64,000 bases of DNA from the NCBI GenBank assembly GCA_021298815.1, contig JAJTHE010000008.1, forward strand, positions 16,105-80,104, in the 5' to 3' direction. The translations under genes and the position numbers were made by a program. The DNA comes from Betaproteobacteria bacterium. Its GTDB lineage: Bacteria > Pseudomonadota > Gammaproteobacteria > Burkholderiales > CAIKXV01. Below are positions 1 to 64,000 of the stretch, piece by piece; within the stretch, counting starts at the first letter, position 1, and each line of letters begins with the position of its first letter. Under the pieces are notes generated by a model. It ran no database searches, had not been told where the DNA came from, and saw nothing but the letters and a program-made list of their open reading frames with translations.

Positions 1-91
1 CCACGGGCGCCGGGATGGTCGCGCACCTTGCATTTTCCGTCGCCGGTGCCAGGGTCGAACGATACCTTTCGACCTGTCCCGGAGATCTTCG

Positions 92-808
92 ATGCTGAAC
101 GCTTCCCTGCCGTTCCTGTCACGTTGCGCAGCACTCGGGGTGGCTGCATGCCTGGCCGCGCCGGTCGCGCAGGCCGCCACGATCTCCAGCACCTTCGATA
201 CCGGGACCGAGGGCTGGCTGACCAGCGAGTTCCTGATCAACTCCCCAACCACCGGCCTGCCGACCCAGGCCGCCACCGGCGGCAACCCGGGCGGTCGCCT
301 GGTCACCTCCGACGTGTTCAGCTGGCATGCCTTCGTCGCCGGCCCGCAGTTCACTGGCGACAAGAGCGCGTTCTACGGCGGCATGCTGTCGTTCGACCTG
401 CGCACGAACTTCACCACCGGTGCGTCGCCGAACTACCCGGTGGTGATCCTGTACGGCACCAACGGCCAGTCGGTGCAGGGCCGCGGGGTCTATCCCGGGT
501 CCGGCGCCGGTTACGTCAACTTCGCGTTCTCGCTGGACGAGTCTGCCTGGCAGACGCATGTGTCGGGCACGGCTTCCGTCGGCGTCGCGCCGACCCAGGG
601 AGCCTTCCAGGCGATCCTCGGAAGCCTTTCCAGCATCCGGATCAACGCCGACTACTACAGCGGCGACGACAGCTACGACCTCGACAACTTCACCATGACC
701 TCGCCCGGCGGCACGACGGTGGTGCCGGTGCCGGGTGCGCTGGTGCTGCTCGGCTCCGGCCTCGGCCTGCTCGGCTTCGTCGGACGGGCGCGCCGCAGCA
801 AGGCCTGA
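92..808 (+). CDS. PEP-CTERM/VPLPA-type sorting-signal exported protein
   Basis: N-terminal signal peptide (MLNASLPFLSRCAALGVAACLAAPVAQA) and C-terminal VPVPGALVLLGSGLGLLGFVGRARRSKA (motif + TM + basic tail) typical of exosortase substrates. Confidence 0.85.
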   Translation: MLNASLPFLSRCAALGVAACLAAPVAQAATISSTFDTGTEGWLTSEFLINSPTTGLPTQAATGGNPGGRLVTSDVFSWHAFVAGPQFTGDKSAFYGGMLSFDLRTNFTTGASPNYPVVILYGTNGQSVQGRGVYPGSGAGYVNFAFSLDESAWQTHVSGTASVGVAPTQGAFQAILGSLSSIRINADYYSGDDSYDLDNFTMTSPGGTTVVPVPGALVLLGSGLGLLGFVGRARRSKA

Positions 809-960
809 TCCCGGGCAGGACCAAGCAGGTGCGGACAGCGCGTCCGCACCTGCGAATCGCCAGGGGGTTCCCCTCCCGCCCGCGCCGGTGCATGATCGGC
901 GCGACCCAAGAAGACGCGTCGCATGGATCGACGCGTCCCGGGCCTACCGGAGGAGTTCCC

Positions 961-1956
961 ATGCTGCCGTGCATGCCACACGCTTCGCGTGTCCTGATCT
1001 CGTTGGCCCTGCTCGCGGTGTCGGCCACGCCCGCCACTTGCGCCATGGCCCAGCAGGACTACCCCAACCGTCCGATCCGGGTGATCGTCAGTTCGGCGGC
1101 CGGCGGCGGATCCGACTTCATCGTCCGGCCCGTGGTGGCGAAGATGGGCGAGAGCATGGGCCAGACCTTCGTGGTCGACAACCGGGCAGGGGCGTCCGGG
1201 ATCATCGCGATGGAAATGGTTGCGAAGGCGGCCCCCGACGGCTACACGCTGCTGCTCGGCACCATCGGCAACTTCGCGTCCAACACGGCGTTGCATGCGA
1301 AGCTGCCGTTCGATCCGATCCGCGACTTCCAGCCGCTGTCCAAGCTCGTCGACTCGCCGTTCCTGCTGTCGGTGCATCCGTCGGTGCCGGCGACCAACCT
1401 GAAGGAGTTCATCGCCTGGGCGCGTGCCAACCCGGGCAAGGTCACCTTCTCCTCGTTCGGCATCGGCAGCTATCCGCACCTGCTCGGCGAATACTTCAAC
1501 CAGCGCACCGGCGTGAAGATGCTGCACGTGCCGTACAAGGGCAGTGCACCCGCGATCGCCGACCAGATCGCCGGCCATGTGCAGGTCGGGTTCGACTCGA
1601 CCCAGTCGCAGGGCGCGCACATCCGGGCCAAGCGCCTGCGCGCGCTCGCCATCGGCACGCCGTCGCGGGTGGCGAGCCTGCCCGACGTGCCCACCTTCGC
1701 CGAGGCCGGGCTGCCCGACTTCGAGACGCTCGCCTGGTTCGGCCTGTTCGCCCCGGCAAAGACGCCGATGCCGATCGTGCGCCGGCTGCATGGCGAGATC
1801 GTCAAGGCGCTCGCGCAGCCGGACGTGCGCGAACGGCTGGAAGCCCTGGGCGCGATCCCGGTCGGCAACACGCCCGAGGAATTCGCGGCGCAGATCAAGG
1901 CGACGATCGACGTGCAGGTGAAGGTCGCGCGCGCGGCGAACATCCGCGCCGAGTGA
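961..1956 (+). CDS. Bug/TctC family tripartite tricarboxylate transporter substrate-binding protein
   Basis: YPNRPIRVIVSSAAGGGSD, VDNRAGASG, APDGYTLLLG, HVPYKGSAPAIAD motifs; signal peptide. Confidence 0.93.
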   Translation: MLPCMPHASRVLISLALLAVSATPATCAMAQQDYPNRPIRVIVSSAAGGGSDFIVRPVVAKMGESMGQTFVVDNRAGASGIIAMEMVAKAAPDGYTLLLGTIGNFASNTALHAKLPFDPIRDFQPLSKLVDSPFLLSVHPSVPATNLKEFIAWARANPGKVTFSSFGIGSYPHLLGEYFNQRTGVKMLHVPYKGSAPAIADQIAGHVQVGFDSTQSQGAHIRAKRLRALAIGTPSRVASLPDVPTFAEAGLPDFETLAWFGLFAPAKTPMPIVRRLHGEIVKALAQPDVRERLEALGAIPVGNTPEEFAAQIKATIDVQVKVARAANIRAE

Positions 1957-1963
1957 GGGTGGC

Positions 1964-3526
1964 CTAGCGCCCCTTCAGCGACGGCGCGCGCTCGCCCGGC
2001 CGGATCAGTGCGATCTCGTCGCGCAGGCTCTCGAAGGCGGGCTTGTGCGGTGCCTCGACGCGCCGCAGGATGTCGAAGTACTGGCGCACGTTCTCGGTGA
2101 GGATCACCGCTTCGCCGCCGCGCGCATAGCCGAACCGGGTGACCGCCGAATGCTCGGGCCGCATCAGCAGCGGCAGTACCTGCTTCATGTTGACCCAGAC
2201 GTTGGGGTCCAGGTTCAGCGACCGTGCGATGGCGCGTGCATCCTCGAGGTGGCCGAAGCCGATGTTGTAGGCGGCCAGCGCGATCCAGGTGCGGTCCGGC
2301 TCCGGCGCACGCTGCAGCAGGTCGCGCAGCATCGCGAAGTAGCGCGCCCCGCCGAGGATGTTCTCGCGCGGGTCGAGCAGGTTCTTCACGCCCATCTGCG
2401 CCGCGGTGTCGTCCTGCATCATCATCAGGCCGCGCACGCCGGTCGGCGAGACCGCGTTCGGATCCCAGTGCGATTCCTGGAAGCCGAGCGCCGCGATCAG
2501 CCGCCAGTCGATGCCGGTCAGGTCCTGCGCGTCCTGGAAGTGCTTGCGGTAGAGCGGCAGCACGGTGCGCACCCGGCTCATGAAGTGCGCGATGTCCGCA
2601 TCGGTCAGCCGCTGCAGGTGGCCGTAGTAGCGGTCGATCAGCCGGTTCAGCGTCGCGTCGCGGCGGATGCGTCCGAAGAACGCATCGAGCTTCTTCACCA
2701 GCACCGGGTCGGCATTCTTCGGCAGGGCCCAGGCCAGCTTGCGCGGCTGGCCGAGCGCGAACGCGGTGGCGATGGTCGGATGGAAGTTGCGCGCGACGTC
2801 GACCGCATGCGACTCGGCCACCGCGTAGTCGGCGAGGCCACCCGCGACCCGCCCGGCGATGTCCTCGGCATCGCGCGCGACGACCTCGTTCCATGCGAGC
2901 TTCGGCAGCTTCTCCTGGATGCGCTGCAGCTCCGGGATGGCGGGCGAGCCCGCGAGCACGTCCACGCGCTTGCCGACCAGGTCGTTCAGGCTGCGCGGAC
3001 GCTGAACGTCGGTGTCATAGATGACTTCCAGCGACACGTCCTGGTAGCTGGGCCCGAAGGTGAACTGCTTCGACGCTTCCGGCGTGACGATCAGCCCTGC
3101 GGCGGCGATGTGGCCTTCGCCGCGGGCGAGCGCCGGCAGCACGGCGGCAAAGCTCGGCAGCGCGATGAAGCGCACCTTGTAGCCGGCCTCGGCCGCGAAG
3201 CGCGAGACGAGCTCGTACTCGAGCCCGGTATGGCGGCCTTCGCTGTCCTGGTAGAAGGTGGTGGCACTCTGGTGGGTGAGCACGACCAGCTCGCCGCCAT
3301 CCACCAGCGGGGGCACCACTTCGGCGGCCGGGTCCGCCTTGCCGCATGCAGCCAGCGCCGCGACGAGCAGCAGCGGCGAGGCCCTGCGCAGCTGCGCCTG
3401 CAGGCGCAGGGGCAGTTGCAGTGAACGCACGCGGCAGGCGAGTGCCTCCCACACCAGCAACCGCAGCGACGGCACGACCAGGCAAGGCAACAGCAGAGAC
3501 AGAAGCAGAGTCAGCGACAGAGGCAT
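1964..3526 (-). CDS. mltF: Membrane-bound lytic murein transglycosylase F-like (SBP_bac_3 + SLT domains)
   Basis: Periplasmic binding domain followed by lytic transglycosylase motif ALGFQESHWDPNAVSPTGVRGLMMM; start chosen at MPLSLTLL. Confidence 0.88.
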   Translation of the reverse strand: MPLSLTLLLSLLLPCLVVPSLRLLVWEALACRVRSLQLPLRLQAQLRRASPLLLVAALAACGKADPAAEVVPPLVDGGELVVLTHQSATTFYQDSEGRHTGLEYELVSRFAAEAGYKVRFIALPSFAAVLPALARGEGHIAAAGLIVTPEASKQFTFGPSYQDVSLEVIYDTDVQRPRSLNDLVGKRVDVLAGSPAIPELQRIQEKLPKLAWNEVVARDAEDIAGRVAGGLADYAVAESHAVDVARNFHPTIATAFALGQPRKLAWALPKNADPVLVKKLDAFFGRIRRDATLNRLIDRYYGHLQRLTDADIAHFMSRVRTVLPLYRKHFQDAQDLTGIDWRLIAALGFQESHWDPNAVSPTGVRGLMMMQDDTAAQMGVKNLLDPRENILGGARYFAMLRDLLQRAPEPDRTWIALAAYNIGFGHLEDARAIARSLNLDPNVWVNMKQVLPLLMRPEHSAVTRFGYARGGEAVILTENVRQYFDILRRVEAPHKPAFESLRDEIALIRPGERAPSLKGR

Positions 3527-3673
3527 CGGCTTTCCCTGATGTCCGACGGGCCGCGATTGTGCCACGGTACCCGCGCAGCGGTTGCGGGTTAAGTCACGCT
3601 GTCGATGACCGATTCGACACACCCTTCCGGGGTGCTGGCACGAATCCCGGATGCGTGTAAAATCCGCCGTCTC

Positions 3674-3765
<92 letters not shown>

Positions 3766-3831
3766 CGATTCTTGCGGCCATCAAGTGTTTCCTTTGGCAC
3801 CGGTGACCTGAAACGGTCCTGCAGACGGGCA

Positions 3832-4161
3832 TCACGCCACTGTCGTTCCCTGAAGCTTCAGGACCTTGACGCCGGACAGCGCCTTGCTGGCCCTCGCCGC
3901 CGCCCGTGCCTGCCACAGGTCGTAGGCAGCCTGCTGAGCCAGCCACACTTCGGCAGTTCCGCCGTGGTCGCGCCCCAACCATCGCTCTATGCGCAGTGCC
4001 ATGGCAGGGCTGATTGCAGCCCGCCCATTGAGCACCTTGGACAAGGTGGTCCGGTCGACGCCCAACTGGGCGGCAGCTTCACCGACCTGGAGATTCAGGG
4101 CCGGAAGGATGTCGTCCTTCAGGGTGAGGCCGGGGTGGGGGGGGTTGAACATGGAACTCAT
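3832..4161 (-). CDS. higA: HigA family antitoxin (XRE-type HTH)
   Basis: PPHPGLTLKDDILPALNLQVGEAAAQLGVDRTTLSKVLNGRAAISPAMALRIERWLG, typical HigA; directly downstream of higB. Confidence 0.9.
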   Translation of the reverse strand: MSSMFNPPHPGLTLKDDILPALNLQVGEAAAQLGVDRTTLSKVLNGRAAISPAMALRIERWLGRDHGGTAEVWLAQQAAYDLWQARAAARASKALSGVKVLKLQGTTVA

Positions 4162-4168
4162 GGTCACC

Positions 4169-4447
4169 TCAGTGGTAGTCCTGATAGTCCACCAGGATGG
4201 CGTCGCCGTTCTCGAACGCAAAAGTCAGGCGCCAGTTTCCATTGACGCTGACCGACCAGTGTCCGGACAAGCTGCCCTTCAAGGGGTGCCAGCCCCAGCC
4301 GGGACGGTTCATGTCTTCGGGGCGCGCCGCTGCATCCAGCGCAGACAGTTGCCGGGCCAGGCGCGGAGCGTGTGTGGCCTGGATCCCGGCGCGTGAGCCA
4401 GACTGGAAGAACCGCTCGACGCTCTTGTGCCTGAAGCTCCGGATCAT
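4169..4447 (-). CDS. higB: HigB/RelE family toxin
   Basis: MIRSFRHKSVERFFQSG...LDAAARPEDMNRPGWGWHPLKGSLSGHWSVSVNGNWRLTFAFENGDAILVDYQDYH is characteristic of HigB. Confidence 0.92.
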   Translation of the reverse strand: MIRSFRHKSVERFFQSGSRAGIQATHAPRLARQLSALDAAARPEDMNRPGWGWHPLKGSLSGHWSVSVNGNWRLTFAFENGDAILVDYQDYH

Positions 4448-4657
4448 CAGGCAGTGTAGCGCGTGACGCCACGCGCCGCAAGTGAAGCACCGCTGGAGGC
4501 GCGGGTCGTCGATGATGCTGATGCCCGCATCGAGCGTGGCCAGGTGCGCGAAGTGGTCCACTTACGCATGCAGCAGGACGGCCGCCTGCTGCACGATGGC
4601 TGCGCGCTCGCCAGCGTCCGGTCCAGCTCACTTTCTCGCAATGGGGCCCGGTCGACG

Positions 4658-4694
4658 AAGGTTCAACAGAATTGATCGGACACGGCTGAACCTT
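4658..4694. promoter_or_regulatory. 8-bp inverted repeat AAGGTTCA-N21-TGAACCTT upstream of the DCC-COQ7 gene
   Basis: Perfect arms at 4658-4665 and 4687-4694. Confidence 0.35.
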
Positions 4695-4747
4695 GGGGGG
4701 GGCGATAATTCTTGCCTGGCGCCTGTCCGCCGTATCGAGGCGAATTC

Positions 4748-5722
4748 GTGAACCCGCTGTCCTCCCATCCACGCGCGACACCGGCTCCGCTTCAGCCGGA
4801 GCCGTCCGCGTCCGGCAAGTCCTGCGTGTACTACGACGGCGGTTGCACGCTGTGCCGTGCGGAAATCGCCACCTACCAGCGAGCCGAAGGCGGTGACACC
4901 CTGCGCTGGGTCGACGCGCACGGCTGCGTGCCCGACGAACTCGGGGAGGGCCTCGATCGGCCGGCGGCGCTCGCCCGGCTGCATGTGCGCCGCGCCGATG
5001 GCGTGCTGTTGCAGGGGGCCGCGGCCTTCGTCGAGATCTGGGCCAACCTTCCGCGCTGGCGCTGGCTGGCAAGGCTGGCCCGTGTTCCGGGCGCGCTGCC
5101 GCTGATGGATGTGGGCTACACGGCATTCCTGCGCGTGCGCCCGTTGTGGCGGCCTGCGTCCGTATCGTCGGATGCGCGTCCGCGCGAACTGCTGCGTGAA
5201 CTGCGTACCGACCATGCAGGCGAGACCGGTGCGGTCATGATCTACCGTGGCGTGCTCGCCGTCACGCGCGATCCGGTGCTGCGCGAATTCGCCCAGCACC
5301 ACCTTGAGACGGAGCGCCGCCACCTGGCGCTCGTGGAGCAGGTCGTGCCGCCGCGCTGGCGCAGCCGGCTGCTGCCGATCTGGCGCGTGTCCGGCTGGAT
5401 GACGGGCGCACTGCCGGCGCTGTTCGGCCCGCGCGTGGTGTACGCCACGATCCAGGCGGTCGAGACTTTCGTCGACCGCCACTACGCGGCACAGGTGCCG
5501 CTGATCGATGCGCTGCTGCGACGGCCGGCAACGGCGGGCGCTACCTTGCCCGACCTGCCGGCCCTGCGCGCGATGCTCGAACAGTGCCGGCTGGACGAGG
5601 TGTCGCACCGCGACGACGCGGCTTCGCGCTGGGACGGCCGCGGTGGCTGGCTGCTGTCGGCGTGGCAACAGCTCGTCGGCCGGGGTTCCGAGATCGCGGT
5701 GAGGTTCTGCCGGTACATCTGA
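4748..5722 (+). CDS. Fusion: DCC-family thiol-disulfide oxidoreductase (DUF393) + COQ7-like demethoxyubiquinone hydroxylase
   Basis: N-terminal CVYYDGGCTLCRAEI (DCC); C-terminal RTDHAGETGAV, LETERRHLALVE, VETFVDRHY, LDEVSH diiron ligand motifs. GTG start or upstream ATG at 4712. Confidence 0.85.
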   Translation: MNPLSSHPRATPAPLQPEPSASGKSCVYYDGGCTLCRAEIATYQRAEGGDTLRWVDAHGCVPDELGEGLDRPAALARLHVRRADGVLLQGAAAFVEIWANLPRWRWLARLARVPGALPLMDVGYTAFLRVRPLWRPASVSSDARPRELLRELRTDHAGETGAVMIYRGVLAVTRDPVLREFAQHHLETERRHLALVEQVVPPRWRSRLLPIWRVSGWMTGALPALFGPRVVYATIQAVETFVDRHYAAQVPLIDALLRRPATAGATLPDLPALRAMLEQCRLDEVSHRDDAASRWDGRGGWLLSAWQQLVGRGSEIAVRFCRYI

Positions 5723-5746
5723 ACGAACCAATCGGAGGCACGACGG

Positions 5747-6160
5747 ATGTTCGAGGCTGTTCTCCATGGCGCCGCGCTGCTGGCGACCGCATTTCTGTTC
5801 GGCGGCATGCTCCTGTTCGCGGCCGGCTTCGCCGCCTTCCTGTTCAAGGCGCTGCCGGTCGACGAGGCGCGCGCGCTGATCCGCAAGGCATTCCCGCCGT
5901 TCTACGTGTTCGTGATTGCAACGGCCGCGGTCGCTGCCGCGCTTGCGGCTCCGGGCGACCTGCTCAGCGCGGCAGTACTTTCGTTGATTGCGCTGACCAC
6001 CGTGCCTGCCCGGCAGGTGCTGATGCCCGCGATCAACGACGCAACCGATCGTGGAGAGCGGCAGCGATTCATGCGCCTGCACGGGCTGTCGGTGGTGATC
6101 ACACTGCTGCACATCGTGGCCGCGGCCGCGGCCGCGGTCGTGGTCTGGCTGGCTCGCTGA
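5747..6160 (+). CDS. DUF4149-like small membrane protein
   Basis: 137 aa with about 4 TM helices; RQVLMPAINDATD...RFMRLHGLSVVI pattern. Confidence 0.6.
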   Translation: MFEAVLHGAALLATAFLFGGMLLFAAGFAAFLFKALPVDEARALIRKAFPPFYVFVIATAAVAAALAAPGDLLSAAVLSLIALTTVPARQVLMPAINDATDRGERQRFMRLHGLSVVITLLHIVAAAAAAVVVWLAR

Positions 6161-6193
6161 GGGCCGCGCGGCACGATTGACCCCGGGTTCGAC

Positions 6194-6541
6194 ATGGCGG
6201 GACGGATCAAGCGAAAGCAGGCGCAGGCAGCAGGGGTGCCACGGCTGTTCAGTGCCACGATCCGGTGCCCGCTCTGCGAGCGGGCGATCCCTCCGGCGCA
6301 GCGGGATGCACACCACCTGGTGCCGAAGTCGCGCGGTGGCAGGCAGACGGTCGTGCTGCACCGGATCTGCCATCGGCAGGTGCATGCACTGTTCAGCGAA
6401 GCCGAACTCGAGCGCGACTATCCGACTATCGACGCGCTGCGCAGCCACCCTCGGATGGCGCTGTTCATCAACTGGCTACGGCCGAAGCCCGACGACTTCT
6501 TCGAGCGCACGCGCGCGAGCCTCCGCCTGAGACGCCGGTGA
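6194..6541 (+). CDS. HNH endonuclease-like protein
   Basis: CPLCERAIP...DAHHLVPKSRGG...VLHRICHRQVHALFS HNH and Cys motifs. Confidence 0.8.
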   Translation: MAGRIKRKQAQAAGVPRLFSATIRCPLCERAIPPAQRDAHHLVPKSRGGRQTVVLHRICHRQVHALFSEAELERDYPTIDALRSHPRMALFINWLRPKPDDFFERTRASLRLRRR

Positions 6542-6627
6542 ACAGGCAGGCGCTCAGGACACGCTCGGTGTCACCTGGCTTTCCGTGGACCGGGCGCCGG
6601 GTTATCTTCTGGTTTTCCGGAGGCGAC

Positions 6628-7596
6628 ATGACGAAGGTTCTTTTCCTTGCGGCGAGCTGTTTCTCCATCCTGGTCCCGGGCCTCGCAGCGGCGCAGGAGT
6701 ATCCCGCGCGTCCGATCCGGGTCGCGATCCCTTTTCCGCCGGGCGGCACTTCGGACATCCTGACCCGCGTCATCGGCCAGAAGCTGTCCACGTCGATGGG
6801 CCAGCCGCTCGTGATCGACAACCGGCCGGGCGCAGGCGGGGTGATCGCGACCGACATCGTCGCCAAGGCGAATCCGGATGGCTACACGCTTTACATGGCG
6901 TTCGTCAGCCATGCGATCAACCCGTACGTCTACGCGAAGCTGCCCTACGACACCGAACGCGACTTCACGCCGATCGCGATGTTCGCGGTGTCCCCGAACG
7001 TCGTGGTGGTCACGCCGTCGCTGCCGATCAAGTCGATCAAGGACATGATCGCTTTCGCCAGGGCGAAGCCCGGGCAGTTCAACTATGCGTCGTCCGGGAC
7101 CGGCACCAACTCGCATCTTTCGGCGGAGATGATCGGCGCGATGGCCGGCATCAAGATGAGCCACGTGCCGTACAAGGGCGGGCCGCAGGCCAATGCCGAT
7201 GTCGCGAGCGGTGCGGTGCAGATGCACATCCCGTCGATGCCGGTGACCATGCCGCTGATCAGCACCGGCCGCCTGCGCGCGATCGCGGTGACCAGCCTCA
7301 AGCGCTCGCCGGTGCTGCCCGACGTGCCGACGGTGGCCGAGACGCTGCCCGGCTACGAATCGCTGGCCTGGTACGGGTTCATCGGCCCGAGGGGCATGCC
7401 GGCGGCGGTCGTCGCGCGGCTCGATGGCGAGGTCCAGAAGGCGTTGGCGCAGCCCGACCTGATCGAGTCGTTCTCGAAGCAGGGCGCCGATCCGGTGCAC
7501 ATGGGGCCGAAGGCGTTCGCCGGCTTCATCCGCGAAGAGCTCAAGCGCTGGAGCATGGCGGTGAAGGCTGCCGGCCTGCAACCCGGGAATCTGTAA
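6628..7596 (+). CDS. Bug/TctC family substrate-binding protein
   Basis: YPARPIRVAIPFPPGGTSDILTR, NPDGYTLYM, HVPYKGGPQANAD. Confidence 0.93.
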   Translation: MTKVLFLAASCFSILVPGLAAAQEYPARPIRVAIPFPPGGTSDILTRVIGQKLSTSMGQPLVIDNRPGAGGVIATDIVAKANPDGYTLYMAFVSHAINPYVYAKLPYDTERDFTPIAMFAVSPNVVVVTPSLPIKSIKDMIAFARAKPGQFNYASSGTGTNSHLSAEMIGAMAGIKMSHVPYKGGPQANADVASGAVQMHIPSMPVTMPLISTGRLRAIAVTSLKRSPVLPDVPTVAETLPGYESLAWYGFIGPRGMPAAVVARLDGEVQKALAQPDLIESFSKQGADPVHMGPKAFAGFIREELKRWSMAVKAAGLQPGNL

Positions 7597-7651
7597 GGCG
7601 CCGGGTCCGGCGCTGTCCATCAGGCCGCGCTTCAGGGTGGCCGCTTCCTTA

Positions 7652-7699
7652 GCTTGGATCAGGACCCGGAGCAGCGCCCGGATCGACGCCCGGATCAGA
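7652..7699. repeat. 12-bp tandem repeat, 4 degenerate copies (consensus GCCCGGATCAGC)
   Basis: GCTTGGATCAGG/ACCCGGAGCAGC/GCCCGGATCGAC/GCCCGGATCAGA. Confidence 0.6.
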
Positions 7700-8669
7700 G
7701 CCACCCCGCGCGCCTGAAGCGGCGGTACAGGTAGATGCATGTGCCCCCGATCAGCGCCAGGGCGGCGGCATAGCCGTACTTCCACTGCAGCTCCGGCATG
7801 TGCTCGAAGTTCATGCCCCAGATCCCGGCGAACGCGGTGCATACCGCGAAGATCGCAGCCCAGGCTGCCAGCCGCTTGGTCACTTCCGATTCCTCGATGT
7901 TGACCATCGACAAGTTGACCTGGATCGCAGTCCCGATCATGTCGCGGATCGAGTCGATCGAGGCCTGGATGCGGGTGAGGTGGTCGATGACGTCGCGGAA
8001 GTACTCCTGCACGCCGGCGCAGACCTCGGGCACGCGCCCGCCGTGCAGCTTGGAGGCGGCGTCCAGCAGCGGCGCGACCGCGTGCCTGAGCACCATCACC
8101 CGCTGCTTCAACTGGTAGAGGTTGCGGATGCTGGACAGCGCCGCGCCCTTGGTGAAGATGCGCTCCTCGATGTCCTCGATCTCGGTTTCCAGGGCATCGA
8201 GGATCGGGAAGTAGCGGTCGACCACGGCGTCCATCAGCGCGTAGAGCACGAAGCCCGGGCCCATGCGCAGCAGTTCCGGCTCGCGCTCGCAGCGCTTGCG
8301 CACGCCCAGGAAGCCGAGCTTGCTGTGGCTGCGCACCGACAGCACGTAGTTCGGGCCGACGAACACGTCCACCTCGCCCACCGACAACCCCTTGTCGCTG
8401 TCGCCGTCGGGCTCGATCAGGTGCAGCACGGCGAACAGCGATTCGCCGTACTCCTCGATCTTCGGCCGCTGGTGGCCATGGCGCGCATCCTCGACGGCGA
8501 GTTCGTGCAGCGAGAACTCGCGCTGCATCTCGTCGAGCTCCGCCGGCGTGGCGTCCTGCAGCGCCACCCAGACGAAGCAGTCGGGCCGGGCCAGCCATTC
8601 GCTGATCTGCGACACCGGGATGTCCGACAGCCGGGTACCGTCCCGGTAGACGACGCAGTTGATCAGCAT
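7695..8669 (-). CDS. corA: CorA family magnesium/cobalt transporter
   Basis: C-terminal GMNFEHMPELQWKYGYAAALALIG, two TMs; long cytosolic N-terminal domain. Confidence 0.92.
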   Translation of the reverse strand: MLINCVVYRDGTRLSDIPVSQISEWLARPDCFVWVALQDATPAELDEMQREFSLHELAVEDARHGHQRPKIEEYGESLFAVLHLIEPDGDSDKGLSVGEVDVFVGPNYVLSVRSHSKLGFLGVRKRCEREPELLRMGPGFVLYALMDAVVDRYFPILDALETEIEDIEERIFTKGAALSSIRNLYQLKQRVMVLRHAVAPLLDAASKLHGGRVPEVCAGVQEYFRDVIDHLTRIQASIDSIRDMIGTAIQVNLSMVNIEESEVTKRLAAWAAIFAVCTAFAGIWGMNFEHMPELQWKYGYAAALALIGGTCIYLYRRFRRAGWL

Positions 8670-8673
8670 GCGT

Positions 8674-8997
8674 TCAGACCACGCCCCAGGTGACCGGCTC
8701 CCCGGCGGCGCGCGCCTGGACGAGCAGTTCCAGGAAAGGCAGCGCGCGCTGGCGCAGGGGAACCGCCGCGCCTGCGTCGTCGTCGTCGTCGTCCGCCGGC
8801 GCCGGTGCGTCCATGCGTGGCGCAGGCTCGCGCACCACGATGGCTGCCTCGAGCGCGGCGATCGCCGCCGGCAGGTCTTCCGGTGCGAGGGCGCCGCGCT
8901 CGGCGGGCGTGCGGCCGATCAGCCGCAGGATGTCATCGCCGTTCGCGCGCAGCATCGTCACGCTTGCCGCGGATCTGGACTTGAAGGTGTAGGCCAT
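8674..8997 (-). CDS. DUF1840-like protein
   Basis: MAYTFKSRSAASVTMLRANGDDILRLIGRTP...; Asp tract encoded by GTC/GAC repeat. Confidence 0.65.
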   Translation of the reverse strand: MAYTFKSRSAASVTMLRANGDDILRLIGRTPAERGALAPEDLPAAIAALEAAIVVREPAPRMDAPAPADDDDDDAGAAVPLRQRALPFLELLVQARAAGEPVTWGVV

Positions 8998-9036
8998 GGG
9001 GTCTGTTTCCAATCTGCGACGGTCGGGCGCGGGGCT

Positions 9037-9460
9037 TCACTTGCGGCGCGGCAGCGCCGCCACGTCGCCATCATGGACCGGCCAGCACAGCCAGTTCGCG
9101 TTGTCCTTGGGCAAGGGGCCCTGATGGCCGACGCTGAACACGACCGCGGAGGCGAAAGTGTCGCCGAAATCGGGCGACGTCTGCGACCAGATCGGTACGG
9201 TTGCGTGTTGCCATCCGCCATGACCCTGTATCACGAGGCCGCCTACCCAGGCCATGGCATCCGTCCAGCCGCATGCCGCCGCGTGGCGTGGTGCCCGGGG
9301 GCTTCGACGTGCGCGCGAAGTTCGCCTCCTTGAGCCAGGTGATCCCGAGCGCCGGGTCGTAGAGCAGGCCGTCGCCCCGATCGACCAGGGTGGGGCGCGG
9401 CCGTGCCGGTGCCGCCGTGGCAGCAGCGGCGGACTCGATGGCTTCAGGTGTTTCCGGCAC
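9037..9460 (-). pseudogene. Frameshifted DUF1566-like protein fragment
   Basis: GDGLLYDPALGITWLKEANFA in one frame continues as TDAMAWVGGLVIQGHGGWQ...VPIWSQTSPDFGDTFASAVVFSVG in another frame; junction near 9255. Confidence 0.65.
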
Positions 9461-9505
9461 GCGGATCTCCAGACAGGCGTTGGTCCGGGGGCGCGGGACA
9501 GTGGG

Positions 9506-10960
9506 TCAGGCGGGCAGCAGTGCCACGCACCGCTCCCAGGTATCCGTGAATCGATCGAGCCCGTGCGATCCGCCGTTGACCAGCCTGCGTGCCTTGGCAA
9601 GCTGGCCTGCGGCCAGCGCCGTGCGCACGGCGGTCTCCTTGTTCTTCAGGAACTGGGCGAGGATCAGCCCGGCGACCCCCGGGTCGTTGGCCATCTGCGG
9701 GCGCACGACCAGGTCGATGCCGATCTGCCGGCCGATGCGCTGGTAGTTGTCGCGACCGGTGAGCTGGATGTAGCCGCGTCCCTTGAACCGTGCACCGTCG
9801 CCGGGCTCCGTGTTGCCCAGGTTGCCGCCGACGGTCGTACCGGGGTCGTAGAGGTCGAACGGCCGGTTGCGGGTGTTGAACGCGCTGCGTCCCTCGTCGA
9901 TCGGCACGAAGCCTTCGGTCTCGGCACGGATGGTCGCGAGCGCCATCATCACCATCGCGCGATCGCCGAGCTGGCGGGCGCGCAGGCCGGCCAGCACGAA
10001 CGGCAGGTTGGCCGTGATGCTGGACAGGGGCGTGGCGCGGGGGAAGGTCTGCTTCACCAGCGCCGGGGTCACCCGTGCCGTGATGTCGGCAGCGCCGGGC
10101 GCAGGCGCGGGGCTGGCGGGGATAGCGGGGGCGGCGGGGGCGGCGGGGGCCGTGACCTCGTCCGGCGTGTCGAGTGCCCGCAGGAATGGCGCATTCATGA
10201 AGCCGTCTGCCTGGCCGTCGCCCTCGAGGTCGACCAGTGCCCACAGTCCCTCGCTGCCGAGGACATGCACCACCGTTCCCGATGGCAGGGTGCGCCTCGC
10301 CGGGAAATCCTGGGAAGGTCCGCCGCGCAGCCTGAGCCCGTCGCGGGCGATCACGACGGCGCGCGTGGCAGGGCGGACCTCGGCCGGCAACAGGGCGAGG
10401 GGGGCGGCCGGCGAGGCGCGTGCGGGTGTCGCAGGCACCACTGTCGCCGCGGGCGCCACGGCCACCGCAGGCACCACTGCGGCCGGGCGTACCGCCGCCA
10501 GTGCTGGCGCCGGTTCCGGCTCGAGCCCCGGCAGCACCGGCGATCCGGGACCGCCCGGCTGGCGCAGCACCTGCCGGCGCAGCGTCGAGCCGGCCGGTAG
10601 CAGGCCGACATGCACGCAACGTCCCGCCTCGTAGATCAGCTGGTCGAAGACGATGCCGCTGTCGCGGATGCGCCGGGCCGCGGCCAGGTCGTCGAGGCCC
10701 TTCACATGGAAGTCGGCGGCCAGCCCGAGCGCATGCGCCGAGGTGGGGACGCCGCCGACCAGCGCATTGACCTGCGGGTTGCGGTAGCCGCTGGTGATCT
10801 GCAGTGGCACGCCGAACAGCGCGCGGACCTCCTCCAGCAGGGCCGCGGTGCGGCGCAGGTTGCGCAGGTGCGCGGCCGTGGGGGTGTTGGCGATGCCCTT
10901 CCTGCGCGCCGTGTCCGAGACCGTGAGCTCTTCGAGCGAGAAATTCGGGGTGAGCTGCAT
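9506..10960 (-). CDS. Three-domain peptidoglycan hydrolase-like protein: peptidase M15A + SH3-like + GH19/lysozyme-like
   Basis: FSLEELTVSDTARRKGI...SGYRNPQVNALVGGVPTSAHALGLAADF...HVGL (M15A); VIARDGLRLRGGPSQDFP...LPSGTVVHVLG (SH3); AETEGF...FKGRGYIQLTGRDNYQRIG (GH19-like). Confidence 0.85.
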   Translation of the reverse strand: MQLTPNFSLEELTVSDTARRKGIANTPTAAHLRNLRRTAALLEEVRALFGVPLQITSGYRNPQVNALVGGVPTSAHALGLAADFHVKGLDDLAAARRIRDSGIVFDQLIYEAGRCVHVGLLPAGSTLRRQVLRQPGGPGSPVLPGLEPEPAPALAAVRPAAVVPAVAVAPAATVVPATPARASPAAPLALLPAEVRPATRAVVIARDGLRLRGGPSQDFPARRTLPSGTVVHVLGSEGLWALVDLEGDGQADGFMNAPFLRALDTPDEVTAPAAPAAPAIPASPAPAPGAADITARVTPALVKQTFPRATPLSSITANLPFVLAGLRARQLGDRAMVMMALATIRAETEGFVPIDEGRSAFNTRNRPFDLYDPGTTVGGNLGNTEPGDGARFKGRGYIQLTGRDNYQRIGRQIGIDLVVRPQMANDPGVAGLILAQFLKNKETAVRTALAAGQLAKARRLVNGGSHGLDRFTDTWERCVALLPA

Positions 10961-11143
10961 CGGATCTCCAGGGCGCGAAGGTGTACCTGCGATCGTATCG
11001 CTTTCCCGGCGCATGGCAAGGACACGAAGCACCCCTGTTGGTGCAACATAGGGCATTGATGGATCAGGCAGGCCGCACGATGCGGGCGGGAACGCCAGCT
11101 GCCACGTCGAACACGGGGACACACCCCGGGCGAAGGAGGAGAC

Positions 11144-12145
11144 ATGGACGGTTCGAAGGCGCCCCGGCGCCGATCCCTGCAGGGCGCGGCGCTCGCAGTG
11201 CTGGTGCTCGGCGTCCTCGCGTCCGGGCAGTCGGCGGCAGCCGAAGCCTGGCCGAACCGGCCGGTGCGGCTGATCGTGCCCTTCCCGCCGGGCGGTGCGA
11301 ACGACATCGTCGCGCGCCTGGTCGGCAGCCGGCTGCAGGAACGCTGGGGCATGCCGGTGGTGGTCGACAACCGGGCCGGCGCCGGCGGCAACATCGGCAC
11401 CGAACTGGGCGCGCGGGCGAACCCGGACGGCTACACGCTGCTGGTCGGCTCGGGCAGCACCCTGGGCAGCAATGCCAGCCTCTACGCGAAGCTGCCGTTC
11501 GACGTGCTGAAGGATTTCGCGCCGGTGTCGCTGATCGCCGCCGCGCCCTTCGTGCTGGTCACCCATCCTTCGGTGCCGGCGAAAACGCTGCCGGCGTTAA
11601 TCGCGCTGGCAAAAGCGAAACCCGGCACGCTCACCTACTCGTCGTTCGGCGAGGGCTCCTCCGCGCACCTGGTCGGCGAACTGCTGCAGAGCATGGCGGG
11701 CATGAAGCTGATCCATGTGCCGTACAAGGGCGGCGGGCCGGCGATGACCGCGGTGATGGGCGGGGAGGTGCAGGCGACGGTGGCCAACCTGTCCGTCGCG
11801 CTGCCGCAGATCCGCGCCGGCAAGGTCCATGCGCTGGGCGTGAGCACCGCGAAGCGCGCCTCGGCGCTGCCCGACCTGCAGACCCTCGCCGAGGCGGGGC
11901 TGCCGGGCTTCGAGGCCTCGGCCTGGGTCGGGCTGGTCGCGCCCGCCGGCACGCCGGTGGCGCTGGTCAACCGCTTGAACGAGGATGTCCATGCAGCGGT
12001 GCAGCATCCGGACACGCAGAAGCAGATCGAGCAGCGCGGGCTGGATACCCTGCTCAGCACGCCGGCCGAGTTCGCGCGCTACCTGGCGCAGGAAGTCAGG
12101 CGCTGGGACGAGGTGGTGCGCAGCGCCGGCATCCGCAAGCAGTAG
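11144..12145 (+). CDS. Bug/TctC family substrate-binding protein
   Basis: WPNRPVRLIVPFPPGGANDIVAR, NPDGYTLLVG, HVPYKGGGPAMTA. Confidence 0.93.
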   Translation: MDGSKAPRRRSLQGAALAVLVLGVLASGQSAAAEAWPNRPVRLIVPFPPGGANDIVARLVGSRLQERWGMPVVVDNRAGAGGNIGTELGARANPDGYTLLVGSGSTLGSNASLYAKLPFDVLKDFAPVSLIAAAPFVLVTHPSVPAKTLPALIALAKAKPGTLTYSSFGEGSSAHLVGELLQSMAGMKLIHVPYKGGGPAMTAVMGGEVQATVANLSVALPQIRAGKVHALGVSTAKRASALPDLQTLAEAGLPGFEASAWVGLVAPAGTPVALVNRLNEDVHAAVQHPDTQKQIEQRGLDTLLSTPAEFARYLAQEVRRWDEVVRSAGIRKQ

Positions 12146-12169
12146 CCGCCACAGCCGCGTGCGGCAGCG

Positions 12170-12757
12170 CTACAGCGAGGAAATGAACGCGGAGGACTGC
12201 ATCACCGTGCCGAACAGCGGCAGGATCTTCTCGCATTCGATCCGGTGCAGCTCCGGATCGGGGCTGGCGCAGCAGTCCTCCAGCACCTTGACCGCGAAGC
12301 CGGCGTCGTCGCCGTGGCGCGCCGCGCTGTCGACCACCATGTGCGTGTACACGCCGCACAGCGCGAGCGTGGTCACGCCCTGCCGGTGCAGCCAGGTCTC
12401 GAGGCCGGTGTTGAAGAACGGGCTGACCGCGTGCTTGGTATAGACGATCTCGCTCGCCAGCGGGCGTATCGCCTCGGGGAACTCGAGGCCCCATGAACCG
12501 ACCACGATCGCCTGCTTCTCCTTCAGGTGCGCGAGCCGTGCCGAGCGGCTGATCGCGTCGGCATAGTCGGCCCTGAAGCCGACGTTCACGAAGGCGACCG
12601 GCTGCCGGCGGGCCCGCATCGCCGCGATCACCGCCGCGGTCCTGGCGATCAGGCCGCGCTGTTCGACCACCTTCGCGAAGCCCTGCGAGCCGACCTTGCC
12701 GGCCGGATCCACCAGTTCGTTCTGCACGTCGAGCACCAGCAGTGCGGTCTTTTCCAT
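12170..12757 (-). CDS. Isochorismatase-family cysteine hydrolase
   Basis: ALLVLDVQNELVD...VVGSWGLEF...TKHAVSPFFNTGLETWLHRQGVTTLALCGVYTHMVVDSAARHGDDAGF. Confidence 0.9.
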   Translation of the reverse strand: MEKTALLVLDVQNELVDPAGKVGSQGFAKVVEQRGLIARTAAVIAAMRARRQPVAFVNVGFRADYADAISRSARLAHLKEKQAIVVGSWGLEFPEAIRPLASEIVYTKHAVSPFFNTGLETWLHRQGVTTLALCGVYTHMVVDSAARHGDDAGFAVKVLEDCCASPDPELHRIECEKILPLFGTVMQSSAFISSL

Positions 12758-12855
12758 CGAGCATCCTCCCCGGGTTCGTTGCATGGACTCTAGCGCCTCG
12801 ACCGTTGCGCTGCCACATCGATGTTCGTGGCCGCTGCATCCGGTGCATGTTATAA

Positions 12856-12867
12856 ATTATCGATAAT
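12856..12867. promoter_or_regulatory. Perfect 12-bp AT-rich palindrome ATTATCGATAAT upstream of amidohydrolase
   Basis: AT-rich palindrome in GC-rich context, about 20 bp before the start codon at 12888. Confidence 0.45.
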
Positions 12868-12887
12868 CCTTGCGCTGGGGGCAGGCC

Positions 12888-14303
12888 ATGGCGGCAGAGA
12901 CGGATCGACAGGCCATCGACCTGCTCGTGCGAAACATCGACTGGCTGGTCACCGTCGACCCCGGCCGGCGCATCATCCGCGATGCCGCACTGGCCGTGCA
13001 CGACGGGCGCTTCGTGGACGTCGGCAAGACCGCGGCGCTGGATGCGCGGTGGCAGGCCGCGCGGGTGGTCGATGGCGCCGGCGCGGTGGTGATGCCGGGC
13101 TTCGTCGACAACCACCTGCACTCGTCGTTCCAGCTCGCGCGCGGGCTCGCCGACGAGTCGAACGCCCAGGCCTTCCTGTTCGAGCACATGTATCCGTACG
13201 AGGTGGCGATGGGCGAGGAGGACGTGCGCATCGCCGTCTCACTCGCCGCGGTCGAGATGCTGCGCCACGGCGTCACCTGCTACATCGAACCGGGCAACTA
13301 CCACCCGGACACGACGGTGGATGCGGTCATGGGCGCCGGCATGCGCGCGGTGCTCGCGGTGAGCTGCTTCGACAAGGGCAAGTCGGTGACCGGGCTGATG
13401 CCGCCGGGCATGATCGACACCACGCGGGGCTGCATCGAGAAGACCGAGGCGCTGTTCGAGAAGTATCCCGGCCGCCATTCGCGCCGGCTGACGGTCAGCG
13501 CATCGTTCCGCGGCATGAACAATTCGTCCGACGAACTGATCCTCGCGCTCAAGGGCATCGCGCAGAAGCACGATGCGATCCTGCAGACCCATGCCTGCTA
13601 TTCCTACTTCACGCACGACGCCAGCGTCGCGCAGTACGGCAAGCCGGAGATCGAGCGGCTGGAGTCCCTGGGGGTGCTCGACGAGCGCATGCTGCTGCTG
13701 CACGGCGGATGGTTCGAGCCGCACGAGATCGAGATCCTCGCGCGGCGCCGCCCGACGGTGGTGTGCTGCCCGTCGTCCTCGCTGCACAACGGCTACGGCA
13801 ACCTCAAGGTGGGCATGCATCCGGAGCTCGCCGCACTCGGGGTGAACGTGAGCCTGGGCTGCGACCATGCGAGCTCGGGCACCGTCGACATCGTGCAGGA
13901 GATGCGCAACTGCGTCGGCGCCTACAAGGAGCTCCGCCTGAACCCGCGGGTGATGCCCCCCGAGCAGGCGGTCGAGATGGCGACCCTGAACGGCGCTCGC
14001 GGCGCCGGGCTGGCCGACCGCATCGGCTCGATCGAGGTCGGGAAGGAAGCCGATTTCGTGCTGTTCGACGCGATGACGCCCGAGTGGCAGCCGCTGTACA
14101 ACCCGGTGTCCAACCTGGTCTACAGCGCCACCGGCAACACGGTGAAGGATGTGTTCGTCGCCGGCGAACAGGTCGTGCGCAACGGCCACCTCACCCGCAT
14201 CGACGAGGCGGCGCTGATGCGCGAGGTGGTCGAGGCGGGGCGGCGCATCACCAGCCGGCTCGACATGAAGAAGGTGATGAAGCTGCGCTGGCCGGTCGAG
14301 TGA
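12888..14303 (+). CDS. Amidohydrolase family protein (TRZ/ATZ-type cytosine deaminase-like)
   Basis: VMPGFVDNHLHSSFQLARGL, LLLHGGWFEPHE, SLGCDHASSGTVDIVQEM, GSIEVGKEADFVLFD. Confidence 0.9.
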   Translation: MAAETDRQAIDLLVRNIDWLVTVDPGRRIIRDAALAVHDGRFVDVGKTAALDARWQAARVVDGAGAVVMPGFVDNHLHSSFQLARGLADESNAQAFLFEHMYPYEVAMGEEDVRIAVSLAAVEMLRHGVTCYIEPGNYHPDTTVDAVMGAGMRAVLAVSCFDKGKSVTGLMPPGMIDTTRGCIEKTEALFEKYPGRHSRRLTVSASFRGMNNSSDELILALKGIAQKHDAILQTHACYSYFTHDASVAQYGKPEIERLESLGVLDERMLLLHGGWFEPHEIEILARRRPTVVCCPSSSLHNGYGNLKVGMHPELAALGVNVSLGCDHASSGTVDIVQEMRNCVGAYKELRLNPRVMPPEQAVEMATLNGARGAGLADRIGSIEVGKEADFVLFDAMTPEWQPLYNPVSNLVYSATGNTVKDVFVAGEQVVRNGHLTRIDEAALMREVVEAGRRITSRLDMKKVMKLRWPVE

Positions 14304-14305
14304 GC

Positions 14306-16444
14306 ATGGCTGCATTCGAGCGCCTGCTGGAGCCGCGCGGCATCGCCGTGGTCGGGGCGAGCATCGAGCCCTCGCGGCCGGGCAACCAGACCCTGGTCGC
14401 GCTGAAGGAGAACGGCTACGCGGGCGGCGTGTATCCGGTCAACCCGAAGTACCCGGAGATCGCGGGCTATCGCTGCCTCGGCTCGCTGGCGCAGGTCGAA
14501 GGCGATTGCGACATCGCGGTGGTCGCGCTGCCGGCGCCGCAGGTGGCCGGCGTGCTGCGCGAGTGCGCGGCGCGCGGCATAGGGCATGCGGTGGTGCTCG
14601 GCGGCGGCTTCCGCGAGGCCGGGCCGGGCGGCGCCGCGCTCGAGGGCGAACTGCTGGCCACGGCGCGCGCCACGGGCGTGCGCTTCATCGGGCCGAACTG
14701 CCTGGGCCTGGTCAACGTGCAGGCCCGCGCCTATGCCGCCTGGGGCAGCCTGACCCGGCCGCCGCGGCTTGCGCCCGGGCCGGTGTCCGTGGTGCTGCAG
14801 AGCGCGAGCTTCGGCATGAGCCTGGTGATCCAGGCGGCGCAGGCCGGCATTGGCTTCCGCCACGTGGTGACCAGCGGCAACGAGGCCGACGTGTCGACCG
14901 CCGAGATCATCGATGCCTATGTCGACGATCCGGGCACCCGGGTCATCCTGTCCTACCTCGAGGGCGTGGCCGACGGCCGCCGGTTCATGGCCGCCGCGCG
15001 CCGTGCGCTGGCCGCCGGCAAGCCGCTGGTGCTGATCAAGGCCGGCAACACCGAACAGGGCCGGCGCGCGGCGCAGTCGCACACCGCGAACATGACCGAC
15101 GAATACGATGTCTACCGAGCGGCGTTCCGTCAGTGCGGGGTGATCGAGGTGGACGACGTGCAGGCGGCGGTCGACATGGTGGCCTGCCTGCTCGGTGGCC
15201 GGCTGCCCGCGGGCAACCGGGTCGGCGTGATCGGCGGCTCCGGCGGCGCCGCGGCGATGTTCTCCGACCAGGCGGACCTCTGCGGGCTGGTGCTGCCCGC
15301 GTTCGCGCCGGCCACCGCCGAGGCGCTGAAGGATTCCCTGCCGGCGCTGAGCGTGCTGCGCAACCCGGTCGACTACACGGCGGGCTTTCCCCGGCAGCAG
15401 GACGGGCTCGATTTCGAGCGTGCGTTCCGGGCGGTGATCGACGACCCGCAGGTCGACCAGCTGGCGGTGATGTTCGCCGCGGCAGGACGCCGGCAGGTCG
15501 CCTATGGTGGCGAGCTGCTGGCGCGGCTGGTGGCGTCCTCGTCCAAGCCGCTGGTGGTGTTCTCCGGCATGGACGAGGCGCTGGCGCCCGAGGGCCTCGC
15601 CACGCTGCGCGCGGCCGGCGTGCCGGTGCTGTCCTCGCCCAAGCGCGTGGCGCTGGCGATGGCGCGACTCGCCGCGCATGCCGGCGCCCGTCGTGCGGCG
15701 GCCGCCAGCGGGGGCGGGGTCGGCGCGGCGGCCGACGAGCCGGTGGACGTCGGAGCCGTGCTGCACGACGCCGGCATCGACGGCCGTGCGGGCGCGCTCG
15801 ACGAGGCTGCCAGCAAGCGCCTGGCCTCGGCGTTCGGCATCCCGGTCACGGCCGACCGCCTGCTGCCGCTGGCGCCTTCGCTCGCCGACTGCGACGGGTT
15901 GCCGTTCCCGGTCGTGCTGAAGATCGTGTCCCCCGACATCGCGCACAAGAGCGACATCGGCGGGGTGCAACTGGGCATCGTCGGGCCGCAGGCGCTGCTG
16001 GACGCGGCGCGCCGGATGGTCGCCGAGGTGCGCGCAGCGCGCCTGGACGCCGCGCTGTCCGGACTGCTCGCAGCCCCGATGGTCGACGGCGCGCTCGAGA
16101 CGCTGGTCGGCGTGGTGAACGATCCCGGGTTCGGCCCGGTGGTCGCCTTCGGTCTGGGCGGCGTGCTGGCCGAAGTGCTGCACGACGTGAGCTATCGCGT
16201 CGCGCCGTTCGATGCCGCGCAGGCGCGATCCATGATCGACGAGCTGCGTGCACGCGCGCTGTTCGACGGCGTGCGCGGCCGGCCGGCGGTCGACGTGGAG
16301 GCCCTGGCCGCGGCGCTGGCCCGCGTCTCGGTGCTCGCCTGGTCGCTGCGCGACCGGCTGGTCGAGATGGACATCAACCCGCTGCTGGTCCGGCCGGTCG
16401 GGCAGGGGGTGGTCGCCGCGGATGCACTCGCCGTGATGCGCTGA
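14306..16444 (+). CDS. Acyl/acetyl-CoA synthetase (NDP-forming) family, CoA-binding + ATP-grasp
   Basis: FERLLEPRGIAVVGASIEPSRPGN...GPNCLGLVN...VVLKIVSPDIAHKSDIGGVQLGI...VEMDINPLLVRP. Confidence 0.92.
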   Translation: MAAFERLLEPRGIAVVGASIEPSRPGNQTLVALKENGYAGGVYPVNPKYPEIAGYRCLGSLAQVEGDCDIAVVALPAPQVAGVLRECAARGIGHAVVLGGGFREAGPGGAALEGELLATARATGVRFIGPNCLGLVNVQARAYAAWGSLTRPPRLAPGPVSVVLQSASFGMSLVIQAAQAGIGFRHVVTSGNEADVSTAEIIDAYVDDPGTRVILSYLEGVADGRRFMAAARRALAAGKPLVLIKAGNTEQGRRAAQSHTANMTDEYDVYRAAFRQCGVIEVDDVQAAVDMVACLLGGRLPAGNRVGVIGGSGGAAAMFSDQADLCGLVLPAFAPATAEALKDSLPALSVLRNPVDYTAGFPRQQDGLDFERAFRAVIDDPQVDQLAVMFAAAGRRQVAYGGELLARLVASSSKPLVVFSGMDEALAPEGLATLRAAGVPVLSSPKRVALAMARLAAHAGARRAAAASGGGVGAAADEPVDVGAVLHDAGIDGRAGALDEAASKRLASAFGIPVTADRLLPLAPSLADCDGLPFPVVLKIVSPDIAHKSDIGGVQLGIVGPQALLDAARRMVAEVRAARLDAALSGLLAAPMVDGALETLVGVVNDPGFGPVVAFGLGGVLAEVLHDVSYRVAPFDAAQARSMIDELRARALFDGVRGRPAVDVEALAAALARVSVLAWSLRDRLVEMDINPLLVRPVGQGVVAADALAVMR

Positions 16445-16499
16445 GTGCAGCGGCTGCAACCAGGTCCGGGCACACGGACCGATCCAATGGAGGAACTCG

Positions 16500-17540
16500 A
16501 TGCACCCGCGCGGATCCACCCTGCTGTCGTCCATCGTTCCTGCAGTCGTCCCGACGGTCGCGCCTTCGGTCGTGCTGCCTTGCGTGCTCGGCTGCGTGCT
16601 CGGCTGCGCCGGCGCGCTCGCCGCGCGGGCCGCCCATGCGCAGGCCTGGCCGGCGAAGCCGCTGCGCATCGTCGTGCCGTTCCCGCCTGGCGGCCCGAAC
16701 GACATCATCGGCCGGCTGGTCGGGCAGAAGCTCGCCGAGGCCTTCGGCCAGCCGGTGGTCGCCGACAACCGTGCCGGCGCGGGGGGAAGCATCGGCTCGC
16801 TCGCGGTGGCCAAGTCGCCGCCCGATGGCTACACCCTGCTCTCCGGCGGCATGGGAAACCTGGTGATGAACCCGATCATCGACAAGGTGCCCTACGACAC
16901 GCTGCGCGACTTCGCGCCGGTGAGCCTGGTCGCCAGCGCACCGAACGTGCTGGTCGTGCATCCGTCGCTGCCGGCGAAGGACGTGAAGTCGCTGCTCGCG
17001 CTCGCGCGGTCGCGCCCGGGCGAACTCAACTACGGCTCGGGCGGCGTAGGCAGCACGCCGCACCTGTCCGGCGCGCTGTTCAACGTGCTCGGCAAGGTGA
17101 ACCTTGCCCATGTGCCGTACAAGGGCAATGCGCCGGCACTGACCGACCTGCTCGGCGGGCATGTGCAGGCCGCCTTCCTCGGCATACCGGCCGCGCAGCC
17201 GCCGGTGGCTTCCGGCCGGCTGCGTGCGCTGGCGGTGACCGGCAGCGCGCGCTCCCGGGCACTGCCGCAGGTGCCGACGGTCGCCGAGTCCGGGCTGCCG
17301 TCCTACGAGCTGAGCCCGTGGTACGGCATCCTCGCGCCGGCAGGCACCCCGGCCGATGTCGTGGCGCGGCTGAACGAGACCATCAACCGCTCGATGCGAG
17401 AGCCGGACATGGTCGAGCGGCTGGCCGCGCTGGGCGCCGAACCCGAGTCGATGTCGGCGGCCGAGTATGCGGCGCGCATCCGCGCGGACATCGAGAAATG
17501 GACGCGCGTGATCCGGGCGGCGAACATCCGCGCCGAGTGA
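16500..17540 (+). CDS. Bug/TctC family substrate-binding protein
   Basis: WPAKPLRIVVPFPPGGPNDIIGR, PPDGYTLLSG, HVPYKGNAPALTD. Confidence 0.93.
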   Translation: MHPRGSTLLSSIVPAVVPTVAPSVVLPCVLGCVLGCAGALAARAAHAQAWPAKPLRIVVPFPPGGPNDIIGRLVGQKLAEAFGQPVVADNRAGAGGSIGSLAVAKSPPDGYTLLSGGMGNLVMNPIIDKVPYDTLRDFAPVSLVASAPNVLVVHPSLPAKDVKSLLALARSRPGELNYGSGGVGSTPHLSGALFNVLGKVNLAHVPYKGNAPALTDLLGGHVQAAFLGIPAAQPPVASGRLRALAVTGSARSRALPQVPTVAESGLPSYELSPWYGILAPAGTPADVVARLNETINRSMREPDMVERLAALGAEPESMSAAEYAARIRADIEKWTRVIRAANIRAE

Positions 17541-17589
17541 CGCAATACGGGCCGGGCAATCACGCGTGGCCGCAGTCGCAGCCGCGCGT

Positions 17590-18591
17590 TCAGGCCGCCA
17601 GGCGCAGCAACCGCCGCGGATTGGCTTCGGCGATCTGCGCGACCTGTGTCGCATCGAACCCGGCCGCGGCCAGGCTGGCGAGCGGATCGGCGTCCATCGG
17701 CGGGAAGGGATCGTCGCTGCCGAGCACCAGCCGGTCGGTGCCGACCTTCGCCGCGAGGTAGCGCAGCGCATCGGGGTCATGCAGGATCGTGTCGTAATGG
17801 AAGCGGCGCAGGTAGTCCGACGGCGATTGCATCGCGACGTTGTGCTGGTGCGCGCGTTCCATCCGCACGTTCATCACGTCGAACCGTCCGACCAGGTAGG
17901 GCAGGGCGCCGCCACCGTGTGACACGACCAGGTCGAGCGCGGGGAAGCGGTCGAGCACGCCGGAGAACATCAGCGACCCGAGGGTGAGGGTGGTGTCGAA
18001 GGTGTACTGCACGATCGGGTTCAGGCCGAACAGGGCGGTGCGCGGCAGCGATTCCGGCTGCGCCGGATGGATGAACACCGGCACGCCGAGCTGCTGTGCC
18101 GCAGCCCAGTATTCGTCCAGCGGCAGGTTGCCCAGGTTCACGCCTTCGACGTTGGCGGCGACCATGCCGCCGGAGGCGCCCAGTTCCTTCACGCAGCGTT
18201 CGAGTTCGCGCGCGGCCGCCGCGGCATCGGGCAGCGGCCCCGATGCGAACCACGAGAAGCGGTCGGGACGGCGTCCGCAGGTCGCGGCCAGGGACTCGTT
18301 CATCAGCTGGTGCCAGCCGATCGCCTGCCGTGCCGGCAGGCCGTAGCCGAACACGTCGGCCCACATCGACAGCACCTGGCGCGAGATGCCGTTGCCGTCC
18401 ATCGACGCGATGCGCGCGGACTCGGCCTCGAGCAGGCGCGGGAAGAACGGGCGCGGCTTCACGTGCGCGAAGGCGAGGCAGGGGCAGCTGCCTGCGCGGT
18501 CGATGACCTCGATGCCGAGCGCCGCCCCCCGTTCGCGAAGCACGTCGATGATGCGGGGCGGTACATAGTGGGCATGCATGTCGATCGGCAT
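17590..18591 (-). CDS. Amidohydrolase family 2 (ACMSD-like) protein
   Basis: MPIDMHAHYVPPRIIDVLRE...PVFIHPAQPE...LVVSHGGGALPYLVGR...DRLVLGSDDPFPPMDADP. Confidence 0.9.
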   Translation of the reverse strand: MPIDMHAHYVPPRIIDVLRERGAALGIEVIDRAGSCPCLAFAHVKPRPFFPRLLEAESARIASMDGNGISRQVLSMWADVFGYGLPARQAIGWHQLMNESLAATCGRRPDRFSWFASGPLPDAAAAARELERCVKELGASGGMVAANVEGVNLGNLPLDEYWAAAQQLGVPVFIHPAQPESLPRTALFGLNPIVQYTFDTTLTLGSLMFSGVLDRFPALDLVVSHGGGALPYLVGRFDVMNVRMERAHQHNVAMQSPSDYLRRFHYDTILHDPDALRYLAAKVGTDRLVLGSDDPFPPMDADPLASLAAAGFDATQVAQIAEANPRRLLRLAA

Positions 18592-18683
18592 CGGTCTGGC
18601 CTCTGGGTGTTGCGTCGGGGGTGTTCGCTTGTCGGTGCAGGGAAATAGTATTAGATTGCCGATGCACCAGCCATGCCGGCGAC

Positions 18684-18734
18684 ATCCATCGATATCCATC
18701 GAAAACCGTCGACGACCGTCGACGACCACGACCG
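18684..18734. repeat. 10-bp-period tandem repeats in divergent intergenic region
   Basis: ATCCATCGAT/ATCCATCGAA at 18684-18703 and ACCGTCGACG/ACCGTCGACG/ACCACGACCG at 18705-18734. Confidence 0.6.
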
Positions 18735-18789
18735 GCAGCCGGGCAGGAGGAAGGATGATGCTGCATTGCCATCGCACCGGAGTCGCGCG

Positions 18790-19746
18790 ATGAGGCTGGG
18801 CGTGCTGCTGCCGCACCGTGCGGTGGTGCTGCAATCGGCCCGGCGTCCGCCGGTGGAAGACTGCTGGACGGTCGCTCGCCTGTGCGACGCGGCGGGCATG
18901 GATGTCTGGGTCGGCGACAGCGTCACCGCGAAGCCGCGCCTGGAGCCCCTGGTCACGCTGTCCTATCTCGCGGCGATCACCACCCGCGCGCGACTGGGCA
19001 CGGCGATCCTGCTGCCGGCCTTGCGCCAGCCGACGGTGCTCGCGCATGCGCTCGCCACCCTCGACCAGGTCTCGGCCGGGCGGCTCGTGCTGGGGCTGGG
19101 CGTGGGCTGGGGCCTGCCCGAGATCGTGCGCGAATGGGAAGCCTGCGGCCGCGAACACAAGCGCCGTGCGAAGGACCTGGAAGAGCATGTCGCCGTCTGG
19201 CGCAGGTTGTGGAGCGGCGAGCCGGTCACGCATGAAGGCAACGGCTTTCGCCTCAGCGCGCAGTCGATCGCGCCGCTGCCCTGGACCGAAGCCGGCCCGC
19301 CGGTGCTGATCACCGCCGGCAACCGCGGGGAAGTCATCCCGGCCCAGATCGACCGCGTCGGACGCCTCGGCGATGGCGTGATCACCACCTACCTCACCGA
19401 CGACGACTGCCGCCGGCTGCGCACGGTCTGCGACGAGGCCTTCGAGAAGCACGGCCGGCCGCGGCCCGGCTTCCCGATGTGCGTCTACACGACGGTCTGC
19501 ATCGAGGAGGACGTCGCCCGTGCCGAAGCGCTGACCGCCGACTTCCTGCAGAAGTACTACGGCGGTGGCGTGAACTACCGCGGGCTGATGGGGCTGGGGC
19601 CCGCGTCGGCCGTGATCGATGCGCTCAAGCGCTACGAGGCGAGCGGCGTCACCGACGTGTGCATACGCTTCGCGGGCACCGACCAGCGGCAACAGCTGGA
19701 GAAGTTCATCAGCGACGTGCTTCCGGCCTTCCGGGCCGGTGCCTGA
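18790..19746 (+). CDS. LLM-class flavin-dependent oxidoreductase
   Basis: LSYLAAITTRARLGTAILLPALRQPTVLAHALATLDQVSAGRLVLGLGVGW; luciferase-like monooxygenase signature. Confidence 0.9.
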   Translation: MRLGVLLPHRAVVLQSARRPPVEDCWTVARLCDAAGMDVWVGDSVTAKPRLEPLVTLSYLAAITTRARLGTAILLPALRQPTVLAHALATLDQVSAGRLVLGLGVGWGLPEIVREWEACGREHKRRAKDLEEHVAVWRRLWSGEPVTHEGNGFRLSAQSIAPLPWTEAGPPVLITAGNRGEVIPAQIDRVGRLGDGVITTYLTDDDCRRLRTVCDEAFEKHGRPRPGFPMCVYTTVCIEEDVARAEALTADFLQKYYGGGVNYRGLMGLGPASAVIDALKRYEASGVTDVCIRFAGTDQRQQLEKFISDVLPAFRAGA

Positions 19747-19758
19747 AGGAGGAACGCA

Positions 19759-20730
19759 ATGCAGCGAGTGAAGATCGTCCCGGCGGCGCTGCTCGCCGGG
19801 CTGGCAGCAGCATCGTCGATGGCGTGGGGCCAGTCGTATCCCACCAAGCCGATCCGCCTGATCGTGTCGTTCCCGCCCGGCGGTGCGACCGACGTATTCT
19901 CGCGCACGGCCGCGGCTGAACTCACCCGGACGCTGGGCCAGCCGATGACCGTCGAGAACCGGCCGGGCGCCGGCACCGTGATCGCTTCGGAACTGGTGGT
20001 CAAGTCGCCCCCCGACGGCTACACCCTGCTGTTCACCGACCTGTCCACGCACGCCATCACGCGCTCCATCTATCCGAAGCTCAGCTACGACCCGCTGCGC
20101 GACTTCGCGCCGGTCGCGGTGCTCAACGCCTCGCCGCTGCTGCTGGTCGCGCATCCTTCGGTCAAGGCGAAGAACGTCGCCGACCTGGTCGCGATCGCGA
20201 AACGCAGCCCGGGCATCACGATGGGCAACTCGGGCCTGGGCACGGTGACGCACATGACGGCCGAGAAGTTCCGCCTGCGCGCCGGCATCCAGACCACGCC
20301 GGTCAGCTACAAGGGCGGTGCGCTGCCGGTGATCGCGCTGCTCGGTGGCGAGATCGCGATGGTGATGGCGACGGTGCCGGCCAGCATCGAACACGTGCGC
20401 AGTGGCAAGCTGGTCGCGCTGGGGCTTGCCGCCCCGAAGCGCTCGGCACAACTGCCCGACATCCCGGCCCTGTCCGAGACCGTGCCTGGTGTCGAAGGGG
20501 CTGTCGTCTCCGGCGTGCTTGCGCCTTCGGGCACGCCGCAGCCGATCATCGACCGCCTCAACGCCGAATTCGGGAAGGTGTCCGACACGGCCACCGCGAA
20601 ATCCGTCTATGCGGCGAACGGCGCCGAGACGATGAGGATGACGCCGGCCGAGATGCAGCGCTGGATGGAGCGCGAGGCGCAGGAATGGGCGGACGTGGTG
20701 AAGGCGACCGGGTTCCGGATGAACAACTGA
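19759..20730 (+). CDS. Bug/TctC family substrate-binding protein
   Basis: YPTKPIRLIVSFPPGGATDVFSR, PPDGYTLLFTD, PVSYKGGALPVIA. Confidence 0.92.
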   Translation: MQRVKIVPAALLAGLAAASSMAWGQSYPTKPIRLIVSFPPGGATDVFSRTAAAELTRTLGQPMTVENRPGAGTVIASELVVKSPPDGYTLLFTDLSTHAITRSIYPKLSYDPLRDFAPVAVLNASPLLLVAHPSVKAKNVADLVAIAKRSPGITMGNSGLGTVTHMTAEKFRLRAGIQTTPVSYKGGALPVIALLGGEIAMVMATVPASIEHVRSGKLVALGLAAPKRSAQLPDIPALSETVPGVEGAVVSGVLAPSGTPQPIIDRLNAEFGKVSDTATAKSVYAANGAETMRMTPAEMQRWMEREAQEWADVVKATGFRMNN

Positions 20731-20754
20731 CGCCGTTTCAGGCCATGGCGACCC

Positions 20755-21159
20755 TCAGCGGCCGCCATGGCCGGGGCCGCGGTCCCGGCCGCAGCCTCGA
20801 TCGCCGTCGTGTCGTCCTACATGTCGTCCGTCCTGGACGCCGGATCCGCCATGCCCGCCGTGTCCCGAGTGCGGCTGGTCATGGTGTCGATATCCGAATG
20901 CCGGTGGCCGCGGCGGGGGAACGACCACGACCGGCGGCGGCCGCACCACCACCTCGGACGGCGGCCAGCTGACGTAGCAGGTCGGCGCAGGCGGCCGCAC
21001 GTAGCAGCCGCTCGAATAGCCGGTCGAGTAGGCGGGATAGACCGGTGCCCGTTACCCGGAGTGATGCACTTCGCCGCCGTCGGGAACGACGACGCATCCG
21101 TCCAGCAGCGGTGCGGCAGATGCCGCCGCGCGAATCGACGTCCAGCCGGTGATCTTCAT
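20755..21159 (-). pseudogene. Small Pro/His-rich lipoprotein-like gene interrupted by in-frame TAA
   Basis: MKITGWTSIRAAASAAPLLDGCVVVPDGGEVHHSG-(TAA)-RAPVYPAYSTGYSSGCYVRPPAPTCYVSWPPSEVVVRPPPVVVVPPPRPP... stays in one frame; stop at 21052-21054. Confidence 0.6.
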
Positions 21160-21357
21160 GTGCTTGCCCCGTGTTCGGCGGAGGCCTGCTCCGATCACGT
21201 CGCAGCGGCATGCGCGCTGACACCGTACGCCTGCGTTACACTCGGCGGCAGGTCCGGCCAGTTCGACCGGCCAGTGTGATGTCGGCACGGTCGAACGTTC
21301 TCAGCCCGGGTCTTTCATTCGACGGTGCCGCCGAGGCCTCGAGGGAGGAGGAGTTCC

Positions 21358-22362
21358 ATGCGTCGAGCAGGAGGGCACCTGCAGGCCACCGGCCTGCCTT
21401 CGATCCTGGCGTGCGCGTTCGCGCTCGTGCCGATGCTGCCGCTGCAGGCGCAGGCGCAGGCGTTCCCGTCGAAGGCCATCCGCCTTGTCACCGGTTCGCA
21501 GGCCGGCGGCGGCACCGACATCACCGCGCGCGCGATCCAGCAGGCGGTCGCGCCGCTGCTCGGCGTGCCGGTCATCGTCGACAACCGGCCGGGCACGGCC
21601 GGCATGGTGGCAAACGAATTCGTCTCGAAGCAGCCGGCCGACGGCCATGTGCTGCTGATCCAGCCCGGGTCGTTCGTCACGATCAGCCCGCAGCTGAACG
21701 CGACGCCGCGCTGGGAGACGCTGAAGCACCTGGTGCCGGTGGTGCAGGTCAGCACCTACGACCTGGTGCTGGTCGCGCATCCCACCGTGCCGGCACGCAA
21801 CGTGAAGGAACTGGTCGCCTTCGCCCGGGCGAAGCCGGGCATGATCTCCTTCGCGTCGTCGGGCGTGGGCAGCAACTTCCAGCTCGCCGGCGAACTGCTC
21901 AAGCTCGAGGCCAAGGTGGACATGCTGCACGTGGCCTATCGTGGCAGCCCGCCGGCGGTGCTCGACCTGGTGGCGGGGCGGGTCGATACCATGTTCGTGC
22001 ACGTGCCGACGGTGAAGGGACACATCGATGCCGGCCGCCTGCGCGCGCTGGCGATGACCGGGACGCAGCGCAACCCGCTGCTGCCGCAGGTGCCGACGAT
22101 CGCCGAGTCGGGACTCAAGGCCTACGAGATCAGCGGCATCGAAGGCATCCTCGCACCCGCCGGCACGCCGCGCGAGGTCGTCGCGCGGCTAAACTCGGTG
22201 GTGGGTGGCGCCCTTGCCACGCCCGAGATGAAGGCCTCCTGGGCCTCGAAGGCGATCGAGTTCGTGCCGAACACCCCCGAGCAGTTCGCCGCGAAGCTGC
22301 AGCTCGACTACGACAGGACCACGGCGCTGATCAAGGCCGCCGGCATCAGGCCGGAACGATAG
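21358..22362 (+). CDS. Bug/TctC family substrate-binding protein
   Basis: FPSKAIRLVTGSQAGGGTDITAR, VDNRPGTAG, HVAYRGSPPAVLD. Confidence 0.9.
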   Translation: MRRAGGHLQATGLPSILACAFALVPMLPLQAQAQAFPSKAIRLVTGSQAGGGTDITARAIQQAVAPLLGVPVIVDNRPGTAGMVANEFVSKQPADGHVLLIQPGSFVTISPQLNATPRWETLKHLVPVVQVSTYDLVLVAHPTVPARNVKELVAFARAKPGMISFASSGVGSNFQLAGELLKLEAKVDMLHVAYRGSPPAVLDLVAGRVDTMFVHVPTVKGHIDAGRLRALAMTGTQRNPLLPQVPTIAESGLKAYEISGIEGILAPAGTPREVVARLNSVVGGALATPEMKASWASKAIEFVPNTPEQFAAKLQLDYDRTTALIKAAGIRPER

Positions 22363-22375
22363 ACGGAGACGCACG

Positions 22376-24061
22376 ATGGCAGAGAAGAAGGCAGCGGGCA
22401 GGCAGGAGATGTCGCAGCCCCGCGACTACCCGATGATCGTCGAGAAGGACGTGAAGATCCCGCTGCGCGACGGTACGCTGCTGTTCGCCGACGTGTTCCG
22501 GCCCGATGGCGGCGACGAGCGCTTCCCGGTGATCATGAACCTGGGCCCGTACCAGAAGGACAAGGTGTGGATCCCGCCGGAGGACTGCGAGGAGGAAGGC
22601 AACCCGTACATGAACTGGGAGACCGCCAACCCGCTGTGGTGGTGCCCGCGCGGCTATGCGCTGCTGCGCGTGGATACCCGCGGCACCGGCAAGTCGCCGG
22701 GCAGGTCCGACCCCAGCTCGTACCAGGAAGGCCTCGACTCCTACGACTGCGTCGAATGGATCGCGAAGCAGCCCTGGTGCAACGGCAACGTAGGCACGCT
22801 GGGGATCTCGTACCACGCGGCCTTCCAGTACCGGCTCGCCAACCTGCAGCCGCCGTCGCTGAAGGCGATCATGCCCTGGGAGGGCCGTGCCGACCAGTAT
22901 CGCGACCAGGCCTACCACGGTGGCATCTTCGCGATGGGCTTCATCTCCCAGTGGGCGAACAGCACGACCGCGCACAACCTGCTCGGTCGTCCGCGCAGCT
23001 ACAACCCGGATGCGTTCAACAACAACATCCTGTGGGAGTACATGCGCCAGGACCTCGACTCCGACGAGTGGCGCAAGAAGAGCGCGCAGTGGGAGAAGAT
23101 CAAGGTGCCGATGTACAGCGTCGGCAACTGGGGCGGCTTCGCGATGCACCTGCGCGGCAACACCGAGGCCTACATGCTGGCCGCGTCGAAGCAAAAGAAG
23201 CTGCGCATCCACACCGGCAGCCACTTCCACCCGTTCCATGCGCTCGAGGCGCGCATCGACCAGTTGCGCTGGTTCGACCACTGGCTGAAGGGCATCGACA
23301 CCGGCATCATGGACGAACCGCCGGTCAAGCTCGAGATCCGTACCGGCGGCAGCACGAAGCCCTACGCGTTCCGGGAAGAGAACGAATGGCCGATCGCGCG
23401 CACGCAGTGGACCAAGCTCTACCTGGCCATCGAGCAGGATGCGCCGTCGAAGGGCAGCAGCAAGGCCGAGGGTTCGCTCGCCGCCGTGGCGCCGTCCGCC
23501 GTGAAGTCGATCGACTACTCGGCCGGGCCGGGCCACTACCGTCCGGTGTCCGGCCGCTCGGGCGTGTCGTTCGAGACGCCGGTGATGGCCGAGGACATGG
23601 AGGTCACCGGGCCGCTGGTGCTGAACCTGTGGGTGTCCAGCACCTCCGAGGACATGGACATCTACGCCACCATCCGCAACATCGGGCCCGATGGCAAGGA
23701 CGTCGAGGAGGTCGGCCAGCGCGGCGAGCCGGTGCCCTGCGTGACCAAGGGCTGGCTGCGCGCCTCGCACCGCAAGCTAGATGCGGAGAAGTCGCTGCCG
23801 TACCGGCCCTACCATGCCCATGACGAACGCTGGTGGCTCGAGCCCGGGCAGGTGGTCGAATGCCAGGTCGAGATCTGGCCGACCAGCATGGTGTTCCGCA
23901 AGGGGCACAAGCTGCGGCTGGACATCACCCCGCGCGACGGCGTGGGCACCGGCCACTTCACCCACTACAACAACGACTACAACGCGGGCGCCACCAACAC
24001 GATCCACTCCGGCGGCGAGCGGCTGTCGTGGCTGATGCTGCCGCTGATCCCGGCGAAGTAG
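22376..24061 (+). CDS. CocE/NonD family hydrolase (X-Pro dipeptidyl-peptidase-like)
   Basis: IPLRDGTLLFADVFRP, YALLRVDTRGTGKSPG, GTLGISYHAAFQ, C-terminal jelly-roll segment VVECQVEIWPTSMVFRKGHKLRLDI. Confidence 0.92.
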   Translation: MAEKKAAGRQEMSQPRDYPMIVEKDVKIPLRDGTLLFADVFRPDGGDERFPVIMNLGPYQKDKVWIPPEDCEEEGNPYMNWETANPLWWCPRGYALLRVDTRGTGKSPGRSDPSSYQEGLDSYDCVEWIAKQPWCNGNVGTLGISYHAAFQYRLANLQPPSLKAIMPWEGRADQYRDQAYHGGIFAMGFISQWANSTTAHNLLGRPRSYNPDAFNNNILWEYMRQDLDSDEWRKKSAQWEKIKVPMYSVGNWGGFAMHLRGNTEAYMLAASKQKKLRIHTGSHFHPFHALEARIDQLRWFDHWLKGIDTGIMDEPPVKLEIRTGGSTKPYAFREENEWPIARTQWTKLYLAIEQDAPSKGSSKAEGSLAAVAPSAVKSIDYSAGPGHYRPVSGRSGVSFETPVMAEDMEVTGPLVLNLWVSSTSEDMDIYATIRNIGPDGKDVEEVGQRGEPVPCVTKGWLRASHRKLDAEKSLPYRPYHAHDERWWLEPGQVVECQVEIWPTSMVFRKGHKLRLDITPRDGVGTGHFTHYNNDYNAGATNTIHSGGERLSWLMLPLIPAK

Positions 24062-24126
24062 GCACCGGCCGGGCGGGCTTAGGCGAGTCCGCCCGAGGGT
24101 GGGCGCATATGTCGAGGAGAACCGGG

Positions 24127-25098
24127 ATGGATTCGACCTGCCGTGCGGTGGCGCGGGCACCGCTGCTCTTCCTGTGCTGCACGATGGTTCCGGCGGTGCA
24201 TGCGCAGGCCTGGCCGGCGAAGCCGCTGCGCATCGTCGTTCCCGCGGCGCCCGGCGGCGGCACCGATATCATCGCCCGGGCGCTCGCGCCGAAGCTGGCG
24301 GAACTGCTCGGCCAACCCGCGATCATCGAGAACCGGGCCGGTGGCGGCACGAACATCGGAACGGAGTTCGTCGCGCGTGCCGCGCCGGACGGCTACACCG
24401 TGCTGATGGCGAGCACGCCCCATGTCATCAACCCGAGCCTGTTCACGAAGCTCGCCTTCGATCCGGTGCGCGACTTCACGCCGATCAGCCAGCTCGCGAC
24501 GGTGCAGACGATGCTGGTCGTGCATCCGTCGCTGCCGGTCAAGAGCGTGAAGGAACTGATCGCGCTGGCGAAGGCGCGCCCGGGCCAGTTGTCCGCGGGC
24601 ACCTCGGCCGGCACCTCGCAGTTCCTGGCGATCGAGCTGCTGAAGTCGATGGCCGGCATCGACCTGGTGAACGTGCCCTACAAGGGCGCTGGTGCTGCGC
24701 TGGCCGACACGCTGGGCGGGCATGTGCAGGTCCAGGTAAACACGCTGGTGGCGACGCTGCCGCACCTGGAAGCGGGCCGGCTGCGTGCGCTGGCGGTCTG
24801 CGGTCCGGTGCGCTCGGCCCGGTTGCCCGGCGTGCCGACCGTGGGCGAGACGTTAAAGGGATTCGAGTCGGCGGGCTGGTACGGGCTGCTCGGTCCGGCA
24901 GGGCTGCCGCGGGACCTGGTGAACCGGCTGCACGGGGCGTTCAGGAGCGCATTGTCGGATGCCGGGATCCGCGAGCGTCTGGGCGGGCAGGGCGTCGACA
25001 TCGTGGCCGGAACGCCCGAGGAACTCGCCGCCTTCATCGTGCGCGAGATCCCGAAATGGAGCGCGGTGGTAAAGGCTTCCGGGCTGAAGCCCGACTGA
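24127..25098 (+). CDS. Bug/TctC family substrate-binding protein
   Basis: WPAKPLRIVVPAAPGGGTDIIAR, APDGYTVLMA, NVPYKGAGAALAD. Confidence 0.93.
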   Translation: MDSTCRAVARAPLLFLCCTMVPAVHAQAWPAKPLRIVVPAAPGGGTDIIARALAPKLAELLGQPAIIENRAGGGTNIGTEFVARAAPDGYTVLMASTPHVINPSLFTKLAFDPVRDFTPISQLATVQTMLVVHPSLPVKSVKELIALAKARPGQLSAGTSAGTSQFLAIELLKSMAGIDLVNVPYKGAGAALADTLGGHVQVQVNTLVATLPHLEAGRLRALAVCGPVRSARLPGVPTVGETLKGFESAGWYGLLGPAGLPRDLVNRLHGAFRSALSDAGIRERLGGQGVDIVAGTPEELAAFIVREIPKWSAVVKASGLKPD

Positions 25099-25756
25099 TG
25101 CCGGTGCCGGCGCTGCCCGGCGCTGGCCTGCAGTCGGCCGGGCGCGGGTCGACCGGCACTTCGAGCGCGATGCCGACCTTCTGCATCAGGTAGCCCCGGA
25201 ACGCCGTCGCCACGCCCGGTGCGAGCTGCAGGCTGTCCATCGCCTGCGACTGGCTGATGCTCGCCATGCCGTGCAGGGCCGACCAGATGAACAGCGCGTC
25301 GAGGTCGGCGCGGGCCTGCATGCCCGCGGCCTTGCCGTGCCGGCGGCGCAGGTTGTTGCGCAGGATGTCGAAGGCATGCACTGCATCCGAGACCAGGCCT
25401 GCATGCTGCGCCGGCTCCGGCCAGGGCGTGCCGAACATCAGCCGGTATTCGAGGGGCTTCGCGATCGCGTAGTCGAGGTAGGCATCGCCCATCGCAGCCA
25501 GGTCGGTCCGGTCGTCCGTTCCCGGAAGGCGTGCGTCGAGATGGCCCGCGAAGTCGGCGAAGCAGCGGCGCATGATCTCCGCCAGCAGGTGGTCCCGGCT
25601 CTCGAAGTGGCGGTACGGCGCCTGGTGCGAGATGCCGAGCCTGCGCGCGACATCGCGCATGCTCAGCCCTTCGACGCCCTGCTCGGCGATCACCTCGCGG
25701 GCGGCCTGGACGCAGGATTCCTTCAGGTCGATCGGTCTTCGCGGTTGCCGGGCCAT
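25034..25756 (-). CDS. TetR/AcrR family transcriptional regulator
   Basis: LKESCVQAAREVIAEQGVEGLSMRDVARRLGISHQAPYRHFESRDHLLAEIM HTH; C-terminus overlaps the convergent Bug gene by 65 bp. Confidence 0.9.
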   Translation of the reverse strand: MARQPRRPIDLKESCVQAAREVIAEQGVEGLSMRDVARRLGISHQAPYRHFESRDHLLAEIMRRCFADFAGHLDARLPGTDDRTDLAAMGDAYLDYAIAKPLEYRLMFGTPWPEPAQHAGLVSDAVHAFDILRNNLRRRHGKAAGMQARADLDALFIWSALHGMASISQSQAMDSLQLAPGVATAFRGYLMQKVGIALEVPVDPRPADCRPAPGSAGTGISRASARKPLPPRSISGSRAR

Positions 25757-25770
25757 GCATGCAGCCTCGA

Positions 25771-25785
25771 GTTGACAGTGTCTAC
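25771..25785. promoter_or_regulatory. Candidate TetR operator 1 (GTTGACA-G-TGTCTAC)
   Basis: Near-perfect odd palindrome, one mismatch relative to operator 2. Confidence 0.6.
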
Positions 25786-25802
25786 GAAGGTATCGCATCA
25801 TT

Positions 25803-25817
25803 GTTGACACTGTCAAC
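25803..25817. promoter_or_regulatory. Candidate TetR operator 2 (GTTGACA-C-TGTCAAC)
   Basis: Perfect 7-bp inverted repeat around one central base, between divergent TetR and membrane-protein genes. Confidence 0.7.
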
Positions 25818-25832
25818 ATAAGGAGTGCGGCG

Positions 25833-26639
25833 ATGTCTACTGCAACGCTGCCCGAGGAGCGGCACGGGGGACGCAGGCTGCCGGGCGTGCTGGCCAGGCT
25901 CCATCGCGGCCAGCCGGCGCTGGCCTGGTTCGCGGCCGCCATGCTGCTGCTCGCACTGCCGACGCTGCTGGCGCTGTCCCTCGATCCGCGCACCGTGCAC
26001 GGCGTCGCGAACTGGGCGAAGCCGCTGAAGTTCATGGTCTCGACCGCGCTGTTCGCGGCGACGATGGCATGGGCGATCGGCCTGCTGCCGGAAGCGGTGC
26101 GCCGCTCGCGCACGATCGTCGCGCTCGCCTGGCTCGCCGTCGGGACCGCGTCGTTCGAGGTCGGCTACATCTCGCTGCAGGCGGCGCTGGGTTCCCCTTC
26201 GCACTACAACACGGCGGATGCCTTCCATGCCGCGATGTTCGGGCTGATGGGCATCGCGGCGGTGGTGCTGGTGTCGACCCAGGCCGTGCTGGCTCGCGCG
26301 CTGCTGCGCCACGTGCGGCCCCTGACGCCGCTGGTGCTGGGGCTGGCGATCGGGCTGGTGCTCACCTGCGTGCTGTCGATCCTCAGCGGATTCCTGCTGG
26401 GTGGCCTGCGGCCGCCGGCTGGCTCCGGCCTGCCGCTGTTCGGCTGGCATGCCGGGGGCGGCGACCTCCGGCCGGCGCATTTCCTCGCCGTGCATGCGCA
26501 GCAGTTGCTGCCGCTGGCGGGCCTGGCCGTGCAGCGCCTGCTGCCGCGCCGACCGGCGGCTGCCCTGTGCGCGTTCACGGCTGCCTATGTCGCGGGCTGG
26601 GCCTGGCTGGTGGTCATCGGCCTGCGTCCGCCGGGCTGA
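25833..26639 (+). CDS. Multi-pass membrane protein of unknown function, divergent from TetR regulator
   Basis: About 7 hydrophobic segments; conserved-looking NWAKPLKFMVSTALF, HYNTADAFHAAMFGLMG, GGGDLRPAHFLAVHAQQ. Confidence 0.75.
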   Translation: MSTATLPEERHGGRRLPGVLARLHRGQPALAWFAAAMLLLALPTLLALSLDPRTVHGVANWAKPLKFMVSTALFAATMAWAIGLLPEAVRRSRTIVALAWLAVGTASFEVGYISLQAALGSPSHYNTADAFHAAMFGLMGIAAVVLVSTQAVLARALLRHVRPLTPLVLGLAIGLVLTCVLSILSGFLLGGLRPPAGSGLPLFGWHAGGGDLRPAHFLAVHAQQLLPLAGLAVQRLLPRRPAAALCAFTAAYVAGWAWLVVIGLRPPG

Positions 26640-27732
26640 TCGGCAGCGCCACCGGCTGGCGCAGCCGTGCCGACAGGTCGTAGGCCTTGGCCAGCATCAA
26701 GCGGTCATGGCCGTCCTCGGCCGTCGCGTGGATGGTGCGCACGCCCAAGGACAGGCGTTCGAGCCAGGCCTGGGTCTCGTCATGCAGCGGCCCGCGCAGC
26801 GCACCCAGCGCCATGTCGCCCGCCGGCGTGCTGCCGATGAAGTCGACGCGGCGGCTGGCATCGGACAGGTAGGCGCCGCCCTGCGGCGCATCGGTGGCCA
26901 TCACGAAGTCGCGATGGGTGTCGTCGATGGTCATCACGCCCGAGGTGCCGACGATGCCGACCTCGAGCCCGTAGACCGCGCCGGGCCAGGACACCGGCAG
27001 TGCCCAGTTGACCATGCTCTGGTACAGCGTGCCGTCGTCGAACACCATCGTGCCAGCGGTGGCGTCGATGCCGCCGCAGGCCGGGCCCAGCGTCTTCGCG
27101 ACCGAGCGCGCGTCGACCTCGACCGGACGGCGACCTTCCATCATCCACATGACGATATCCAGCGCGTGCGTGCCGGAGATCACCATCGGCGAGTTGGGCA
27201 GCGGATCGGGTTCGCGGCGGTAGGCGTTCTCCGCCACCATCCGGTTCAGGAAAGCGCGCGTGGTGACGGTCGAGATGTCGCCCAGTCCGCCGCTGGCGAC
27301 CTTGTCCTTGGCCACCATCCAGCGTCGGCGGAACCGCTGCGTGTAGCCGATCAGCGCATCGACCCCCGATTCGCGGATGGCCTTCAGCACTCGCTCGGAT
27401 TCGCCGAGGTCGTTGGCGATCGGCTTCTCGATCAGCAGCGCCACCTTGTTCGGGTTCTCCAGCGCGGCCAGCGTCGGGCCGGCGTGCAGGTGGCCGACGG
27501 TCGAGATCAGGGCCGCCGTGACCTCCGGCCTGCGCAGCAGTTGCCGGTAGTCGTCCGTCACGAAGTCCGCGCCGAGCCGCTCGCCGACCAGCCTGCCGCG
27601 TGCCGGATCGATCTCGGCGATGCCGATCCAGTCGACCTGCGGGAAGCGTGCGGCGATCGCGCCGCGCATCAGGCCCACCCGGCCGGCCCCGACGATGGCC
27701 AGGCCGATCCGCTTCGGCGACGGGTTGCGCAT
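26614..27732 (-). CDS. Gfo/Idh/MocA family oxidoreductase
   Basis: GLAIVGAGRVGLMRGAIAAR (Rossmann), ALLIEKPIANDLGES (EKP motif), GTHALDIVMWMMEGRRPVEV. Confidence 0.92.
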   Translation of the reverse strand: MRNPSPKRIGLAIVGAGRVGLMRGAIAARFPQVDWIGIAEIDPARGRLVGERLGADFVTDDYRQLLRRPEVTAALISTVGHLHAGPTLAALENPNKVALLIEKPIANDLGESERVLKAIRESGVDALIGYTQRFRRRWMVAKDKVASGGLGDISTVTTRAFLNRMVAENAYRREPDPLPNSPMVISGTHALDIVMWMMEGRRPVEVDARSVAKTLGPACGGIDATAGTMVFDDGTLYQSMVNWALPVSWPGAVYGLEVGIVGTSGVMTIDDTHRDFVMATDAPQGGAYLSDASRRVDFIGSTPAGDMALGALRGPLHDETQAWLERLSLGVRTIHATAEDGHDRLMLAKAYDLSARLRQPVALPISPADAGR

Positions 27733-27742
27733 CGCCGGGCGG

Positions 27743-28774
27743 TCAGTCCGGCTTCATCCCGGACTGCTTGACCAGCCGGGCATAGAGCGCAAGTTCGGTC
27801 TTCAGGAAGGCGGTGAATTCCTCCGGCGTGCTGGGCGTGGCATCGGCGCCCTGCGACAGCAGCCAGGCGACGAACTCCGGCTGCCTCAGGATCTTCACCA
27901 CCTCGGCATTGAGCCGCTGGACGATCTGCGCGGGCGTGCCGGCCGGCACCATCATGCCGTGCCAGGTGATCGCCTCGAAGCCTGGGAAGCCGGACTCGGC
28001 GATGGTGGGCATCTCGGGGATCGCGGCCGAGCGGCGTGCGCTGGTCACCGCCAGCGGCCGCAGGCGGCCACCCTTTATGAAGTTGAGGCTGGACCCGAGG
28101 CTCGCGAACATGAGCTGCGTCTCGCCGCCGATCAGGGCGGACAGCGCAGGCGCGCTGCCCTTGTACGGGACATGGACCATCTTCACGCCAGCCACGTCGC
28201 CGAACATCACGCCGGCCAGCTGGGCCGGCGTGCCGGTGCCCGATGAGCCGTAGTTCAACTGGCCAGGCCGCGCCTTGCCCAGCGCGATGAGGTCCTTCAC
28301 CGACTTCACCGGCATCGACGGGTGCACGACCAGGATGTTCGGGAAGGCGCTCAGCCGCGACACCGGCGCGAAGTCCTTCAGCGTGTCGTAGGGCAGCTTC
28401 GGGTGCAGGTTGGGGTTGATCGCGTTGGTCGTGTTCGACCCCATGAACAGCGTGTAGCCGTCCGGTGCCGAGCGCGCCGCCACCTCCGCGCCGACGATGG
28501 TGCCGGCGCCCGGGCGGTTCTCGACCACCACCGACATGCCACCCTGCTCGTTCAGCTTCTGCGCCACCGCGCGTGCGACCAGGTCGGCACCGCCGCCGGG
28601 CGGGAACGGGACGATGTAGCGCAGCGGCTTCGATGGCCAGGCCTGGGCGGCGGCGATGCCCGGGGCCGACAGCAGAACCGGCAGCAACGCCGGCAGCAAC
28701 CCCGGCAACAGCGCCGGTATCGCGCGCCCTGCGGTCGGACAGGCCGGCGCCCCGGCCATCGGCTTCGCCTGCAT
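27743..28774 (-). CDS. Bug/TctC family substrate-binding protein
   Basis: WPSKPLRYIVPFPPGGGADLVAR, APDGYTLFMG, HVPYKGSAPALSA. Confidence 0.93.
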   Translation of the reverse strand: MQAKPMAGAPACPTAGRAIPALLPGLLPALLPVLLSAPGIAAAQAWPSKPLRYIVPFPPGGGADLVARAVAQKLNEQGGMSVVVENRPGAGTIVGAEVAARSAPDGYTLFMGSNTTNAINPNLHPKLPYDTLKDFAPVSRLSAFPNILVVHPSMPVKSVKDLIALGKARPGQLNYGSSGTGTPAQLAGVMFGDVAGVKMVHVPYKGSAPALSALIGGETQLMFASLGSSLNFIKGGRLRPLAVTSARRSAAIPEMPTIAESGFPGFEAITWHGMMVPAGTPAQIVQRLNAEVVKILRQPEFVAWLLSQGADATPSTPEEFTAFLKTELALYARLVKQSGMKPD

Positions 28775-28775
28775 G

Positions 28776-29690
28776 TCAGGCCAGGTGCTTGCGGAAGAAG
28801 GCCATCGTGCGATCCCATGACAGCTTCGCGGCGGCCTCGTTGTAGCGCGGCGTCGAATTGTTGTGGAAGCCGTGCTGCGTGCCGGGATACACATGCGACT
28901 CGAAGCTGACCCCCGCGGCCTTCTTGGCCTGCTCGAAGCCGGCCTTCAGCTTGTTGATGTTGTCGTCGTTCTCGGCGTAGTGCACCAGCAGCGGCGCGCG
29001 CATCTTCGGCACCGCGGTGGTTTCGGCCGCCGCGCCGTAGTAGGGCACGCCCGCCTGCAGGGCATCGCCCATCTGCGTCGCCAGCCAGTTGGTCGTGCCG
29101 CCGCCCCAGCAGAATCCGGTGACGCCCAGCCTGCCGCTGGACAGGGCATGCGCCTTCAGGAAGGTGGCGCTGTTCAGCATGTCGGTGCGTAGCCTCGGCT
29201 GGTCGAGCTTGGCCTGCAGCATCCGGCCGTCGTCGTCGTTGCCCGGGTAGCCGCCCGCCGGGAACAGCCCGTCGGGTGCCAGCGCGAGGAAACCGTCGAC
29301 CGCGGCGCGGCGCGCGACATCCTCGATGTACGGATTCAGCCCGCGGTTCTCGTGGATCACCAGCACGGCCGGGAACGGGCCCTTGCCGGCCGGCTGCACG
29401 AGGTAGCCCCGCATCTGCCCCGAGTTCCCGCCGGGCGACGGATAGTTCACGTACTGCGCGCGGATGCGCGAATCGGTGAACGAGATCGTCTGCGCCGCGG
29501 CATAGCGCGGCATCAGCGCCTGCGCCATCGCCAGCCCGCCGGCGGTGACCGCGGCCGCGCGCAGCAGGAACTCGCGCCGGTCCATCCGGCCATGGCAGTA
29601 CTCGTCGTACAGGTCGAACACCCGCTGGTCGATCTCGATCTGGGTGAGTCCGCGGGGCTGGTCGAGCAGGGCGCTGTCGGTCATCTGCAT
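28776..29690 (-). CDS. Dienelactone hydrolase family protein with twin-arginine-like N-terminus
   Basis: RREFLLRAAAVTAGGLAMAQ; VLVIHENRGLNPYIEDVARR; GVTGFCWGGG (Cys nucleophile); GTQHGFHN. Confidence 0.92.
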   Translation of the reverse strand: MQMTDSALLDQPRGLTQIEIDQRVFDLYDEYCHGRMDRREFLLRAAAVTAGGLAMAQALMPRYAAAQTISFTDSRIRAQYVNYPSPGGNSGQMRGYLVQPAGKGPFPAVLVIHENRGLNPYIEDVARRAAVDGFLALAPDGLFPAGGYPGNDDDGRMLQAKLDQPRLRTDMLNSATFLKAHALSSGRLGVTGFCWGGGTTNWLATQMGDALQAGVPYYGAAAETTAVPKMRAPLLVHYAENDDNINKLKAGFEQAKKAAGVSFESHVYPGTQHGFHNNSTPRYNEAAAKLSWDRTMAFFRKHLA

Positions 29691-29721
29691 TCCTCGTGGG
29701 TGGATGGGTGCACCGGAGCGG

Positions 29722-30717
29722 TCATTCTGCCTTGGCCTTCGATTCCCGGATCACCTTTGCCCAGCGCGCGATCTCGGCCGCGAGGTACCGGGCGAAGAAG
29801 TCCGGCGGCTCGGCGATCGGGTCCGCGCCCATCTGCGCCAGCCGGTCGCGCACGTCGGGCTTCTGCACCGCCTTCACCGCGACGTCGTTGAGCAGGGAGA
29901 TCACCTCACGCGGCGTGCCCGCAGGCGCGAGCAGCCCGTACCAGGTCTCGGTGACGAAGCCAGGGATGCCGCCTTCCACCATCGTCGGCAGGTTCGGCAG
30001 CAGCGGGGAGCGTTTCGCGCTGGTGATGCCCAGGGCTCGCACGCGACCGGGCGTCATCAGCGGCTGCGCGGACGGGATGTTGTTGAACGCGAAGTCGACT
30101 TCGCCGCTCGCCAGCCCGGCCAGCGACGGTGCGCTGCCCTTGTACGGGACATGGGTCATGTCCACGCCGATCATCACCTTCAGCATCTCGCCGGACAGGT
30201 GCTGCGAGCTGCCGACGCCGGAGGACGAAAAGTTGAGCCTGCCCGGGTTCTTGCGTGCGACCGAGATGAATTCCTTCACCGACTTCGCCGGGAAGGACGG
30301 ATGCACCAGCAGCAGGTTCGGGCTGGTGGCGAACACGGCGATCGGTGCGAAGTCCTTCACCGGGTCGTAGTTGATCTTCGCGTACAGGCTCACGTTGATG
30401 CCGTGCGCGGCCGAACTCATGAACAGCGTGTAGCCGTCGGCGGGCTGGCGTGCGACGAACTCGGCGGCGACGTTCTGTGCCGCGCCCGGCCGGTTCTCGA
30501 CCACCACCGGCTGGGCGAGCGCGGCCGAGACCTCCTGCGCGATCAGGCGGCCCATGATGTCGGTGCCGCCGCCCGGGGCGTAGCCGACGATCATCCGGAT
30601 CGGTTTGGCCGGGAACTTCTGGGCCAGGACCGCGGGGACGGTCGCCGCCAGTGCGACGGCGGCCACCGCCACCAGCAGGGGGACGCTGCCACGGCGGGCC
30701 TGGGTCTTTCTGTGCAT
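29722..30717 (-). CDS. Bug/TctC family substrate-binding protein
   Basis: FPAKPIRMIVGYAPGGGTDIMGR, PADGYTLFMS, HVPYKGSAPSLAG. Confidence 0.93.
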   Translation of the reverse strand: MHRKTQARRGSVPLLVAVAAVALAATVPAVLAQKFPAKPIRMIVGYAPGGGTDIMGRLIAQEVSAALAQPVVVENRPGAAQNVAAEFVARQPADGYTLFMSSAAHGINVSLYAKINYDPVKDFAPIAVFATSPNLLLVHPSFPAKSVKEFISVARKNPGRLNFSSSGVGSSQHLSGEMLKVMIGVDMTHVPYKGSAPSLAGLASGEVDFAFNNIPSAQPLMTPGRVRALGITSAKRSPLLPNLPTMVEGGIPGFVTETWYGLLAPAGTPREVISLLNDVAVKAVQKPDVRDRLAQMGADPIAEPPDFFARYLAAEIARWAKVIRESKAKAE

Positions 30718-30908
30718 GGGATCTCCTCCTGGGGGATTGCTTTCATGTGCACCTTGGCGTGCAACCCGGCTTGAATCGTACACTGCCGCAGGAGGGGTCG
30801 CGTGTCCGCCGGCGGCCCCGCGCTGCGTGCGGCCGGGTGCGCGGCAGGGCGGCGTGGCCGGGCGCGGCGCCGGCCGGCGGGTACACTTGCCGGCAGGAGG
30901 GCTCACGC

Positions 30909-31826
30909 ATGGAACTCGGATTCATCGGTCTCGGCCGCATGGGCGGCAACATGGTCGCTCGCCTGCTCGCCGGCCGGTCGATCCGGGTGGTGGTGCACGA
31001 CCGCTCGGAAGAACCGGTGAAGGCGCTGGTGGCGAAGGGGGCGCTCGCGGCCGGGTCGCCGACGCAGCTGGTGTCGATGCTCGGCGCCAGCCCGCGGGTG
31101 GTCTGGCTGATGCTGCCGGCGGGCGAGGTCACCGAAGTGATCTACCGCGAGGTGCGCGAGCAGCTCGGCGAAGGCGACATCCTGGTCGACGGCGCGAACT
31201 CGAACCATCGCGACACCTCGCGCCGGGCGCTCGAGTGCGCGGCACGCGGCATCCGCCTGCTCGGCGTCGGCGTCAGCGGCGGCATCGTCGCGGCCGACAG
31301 CGGCTACCCGATGATGATCGGCGGCGATCCGGCGGCCTATGCGCATTGTCTGCCGCTGTTCCAGGGCCTCGGGCTCGACAAGGGCTATGCGCTCGTCGGC
31401 AGCGATCCATCCGCCGGCCACTACGTGAAGATGGTGCACAATGCGATCGAGTACGGAATGATGCAGGCGATCGCCGAAGGCTTCGACCTGCTGCAGAACG
31501 GTTCGGTCAAGGGACTGGACCTGCCGGGCATCGCCGGCATCTGGAACCACGGTACCATCGTCAGCTCGTTCCTGATGCAGATGACCGCCAACGCGCTCGC
31601 CCGCGACGCGGACCTGTCCGGCCTGGCGCCGTTCGTGGCCGACAGCGGCGAGGGCCGCTGGGCGGCGATCGAGGCGATGGAACACAGCGTGCCGTTCGTC
31701 GCGAATACCTATGCGCTGCATGCACGCTACCAGTCGCGCGATCCGAACTCGCTCGCGCTGCGCCTGCTGTCCGCGATGCGCCGCGAGTTCGGCGGCCATG
31801 CGGTGAAGCCGGCCGGGACCGACTGA
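30909..31826 (+). CDS. gnd: 6-phosphogluconate dehydrogenase, short (decarboxylating, GndA-like) form
   Basis: MELGFIGLGRMGGNMVARLL; ILVDGANSNHRDT; GVGVSGGI; YVKMVHNAIEYGMMQAIAEGF. Confidence 0.9.
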   Translation: MELGFIGLGRMGGNMVARLLAGRSIRVVVHDRSEEPVKALVAKGALAAGSPTQLVSMLGASPRVVWLMLPAGEVTEVIYREVREQLGEGDILVDGANSNHRDTSRRALECAARGIRLLGVGVSGGIVAADSGYPMMIGGDPAAYAHCLPLFQGLGLDKGYALVGSDPSAGHYVKMVHNAIEYGMMQAIAEGFDLLQNGSVKGLDLPGIAGIWNHGTIVSSFLMQMTANALARDADLSGLAPFVADSGEGRWAAIEAMEHSVPFVANTYALHARYQSRDPNSLALRLLSAMRREFGGHAVKPAGTD

Positions 31827-32575
31827 TGGGCCGGCTGGTCCGGCTGCCGGAACGCACGGCGCTGGACCGGGCCTGCGCCGCCTGGCTGGCGCGCCGGCTG
31901 CAGTCCGGCGCCGGCCCGGTCGTGTTCGCCGCCTGCGGCGGACGCAGCGTGGACGGCATCCTGGCGGCGCTGCCCGGGCAGGCAGGCGTGCCCTGGGAGC
32001 GGGTGCATGTCTTCCTGGTCGATGAACGCGTGGTGCCTGCGGGCCATGCCGACAGCAACCTGCGGCAACTGCACGCAGGGCTGGTGGCGCCGCTCGCGTC
32101 GGCGGGGCTGCTGCCTGCGGGCAACTTGCACGCCTTCGCCTTCCCGCAGCATCCCTCGGTCGCCGCCGAGGCCGCGGCGGTGGAGTCCTGCAACCGGGCG
32201 CTGCGGGCGCTTGGCGGACGCTTCGATGCCGTGCTGCTCAGCGCCGGCGAGGATGGCCATGTCGCCGCGCTGTTCCCCGGCCACCGGTCGTTCGACGATC
32301 CCGCGCAGGGCTACATCCGGTTCGACGACTCGCCGAAGCCGCCCGCGTCGCGGGTCAGCGCGTCGCGGGCCCTGCTGCTGCGTTCGCGCGCGGCGGCCCT
32401 GGTGTTCGCCGGGGAATCGAAGCGCGCTGCGCTGGCGGGGTTCATCGCCTGCGGCAGGCCGGATCCCGATGCAGGCCTCGGCCGGCTGGCAGTGCTCGAC
32501 AGGCAGCCCGTTCCCGCCTGCCTCGTGCGTGCGCTGCCGGAGTGGGCGGCCTTCACCGACCTGGACCACCGATGA
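31826..32575 (+). CDS. pgl: 6-phosphogluconolactonase
   Basis: VHVFLVDERVVPAGHADSNLRQLH; VLLSAGEDGHVAALFPGH; ATGA overlap with gnd. Confidence 0.9.
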   Translation: MGRLVRLPERTALDRACAAWLARRLQSGAGPVVFAACGGRSVDGILAALPGQAGVPWERVHVFLVDERVVPAGHADSNLRQLHAGLVAPLASAGLLPAGNLHAFAFPQHPSVAAEAAAVESCNRALRALGGRFDAVLLSAGEDGHVAALFPGHRSFDDPAQGYIRFDDSPKPPASRVSASRALLLRSRAAALVFAGESKRAALAGFIACGRPDPDAGLGRLAVLDRQPVPACLVRALPEWAAFTDLDHR

Positions 32576-34045
32576 GCGCGCCCGCAAGCCGCTGCGAGCC
32601 CTGCGTGATCCTCGTGTTCGGGGCCACCGGCGACCTCGCCAGGCGCAAGATCTTCCCTGCGCTGCTCGCGCTGCATCGCCGCGGCTTCCTGCACGCGCAC
32701 ACGCCGGTGGTCGCGGTGTCGCGTCGCCCGCTGTCGGTCGCGGACCTGCTGGCGCCCCTGCACCTCGAAGGCGGTGGGGACGACGCGGAAGCGCTGCGTG
32801 CGTTCGCCGCATCGGTGCGCTGCATCGCGTTCGACCACGGCGAGGCCACGCTGCCTGCCTTCGTCGCAGCGGTCGACGACCTCGCGCGAGCGCGCGGGGC
32901 CGGCCCGGCGCGGGCGGTGTACTTCGCGCTGCCGGCCGACGCGTTCGAGCCGACCGCCGCGCTGCTGGTGAAGGGCGGGCTGTTCCAGGGCGAAGGCTGG
33001 CGCCGGCTGTGCTTCGAGAAGCCGTTCGGCCACGACCTCGCGTCCGCGCGCGAGCTCAATGCGAAGATCACGCGCCACTTCGACGAGTCGTCGATCTACC
33101 GGATCGACCACTACCTGGGCAAGGAGCTGGTGCGCAACCTGATGGTGATGCGTTTCGCCAACCCGCTGTTCGGGCAGATCTGGAACCGCGGGTTCATCGA
33201 CCATGTGCAGGTGACGATCGCCGAGACGCTCGGCGTGGAAGGGCGCGCCGGCTACTACGAGAAGGCCGGCGCGGTGCGCGACATGATGCAGAACCACCTG
33301 ATGCAGGTGCTGGCACTGGCCGCGATGGAGCCGCCGAAGGCGCTGGATGCCGACAGCGTGCGCGACGCGATGGTCGAGGTGGTGCGCCAGCTGGTGCCCC
33401 CGTCCGGCGGCGACTTCGTGCTCGGGCAGTTCGCGCCAGGCGAAGCGGGCGGCAGGCCGGTGCCGGGTTACCGCGAAGAGCCGGGGGTCGATCCGGCCTC
33501 GGACACCGAGACCTTCGTGGCGGTGCGCGCCTGCATCGACAATCCGCGCTGGCAGGGCGTGCCGTTCTTCCTGCGCACCGGCAAGCGGATGGGACGCAGG
33601 CTGGCCGAGGCGAACATCGTGCTGCGTGCGCAGCCCGGCACCCTGTTCCGCGCCGACCGTGCGGTCGAAGGCGAGCCCGGACCGAACGTGATCTCGATCC
33701 GCATCCAGCCCAACGAAGGCATCTCGGTGGAGTTCACGGTGAAGGCCCCGGGGGAGGGCCTGCGGCTGGAGACCGCGGTGATGGAGCACTGCCATCATTG
33801 CGTGTACGGGCTCAATACCGCGGAGGCCTACGAGATCCTGCTGCACGAATTCCTGGCCGGCGACCAGACGCTGTTCACGCGATGGGATTTCGTGGAGGCG
33901 AGCTGGCGCTGGGTGGATGCGATCACCGCCGCCCGCGACGGCCAGGCGAGTGCGTTTCCCAACTATGCCGCCGGCACTTCCGGCCCGGCACAGGCGGAAG
34001 GCCTCCTCGGCGAGGGGCGGGACTGGATCGTCTCCCGTGACATCC

Positions 34046-34053
<8 letters not shown>
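32572..34053 (+). CDS. zwf: Glucose-6-phosphate dehydrogenase
   Basis: LVFGATGDLARRKIFPALLALHRRG; SSIYRIDHYLGKELVRNLMVMRFAN; FFLRTGKRM. Confidence 0.96.
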
Positions 34054-35329
<1,276 letters not shown>

Positions 35330-35376
35330 CAGCGCCCGGTCGCCCGCACAGCCGGGCGTGGCGCCAGGAGGAATCC

Positions 35377-36399
35377 ATGACCAGCCCGAACCGCGTCCAT
35401 CCTTGCCTGCGTCCGGCCACGCGTCCCGCCGCCGCCCTTACGGTGGTAGCAGCCGCGATCGCGATGCTCGTCCCGGACGCCGCGCACGCGCAGCCGTTCC
35501 CGCAACCGGGCAAGGCGATCCGCCTGCTGGTGGGCTTCCCGCCGGGCGGGTCGACCGACCTGCTTGCGCGCAGCGTCGGTAACAAGCTCGGGGAACAGCT
35601 GGGCGTGCAGGTGGTCGTGGACAACCGGGCTGGTGCTGCGGGCAACGTCGCCGCCGAGCTCGCGGCGCGCGGCAATCCGGATGGCTACACGCTGCTGATG
35701 GCGACGGTCAGCAGCCATGCGATCAACCCGGCCCTGTACCGCAGCATCCCCTACGATCCGATCGGCGACTATGCGCCGGTCAGCCTGGTCGCGTCCTATC
35801 CGCTGATCCTGGCGGTGAACCCGTCGCTCGGCGTGAAGACGGTGGCCGACCTCGTGGCGCTGGCACGGCAGAAGCCCGGCACGCTGAATTTCTCGTCGTC
35901 CGGCAACGGCTCGCCGGGCCACCTGTCGGGCGAACTGTTCAAGATGCTGGCGAAGGTCGACATGACCCACGTCCCGTACAAGGGCGGCGCACCGGCGACC
36001 GCGGCCGTGCTGGCGAACGAGGCACAGCTCATCTTCGCGACGCTGCCGGGCGCGATCGGATTCATCAAGTCGGGCAAGCTGGTCGGCCCCGCGGTGACCA
36101 CCGCGAAGCGTTCCGGTGCGCTGCCCGACGTGCCCACGGTCGCGGAGGCCGGCGTGCCCGGCTTCGCGACCAGTTCGTGGGCCGGCCTCGTCGCCCCGGC
36201 ACGCACGCCGCGCGCCATCACGGGTGCACTGCGCGAGGCTGTGGTGAAGTCGCTGGCCGCACCCGACCTGCGCGAGCGGCTCGCCCGCGACGGCGCCGAC
36301 CCGGTGGGCAGCACGCCGGAGGAGTTCGCGGCCTACATCAAGTCCGAACTCGCGCAATGGCGCAAGGTGGTGCAGCAGGCGAAGGCGCAGATCGACTAG
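35377..36399 (+). CDS. Bug/TctC family substrate-binding protein
   Basis: GKAIRLLVGFPPGGSTDLLAR, NPDGYTLLMA, HVPYKGGAPATAA. Confidence 0.93.
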   Translation: MTSPNRVHPCLRPATRPAAALTVVAAAIAMLVPDAAHAQPFPQPGKAIRLLVGFPPGGSTDLLARSVGNKLGEQLGVQVVVDNRAGAAGNVAAELAARGNPDGYTLLMATVSSHAINPALYRSIPYDPIGDYAPVSLVASYPLILAVNPSLGVKTVADLVALARQKPGTLNFSSSGNGSPGHLSGELFKMLAKVDMTHVPYKGGAPATAAVLANEAQLIFATLPGAIGFIKSGKLVGPAVTTAKRSGALPDVPTVAEAGVPGFATSSWAGLVAPARTPRAITGALREAVVKSLAAPDLRERLARDGADPVGSTPEEFAAYIKSELAQWRKVVQQAKAQID

Positions 36400-37070
36400 G
36401 TCGCTGTTCCGGTGTCCGGCATGGCGCGGCCGGGAGGCATTGCGCGTCCGGCCAGCCACCATGCGGCCAGCGCCAGCGCGGCACCGGCGGGCAGGTCGAT
36501 CGCGTAATGCTGCTTGAAGGTCAGCGTGCTCGCGATGCTCGCCAGCGCAACCGCGTGGCAGGCGACCTTGCCGGGCGTGCGTCCCGCGCCGACCAGCAGC
36601 ATGCAGAACAGGCAACTCGTCACATGCAGGCTGGGAAGGCAGTTGACGGGTGCGTCGATCGCGCGCACCCAGCCGGCCACTGCCGCGGTAAGGGCATCGG
36701 GCGGCCATGCGGCGGCGAACGCCTCGCGCGGATAGCGCAGCGGCCAGGCGACGAACAGCAGCGCGGCGACGGCCTGGGCGAGCAGCACGGCGTACAGGAA
36801 GCGGGTGCAACGCACGAGGTCGCGGCAGGACGCATAGGAGGCCACCAGCAGCGGGTACTGGGCGAGGTAGGGCCAGACCGTCTGCGGGATCCACGGGATG
36901 CGTCGTTCCCAGTCGAACAGGGCGATCACCTGTGCATGCCCGGCGGCGATCCGGCCCGGCAGGATGTACAGCGCCGCGCAGGCCAGCGCGACCAGCAGCG
37001 CGGCGGCGTACTTGCCGGTGCGGGTGCGCAGCAGCGGAAGGCCGGCGGCCGTGCGCGCGCGTTCAGGCAT
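36396..37070 (-). CDS. PAP2-like membrane phosphatase / inositol phosphorylceramide synthase-like
   Basis: Multiple TMs; VNCLPSLHVTSCLF and KQHYAIDLPAGAALALAAWW (PAP2 motif pair). Confidence 0.8.
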   Translation of the reverse strand: MPERARTAAGLPLLRTRTGKYAAALLVALACAALYILPGRIAAGHAQVIALFDWERRIPWIPQTVWPYLAQYPLLVASYASCRDLVRCTRFLYAVLLAQAVAALLFVAWPLRYPREAFAAAWPPDALTAAVAGWVRAIDAPVNCLPSLHVTSCLFCMLLVGAGRTPGKVACHAVALASIASTLTFKQHYAIDLPAGAALALAAWWLAGRAMPPGRAMPDTGTAT

Positions 37071-37806
37071 CGGCGACGATCCCGTGCCGGCGGTACCAGT
37101 CGGCGAACACGCGCTGCGCCCGGCGCCCGAACGGACTGCGCCGCAGCAGCCAGAGCAGCGTCCGGTTCAGGCCGTCCGCGAAAGGGTGCATCGGCCGCAG
37201 GATGTCCATGAACAGCACGCAGCGCCGCTGCGCCGACTCGTTCGCGGCGCTGTGCACGCGCGTGTCGTCGAACACGATCGTGCGCCCGTGCTGCCAGTGC
37301 ATGCGGATGCCGTCGACCTCGATCCAGCAGGCTTCGCGCTCCGTCGGCAACTCCAGCGCGACCTGCACGCGTAGCAGGCCCTTGTAGGGACCGCGATGCG
37401 GCGCCAGCCGCTTGCCCGGTTCCAGGATGGAGAACATCGCCGTCTGCATGCCGGGCACCGCGCGCACGGCAGCCGCGGTGCGCGGGCACAGCGCGGCGTT
37501 GCGTGGCGCCTCGATGCCGTAGGCATGCAGCACGAAGGTGCGCCAGCGGTCGTCTGAGGTGATCGGCAACTGTTCGGGCGAGATCTCGTGGAACGGCGGG
37601 ATCGGTTCGCCGCCGTCGACCAGCCGGCGGTACTCGGCCACCATGTCGGGGACCGCGGCCTCGAGCGCCGGCACCCAGGCGAACAGGCGCGGGTCGTGCA
37701 CCGGGGGGTCGCCCAGCAGCGATGCATGGGCGAGGTAGCGCTCGAACCGGTGCAGCAGGCGGAACGACAGCGGTACGGCATCCACGGTGCGCGGCAGTCC
37801 GGTCAT
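37063..37806 (-). CDS. Aspartyl/asparaginyl beta-hydroxylase family protein (Fe/2OG-type)
   Basis: MFSILEPGKRLAPHRGPYKGLLRVQVALELP, WQHGRTIVFDDTRVHSAANESAQRRCVLFMDILRP. Confidence 0.88.
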   Translation of the reverse strand: MTGLPRTVDAVPLSFRLLHRFERYLAHASLLGDPPVHDPRLFAWVPALEAAVPDMVAEYRRLVDGGEPIPPFHEISPEQLPITSDDRWRTFVLHAYGIEAPRNAALCPRTAAAVRAVPGMQTAMFSILEPGKRLAPHRGPYKGLLRVQVALELPTEREACWIEVDGIRMHWQHGRTIVFDDTRVHSAANESAQRRCVLFMDILRPMHPFADGLNRTLLWLLRRSPFGRRAQRVFADWYRRHGIVADA

Positions 37807-38687
37807 CGGCTGGCGAGGACTGCCTGCAGCAGGGCCGGCCAGAAGCGGTCGTGCGCGAAACCGAGGCCGCCGATGGAGGGCTGCGAATGGTCGATGCCGT
37901 CGAGCTGCAGCATCGCATGGCCGGGCCAGCACTGGTCGCGGGTGAAGAATACGCCGTCGTGCGGCTGTCCGGGTTCGATGCGGTCGAGGCGGCCGAAGCG
38001 CAGTTCCAGCGACAGCGATGGCTGCCGCGCGCACGAGGCGACCATCAGGCAGCGAAAGGGCAGGCCGGATCGGTCGAGCAGCGCCGCGAGCGGGGCGATC
38101 ACCGGGCCGTCCAGTTCGCGGCAGGCGCTGCGCGCGCCGGCCAGCGTGAGCAGCGCGGCTTCGGCCGGCTCGCGCAGGCGGTCGCCGCGGCGCAGACTGT
38201 CCCGGTGCCGTCCGTGGAACATGCTTTCGAGGCAGGGCGCGCCCGCGCGCGGTACCTGCACGCCGACGCAGGCGAGCGTCGCCTGCGCCAGGCGGGGTTC
38301 GCCGGCCAGTGCGAGCAGGATTTCCAGGCCCCCCTTGCTGTGCGCGAGGAACAGCGGGCGCCGCCCGGCGTCGACCAGCGCCGCGACCTGGCGCACCAGC
38401 AATCGTCGGTTGTGTTCGATCGTGCCCGCCGGATCGGTGCGTGCGATGGTCGCCTGCCAGCCTGCCGAGCGCAGTCGCGCGAGCGGCGCGCGGAAGTGCC
38501 CGGGGATCCACGCGCCGAACAGGCCGCGCACCATCACCACGGTACAGTCGGTCACCGCAGCGGCCAGAGTCGGGCCGTCCTCCCGCCCGGTGAAGACGCG
38601 GTCGAAGATGTCCCGTTCCGGCGCGGGGCCGGTGGTCGCGGCGGCGTCGGGGATCAACGCGGCAGCGCCGCCGCTGCCATGCGGCAC
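37803..38687 (-). CDS. Alpha/beta hydrolase-like protein
   Basis: VVMVRGLFGAWIPGHF, PLFLAHSKGGLEILLAL (nucleophile elbow HSKGG), C-terminal DHSQPSIG; overlaps next gene by 4 bp. Confidence 0.75.
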   Translation of the reverse strand: MPHGSGGAAALIPDAAATTGPAPERDIFDRVFTGREDGPTLAAAVTDCTVVMVRGLFGAWIPGHFRAPLARLRSAGWQATIARTDPAGTIEHNRRLLVRQVAALVDAGRRPLFLAHSKGGLEILLALAGEPRLAQATLACVGVQVPRAGAPCLESMFHGRHRDSLRRGDRLREPAEAALLTLAGARSACRELDGPVIAPLAALLDRSGLPFRCLMVASCARQPSLSLELRFGRLDRIEPGQPHDGVFFTRDQCWPGHAMLQLDGIDHSQPSIGGLGFAHDRFWPALLQAVLASR

Positions 38688-38743
38688 GATACTGCGACTA
38701 GAATCACCGTGATCGCGCCCTCGCGAAGCCAGGCTCCCGCCGA

Positions 38744-39694
38744 ATGCCCCAGACCCGTCTTCCCCAGAATGGCCCCCCCGAAGACCGACGTGCGTCGCTC
38801 GATCGGCAGAACGTCGGCGTGCTGGTGCTGCAGCTGCTCGGCTGGGGCGTGATGATCGAGGCGCTGCACCGGGACATCTTGTTCGGGTGGAAGGCCGCCA
38901 TCGTCGTGCTGTTCTGCCTGATGATGCAGGGCGTGTTCTCGATGATGCATGAATGCTGCCATCGCAACGGCCATCGGCAACGGCGCCTGAACTGGGCGAT
39001 GGGCGCGCTGGCTTCCACCCTGTTCGGCAGTTCGTACACGCTCATCCGGGTGAATCACGAGGGGCATCACCAGCGCAACCGTTCGCATGCGGAACTGGCC
39101 GAGTTCATCATGCCCGGCGAGCGGCCCGCGTTCAAGATCGGACTGTACTACTTCGCGATCCTCGGCGGCATCTGGATCGGCAGCTTCGTCGCGACCCTGC
39201 TGCTGCCGTTCGTGCCCTACCAGCATGCGAAGTCGCTGGCGCTGCGCATGACCACCATGGACGGCTACAGCCGCTCGTTCGCCGAGTTCGACGCCGACGA
39301 CTGGGCGCTGCTGCGGCTGGAGGCCGTGCTCGCGGTCGCCTGGTGGTCCGGCTGCATCTGGCTGTTCGGCTGGAGCTGGCAGGTGCTGCTCGTGGTCTAC
39401 GCGTGCTATGCGTTCTCGTATTCGTCGCTGCAGTGGGTCTACCACATGCGCACGCCGCTCGACCGCATCGAAGGCGCCTACGACCTGCGCCTGCCGACGC
39501 CGGTGCGCTGGCTGTTCCTCAACTTCAACTACAACCTGTCGCACCATCGCCATCCGCGCGCGCCCTGGCAGGACCTGCATGCGCGCGTCGACCGGCGCGA
39601 GACCCAGCCGCTGTGGTACCGGTACCTGTCGGTGTTCCGGCCGCCGGAACCGTATCCGGACGATCCGTCGCGGCTGGCCAAGCAGTATTTCTGA
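38744..39694 (+). CDS. Fatty acid desaturase family protein (desaturase A of cluster)
   Basis: His boxes HECCHRNGH, NHEGHHQRNRSH, NYNLSHHRHPRAPW with TM segments. Confidence 0.88.
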   Translation: MPQTRLPQNGPPEDRRASLDRQNVGVLVLQLLGWGVMIEALHRDILFGWKAAIVVLFCLMMQGVFSMMHECCHRNGHRQRRLNWAMGALASTLFGSSYTLIRVNHEGHHQRNRSHAELAEFIMPGERPAFKIGLYYFAILGGIWIGSFVATLLLPFVPYQHAKSLALRMTTMDGYSRSFAEFDADDWALLRLEAVLAVAWWSGCIWLFGWSWQVLLVVYACYAFSYSSLQWVYHMRTPLDRIEGAYDLRLPTPVRWLFLNFNYNLSHHRHPRAPWQDLHARVDRRETQPLWYRYLSVFRPPEPYPDDPSRLAKQYF

Positions 39695-40743
39695 TGGCCG
39701 CGGGCGGGGACACGGGTGACCGGCTGCTGCGGCACTGGTATGCGTTGTGCCGCAGCCGCGACCTTGGCCATCGTGCGCCGCTGCCGGTGCGCCTGTTCGG
39801 ACGGCGGCTGGTCGCGTTCCGTGGCGAGGGCGGCCGACCGGCCGCGCTGCACGACCGCTGCGTGCATCGGCAGGCGCCGCTGTCGGCGGGACGCGTCTGC
39901 GCAGCGCGGCTGCAGTGCCCGTACCACGGCTGGGCGTACGACGGCAGCGGCCGCGTGGTGCAGGTGCCGGCGCTCGGGCCGGGGCAGGTACCGGAGGGCC
40001 TGCGCGTCGCGTCGCTGCCCTGCGTCGAACAGGACGGCCTGGTGTGGACGTGGCCGGGCGAGGGCGAGCCCGATCGTCCGCCGCCACGGGTGCCGACCTG
40101 CGACGAACCCGGGTGGACGCGGTTCATCATGAAGACCCGGTTCCGCGGCACGGTCGAAGCCTGCCTCGAGAACTTCCTCGACTGTCCGCATGCCACCTTC
40201 GTGCACCGCGGCTGGTTCCGTTCGCCTACCGGCGTGCCGGTGACCGCACGGGTCACGTCGCTGCCCGACGGCGCGCAGGCCGAGTACTTCGGCGAGCCGC
40301 GCCGGCGCAGCGTGATCTGGGCGATGTTCTCGCCCCCGGGCGGCACCATGCAGCATGTCGACCGCTTCATCGCGCCGGCGACCAGCCGTGTCGACTACGT
40401 GTTCCCGAACGGCCTCGCCTACAACATCACGTCCACCTGCAGCCCGGTCGAGGGCGATGCCATCGAGGTGTACACGGTGATGTCGTTCCGCTTCCGCGGA
40501 CTCGGGCCGCTGGTACGCCTGTTCTTCGAGCCGCTGTCGCGCTGGATCATCCGCCAGGACGTGCGCATGCTCGACCGGGTCGCCGACAACCGCGCCGCGG
40601 ACGCGGCCGCCGGCGCGCCGCCCGCGCGCAGCACCGAGGCCGACCTGCTCGGTGAATCGATCTGGCGCTGGCGCGCCGCCCTCGCGCGCGGCGAACCGCC
40701 GCCGGCGGCCGGGGCGGTACGCGACGTGCGGCTGGTGCTGTGA
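39694..40743 (+). CDS. Rieske [2Fe-2S] oxygenase alpha subunit-like
   Basis: Rieske CVHRQAPLSAGRVCAARLQCPYHGWAYDGSG; mononuclear Fe motif ENFLDCPHATFVH. Confidence 0.9.
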   Translation: MAAGGDTGDRLLRHWYALCRSRDLGHRAPLPVRLFGRRLVAFRGEGGRPAALHDRCVHRQAPLSAGRVCAARLQCPYHGWAYDGSGRVVQVPALGPGQVPEGLRVASLPCVEQDGLVWTWPGEGEPDRPPPRVPTCDEPGWTRFIMKTRFRGTVEACLENFLDCPHATFVHRGWFRSPTGVPVTARVTSLPDGAQAEYFGEPRRRSVIWAMFSPPGGTMQHVDRFIAPATSRVDYVFPNGLAYNITSTCSPVEGDAIEVYTVMSFRFRGLGPLVRLFFEPLSRWIIRQDVRMLDRVADNRAADAAAGAPPARSTEADLLGESIWRWRAALARGEPPPAAGAVRDVRLVL

Positions 40744-41465
40744 CGACGCTCGCGGCGCGGGTGGTGCGCGTGCCGGCGCTGGACCCGGCACTGGTCGATC
40801 CCATGTACCGGCTGTACGCGGCCCACTACGATGCCTGCGACCCGGTGCGCTTCCGCAGCGACCTCGCCGGCAAGGACCATGTGATCCTGCTGGAGGACGA
40901 CGGACGGCTGTGCGGCTTCTCGACCGCGGTCGACCATCCGTTCGAATGGAAGGGCACGCGGCTGCGGGTGCTGTTCTCCGGCGACACCATCATCGATCGC
41001 AGTGCCTGGGGACAGCAGGCACTGAGCCGTGCGTTCGCCCGGCTCGCCGGCGCACTGCATGCGCGCGAGCCCGCGGTGCCGCTGTACTGGCTGCTGATCT
41101 CCAAGGGCCACCGCACCTATCGCTACCTCAGCGTGTTCGCGCGCCGGTTCTTCCCGCATCCGTCCGGCGACGACGAGGACCTGCTGCCGCTCGCCGGCGC
41201 GATCGCGGCGGCACGCTTCGGGGCGGACTTCGATCCGGCGCGCGGCGTGGTGGCCTTCCCGCGCTCGCTCGGGCAACTCAAGCCCGAGCTCGCCGACGTG
41301 CCGTCGCGGCTGTCCAGGCGGCCGGAGGTCGCGTTCTTCCTGCAGCGCAACCCGGGCTATCGCAGCGGCGACGAGCTGGTCTGCCTGACCCGGCTCGACC
41401 CGGACAACCTGCGCGCGCTGGTGCGCGCCGCCTTCCTGGCGGGCATGGCCGATGGGCTGGACTGA
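40740..41465 (+). CDS. GNAT-like acyltransferase (candidate)
   Basis: DPMYRLYAAHYDA...HVILLEDDGRLCGFSTAVDHPF...WLLISKGHRTYRYLSVFARRFFPHP; GTG start overlaps Rieske gene stop. Confidence 0.6.
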   Translation: MTTLAARVVRVPALDPALVDPMYRLYAAHYDACDPVRFRSDLAGKDHVILLEDDGRLCGFSTAVDHPFEWKGTRLRVLFSGDTIIDRSAWGQQALSRAFARLAGALHAREPAVPLYWLLISKGHRTYRYLSVFARRFFPHPSGDDEDLLPLAGAIAAARFGADFDPARGVVAFPRSLGQLKPELADVPSRLSRRPEVAFFLQRNPGYRSGDELVCLTRLDPDNLRALVRAAFLAGMADGLD

Positions 41466-43122
41466 ACTCGCCGCCGCGGTCGCGGGCGCACGCGACCGCT
41501 TCGCGCGGCAGGCGGCCTGTCCGGCGCAGGCGCAGCAGGCGCTGCTGCAGTCCATCCTGTCGCGCCATCGCGGCAGCCGCTTTGCCCTGGACCACGGCTT
41601 CGAGCGCCTGCTCGCGCGCTGCGCGGCACCGGCATCGACGCTGCACGAGGGGCTCGCGGCCTGGCGGGACGCAGTGCCACCGGCCGACCACGCAGGCGTC
41701 GCACCGGCGATCGACGCGATGGCTGCCGGCGCGCAGCGCGTGCTGGTCGACGAGCCGGTGGTCGCGTTCGAGCGCACCGGCGGCAGCACCGGCGGAGCGA
41801 AGCTCGTTCCGCTGACCGCGAGCGGGCTCGACCTGCTCCGGCAGGGACTGTTCGCCTGGATCGACGACCTGTGCCTGCACCGGCCCGGCGCGATGCAGGG
41901 CACGAGCTACTGGTCGATCAGCCCGGCGGCGCGCGCACCGGGCCAGACCGACGGCGGCGTGCCGATCGGGCTCGCCTCGGACGCCGAGTACTTCGGCGAT
42001 GCCGCTGCCGCGATCGGTGCGATGCTGTGCGTGCCGTCAGCGATCGGGTCCGTCGCGGACATCGGCGCATGGCGCAGCGCGACCCTGCGCTGCCTGCTCG
42101 CCGATGCACGGCTGTCGCTGGTGTCGGTATGGAGCCCGACGTTCTGGACCGAACTGTGCCGGCATGCGGTGGAACAGCGCGAACGGCTGGTCGATGCGAT
42201 CGCGCGCGGGGACTGGCCGGTGCCGGCGCCAGGTTCGCCGGCCGATGCCGTCGACGAAGCGTTCGGCGCTGCATTCGGCGATGCGCTGCCCGCGCCGCGC
42301 CCGGACCCGGCGCGCGCGCGGGTGGTCGATGCGGCGCTGCGCGCGCCGCAGCCCGACTGGGCGCGCGTCTGGCCGCGGCTGGCGCTCCTGTCCTGCTGGA
42401 CCCATGGCAGCGCGGCGGCCTGGGTGCCCGGCCTGGCCGCCGCCTTCCCGGGCGTGGAGATCCAGGGCAAGGGGCTGCTGGCGACCGAAGCGATCGTGTC
42501 GGTGCCGCTGTGCGACGGCGGCGATCCGGTCGCGGCGGTCGGCTCGACGGTGATCGAGTTCGAGGACGACGCAGGCCGCTGCTTCAACTGCCACGAGGTG
42601 GCGCAGGGCGGCGAGTACGCCGTGCTGGTCACCACCTCCGCCGGGCTGTACCGCTACCGGCTCGGCGACCGGGTGCAGGTCACCGGCCACTGGCAGCACG
42701 CGCCGCGGCTGCGCCTGCTCGGCCGCGGTGCGGCGTCGAGCGACCTGTGCGGCGAGAAGCTCGACGAAGCCTTCGTGCTCGGCTGTGCCCGGGCGCTGCC
42801 GGTCGGGGCGATGCGCCTGGTGCCGGTGCGCTACCCGGCGCGGCACTACCGGCTGGTGCTCGATGCCGCCGAGTGCGGCGAGGCCGAGGCGGGGCGCATC
42901 GCGCAGCGGCTGGATGAACGGCTGTCGGTGAACCCGCAGTATGCGTATGCGCGCCGGATCGGCCAGCTCGGTGCGATCGTCGCCTGCCGTGTCGACCGGC
43001 TCGCCGCGCGCCTGCAGGCGCTGGCACTGATGAACGGACAGCGGCTCGGCGATGCCAAGCCCGGCGCGCTCGGACGCATCGACGAACCCGACCTGCAGGC
43101 GGTCGAACGGGTGGCGCCATGA
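41452..43122 (+). CDS. GH3 family acyl-acid amido synthetase-like protein
   Basis: FERTGGSTGGAKLVPLT (ATP/AMP motif), QGTSYWSISPAAR, GKGLLATEAIVSVPL, GLYRYRLGDRVQVTGH, LCGEKLDEAFV. Confidence 0.88.
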   Translation: MGWTELAAAVAGARDRFARQAACPAQAQQALLQSILSRHRGSRFALDHGFERLLARCAAPASTLHEGLAAWRDAVPPADHAGVAPAIDAMAAGAQRVLVDEPVVAFERTGGSTGGAKLVPLTASGLDLLRQGLFAWIDDLCLHRPGAMQGTSYWSISPAARAPGQTDGGVPIGLASDAEYFGDAAAAIGAMLCVPSAIGSVADIGAWRSATLRCLLADARLSLVSVWSPTFWTELCRHAVEQRERLVDAIARGDWPVPAPGSPADAVDEAFGAAFGDALPAPRPDPARARVVDAALRAPQPDWARVWPRLALLSCWTHGSAAAWVPGLAAAFPGVEIQGKGLLATEAIVSVPLCDGGDPVAAVGSTVIEFEDDAGRCFNCHEVAQGGEYAVLVTTSAGLYRYRLGDRVQVTGHWQHAPRLRLLGRGAASSDLCGEKLDEAFVLGCARALPVGAMRLVPVRYPARHYRLVLDAAECGEAEAGRIAQRLDERLSVNPQYAYARRIGQLGAIVACRVDRLAARLQALALMNGQRLGDAKPGALGRIDEPDLQAVERVAP

Positions 43123-44207
43123 GCCGTTACCGGTTCGAGCCGGCGGTCGCGGCCGACGATGCCGCGCTGCGCGCGCGCATGGCGGCCGACTGGCTGCGGG
43201 GTTCGCTGTCGGTGAGCTTCCGGCGCGAGCCTTCGTACTTCGCCGGCTGCGTGCTGCAGGGCGAGCAGGTACAGGTGCACAAGTGCGTCGACACCGCCAG
43301 CGGCGAACTGGTCGGCATGGGTGCGCGGCTCGCCACCCGGCTGTGCATCAACGGCGAGTGGCGGCGAGTGGGGCTGCTGTCGGACCTGCGCCTCGCGGCC
43401 CATGCCCGTGGCGGCACGCTGGTCGCGCGCGGCTATCGCGTGCTGCGCACCCTGCACGAGGGCGATCCGGTCGACTTCTACGTCACCGTCATCCTTGACG
43501 GCAACCGGACGGCGATCGGCTCGATTGCCAGCGGCCGGGCAGGGCTGCCGACCTATCGCGATTTCGGCCGGATGCTGAGTCCTGCGATCCCCCTCGACTG
43601 GCCGAAGCCGGCACTGGCGCTGCCGGGCATCTGCTTGCGGCGCGCCGCGACCGGCGAGGAGGGGGCCGTGCTCGAACTGCTTGCCGCGGCCGCGCCACGC
43701 CGGCAGTTCACCCGCGACTGGTCGACGCTGTCGCCCGGACTCTCGATCACCGATTTCTTCGTGGCCGAGCGCGGGAGCCGGCTGGTCGCATGCGTCGCTG
43801 CCTGGGACCAGCATGCCCTGCGCCAGACCTTCATCGAGGCCTATTCGCCGGCCCTGGCGGCCCTGCGGCCCTTCTACAACGCAGCGGCCCGACTGCTGCC
43901 GCTGAAGCCGCTGCCCGCGCCCGGCACACGCATCCCGTACGTGTACCTCGCCGCGGTCGCGGTGCTCGACGACGACCTCGCGCTCTGGCGTGCACTGCTG
44001 CGCCATGCCTACCGAGAGCTGCGGCATGGACCCTGGCACCACGCGATCGTCTCGCTGCACGAGGACGATCCGCTGGCGGCCGCGCTCGCCGACTACCGCG
44101 CGATCCGGGCGGCCGGACGCGTCTACGTGGTCCACTACGGCGACGGCGCGGCGGCGGTGGCCGCGCTCGACCGCCGGATTCCCTGCCTCGACCTCTCGCG
44201 CATATGA
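43119..44207 (+). CDS. GNAT family acyltransferase-like protein
   Basis: RREPSYFAGCVLQGEQVQVHKCVDTASGELVGMGARLATRLCINGEWRRVGLLSDLRLAAHARGGTLVARGYRVLRTLH. Confidence 0.7.
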   Translation: MSRYRFEPAVAADDAALRARMAADWLRGSLSVSFRREPSYFAGCVLQGEQVQVHKCVDTASGELVGMGARLATRLCINGEWRRVGLLSDLRLAAHARGGTLVARGYRVLRTLHEGDPVDFYVTVILDGNRTAIGSIASGRAGLPTYRDFGRMLSPAIPLDWPKPALALPGICLRRAATGEEGAVLELLAAAAPRRQFTRDWSTLSPGLSITDFFVAERGSRLVACVAAWDQHALRQTFIEAYSPALAALRPFYNAAARLLPLKPLPAPGTRIPYVYLAAVAVLDDDLALWRALLRHAYRELRHGPWHHAIVSLHEDDPLAAALADYRAIRAAGRVYVVHYGDGAAAVAALDRRIPCLDLSRI

Positions 44208-45187
44208 ATGCGACTCCGTTCGCCCGGCGCGCCGACATCCCGCCTGCACTGCTGCAGCCGGCGCGGCTATCCGGATTGCTGCGGGCCGCCTGTGCGGACT
44301 GGGCCGTGATCCTCGCCTGCTGGGCGACGATGTACGCCGGGCCGCAGGCGCTGTGGCCGCTTTGCATGGTGCTGGTCGCCGGCCGCATGCATGCGCTGGG
44401 CGTGGTGCTGCACGACGCCTGCCACCTGAAACGGGCGCCACCCACGGCTGCGTCGCACCTGCTGGAGCTGCTCGCCGGCTACCCGATCACCTCGACCCTG
44501 CCGGCGATGCGCTACCACCACCTGCGCCACCATCGGCACAGCGGCATGGCGCTCGATCCGTACTTGAAGCCGGGCGCTTCGCACCGCTTCTGGCCTGCGC
44601 TGCTCTGCCGGCTGCGCGGCCCGGTGATGGTGCTCGCCTGGTTCGTGCGCGGCTTCTTCGGCTGCGCCGCGCTGGCGTGGCCGCGGCTGCGCAACGCCTA
44701 CGGCCGGATCTTCTTCGGCGAACGCAGCGACGTCGACCTCACCCGGCATCCGGAGATCGCACGCTGCCTGCGCGCCGAACCCGGCCAGGCGCTGTTCTTC
44801 CTGGCGCTGGTGCCGGTGGCGCTGCTGCTGCCGCAGGCCGTCCTGTACGGATACCTGCTGCCGCTGATGCTGGCCGGCCTGTTCAACGCCAACCGGGTGG
44901 TCGCCGAGCACCTGCATGTACGCACGACCGACCGTGACCCGTCTACCCTCGTCGCCACCACCCGAACCCACGACTGGGGACTGGCCGGGCGGCTGTTCCT
45001 GTACCCGCGAAACATCGGCTTCCATGTCGCGCACCACCTGCATCCGACGGTGGCGATGCAGAACCTGCCGGCGCTCGACGCCTGGTACCGGGCGAACGAG
45101 CCGGGCTATCGCGCGCCGGCGGCGATCGAATCTATACTCATGCAGAGGCTCGCTGCCGGCACGACCGATGACGGGGCCGCATCCTGA
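44204..45187 (+). CDS. Fatty acid desaturase family protein (desaturase B of cluster)
   Basis: His boxes HDACH, HHLRHHRHSG, HVAHHLHP; TM segments; ATGA overlap with previous gene. Confidence 0.9.
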   Translation: MNATPFARRADIPPALLQPARLSGLLRAACADWAVILACWATMYAGPQALWPLCMVLVAGRMHALGVVLHDACHLKRAPPTAASHLLELLAGYPITSTLPAMRYHHLRHHRHSGMALDPYLKPGASHRFWPALLCRLRGPVMVLAWFVRGFFGCAALAWPRLRNAYGRIFFGERSDVDLTRHPEIARCLRAEPGQALFFLALVPVALLLPQAVLYGYLLPLMLAGLFNANRVVAEHLHVRTTDRDPSTLVATTRTHDWGLAGRLFLYPRNIGFHVAHHLHPTVAMQNLPALDAWYRANEPGYRAPAAIESILMQRLAAGTTDDGAAS

Positions 45188-45198
45188 GGAGGAAAGGC

Positions 45199-45804
45199 AT
45201 GGCACGCATCCGTTACCTGCATCCGGAAGACGTCGACGACCCCGAGATGAAGCGATGGCTGGTCGAGGCCATCGACACCGGCAAGCCCGGCCCGGAGAAC
45301 CAGGCGATCCGCGCGCACAACAAGGTCGTGATGCGCTCGTTCACCTCGCTGGTCCGCACCATGCGAGAAGAGGGCGTGCTGCCGCAGGAACTGCGCGAGC
45401 TGATGCGCGCGCGCATCGCCACCTCCTGGGGCCGGATGTTCGCCACCGACTGCCATTACTGAGGGAACATGAACACCGCACAGTTCGTGCGGGTCCCCGG
45501 CCACCGGATGGCGCTGCTCGATGGCGAGCAGTCCTACCTGCAGTCCGACCAGTTCACCGACCGCGAGAAGGTCGCGCTGCGCTACTGCGACGCGATCATC
45601 GGCAACCCGCTGCACGCGGACGACGCGATGTGGGCCGAGCTGCACCGACACTTCACCGAGCCCGAGCTGGTCGAACTCGGCCATTACATCGGCTTCATGT
45701 CGGGCGGCCAGCGCTGGCTGCTCACCCTGCACGTACAGCATGGCGAGCTGGCGGAATCGATGTGCGCGCGGGCCGCCGCCGAGGCGGGAAAGTCCGGGAT
45801 CTGA
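45199..45804 (+). CDS. Carboxymuconolactone decarboxylase/AhpD-like protein read through in-frame TGA (candidate selenoprotein, CxxU)
   Basis: Two ORFs in the same frame: ...LRELMRARIATSWGRMFATDCHY-[TGA 45460-45462]-GNMNTAQF...FTDREKVALRYCDAIIG...HFTEPELVELGHYIGF; together one CMD-family protein with TGA at the second Cys of CxxC. Confidence 0.6.
45463..45497 (+). promoter_or_regulatory. Putative bacterial SECIS-like hairpin immediately 3' of TGA
   Basis: GGGA...CCGCAC-AGTTC-GTGCGG-G-TCCC: 6-bp apical stem, 5-nt loop with G at position 2, 4-bp basal stem; loop starts 20 nt after TGA. Confidence 0.45.
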
Positions 45805-45825
45805 CCCCGGAGTCAGACCCCGGGG
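45801..45825. repeat. REP-like/terminator-like element CTGACCCCGGAGTCAGACCCCGGGG
   Basis: IR CTGAC-CCCGGA-GTCAG and repeated GACCCCGG, overlapping the stop of the CMD gene. Confidence 0.35.
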
Positions 45826-45855
45826 GCGCCACGGTCGAGGCCTGGCCGGCGCCGG

Positions 45856-46629
45856 TCAGTCGCTGAAGGAAGGATCGAGGCGCCCCGCCTGGCGCAGGCA
45901 GGCGGCCCAGTTCTTCGCGCGGTTGGCCAGCCGCTCGCCGCCCTGCGACTGCGACAGCGCGTATTCGCAGACCGACTCCTCGATCAGCGTGACCGGGGCG
46001 CCGCCCGACAGCGCGGCGATCTGTCCCTTGCACGCCATCTCGAGGAAGTGGTGCTCGAAGAACGCATCCTGCACGGTTGCACCGCAGACCAGCGCGCCGT
46101 GGTTGCGAAGCAGCATGATCGACTTGTCGCCGAGGTCGCGGATCAGGGGGGCACGCTGTTCCATGTTGAACTCGAAGCCGCCGAACGCGTGGTAGGCGAT
46201 CCGCTTGTAGAAGGTGACCGCCTGCTGATTGATCATCAGCAGGCCGTGCTGCTGCGAGGACACGCCCATCGCCGCCTCGGTGTGCGTATGGAACACCGCG
46301 TTCAGGTCGGGCCGTGCAGCGAGCAGGCCGGCATGGATCACCAGTCCGCCGCCACGCAGGCGCGGGCTGTCCTGCTGCGGGTTGCCGTCGAAGTCGAACT
46401 TCAGCAGGCTGGAGGCGGTGACCTCCTCGAACATCATCGTAGGCGGCTTGATCAGCAGGTGCTGCGGCTTGCCCGGCACACGCATAGACAGGTGGTTGTA
46501 GGTGAGGTCGTTCGAGCCGTAGTGCGCGAGCAGCCGGTAGCAGCAGGCGAGGTCGACGCGCGCGTTCCATTCATCGGGGGACACCCTGCTGCGCAGGTCG
46601 GACAGGGCCGGGGTGGCGGGATGGTTCAT
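45856..46629 (-). CDS. Class II aldolase/adducin family protein
   Basis: LACCYRLLAHYGSNDLTYNHLSMRVPG, AVFHTHTEAAMGVS, LLRNHGALVCGATVQDAF. Confidence 0.92.
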   Translation of the reverse strand: MNHPATPALSDLRSRVSPDEWNARVDLACCYRLLAHYGSNDLTYNHLSMRVPGKPQHLLIKPPTMMFEEVTASSLLKFDFDGNPQQDSPRLRGGGLVIHAGLLAARPDLNAVFHTHTEAAMGVSSQQHGLLMINQQAVTFYKRIAYHAFGGFEFNMEQRAPLIRDLGDKSIMLLRNHGALVCGATVQDAFFEHHFLEMACKGQIAALSGGAPVTLIEESVCEYALSQSQGGERLANRAKNWAACLRQAGRLDPSFSD

Positions 46630-46837
46630 CGTCGGGGCTCCATGGCGCTCGCAGGCGGGGATCGCGGCCGGGCGCAGCCGCCTGAGCAGTGTATCGACAG
46701 GACTGCAGCGGAAAAACCTCGGAGCGCTGGTTTTTTCGGACTAACGCAGATGTCAGCAAGCGTTTTCGGATCGGCGTCAAGCGAGCAGGGTTTTCGTCCG
46801 TGCCGTCCGATCCTTGCCGCAGGCGACGGTGAGATGC

Positions 46838-46915
46838 GCGGGTGAAGCGCGCCAGTGAAGTGCCATAGCGAGCGCGATGCCGACCCGCAGGTCCCGGAAG
46901 GGACGAGCACGGCAT
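46838..46915 (+). ncRNA. Possible structured 5' leader RNA upstream of decayed PEP-CTERM gene
   Basis: ATGCCG(46877)...CGGCAT(46915) enclosing GTCCC-GGAA-GGGAC (GNRA-type tetraloop), plus GCGGGT(46838)/ACCCGC(46888) long-range pairing. Confidence 0.25.
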
Positions 46916-46949
46916 GCCAGATCACTTTCTTTCACGAAAGGAGGATGAC

Positions 46950-47488
46950 ATGAACGGACTGAAGAAGAAATGAGTTTCGGCGGCGGCGGCCGCGCTGCTG
47001 GTCACGATCGGTGCCGCATCGGCGCAGAGCGTCACGCGCTTCGATGCGGGGGGCATCGATGCCGGTAGCTTCAGCGCGTTGATCGATCCGGTCGCCCGGA
47101 CAGTGAGCATCAACGAAACGTGGAACTGGTCGGCGCCTGCGTTCCTGCGGTTCTCGGGCTTCACCTCCGGCTGGACCGCGACCAGATCGATCAACAATTC
47201 GACGGCCTGACGTTCGGTGGTCCCCGCAACTCGCCCCAGTTCGCCGGCCTGTTCATCGATGAAGTCACCGATGCGCGCGACTTCATGGATTTCTTCGACG
47301 GCAGCATCGCGAGCAGCGGCTCGGGCGTCCTGAACTTCAGGGTGTTCGGACTGGACAGCGGTGAAGACGTCCTGCTCGTGCAGCGTCCCGACGAGTTCAG
47401 CTCGGTGGTCTCGTTTCCGGGCGCACTGCCGCTGCTCGCCTCGGGCCTGCTCGCCCTCGGCTGGATGTCGCGCCGCCGCAAGGCCTGA
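46950..47488 (+). pseudogene. PEP-CTERM exported protein with in-frame TGA at codon 8 and downstream frameshift
   Basis: SD aaaggagg; MNGLKKK-(TGA)-VSAAAAALLVTIGAASAQSVTRFD... then another frame ...LDRDQIDQQFDGLTFGGPRNSP...VVSFPGALPLLASGLLALGWMSRRRKA. Confidence 0.75.
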
Positions 47489-47572
47489 TCGATCGTCGCG
47501 CCCGGGCAGGCCGCCGAGGCGGCTTTCCCGCGCAGGTCGAGCGGGTCGAAGGCACGCACGGCGGCTGCCGCG

Positions 47573-49432
47573 TCAGACTGCGAGCGGCTCCTGCAGGAAA
47601 CCGCCGGACTGGTGGTGCCAGAGCATCGCGTAATGGCCGTCCAGCCGCAGCAGCTGGTCATGGCTGCCCTGCTCGACGATCCGTCCCTGGTCGAGGACCA
47701 CCAGCCGGTCCATGCGCGCGATGGTCGATAGCCGGTGCGCGATCGCGATCACCGTCTTGCCTTCCATCAGTCCCAGCAGCTGTTCCTGTATCGCGCGTTC
47801 TGCCTCGCTGTCCAGCGCCGAGGTGGCTTCGTCGAGCACCAGGATCGGCGCGTCCTTCAGGATCACGCGCGCGATCGCGACGCGCTGGCGCTGCCCGCCG
47901 GACAGCTTCACCCCGCGCTCGCCGACATGGGCGTCGTAGCCGGTGCGCTCCTTCCAGTCCTGCAGGTCGAGGATGAAGTCGTGCGCCTGCGCCTTGCGCG
48001 CCGCGGCGACGATCTGTTCCATCGTCGCGCCGGTGCGCCCGTATCCGATGTTGGCGGCGATCGACCGGTGCAGCAGCGAGGTGTCCTGGGTAACCATGCC
48101 GATCGCTGCGCGCAGGCTTTCCTGGGTGACCGTCGAGATATCCTGGCCGTCGATCAGGATGCAGCCATGCTCGGCCTCGTGGAAACGCAGCAGCAGGTTT
48201 ACCAGGGTCGACTTGCCAGCCCCGGAGCGGCCGACCAGTCCGACGCGTTCGCCCGGACGGATGTCGAGCGTGAGGTCGTCGAGCACCTTGCGCCCGTCCT
48301 CGCGTGAATAGGTGAAGGTCAGCCGCTCGAAGCGGATGGCGCCGCCGCGGGGCGCCGGCTTCACGGACAGCTCCGCTGCCCCCGGGCGATCGGTCAGGGT
48401 CAGCGGCACCGCGATGGTCTCCATGCCTTCCTGCACCACGCCGATGTTCTCGAAGATGCCGGTCACTTCCCAGCTCACCCAGCCGGCGACGTTGGCGATC
48501 TGCCAGGCGAGCGGCAGCGCGGTGGCGACCAGGCCGGCGCCGATCACGCCCTGGCTCCACAGGTGGATGCCGATGGCCGCGGTCGAGGTGAGCAGCAGCG
48601 CGTTCATCACCGCCAGCGTGAACATGAAGCGGGTGATCAGGCGCATGTGCGCGGCCATCGCCGCGGTGTGCTGGTCTATCACCTCGCGCACGAAGGCATC
48701 CTCGTCGCGCGCGCGGGCGAACAGCTTGACGGTCAGGATGTTGGTGTAGCTGTCGACCACGCGGCCCATCACCAGCGAACGCACTTCCGAGCTGGACTTC
48801 GCCAGGTCGCGCATCGGCGGCACGAAGCGGCGCAGGAAGAACACGTAGCCGACGAACCAGAGCGCGGTGGGCACGGCGAGCCGCCAGTCCACCGCCGCCA
48901 TCAGCAGCAGCGCGGTGAGGCCGTAGATCACGATGTACCAGATCGCACGGATGCTGCTCACCACGCATTCGCGCAGCGCATTGCTGGTCTGCATCACGCG
49001 GTTGGCGATGCGCCCGGCGAAGTCGTTCTGGAAGAACGACCAGCCCTGGCGCGCGACATGCCAGTGGCTCTGCCAGCGGATCAGGCTGGTCACGCCGGGC
49101 AGCACCGCGTTGTTGCGCACCAGGCTGTCTGCGAGCAGCGCGAGCGGACGGCCGACCAGGATCAGCAGGGCCATCCCGGCGAGCATCGGCGCGGACTCGT
49201 CTAACGCCGCGGCGCGGTCGGCGTTCTCCATAAGCCCGACCAGGCGGCCGATGAACAGCGGGATCACGGTGTCGATCAGCGCGACCGCGAGGCCGGTGCA
49301 CAGCATCGCGATGTACAGGCCGCGGGTCTGGCGGATGAAGTGCCAGTAGAAGGCGATCAGGCCTGCGGGGGGCGCACCGGGTGGCGGCGCCGTCTGCTGC
49401 ACGCGGCTTTCGAAGTAGCGGAAGATCGGCAA
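47573..49432 (-). CDS. ABC transporter, fused permease/ATP-binding protein (multidrug/lipid exporter type)
   Basis: Six-TM domain plus Walker A GLVGRSGAGKSTLVNLLLRF, signature KLSGGQRQRVAIARV, Walker B ILVLDEATSALDSEAE; TTG start proposed. Confidence 0.92.
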   Translation of the reverse strand: MPIFRYFESRVQQTAPPPGAPPAGLIAFYWHFIRQTRGLYIAMLCTGLAVALIDTVIPLFIGRLVGLMENADRAAALDESAPMLAGMALLILVGRPLALLADSLVRNNAVLPGVTSLIRWQSHWHVARQGWSFFQNDFAGRIANRVMQTSNALRECVVSSIRAIWYIVIYGLTALLLMAAVDWRLAVPTALWFVGYVFFLRRFVPPMRDLAKSSSEVRSLVMGRVVDSYTNILTVKLFARARDEDAFVREVIDQHTAAMAAHMRLITRFMFTLAVMNALLLTSTAAIGIHLWSQGVIGAGLVATALPLAWQIANVAGWVSWEVTGIFENIGVVQEGMETIAVPLTLTDRPGAAELSVKPAPRGGAIRFERLTFTYSREDGRKVLDDLTLDIRPGERVGLVGRSGAGKSTLVNLLLRFHEAEHGCILIDGQDISTVTQESLRAAIGMVTQDTSLLHRSIAANIGYGRTGATMEQIVAAARKAQAHDFILDLQDWKERTGYDAHVGERGVKLSGGQRQRVAIARVILKDAPILVLDEATSALDSEAERAIQEQLLGLMEGKTVIAIAHRLSTIARMDRLVVLDQGRIVEQGSHDQLLRLDGHYAMLWHHQSGGFLQEPLAV

Positions 49433-49607
49433 GGGCGGGGCGCGGCGGGCTGCGCCGGTCTGCAGGAGGCTGGCAGCGGGCGGTTGCCGGCTACTGACGC
49501 ATTGTCTCCCGAGGCGGCACTGGCGGCGAGCCCCGCGCCGGCGTTCAGCCGGCGCAAGCTGCAGCACCGGGACGATAGTCCAGCGCCCGGCCTTCGGCGC
49601 TCCGGCT

Positions 49608-50333
49608 TCAGTGCGTCCGGTGCCGCCGTTGCACGGCCAGCAGCACCAGCAGCAGCACTGCGGCGGCGATCGCCGCGGCCAGCATCCACTGCGCGGCGGC
49701 GTGCAGGCGCAGGCGTGCCTGCAGGGCGTCGTGCAGGGCCTGCGACAGGTCGGTGGACGATTCGACCACCAGGGGTCCGAGCGCCTCCAGCGTCACCGCG
49801 GCGGCGCGCACCGCCCGGTCGGTGCTGCCCGGACGCAGCGCGGGCTCGATCTGGTGGCGTACCGCCAGCCAGCTGGCGGCGCTGGCTTGGATGCGGCGGC
49901 TCGCGGCCTCGCCGGGAGAGAACCGCGTGCTGCGTGCCAGGCCGGTGAGGGCGGGCGGCAGTTCGTGCGCGGCCAGCGCGTCGATCATCCGGCTGCAGGC
50001 CGGCGCCTGGCGCCGCAGTTCCTCCACGTACCAGGCCGGCATGGGACGGCCCTCGGCGGCCTCGCGCAGCGCGGCGCGCGCCTGCTGCTCGAGCGTGTCG
50101 GCGGTCACCCGCAACTGCGCGGACAGGTGGATGGCGGCCAGGTCCCGTTCGCTGCCGCGCGACTGCCAGGCCAGCAGCGCGGCTGCGGCCGGGAGGATGG
50201 CGGCGAACGCGATGGCGAGCACCAGCGCCGGCAGGCCGCTACGCGGAAGCACCGGCGCCGGCGCAGGCCCGGTCCGGGTGACGGGACGCCCGAAGTCCGG
50301 TGGGGACGGTGGGGGAAGCAGCGAGTCGGGCAT
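49608..50333 (-). CDS. Hypothetical membrane protein with two TMs (sensor-like)
   Basis: N-terminal TM, periplasmic helical region, C-terminal TM WMLAAAIAAAVLLLVLLAVQRRH. Confidence 0.6.
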   Translation of the reverse strand: MPDSLLPPPSPPDFGRPVTRTGPAPAPVLPRSGLPALVLAIAFAAILPAAAALLAWQSRGSERDLAAIHLSAQLRVTADTLEQQARAALREAAEGRPMPAWYVEELRRQAPACSRMIDALAAHELPPALTGLARSTRFSPGEAASRRIQASAASWLAVRHQIEPALRPGSTDRAVRAAAVTLEALGPLVVESSTDLSQALHDALQARLRLHAAAQWMLAAAIAAAVLLLVLLAVQRRHRTH

Positions 50334-50432
50334 GCCTGTCCGCAGTTGCAGGGTACGGCGTTCGTATCGGCGCGGCGCCGGGCAACTTGAGCGTCCAGGG
50401 GGCGGTCCGGCGCGGTGGCAGCGCCGGCGGGA

Positions 50433-50948
50433 TCAGTCCAGCGTGCCGCGCGCGGCGGCATCGTCCGCCCAGGCGTCCACCAGTACATGCAGGGCGTCCT
50501 CCGGCCAGTTGCCGCAGCGCGCTGCGTAACTCGCCAGGTGGGTGGCGGCGGCGAGGCGGCGGGAGGTCGCGGCTGTGCCCGCACTGTCCGGCGGGGCCAG
50601 CATTTCCAGCGTGAACTGCTGCAGCTTCTCGGCCGCGAGCTCGATGCGCTTCACGTCGCTGCGCAGCGGTGTGGTGGCATCGGTCGCGAACGCGCCGATG
50701 TCATCCTTCAGCAGGCGGCGCACGCAGCGCAGCGGCTTCACCACCTGCTCGCGCCAGCCGCGAGTCGCCTCGTCCAGCCCGGCGACCTGGGCATCGTCGA
50801 GCATGCGGCCGCAGTCGGCGAGGTAGAGCAGGAACAGCACCAGGTTCACGTCCGCGCCGCCTTCGTCCTGCAGGGCGAGGCAGGCCGGGGGAACCTCGCG
50901 GCGCGCGTAGATGCGCAGCGAGAAATCCCAGAAGCTGTCCCTGCCCAT
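50433..50948 (-). CDS. TIGR02444/DUF2390-like family protein
   Basis: SFWDFSLRIYARREVPPACLALQDEGGADVNLVLFLLYLADCGRMLD. Confidence 0.75.
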   Translation of the reverse strand: MGRDSFWDFSLRIYARREVPPACLALQDEGGADVNLVLFLLYLADCGRMLDDAQVAGLDEATRGWREQVVKPLRCVRRLLKDDIGAFATDATTPLRSDVKRIELAAEKLQQFTLEMLAPPDSAGTAATSRRLAAATHLASYAARCGNWPEDALHVLVDAWADDAAARGTLD

Positions 50949-50968
50949 CGTGGCAGTCGCGCCGGCGG

Positions 50969-51541
50969 TCACGATTCGGGCGACTCCTTCCAGCGCTTGA
51001 CCATGCGCGTGTCGATGCCGAACAGGTCGAGCGCGCGCCCGACCGTCTGGGTGACGATGTCGTCCAGGGTCTTCGGCCGGTGGTAGAACGCCGGCACCGG
51101 CGGCATGATGATCGCGCCGTTGCGCGTGGCCTGTTCCATCAGCGAGATGTGGCCGGCGTGCAGCGGGGTCTCGCGCAGCAGCAGCACGACCCGGCGCCGC
51201 TCCTTCAGGCAGACGTCGGCGGCGCGCACGATCAGTTCGTCGTCGAACGAGTTGGCGATGCCCGACAGCGTCTTGATCGAGCAGGGCGCGACCAGCATGC
51301 CCTCGGTCTTGAAGGAACCGCTGGAGATGGACGCACCGATGTCGCGGTAGTTGTGCTGCGCGCTGGCCAGCGACTTCACGTGGTCGAGGTCGTAGTCGGT
51401 CTCCTCGACCAGCGTGCGCGCGGCCGAGGGCGACATCACCAGGTGGGTCTCGACATCGGGCAGTTCGCGCAGGATCTCGAGTGCGCGCACGCCGTAGATG
51501 ATGCCGGACGCGCCGGTGATGCCGATGATCATTCGCTTCAT
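50969..51541 (-). CDS. ubiX: UbiX-family flavin prenyltransferase
   Basis: MIIGITGASGIIYGVRALEILRE, GSFKTEGMLVAPCSIKTLSGIANSFDDELIVRAADV, RRRVVLLLRETPLHAGHISLMEQATRNGAIIMPPVPAFY. Confidence 0.95.
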   Translation of the reverse strand: MKRMIIGITGASGIIYGVRALEILRELPDVETHLVMSPSAARTLVEETDYDLDHVKSLASAQHNYRDIGASISSGSFKTEGMLVAPCSIKTLSGIANSFDDELIVRAADVCLKERRRVVLLLRETPLHAGHISLMEQATRNGAIIMPPVPAFYHRPKTLDDIVTQTVGRALDLFGIDTRMVKRWKESPES

Positions 51542-51731
51542 GCAGGTAATCCGTACGGTCGGGGCGACGCGCTTCCGGCACGTGCGTTCGACGGTTGAAG
51601 AGCCGGCCGTGGAAAAGCCGGCGAAGGGGAATCTCGAAGGCCGCGAGGTTAGCAGATGCGCCGGGCCCGCTGTTGCGCCGCCCGGTCGTTCCAGCCTCGG
51701 ACTGGCGCGCGGCGCGATAGAATCGCGTCCC

Positions 51732-52808
51732 ATGAACGATATCCCCTGGTCGCAGCGCCTGCTGCACCGCCTCGAGCCCGAGGCCGCCCACCTCGCCGCC
51801 ATTTCCGCGCTCAGGCTGGGCCTGGCGCCGATGCCCAGCCCGTACGAGGATCCACTGCTCGCCACCCGGGTCTGGGGCCTCGCGTTCGCCAGCCCGATCG
51901 GACTGGCGGCCGGCTTCGACAAGGATGCCGAGGTGATCGATCCGATGCTGCGCGCCGGCTTCGGCTTCGTCGAGGCAGGTTCGGTGACGCCGAAGCCGCA
52001 GCCAGGCAATCCGAAGCCGCGCCTGTACCGGCTGACCGAGGACCGGGGCGTGATCAACCGCTTCGGCTTCAACAGCCAGGGCATCGATGTCTACGTGGCA
52101 CGGTTGCGCGCGCGCTGCCGTGCCGGTGGCGAACGCGGCATCGTCGGTGCCAACGTCGGCAAGAACAAGGAGACGCTGGACGGTGCGGCCGACTACGTGA
52201 TCGGCATCCGGGCGGTCGCCGGCCTCGCCGACTACCTCGTGTGCAACATCTCCTCGCCGAACACACCCGGGCTGCGCGGGATGCAGGCGCGCGCCCCGAT
52301 CGAGGACCTGCTGCAGCGGGTGATCGAGGCACGGCGGGACGCGACGCCCGCCGGCCGCCGGCCGCCGCCGCTGCTGGCCAAGGTGGGGCCCGACCTCGAT
52401 GCGCAGCAGGTGCAGGACATCGCCGAGGTCGCGCTCGCCACCGGCGTCGACGGGCTGATCATCGGCAACACGACCATCGAACGCCCGCCCGGGCTCGCCA
52501 GCCGCGAGGCTGCGGAGGAAGGGGGCCTGTCCGGTGCGCCGCTGCTGCCGCGGGCGAACGCCTGCCTCGCGGCGTTCGCGCGCGCCACCGAAGGCCGCCT
52601 GCCGATCATCGGCTGCGGCGGCGTGTCCAGCGGCGCCGATGCCTATTCGAAGATCCGCGCTGGCGCCTCGCTGGTGCAACTGTATTCGGCGCTGGTGTTC
52701 TACGGGCTGCCGCTGGTCAACCAGATCAAGCGCGAGCTCGCGGCGCTGCTGCGCCGGGACGGCTTCGCCAGCGTCGCCGAGGCGGTCGGCGCCGATCTGC
52801 GGCGCTGA
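51732..52808 (+). CDS. pyrD: Dihydroorotate dehydrogenase (quinone, class 2)
   Basis: FASPIGLAAGFDKDAEVI, GFVEAGSVTPKPQPGNPKPRLYRL, NRFGFNSQGIDV, NISSPNTPGLR. Confidence 0.97.
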   Translation: MNDIPWSQRLLHRLEPEAAHLAAISALRLGLAPMPSPYEDPLLATRVWGLAFASPIGLAAGFDKDAEVIDPMLRAGFGFVEAGSVTPKPQPGNPKPRLYRLTEDRGVINRFGFNSQGIDVYVARLRARCRAGGERGIVGANVGKNKETLDGAADYVIGIRAVAGLADYLVCNISSPNTPGLRGMQARAPIEDLLQRVIEARRDATPAGRRPPPLLAKVGPDLDAQQVQDIAEVALATGVDGLIIGNTTIERPPGLASREAAEEGGLSGAPLLPRANACLAAFARATEGRLPIIGCGGVSSGADAYSKIRAGASLVQLYSALVFYGLPLVNQIKRELAALLRRDGFASVAEAVGADLRR

Positions 52809-52833
52809 CGCCGGTAGCGGGTATCCGCCGCGC

Positions 52834-53727
52834 TCAGCGCGCGGCGGGCGGCACCCGGCTCATGTAGATGCCGGCGCCGATCACGATCAGCGCGCCGAGC
52901 AGCAGCCAGCGGTCCGGCCATTCGTTCCAGAGCAGCACGCCGAGCAGCACCGCCCAGATCAGTCCCGTGTACTTGAACGGGGTGACCACCGCCGCCCGGC
53001 CCAGGCGCAGGCCTTCGATCATCGCGAAATGCGCACCGGCGTTGATCACCCCTGCGAGCACGAACCAGGCGAACGCACCGGCGCCGACCGGCAGCCAGCT
53101 GAACGGCGTCATCAGCGCGCCGCCGACGCCGACGATCAGGGTCGACCAGAACAGGATGGACAGCGAATGGTCGGTGCGCGACAGGCGGCGCGACGCGAGG
53201 TCGCGCAGGCCGTTGACCGCTGCGCCGATCACCGGCAGCAGCAGCGCCCATTCGAAGCTGGCCGCGCCGGGCCGGATCATCACCAGCACGCCGACGAAGC
53301 CGACGATGATGGCGATCCACACCCGGCGCGCGACCTTCTCGCCGAGCACCGGCGCCGACAGCGCGGCGACGAAGATCGGGCTGGCGAAGGTGATCGCGGT
53401 CACGGTCGCCAGCGGCAGCAGGTGCAGCGCGGTGAGGATCACGAAGGTACCGGCGAGGAACAGGCCGCCGCGCATCAGCTGGCCGCGCCAGGAGACGATG
53501 CGCAGCACCTGCGGGCCGCCCACCGACAGTGCCCAGGCAAGGATCACGGCGAGCGCCGCGAACTGGCGGATCGCGATCACCTGTCCGATCGGATAGGTCT
53601 CGAGCAGGAACTTGGAGATCGAGTCGCCGAGCATCAGCAGCAGCGCACTGATCATCATCGCGACGATGCCGCGCGCCTGTGCGGCGGCCGCCTTCTCCGT
53701 GCCGGCGGCCTCCGCCTGCCGCTGCAT
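52834..53727 (-). CDS. EamA/DMT family transporter
   Basis: About 10 TM helices in two repeats, drug/metabolite transporter pattern. Confidence 0.88.
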   Translation of the reverse strand: MQRQAEAAGTEKAAAAQARGIVAMMISALLLMLGDSISKFLLETYPIGQVIAIRQFAALAVILAWALSVGGPQVLRIVSWRGQLMRGGLFLAGTFVILTALHLLPLATVTAITFASPIFVAALSAPVLGEKVARRVWIAIIVGFVGVLVMIRPGAASFEWALLLPVIGAAVNGLRDLASRRLSRTDHSLSILFWSTLIVGVGGALMTPFSWLPVGAGAFAWFVLAGVINAGAHFAMIEGLRLGRAAVVTPFKYTGLIWAVLLGVLLWNEWPDRWLLLGALIVIGAGIYMSRVPPAAR

Positions 53728-54761
53728 CAGGCAGCCGCCCGGTCCGGATCGACGCAGGCCAGTGCCGCGCGCATCACCTCGATCCCCTGAGCCTGCGCCG
53801 TGCCGACCTTCGGCGCCCGTTCGCTGAGCAGCCGGCGCCAGGCACGGGCACCGGGGACCGACTGGTACAGTGCCAGCATGTGGCGGGTGATCGCGGCGAG
53901 CGGCGTGCCTTCGGCCATGCGGGCGCAGGCGTAGTCGATCATCGCCTCGACGACTTCACGCCGATCGACCGTGCGCGAGGCATCGTCGAACAGCGCAGCG
54001 TCGACCTCGGACAGCAGCCATGGCGAATAGTACGCGGCGCGGCCAAGCATCACGCCGTCGAGGGCTAAGGTGTCGAGCGCCGCCCGGCAGTCGAAGATCG
54101 TCTGCAGGCCGCCGTTGATCACGATCGACAGTTGCGGCCGGTCGCGCTTGAGCTGGCCGACCACCGGGTAGCGCAGCGGCGGGATCTCGCGGTTGTCCTT
54201 CGGGCTCAGGCCGTCGAGCCAGGCATTGCGTGCATGCACGACCAGCGTGCGGCAGCCAGCGGCGGCCACCGCATCCACCAGCGTGTAGAGGCGCTCGGTG
54301 GAATCGTCGCGGTCGATGCCGATGCGCGTCTTGACCGTCACCGGGATGCGCACCGCGGCGATCATCGCCGCCACGCCCTCGGCGACCAGCGCGGGTTCGG
54401 CCATCAGGCAGGCACCGAAGCGCCCGGACTGCACGCGGTCGCTCGGGCAGCCGACATTGAGGTTCACTTCGTCGTAGCCCTCGGCCTCGGCGAACGCCGC
54501 GCAGGCCGCGAGCGCGGCCGGGTCGCTGCCGCCGAGCTGGATCGCCAGCGGATGCTCGGCGGCGTCGAAGCGCAGGAAGCGCGCGCGGTCGCCGTGCAGC
54601 AGCGCGCCGGTGGTCACCATCTCGGTGTACAGCCGGGCATGGCGCGACAGCAGGCGCAGGAAATAGCGCGCATGGCGGTCGGTGAGGTCCATCATCGGCG
54701 CGACGCAGAAGCGGTACGGCGCGGGCGATGGCGGGGCCGACGCGGCGGGGGACGGTTGCAA
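53727..54761 (-). CDS. dusA: tRNA-dihydrouridine(20/20a) synthase
   Basis: YRFCVAPMMDLTDRHARYFLRLLSRHARLYTEMVTTGALLHGD, EVNLNVGCPSDRVQSGRFGACLMAEP; TTG start proposed (LQPSP...). Confidence 0.93.
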   Translation of the reverse strand: MQPSPAASAPPSPAPYRFCVAPMMDLTDRHARYFLRLLSRHARLYTEMVTTGALLHGDRARFLRFDAAEHPLAIQLGGSDPAALAACAAFAEAEGYDEVNLNVGCPSDRVQSGRFGACLMAEPALVAEGVAAMIAAVRIPVTVKTRIGIDRDDSTERLYTLVDAVAAAGCRTLVVHARNAWLDGLSPKDNREIPPLRYPVVGQLKRDRPQLSIVINGGLQTIFDCRAALDTLALDGVMLGRAAYYSPWLLSEVDAALFDDASRTVDRREVVEAMIDYACARMAEGTPLAAITRHMLALYQSVPGARAWRRLLSERAPKVGTAQAQGIEVMRAALACVDPDRAAA

Positions 54762-54856
54762 GGGCTGCTCGGTGGCGGGGAAACGGCCTAGAATTATCTC
54801 ACCAACACCCGGAACCCATCGCCTGCGGGCGATGCCCGACGCCGAAGAGGCCCGCG

Positions 54857-56233
54857 ATGATCGAAGCAGGTACCCTGGACAGCTTGCGTGCACTGGTCGG
54901 CGACCGGTTGCAGACCACGCAGGCGATCCGCGAACAGCATTCGCACGACGAGTCGGGCCATGCGCATGCGCTGCCCGACGCGGTGGTGTTCGTCGAATCC
55001 ACCGAGGATGTATGCGCGGTGCTGCGGCTGGCTTCCGCCTGCCGGATGCCGGTGGTGCCGTTCGGCACCGGCACCGGCATCGAGGGCGCGTCGATCCCGG
55101 TGCGCGGCGGGCTGTCGCTCGACCTGTCGCGGATGAATCGCGTGCTGTCGATCAACGTCGACGATCTCGATGCCCGCGTGCAGGCGGGGGTGACCCGCCT
55201 GCAGCTCAACGATGCGCTCAAGGCGCACGGACTGTTCTTCCCGATCGATCCCGGTGCTGATGCCTCGATCGGCGGCATGGCCTCGACCCGGGCGTCCGGG
55301 ACCAACGCGGTGCGCTACGGCACGATGCGCGAGAACGTGCTCGGGCTCACCGTCGTCGCCGCCTCGGGCGAGGTGGTGCGCACTGGCGGCCGGGCGCGCA
55401 AGTCCGCCGCCGGCTACGACCTGACCCGCCTGTTCATCGGGTCGGAAGGCACGCTGGGCGTGATCACCGAGGTGCAACTGCGCCTGTATGGCCAGCCCGA
55501 GCGCATCGTCTCGGCAGTATGCCAGTTCGAGACGCTGGAAGGCGCTGTGCGCAGCGTGATCGAGACGATCCAGCTCGGCGTGCCGGTGGCGCGCATCGAA
55601 CTGCTCGACACGCTGCAGATGCAGGCGTCGATCGCGTACTCGAAGCTCGACGAGTTCGTCCCGGCGCCCACGCTGTTCTACGAGTTCCACGGCAGCGAGG
55701 CCGGCGTGGCCGAGCAGACCGCCACGGTGGCGGAACTGGCGGCGAGCCATGGCGGCGGCGGGTTCCGCTGGGCGGAGAAGACCGAGGAACGCAACCGGCT
55801 GTGGAAGGCGCGGCATGCAGCCTACTATGCCGGCTTGGCGCTGCTGCCCGGGGCACACAGCATGGTCGCCGATGTCTGCGTGCCGATCTCCCGGCTGGCC
55901 GAATGCGTGCTCGCGGCGCAGCGCGACAGCGAGGCCGCGGGCCTGGTCGCGCCGATCGTCGGCCATGTCGGCGACGGCAACTTCCATGTCACCTACCTCG
56001 CGCGCGACGAGCGCGAACGTGCGCTCACCACGTCGCTGCACCGGGCGCTGGTCGAACGCGCGATCGATGCCGGCGGCACCTGCACCGGCGAGCACGGCAT
56101 CGGCATCGGCAAGCGCGGCTACCTCGCGCGCGAACATGGCGCGGCGGCAGTGGCAGCCATGCAGGCGATCAAGCAGGCACTCGATCCGCTGGGCATCATG
56201 AACCCGGGAAAGGTGCTGCCGGATGCACGCTGA
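54857..56233 (+). CDS. FAD-binding oxidoreductase, D-lactate dehydrogenase/GlcD-like
   Basis: VVPFGTGTGIEGASIPVRGGLSLDLSRMNRV, GGMASTRASGTNAVRYGTMRENVLGLTVV, C-terminal GTCTGEHGIGIGKRGYL. Confidence 0.94.
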   Translation: MIEAGTLDSLRALVGDRLQTTQAIREQHSHDESGHAHALPDAVVFVESTEDVCAVLRLASACRMPVVPFGTGTGIEGASIPVRGGLSLDLSRMNRVLSINVDDLDARVQAGVTRLQLNDALKAHGLFFPIDPGADASIGGMASTRASGTNAVRYGTMRENVLGLTVVAASGEVVRTGGRARKSAAGYDLTRLFIGSEGTLGVITEVQLRLYGQPERIVSAVCQFETLEGAVRSVIETIQLGVPVARIELLDTLQMQASIAYSKLDEFVPAPTLFYEFHGSEAGVAEQTATVAELAASHGGGGFRWAEKTEERNRLWKARHAAYYAGLALLPGAHSMVADVCVPISRLAECVLAAQRDSEAAGLVAPIVGHVGDGNFHVTYLARDERERALTTSLHRALVERAIDAGGTCTGEHGIGIGKRGYLAREHGAAAVAAMQAIKQALDPLGIMNPGKVLPDAR

Positions 56234-57737
56234 GCCGGGGGCGAGGCCGGCGTCCGCGTCCGCGGACTTCGCAGGTGCGCAGCCCCGTCCCGGGCTGGTC
56301 ATCTCCAATGCGACCATCCTCGACGGCAGCGGCGCGCCGCGCTTCGCCGGCGATGTCGCGATCGACGGCGACCGCGTCACCCGGATCGCCGCGCCGGGCA
56401 CGCTGCGTGGCGGCGCATCGATCGATGCCACCGGCCTCGCGCTGGCGCCCGGCTTCATCGACGTGCATACCCACGACGATCGCATGCTGGTCGATGGCGG
56501 CGGCATGGCGCCCAAGGTCAGCCAGGGCGTCACCACCGTGATCGCCGGCAACTGCGGCATCTCGCTCGCCGGCCTCGCCGTCGGCGCCGGGCGCGGCGGG
56601 CCGCCGCAGCCGCTCGACCTGCTCGATGGCAGCGGCGACTGGTACCGCTTCCCGACCTTCGCCGCCTACTTCGCCGCGTTGGAACGGCAGCCGGCCGCGA
56701 CCAATGCCGCCTTCCTGGTCGGCCATTCCACGCTGCGCGCGGCGGCGATGGACGACCTGGCGCGCGCCGCCTCGCCGGCGGAATGCCGCCGGATGTGCGC
56801 CGCGATCGACGAGGCGATGCAGGCCGGCGCCATCGGCCTGTCGACCGGCACCTTCTATCCGCCCGCCGCCGCGGCACCGACCTCGGAGCTGATCGAACTG
56901 TCGCGCCGGCTCACCGACGCGGGTGGGCTGTACGTCACCCACATGCGCAACGAAGCCGAGGCGATCCTGCCGGCGATCGACGAGACGCTCGAGATCGGCC
57001 GCGCCTGCGGCATCGGCGTGGTCATCTCGCACCATAAGGTGGCCGGGCTGGCCAACCACGGGCGCTCGATCGAGACGCTGGCGCGCATCGGCGAGGCGAT
57101 GAAGCGGCAGCCGGTGGCGCTCGACTGCTATCCCTACGAAGCGTCCTCTACCGTGCTCAGTGCCGTGCGGCTGCCGATGTCCTCGCGCGTGCTCGTGGCC
57201 TGGTCGACGCCGCATCCGGAATGCGCCGGCCGCGACCTGGCGGAGATCGCGGCCGGCTGGGGCGTGTCGGCCGAAGCGGCGGTGCAGCGGCTGCAGCCCG
57301 CGGGTGCGATCTACTTCATGATGGACGAACGGGACGTGCAGCGCATACTGGCCTTCCCCGAGACGATGATCGGGTCCGACGGGTTGCCGCACGATGCCAG
57401 CCCGCACCCGCGGCTGTGGGGCACGTTCCCGCGGGTGCTCGGCCACTACAGCCGCGACCTCGGGCTGTTCCCGCTGGAGGTCGCGGTGCACAAGATGACC
57501 GGGCTGCCGGCGGCGCGCTTCGGGCTCCGGGGCCGGGGGCGCATCGAGCCGGGTGCGTTCGCCGATCTCGTGCTGTTCGACCCGGCGACGGTGATCGACA
57601 GTGCGACCTTCGAGGCGCCGGTGCAGCCGGCAGCCGGCATCCATACGGTGATGGTCAACGGTACGCCGGTGTGGCGCGGCGGCCGGGCGACCGGGGAGCG
57701 CCCCGGCCGCGTGCTGCGCAGGGAGGGACGGGCATGA
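56223..57737 (+). CDS. D-aminoacylase/N-acyl-D-amino-acid deacylase family amidohydrolase
   Basis: [62 protein letters not shown]. Confidence 0.92.
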
Positions 57738-58528
57738 ACGGCGGGCAGAGGCTGGACGGGAAGGTCGCGCTGGTCACCGGCGCGGCAAGCGGCATCGGCC
57801 TCGCGATCGCGCAGGCCTATGCGGCTGCGGGCTGTGCGGTCGCGGTCGCCGACCTGAACCGGCCGGGCGCGGACGCGGCGGCCGGGGCGATCGCCGCGGC
57901 CGGCGGCCGGGCGATCGGCATGGCGATGGACGTCACCGACGAGGCGCAGGTCGAGGCCGGCTTCGATGCCTGCACGGCGGCGTTCGGCGGCATCGACATC
58001 GTGGTGTCCAATGCCGGCATCCAGATCGTCAAGCCGGTACACGAGTTCAGCTTCGAGGAATGGCGACGGATGATCGGCATCCACCTCGATGGCGCCTTCC
58101 TCTGCACGCGCGCGGCGCTGCGCCGGATGTATGCGGCCGGCCGAGGCGGCTGCGTGCTGTACATGGGCTCTGTGCATTCGAAGGAAGCGTCGGCGCTGAA
58201 GGGGCCCTATGTCGCGGCGAAGCACGCGCTGGTCGGCCTGGCCAAGACCGTGGCGAAGGAGGGCGGGCCGCACGGCGTGCGCACCAACGTGATCTGCCCG
58301 GGCTTCGTGAAGACGCCGCTGGTGCTGGCGCAGATCCCGGAACTCGCGCGGCGCCACGGCCTGAGCGAGGACGAGGTGGTGCGCACGATCATGCTGAAGG
58401 ATACGGTGGATAACGTATTCACCACGGTCGAGGACGTCGCGCAGACCGCGCTGTTCCTCGCCGGGTTCCCGACCGATGCGCTGACCGGACAGTCGGTGAT
58501 CGTCAGCCACGGCTGGCACATGGAGTAG
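57734..58528 (+). CDS. SDR family oxidoreductase, 3-hydroxybutyrate dehydrogenase-like
   Basis: [54 protein letters not shown] (YxxxK). Confidence 0.93.
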
Positions 58529-58542
58529 CGAAGGAGCATGCG

Positions 58543-59022
58543 TTGAGCAACGACACAGAGGTTTCCCCCGACGGGCTCATCTATTTCGAGGACATGACGG
58601 TCGGCCGGCATTTCAACACCGGCACGGTGGTGATGGAGGAGGCGGAGATGATCCGCTTCGCGAGGGAGTTCGACCCGCAGCCGATGCATACCGACCCGGA
58701 CGCCGGACGGGCGTCGATCTTCGGCAGCCTGATCGGCAGCGGCTGGTACACCGCGGCGCTGACGATGAAGCTGGTGATCGGCGGCGACATGCGCTCGGAC
58801 GACCGCGGACGGGTCGGGCTGGGCATCGAACTGCTGCGCTGGCCGACGCCGACACGCCCCGGGGATATCCTGACGGCGGTCACCGAGATCCTGGAGGCGC
58901 GGCCGTCCGGGTCCCGGCCGGACAGGGGCATCGTCAAGCTGCGGACGCTGACCTACAACCAGAATCGCGAGGTGATGCAGGAACTGGTCGCCAACGTGCT
59001 GGTGCCGCGCCGTCCGGCCTGA
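58543..59022 (+). CDS. MaoC family dehydratase
   Basis: FEDMTVGRHFNTGTVVMEEAEMIRFAREFDPQPMHTDPDAG...FGSLIGSGWYTAALTMKL; TTG start. Confidence 0.88.
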   Translation: MSNDTEVSPDGLIYFEDMTVGRHFNTGTVVMEEAEMIRFAREFDPQPMHTDPDAGRASIFGSLIGSGWYTAALTMKLVIGGDMRSDDRGRVGLGIELLRWPTPTRPGDILTAVTEILEARPSGSRPDRGIVKLRTLTYNQNREVMQELVANVLVPRRPA

Positions 59023-59157
59023 CGGCCGGGGACGGGAGCCATCGCGCCGGTGGATCGGCGCGGGTAGCGCCTGCCTGTCTACAGTTTTTCGACGGCGGGC
59101 CGTTACCGGATCGCCGGATGGCGGATCACGGGTTGCCCGTGCCCGGTCCGCCGGCAG

Positions 59158-60279
59158 GTGTCCCGATCCAGAGCCAAGGCCTTGAGCGAAAAACCTCTTT
59201 TCCTGCACGATCCGAACGACGAGGCGAGCCCGGGGACGACTTTGCCTGCCGTGCGCGACCCGGGTGTGGCAGGCGACGCCGACGGTGCGGCCGGGCAGGG
59301 GCTGCGCGCGCCGAGGGTGGCCCGGAGCGAGCGGCGCGTGCTGGCCGTGCTGTTCGCCGATGTCTGCAACAGCACCGCGCTGTATGCGACGCTGGGCGAT
59401 ACCCTGGCGAAGACCGCGATCGACGAATGCTTCGAGCGCATGCTGCTGCTGCTGGCGAAGTTCGAGGGCCGCCTGGTGAAGACGATCGGCGACGAGGTGC
59501 TGTGCGTCTTCCCGACGGTCGACCAGGCGGTGCTCGCGGCGAGCGAGATGCAGGTCGTGGTGGCCGAGCGCCGCTTCGGCGGCCAGCCGATCCAGCTGCA
59601 CATCGGGCTGCACTACGGGCCGGCGCTGGTCTCGGTCAACGACGTCTATGGCGACACGGTGAACGTCGCGGGCTACCTGACCGCGGTGGCTGCGGCGGAC
59701 CAGATCGTCGCCAGCGAAGCCGCGGCGGTACAGCTGTCGGCGGCGCTGAAGAGCTGCGTGCGCCCGGTTTACCGCGCGGTGCTCAAGGGTTCCGGACGCG
59801 AGACCACCGTCTACCAGGTGGTCTGGTCGCGCAGCGAGGGTGAACTCACCGAAGCCAGCTTCGAATTCGATCGCAGGCTGCCGCCCGACATGGGCGCATT
59901 GCTGCTCGAATTCGGCGAGGACGTGCTCGAGGTGAAGGCCGAACGCCCGCTGGTGCGCATCGGCCGTTCGCCGAAATGCGACCTGGTGGTGGACGCGACG
60001 AAGGTGTCGCGCCAGCACCTGACCATCCAGCTGCGGCGCACCCACTTCTACCTGGTCGACCAGAGCATCAACGGCACCTGGGTCACCACCGAAGGCGGCG
60101 ACGAGTGCCACCTGCTGCGCGCCGAGATGATGGTGTCGGGTGCCGGCGTGATCTCGCTCGGCTGTACTCAGGCCGCGGCCCCCGAGCGCCGTATCCTGTT
60201 CCGCCACGACCGCCGCTCGGCGTTCCGCCTGAGCGATGCCAAGGCGGAAGTGCTGCCGTTTCCCACGCCCCGGCGCTAG
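59158..60279 (+). CDS. Class III adenylate/guanylate cyclase-like domain + C-terminal FHA domain
   Basis: VLAVLFADVCNSTALYATLG, VKTIGDEVLCVFP, YGDTVNVAGYL; FHA: LVRIGRSPKCDLVVDATKVSRQHLTIQLRRTHFYLVDQSINGTWV. Confidence 0.9.
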   Translation: MSRSRAKALSEKPLFLHDPNDEASPGTTLPAVRDPGVAGDADGAAGQGLRAPRVARSERRVLAVLFADVCNSTALYATLGDTLAKTAIDECFERMLLLLAKFEGRLVKTIGDEVLCVFPTVDQAVLAASEMQVVVAERRFGGQPIQLHIGLHYGPALVSVNDVYGDTVNVAGYLTAVAAADQIVASEAAAVQLSAALKSCVRPVYRAVLKGSGRETTVYQVVWSRSEGELTEASFEFDRRLPPDMGALLLEFGEDVLEVKAERPLVRIGRSPKCDLVVDATKVSRQHLTIQLRRTHFYLVDQSINGTWVTTEGGDECHLLRAEMMVSGAGVISLGCTQAAAPERRILFRHDRRSAFRLSDAKAEVLPFPTPRR

Positions 60280-60344
60280 CTGGGGCGTGGGTGCAGACCC
60301 GGCGTCAGCCGGGGCAGGGTTCGGTCCCGGCGCTGGCCGGGACC
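60269..60344. repeat. Three tandem palindromic units CCCGGCGYYRGCYGGG at 28-29 bp spacing (terminator/REP-like)
   Basis: 60269-60284 CCCGGCGCTAGCTGGG; 60298-60313 CCCGGCGTCAGCCGGG; 60326-60341 CCCGGCGCTGGCCGGG; extended stems CCCACGCCCC/GGGGCGTGGG and GGTCCCGGC/GCCGGGACC. Confidence 0.65.
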
Positions 60345-60351
60345 CGGGCCG

Positions 60352-61689
60352 TCACTTCCGTGCAGCGGCCGCCACGTCCCCGGCGCTCGCCAGTGCGCCG
60401 ACCTTCCACGCCAGGCCCAGCACCTTGTCCACCTGCGCCTCCGGCAGCACGTCCTCGGCCAGTCCGCGGAACTTCGCTTCCAGGTCGGCATCGGTCTGCG
60501 GCCGCTTCAGGCTGCCGATGGCGGCCTCGACATACTTGCTCAGCGTACGGCCGTCCTTCAGCGTCACCTCGACCAGGGTCTGGTCCTCGTGCATCGTGGT
60601 GTCGATCACAGCGGTGACCTTGTTGCGCAGCGCGACCACCTTCGCATCGCGCACTACCGCGTCGCTGTATTCGCGCTCGCCGGCGGCACCGTAGATGAAG
60701 CCGGCCGCGGCCGAGTGGTACACGCTGAACTTGCCTTCCAGGCCGGTCTGCGGCGTCTTCTTCCCCGTGAGTTCCAGCACCAGCGGATGCACCTTGGCCA
60801 GCACCGAGGCGATCTCGTCGCCGGTGAGCCTGTGTTCGTTGCGCAGCTGCACGCAGGCGTCGATGATCGGGTGGATCACGATGCCGCAGGCGAACGGCTT
60901 GTAGGTGTTGAGGTCGATCTCGAAGGTCTTGCCCAGGCCTTCGGTGATTTCCGACGGATCGAACTTGGTCGACAGCACGTGCGCGAAGCCGCGCGGGGCC
61001 TCGATGCCGCGGTTCGAGCTGGTGAAGTTCTTCTCCGCGAGCAGCGCGGACATCAGGCCGTTCTTCGCCGCGTTGCCCGGGTGGAACGGCTTGCACATGG
61101 TGCCGAACATCTCGCGCAGGCCGGACGACTGGGTGGCGGCGATGCCTAGCGCCCAGACCATCTGCTGTTCGTTCAGGCCGAGCAGCTTGCCGCAGGCGGC
61201 GGCCGCACCCATCACGCCGGCGGTGCCGGTGATGTGCCAGCCGGTATCGTAGTGGTTCGGATAGACCGAGTTGCCGATCCGGCACTCGACCTCGACGCCC
61301 AGCACCAGCGCATGCACGAAGTCTTCGCCGCTGACCGGACGATGCTCGGCCAGGGCCAGGATCGCCGAGCACACCGGGCCGGCCGGGTGGATCACCGTCT
61401 TCAGGTGGGTGTCGTCGAAGTCGAACATGTGCGAGCTGATGCCGTTGAGCAGTGCGGCATGCAGGATGTCGAGCCGCTCGCTGCGGCCGAGCACCGAGGC
61501 CTGGGCTGCGCCTGCCATCGGCGCCAGCGCGGCCAGCGCGATGTCCATGCCCTCATGGTGCGAGCCGCCGATCGCGCAGCCAAGCCAGTTGACGAAGGTG
61601 CGCGTGGCATGGTGGCGGGTGGCCGCCGGGATCGATTCGAAACGCGACTCGACGACATAGCGGGCGAGGATTCGGGTGACTTCTTCCAT
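60352..61689 (-). CDS. MmgE/PrpD family protein
   Basis: FVNWLGCAIGGSHHEGMDIALAAL, LLNGISSHMFDFDDTHLKTVIHPAGPVCSAILALAE, TGTAGVMGAAAACGKLLGL. Confidence 0.93.
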   Translation of the reverse strand: MEEVTRILARYVVESRFESIPAATRHHATRTFVNWLGCAIGGSHHEGMDIALAALAPMAGAAQASVLGRSERLDILHAALLNGISSHMFDFDDTHLKTVIHPAGPVCSAILALAEHRPVSGEDFVHALVLGVEVECRIGNSVYPNHYDTGWHITGTAGVMGAAAACGKLLGLNEQQMVWALGIAATQSSGLREMFGTMCKPFHPGNAAKNGLMSALLAEKNFTSSNRGIEAPRGFAHVLSTKFDPSEITEGLGKTFEIDLNTYKPFACGIVIHPIIDACVQLRNEHRLTGDEIASVLAKVHPLVLELTGKKTPQTGLEGKFSVYHSAAAGFIYGAAGEREYSDAVVRDAKVVALRNKVTAVIDTTMHEDQTLVEVTLKDGRTLSKYVEAAIGSLKRPQTDADLEAKFRGLAEDVLPEAQVDKVLGLAWKVGALASAGDVAAAARK

Positions 61690-61801
61690 GTACGGCTCCT
61701 GGCATGCGGGTGTCACGCGGCACGCATCGTGGCGCGCGCGACGGGCACGAAAAAGCCGCGATTCTACCGAACCGCGGCTTCGGGGTACTGCCGGCTGGCA
61801 A

Positions 61802-62269
61802 TCAGACGGTTTCCGGCATCTTCGTCCGGGTGCCGAACTGCGACGACGACAGGGTGCCTTCGGCAACGCCGTTGGCCACCGTCTCGTCCGGGAAGATCAG
61901 CTCGACCTTGTTGCCGACCGGGTCCTTGGTGAAGACCTGGTAGGCATTGGTCGATACCAGCTGCTCTTCGTACTCGACGCCGAGGGCCTTGATGCGCGAG
62001 CGGTAGTCGTCAATCCCGACGCAGTGGTAGGCGGTGTGGTCGTAGCCCGAATGCGCCTCGTCGATGCCGGCCCAGTCTTCCGGGAAACGGACGACGACAT
62101 GGAGCAGCGGGTGGTCGCCGTCGTACATCCAGATGCCCTCGGACGGAAAGGGCGGGCGATAGCCCACCTTCAGGCCCAGCAGCCCTTCGTAGAACGTCTC
62201 GATCTTCGGCAGGTCCGAACGGCGGCAGCCGATGTTGATGTGGTGCACGGGAACGCGCGACTGGGTCAT
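61802..62269 (-). CDS. VOC/glyoxalase family protein
   Basis: VPVHHINIGCRRSDLPKIETFYEGLLGLKVGYRP...HTAYHCVGIDDYRSRIKALGVEYEE...VFTKDPVGNKVELIF. Confidence 0.88.
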   Translation of the reverse strand: MTQSRVPVHHINIGCRRSDLPKIETFYEGLLGLKVGYRPPFPSEGIWMYDGDHPLLHVVVRFPEDWAGIDEAHSGYDHTAYHCVGIDDYRSRIKALGVEYEEQLVSTNAYQVFTKDPVGNKVELIFPDETVANGVAEGTLSSSQFGTRTKMPETV

Positions 62270-62405
62270 GTCTCTCTCCTGAGGATCGCGGCGCGGTCCG
62301 GCCGCAGTTGGATGATTTCCGGCTACCCGTCCACTTTACTCCCGCAGCGCCGGGGGCTCAAATGATGCCGGCCCTGGCCGCGCTGAATCAATCGGACCGG
62401 CCGGC

Positions 62406-63395
62406 TCAGTCGATCCGGACCTTCGCCGTCTTCACCACCTTGGCCAGCTTCTCGATCTCGGAACGGATCATCGCGCCGAACGCTTCCGGGGTGCTCCCGG
62501 CAATGTCGGCACCGACTCCGGTCAGCCGTTCGCGCACGTCCGGCTCTTTCAGGATGCGCACCAGTTCGGCGTTGATGCGGTTGATGATCTCGCGCGGCGT
62601 ACCGGCCGGCACGAGGATGCCGTTCCAGGAATTGTTGGCGTAGCCCGGCAATCCGGACTCGGCCACCGTGGGCACGCCCGGCAGCACTGGCGAGCGCGTC
62701 TCGGTGGTCACTGCCAGCGCACGCAGCCGGCCACTGCGGATGTGCGGCGTCGCGCTGATCGTGTTCTCGAACTGCATCGAGGTCTGGCCGCCGAGCAGGT
62801 CCATCAGGGCCGGTGCGGAGCTCTTGTAGGGCACGTGCACCATGTCGAGCCCGGCCAGCTGCTTGAACATCTCGCCGGAGATGTGCCCGAGGCCACCCGA
62901 ACCGGACGATCCGAAGGTGAGTTCGCCGGGACGCTTCCTCGCCAGCGCGATCAGCTCCTTCACCGACTTCACCGGCAGCGACGGATTGACCACCAGCACC
63001 GCCGGGGAACTGGTCAGGTGGATCACCGGCGCGAAGTCCTTGAGCATGTCGAACGGCAGCTTGTAGAGCGACGGATTCACCGCGATCGTGCCGACCGTCG
63101 CGATCACCCAGGTGTAGCCGTCCGGGGGCGACTTCACGGCGAGCTCCATGCCGATGTTGCCGTTGGCGCCGCCGCGGTTCTCGACCACGACCTGCTGGCC
63201 CCAGGCCTCGGTCACCTTCTGCGCCAGCAACCGTGCGGTCTGGTCGGTCGGGCCGCCCGGGGTGAACGGACAGATCAGGCGGATGGGCTTGGCCGGGAAT
63301 GCCGGCTGGGCCGCGGCTGAAAAAGGTAACAGCAGCGCGGCCGACGCGAGCAACAGCAGGCGCGCGGCATCCTGTCGCGGAACGGGTGCTTTCAT
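62406..63395 (-). CDS. Bug/TctC family substrate-binding protein
   Basis: FPAKPIRLICPFTPGGPTDQTAR, PPDGYTWVIA, HVPYKSSAPALMD. Confidence 0.93.
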   Translation of the reverse strand: MKAPVPRQDAARLLLLASAALLLPFSAAAQPAFPAKPIRLICPFTPGGPTDQTARLLAQKVTEAWGQQVVVENRGGANGNIGMELAVKSPPDGYTWVIATVGTIAVNPSLYKLPFDMLKDFAPVIHLTSSPAVLVVNPSLPVKSVKELIALARKRPGELTFGSSGSGGLGHISGEMFKQLAGLDMVHVPYKSSAPALMDLLGGQTSMQFENTISATPHIRSGRLRALAVTTETRSPVLPGVPTVAESGLPGYANNSWNGILVPAGTPREIINRINAELVRILKEPDVRERLTGVGADIAGSTPEAFGAMIRSEIEKLAKVVKTAKVRID

Positions 63396-63444
63396 GTTCT
63401 CCTCCTTCGGAGCGTTGTCCTTGTTTGCCGAGGACTTTACCCCG

Positions 63445-64000
63445 TCAATCGACCGGGGAGAACCCCGCCGCGACGATCACTGCGCGGCCCTGCGCGGAGC
63501 ACAGCAGGTCGAAGAAGGCCTGTCCGAGCGCGGGTTCGCTGCCCTTCGCGGCGCGGGCTGCGCCGTAGGCGGTGATCACCTGCAGGTCGGCAGGGAACGC
63601 GGGCAGCAGGTCGATGGTCGGTATCGGCTTGATCTCGCTGACCTGGGTGACGCCGATAGAGCCCGGGATGCGCTGCTCGCCGAGCCAGGTCATCGACACG
63701 TTGCCGTTGGGGAAATGGCGGATACGGTCGGCCAGCGCGTCGCGGATGCCCAGCCTGATCAGCGCATTGTCGAAGTTGCGCCCGGCCGATGCGATCTGCG
63801 GATCGGGATAGACCACGACGCTCGCCGCCAGCATCGTGGCACGCAGCGCGTCCGGCGTGGACACATCCACCGCCGGATGGCCCTTCGGCACCACCACGCC
63901 CATGCCGACCCGGCCGAGCGTGCGCTGCGAACCGGGTACGACCCAGCCGGTGGCCGCGAGATCGTCCAGCATCTCCGGGGTCAGCAGGATCACATCGGCC
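63445..64000 (-). CDS. Periplasmic substrate-binding protein (ModA/PBP-like), N-terminus beyond window
   Basis: MLDDLAATGWVVPGSQRTLGRVGMGVVVPKGHPAVDVSTPDALRATMLAASVVVYPDP...; truncated at window edge. Confidence 0.7.
   Translation of the reverse strand, partial: ADVILLTPEMLDDLAATGWVVPGSQRTLGRVGMGVVVPKGHPAVDVSTPDALRATMLAASVVVYPDPQIASAGRNFDNALIRLGIRDALADRIRHFPNGNVSMTWLGEQRIPGSIGVTQVSEIKPIPTIDLLPAFPADLQVITAYGAARAAKGSEPALGQAFFDLLCSAQGRAVIVAAGFSPVD

Follow-up and report, generated by a model that had tools for sequence, protein, structure and literature searches.

The analysed window, a DNA stretch of 64,000 nt, contains two adjacent open reading frames on the plus strand, 45199-45462 (87 aa) and 45469-45804 (111 aa), which raise the question whether they represent two genes or a single gene with a TGA that is read as selenocysteine (Sec). 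The original prediction had joined them into one protein with the TGA at the second redox cysteine of an AhpD-like motif. Direct reading of the sequence revealed one common frame from 45199 to 45801 with TGA 45460-45462 as sole interruption and a second TGA (45802-45804) as terminal stop, and the one-protein reading is borne out. The read-through product comprises 201 aa and carries the motif C85-H-Y-U88 in the context DCHY-U-GNMN. A Shine-Dalgarno sequence AGGAGG (45187-45192) is situated 6 nt upstream of the first ATG, with purine-rich GGAG-type sites at the equivalent place in relatives. Based on computed gene structure, conservation, covariation of a SECIS hairpin, Sec machinery and fold, we assign a probability of approximately 95% to the reading that 45199-45804 is one AhpD-like selenoprotein gene whose internal TGA encodes Sec.

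A search that covered 60 related genomes as well as a species-wide collection of genomes yielded 12 distinct CHYU genes of 75-92% identity, which occur in the same genus and in other lineages, including one contig that carries the label Acidimicrobiaceae. These homologues match over the whole length, and the codon in question is TGA in 12 out of 12 and TAA, TAG or a Cys codon in none. The copies were assembled independently in MAGs of differing sites and lineages, with TGA, frame and flanks identical. In addition, TGA was observed in all 14 paralogues at 43-55% identity; the paralogue family within the genus shows 52-55% identity and the motif C-A/G/R-Y-U-S-N-Q. When 399 genomes of the order were searched, 21 matches at E<=1e-30 were obtained, each of them with a TGA. 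In homologues of approximately 35% identity with continuous frames, the U88 column is occupied by Cys (CEYC/CEFC). Both profile and single-sequence comparison align U88 with the second Cys of AhpD PA0269 of P. aeruginosa (CAYC) and of the debrominase Bmp8, and Cys85 (codon 45451-45453) matches the first Cys of both proteins. An alignment across the TGA thus gives U in the CHYU clade and the paralogues and C in distant homologues, and the TGA is located at exactly the second redox Cys, as had been proposed. Comparison of the window gene with its relatives gave dN values of 0.06-0.20 before and 0.03-0.15 after the TGA at a much larger dS; therefore both halves are selected as protein.

The CHYU genes group in a single clade of a maximum-likelihood tree (SH-aLRT 99), which is composed of Sec members only; this tree is a quick build with some long branches and its deeper nodes are uncertain. 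No Cys version of the exact CHYU subfamily was found in a phylum-wide search, and a plasmid search returned distant Cys homologues only. As far as these sequences indicate, Sec/Cys exchange is visible between subfamilies only. A natural adjacent Cys/Sec comparison is given by locus L066, a tandem pair of a Cys homologue (CEFC, 847-1365) and, directly after it, a Sec homologue (CTYU, 1501-2058).

Immediately downstream of the TGA, a SECIS hairpin is predicted at 45476-45492, with the stem CCGCAC/GTGCGG and the loop AGTTC. Across 21 aligned sequences 98.4% of the cells are paired in the hairpin, and three of the six stem pairs show two-sided compensatory changes, e.g., C-G/U-A/A-U and A-U/G-C/C-G. 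The covariation score was reached in 0 of 500 shuffles, and sliding the partner destroys the signal. The loop GU (G-T at 45483-45484) is unchanged in 21 of 21 sequences; its G, the 21st nucleotide after the TGA, is invariant although it occupies the third position of codons for Gln, Arg or Pro. Synonymous codon identity in the CHYU genes peaks at codons +5 to +10 (0.89 compared to 0.57 overall), and a GCA codon within this stretch is fixed in 9 out of 9. In E. coli fdhF, the loop likewise contains a GU about 20 nt after the UGA. Comparable SECIS-like hairpins follow 11 of the 1148 TGA triplets of the window (approximately 1%). Position and loop G of the hairpin are in agreement with published properties of bacterial SECIS elements, namely a distance of 16-37 nt from the UGA (PMC10778597) and a G in a small apical loop (PMC1088965). 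The Rfam scan at the locus gave no match, to which little weight is attached since Rfam may hold no bacterial SECIS model.

All of selA, selB, selC (tRNA-Sec) and selD, for which the original prediction had proposed a search, were found in the genome that harbors the window. The tRNA-Sec scores 72.9 bits and has the anticodon UCA according to ARAGORN, and selB, selA and selD score 408.8, 580 and 410.5 bits, respectively. The tRNA-Sec, selB and selA genes are adjacent on contig C23 and selD is located on C170, i.e., on contigs other than that of the window gene. This genome is a MAG (88% complete, 4% contaminated). Among same-genus genomes, selA above the cut-off and a strong tRNA-Sec were each observed in 9 of 10, and due to this genus-wide agreement on sel genes a binning artefact is unlikely. 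Six of the seven genomes holding homologue loci contain selA; the exception is the genome of L046, which has the CHYU gene and for which no completeness is given. The selD gene (L072, G000:C170:77386-78324) itself carries an in-frame TGA in the context GGG-U-GC, and SelD is, judging from this context, probably a selenoprotein as well. A second match to the tRNA-Sec model on C170 (49.3 bits) scores far below the C23 gene, probably represents another tRNA and was set aside.

Three other readings of the TGA were considered against these data. Termination at the TGA with renewed initiation at ATG 45469, followed by assembly of both halves, would be suggested by the presence of this ATG three codons past the TGA in the CHYU genes and of a GAGGG just upstream of it in most of them. 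However, the Met (codon 45469-45471) belongs to the usual AhpD motif CxYCxxMH (PA0269: CAYCVNMHA), paralogues with the same TGA have no ATG there, and the GAGGG is spaced only about 4 nt from the ATG and is missing in L047. On motif, paralogue and spacing evidence, reinitiation was rejected as very improbable; it would also leave the covarying hairpin and the full Sec system unexplained. The ATG could nevertheless be mis-called as the start of a separate gene. Relatives with two separately organized proteins were not found: the second half lacks a proper ribosome site and the Cys homologues are continuous.

The TGA is a single change away from TGC or TGT, as would be expected for a recent nonsense mutation, a pseudogene or an assembly error, but such an origin is hardly credible in view of the recurrence of this TGA in 12 copies that stem from different assemblies and in 14 paralogues, of the purifying selection downstream of it and of the SECIS covariation. 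The same minimal credence is given to a general reassignment of TGA in the lineage, e.g., to Trp or Gly. Several genes of the genome are open across a TGA, which such a reassignment would explain, but the internal TGAs examined are situated at Sec/Cys redox positions, ordinary genes end with TGA (e.g., the desaturase gene at 45185-45187 and the window gene at 45802-45804), and the genome encodes a tRNA-Sec whose anticodon is UCA.

AhpD-like CxxU selenoproteins are established and have been known since 2005 (PMC1088965, PMC2398784, PMC9312934, PMC13188914), which confirms the premise that AhpD-like proteins belong to the known bacterial selenoprotein families. In the members described from the Sargasso Sea and GOS selenoproteomes (COG2128/YciW, TIGR01926), Sec likewise occupies the second CxxC position and a bacterial SECIS element is located just downstream. 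The window protein differs from the TIGR01926 type by a score below the cut-off (22.5 versus 81.8 bits), by Asn at the position of the relay His and by an insertion of six residues just upstream of the CxxU motif (W77-A82, 45427-45444), which is specific to the subfamily. The best curated model, NF053654 (GroundWater_YciW, YciW-related (seleno)protein, NCBIfam), aligns with residues 1-173 (E=2.9e-12), yet its 46.7 bits compared to a cut-off of 310 clearly indicate another branch. The Pfam CMD model (PF02627) does not match the window protein, whereas the CAYU paralogue passes it with 28.2 (gathering cut-off 23). Since AhpD-like CxxU proteins are established, but the cut-offs of TIGR01926, NF053654 and Pfam CMD are not reached, the clade of predicted CHYU selenoproteins is a new subfamily of an already known type.

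An AlphaFold2 model based on 23 sequences is all-helical with a pLDDT of 82.1. The top Foldseek matches are Bmp8, Atu0492 and AhpD core proteins (probability 1.00, TM 0.57-0.68 on query length), PA0269 is likewise among the best PDB matches, and the predicted fold of the window protein is AhpD-like. Regarding the suggested CMD/AhpD family, the assignment to the AhpD/CMD fold is retained, supported by homologues, by the profile search and by the predicted fold; a formal Pfam CMD membership is not. Bmp8 (6OHI, 6OHJ), the CMYC of which aligns with CHYU, is the best PDB match by single sequence (E=0.0014) as well as by fold; it is a Cys enzyme with a known bromopyrrole ligand and shares approximately 20% identity with the window protein. 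PA0269 (2O4D, 7XW1; PMC3141380) resembles the window protein in its CxYC aligned with CHYU, the all-helical fold and the presence of the relay Tyr and of a Glu, the latter displaced in the window protein, but has Cys instead of Sec. The CAYU/CGYU paralogues of the genus (e.g., L033 on G000:C117) share approximately 50% identity, CxxU with TGA, the SECIS design and a nearby related TctC gene with the CHYU proteins, from which they differ by the absence of the six-residue insertion and by Gly at the relay His position.

The proton relay of PA0269 and M. tuberculosis AhpD consists of Glu, Cys, Tyr/His, Cys and His, the last of which, four residues past the second Cys, is invariant among the structures compared (PMC3141380). 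Apart from the active-site pair Cys85 and Sec88 of the CxxU motif, Tyr87 and, at a shifted position, Glu67 are present in the window protein. His55 of PA0269 corresponds to Asn92; Asn occurs in 11 of the 12 CHYU members and His in L047 only. The invariant Glu is located 18 residues before the first Cys (19 in L048) compared to 12 in PA0269 and the paralogues, a shift explained by the six-residue insertion. The selenolate may make the relay base dispensable, or the reaction may differ from that of AhpD. Since conservation does not extend to the relay His, peroxidase activity of the AhpD type should not be taken for granted.

For the window protein, we infer Sec insertion itself, the catalytic cycle and the substrate class as follows. 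Translation would start at 45199, and SelB-GTP-Sec-tRNA(Sec) bound to the hairpin 45476-45492 would insert Sec at UGA 45460-45462 rather than permit termination. The product would be an all-helical redox protein of AhpD fold with Cys85 and Sec88 as active pair, Sec88 standing where the CxxC of AhpD has its second Cys. Its selenolate would attack an oxidized substrate, be it a peroxide, a disulfide or another reducible electrophile; resolution by Cys85 would then yield a selenenylsulfide, from which a dithiol donor of the cell would regenerate the reduced enzyme. The relay His may be dispensable because a selenol ionizes readily. AhpD-type selenol/thiol redox chemistry is most likely, and we lean somewhat toward peroxide/disulfide chemistry of the AhpD type as opposed to another reduction.

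The genomic context bears on an alternative function of the same selenoprotein, i.e., a substrate-specific reduction such as reductive dehalogenation, as in the case of Bmp8, with substrate uptake aided by a TctC-type binding protein. In six relatives, a TctC-type receptor gene adjoins the CHYU gene in divergent orientation. The genome harboring the window shows a very large expansion of TctC receptors with at least 150 matches at E<=1e-50, 11 of which are located in the window (e.g., 16551-17537 and 6700-7581). Among the at least 150 matches listed, the two closest to the receptor of the relatives flank the CAYU paralogue (L033, G000:C117:27084-27647), which has the TGA and the same SECIS design. 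This adjacency is a weak hint at a link to small-molecule uptake and, together with the rank of Bmp8 among PDB matches, speaks for Bmp8-like chemistry. However, the window protein and Bmp8 share only about 20% identity, general AhpD structures score about equally in Foldseek, the profile search favors PA0269, and the window gene itself has no TctC neighbor, while TctC genes are so numerous that adjacency means little. We therefore consider such a function possible but unlikely. With yet more reserve, one may speculate that the CHYU clade represents a Sec-obligate enzyme of AhpD fold that converts an imported organic molecule of small size instead of peroxides, possibly in a reductive dehalogenase-like manner, that it is served by a dedicated TctC-type receptor and that it dropped the relay His since a selenolate needs no general base.

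In place of a TctC gene, a fatty acid desaturase gene (44204-45187, same strand) is located directly upstream of the window gene, its stop codon TGA 45185-45187 lying 11 nt before the start codon. It terminates a run of same-strand ORFs (39800-45187) which also includes a gene for a GH3-family enzyme (41452-43119) and of which the tested parts were not found beside homologues; perhaps this run is an inserted biosynthetic cluster. The desaturase was rejected as functional partner, since homologues are accompanied neither by its gene nor by the GNAT/GH3 genes that precede it.

Two further AhpD/CMD-like genes of the genome have an in-frame TGA at GCHYU-MAHNAGG, L070 (G000:C132:181579-181971, plus strand) and L071 (G000:C153:60308-60592, minus strand), and on the basis of this motif probably encode selenoproteins of another AhpD branch. 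Altogether, this genome contains four or more genes for AhpD-like CxxU selenoproteins. AhpD-like CSYU genes with a TGA also occur in two other families of the order (L073 on G020:C19 and L074 on G012:C5). Each of them adjoins a homologue without CxxC and has a tRNA-Sec on its contig, in G012 also selA, which places both near sel genes.

Due to the fact that gene callers split the CHYU protein into two ORFs, the whole clade is likely absent from databases. Its members add to the AhpD proteins a Sec-only branch that scores below every curated cut-off tested, in a host belonging to an uncultured genus, several relatives of which are labelled Betaproteobacteria. In this clade, Sec coincides with loss of the relay His, a case in which the replacement of an active-site base by selenium can be put to the test.
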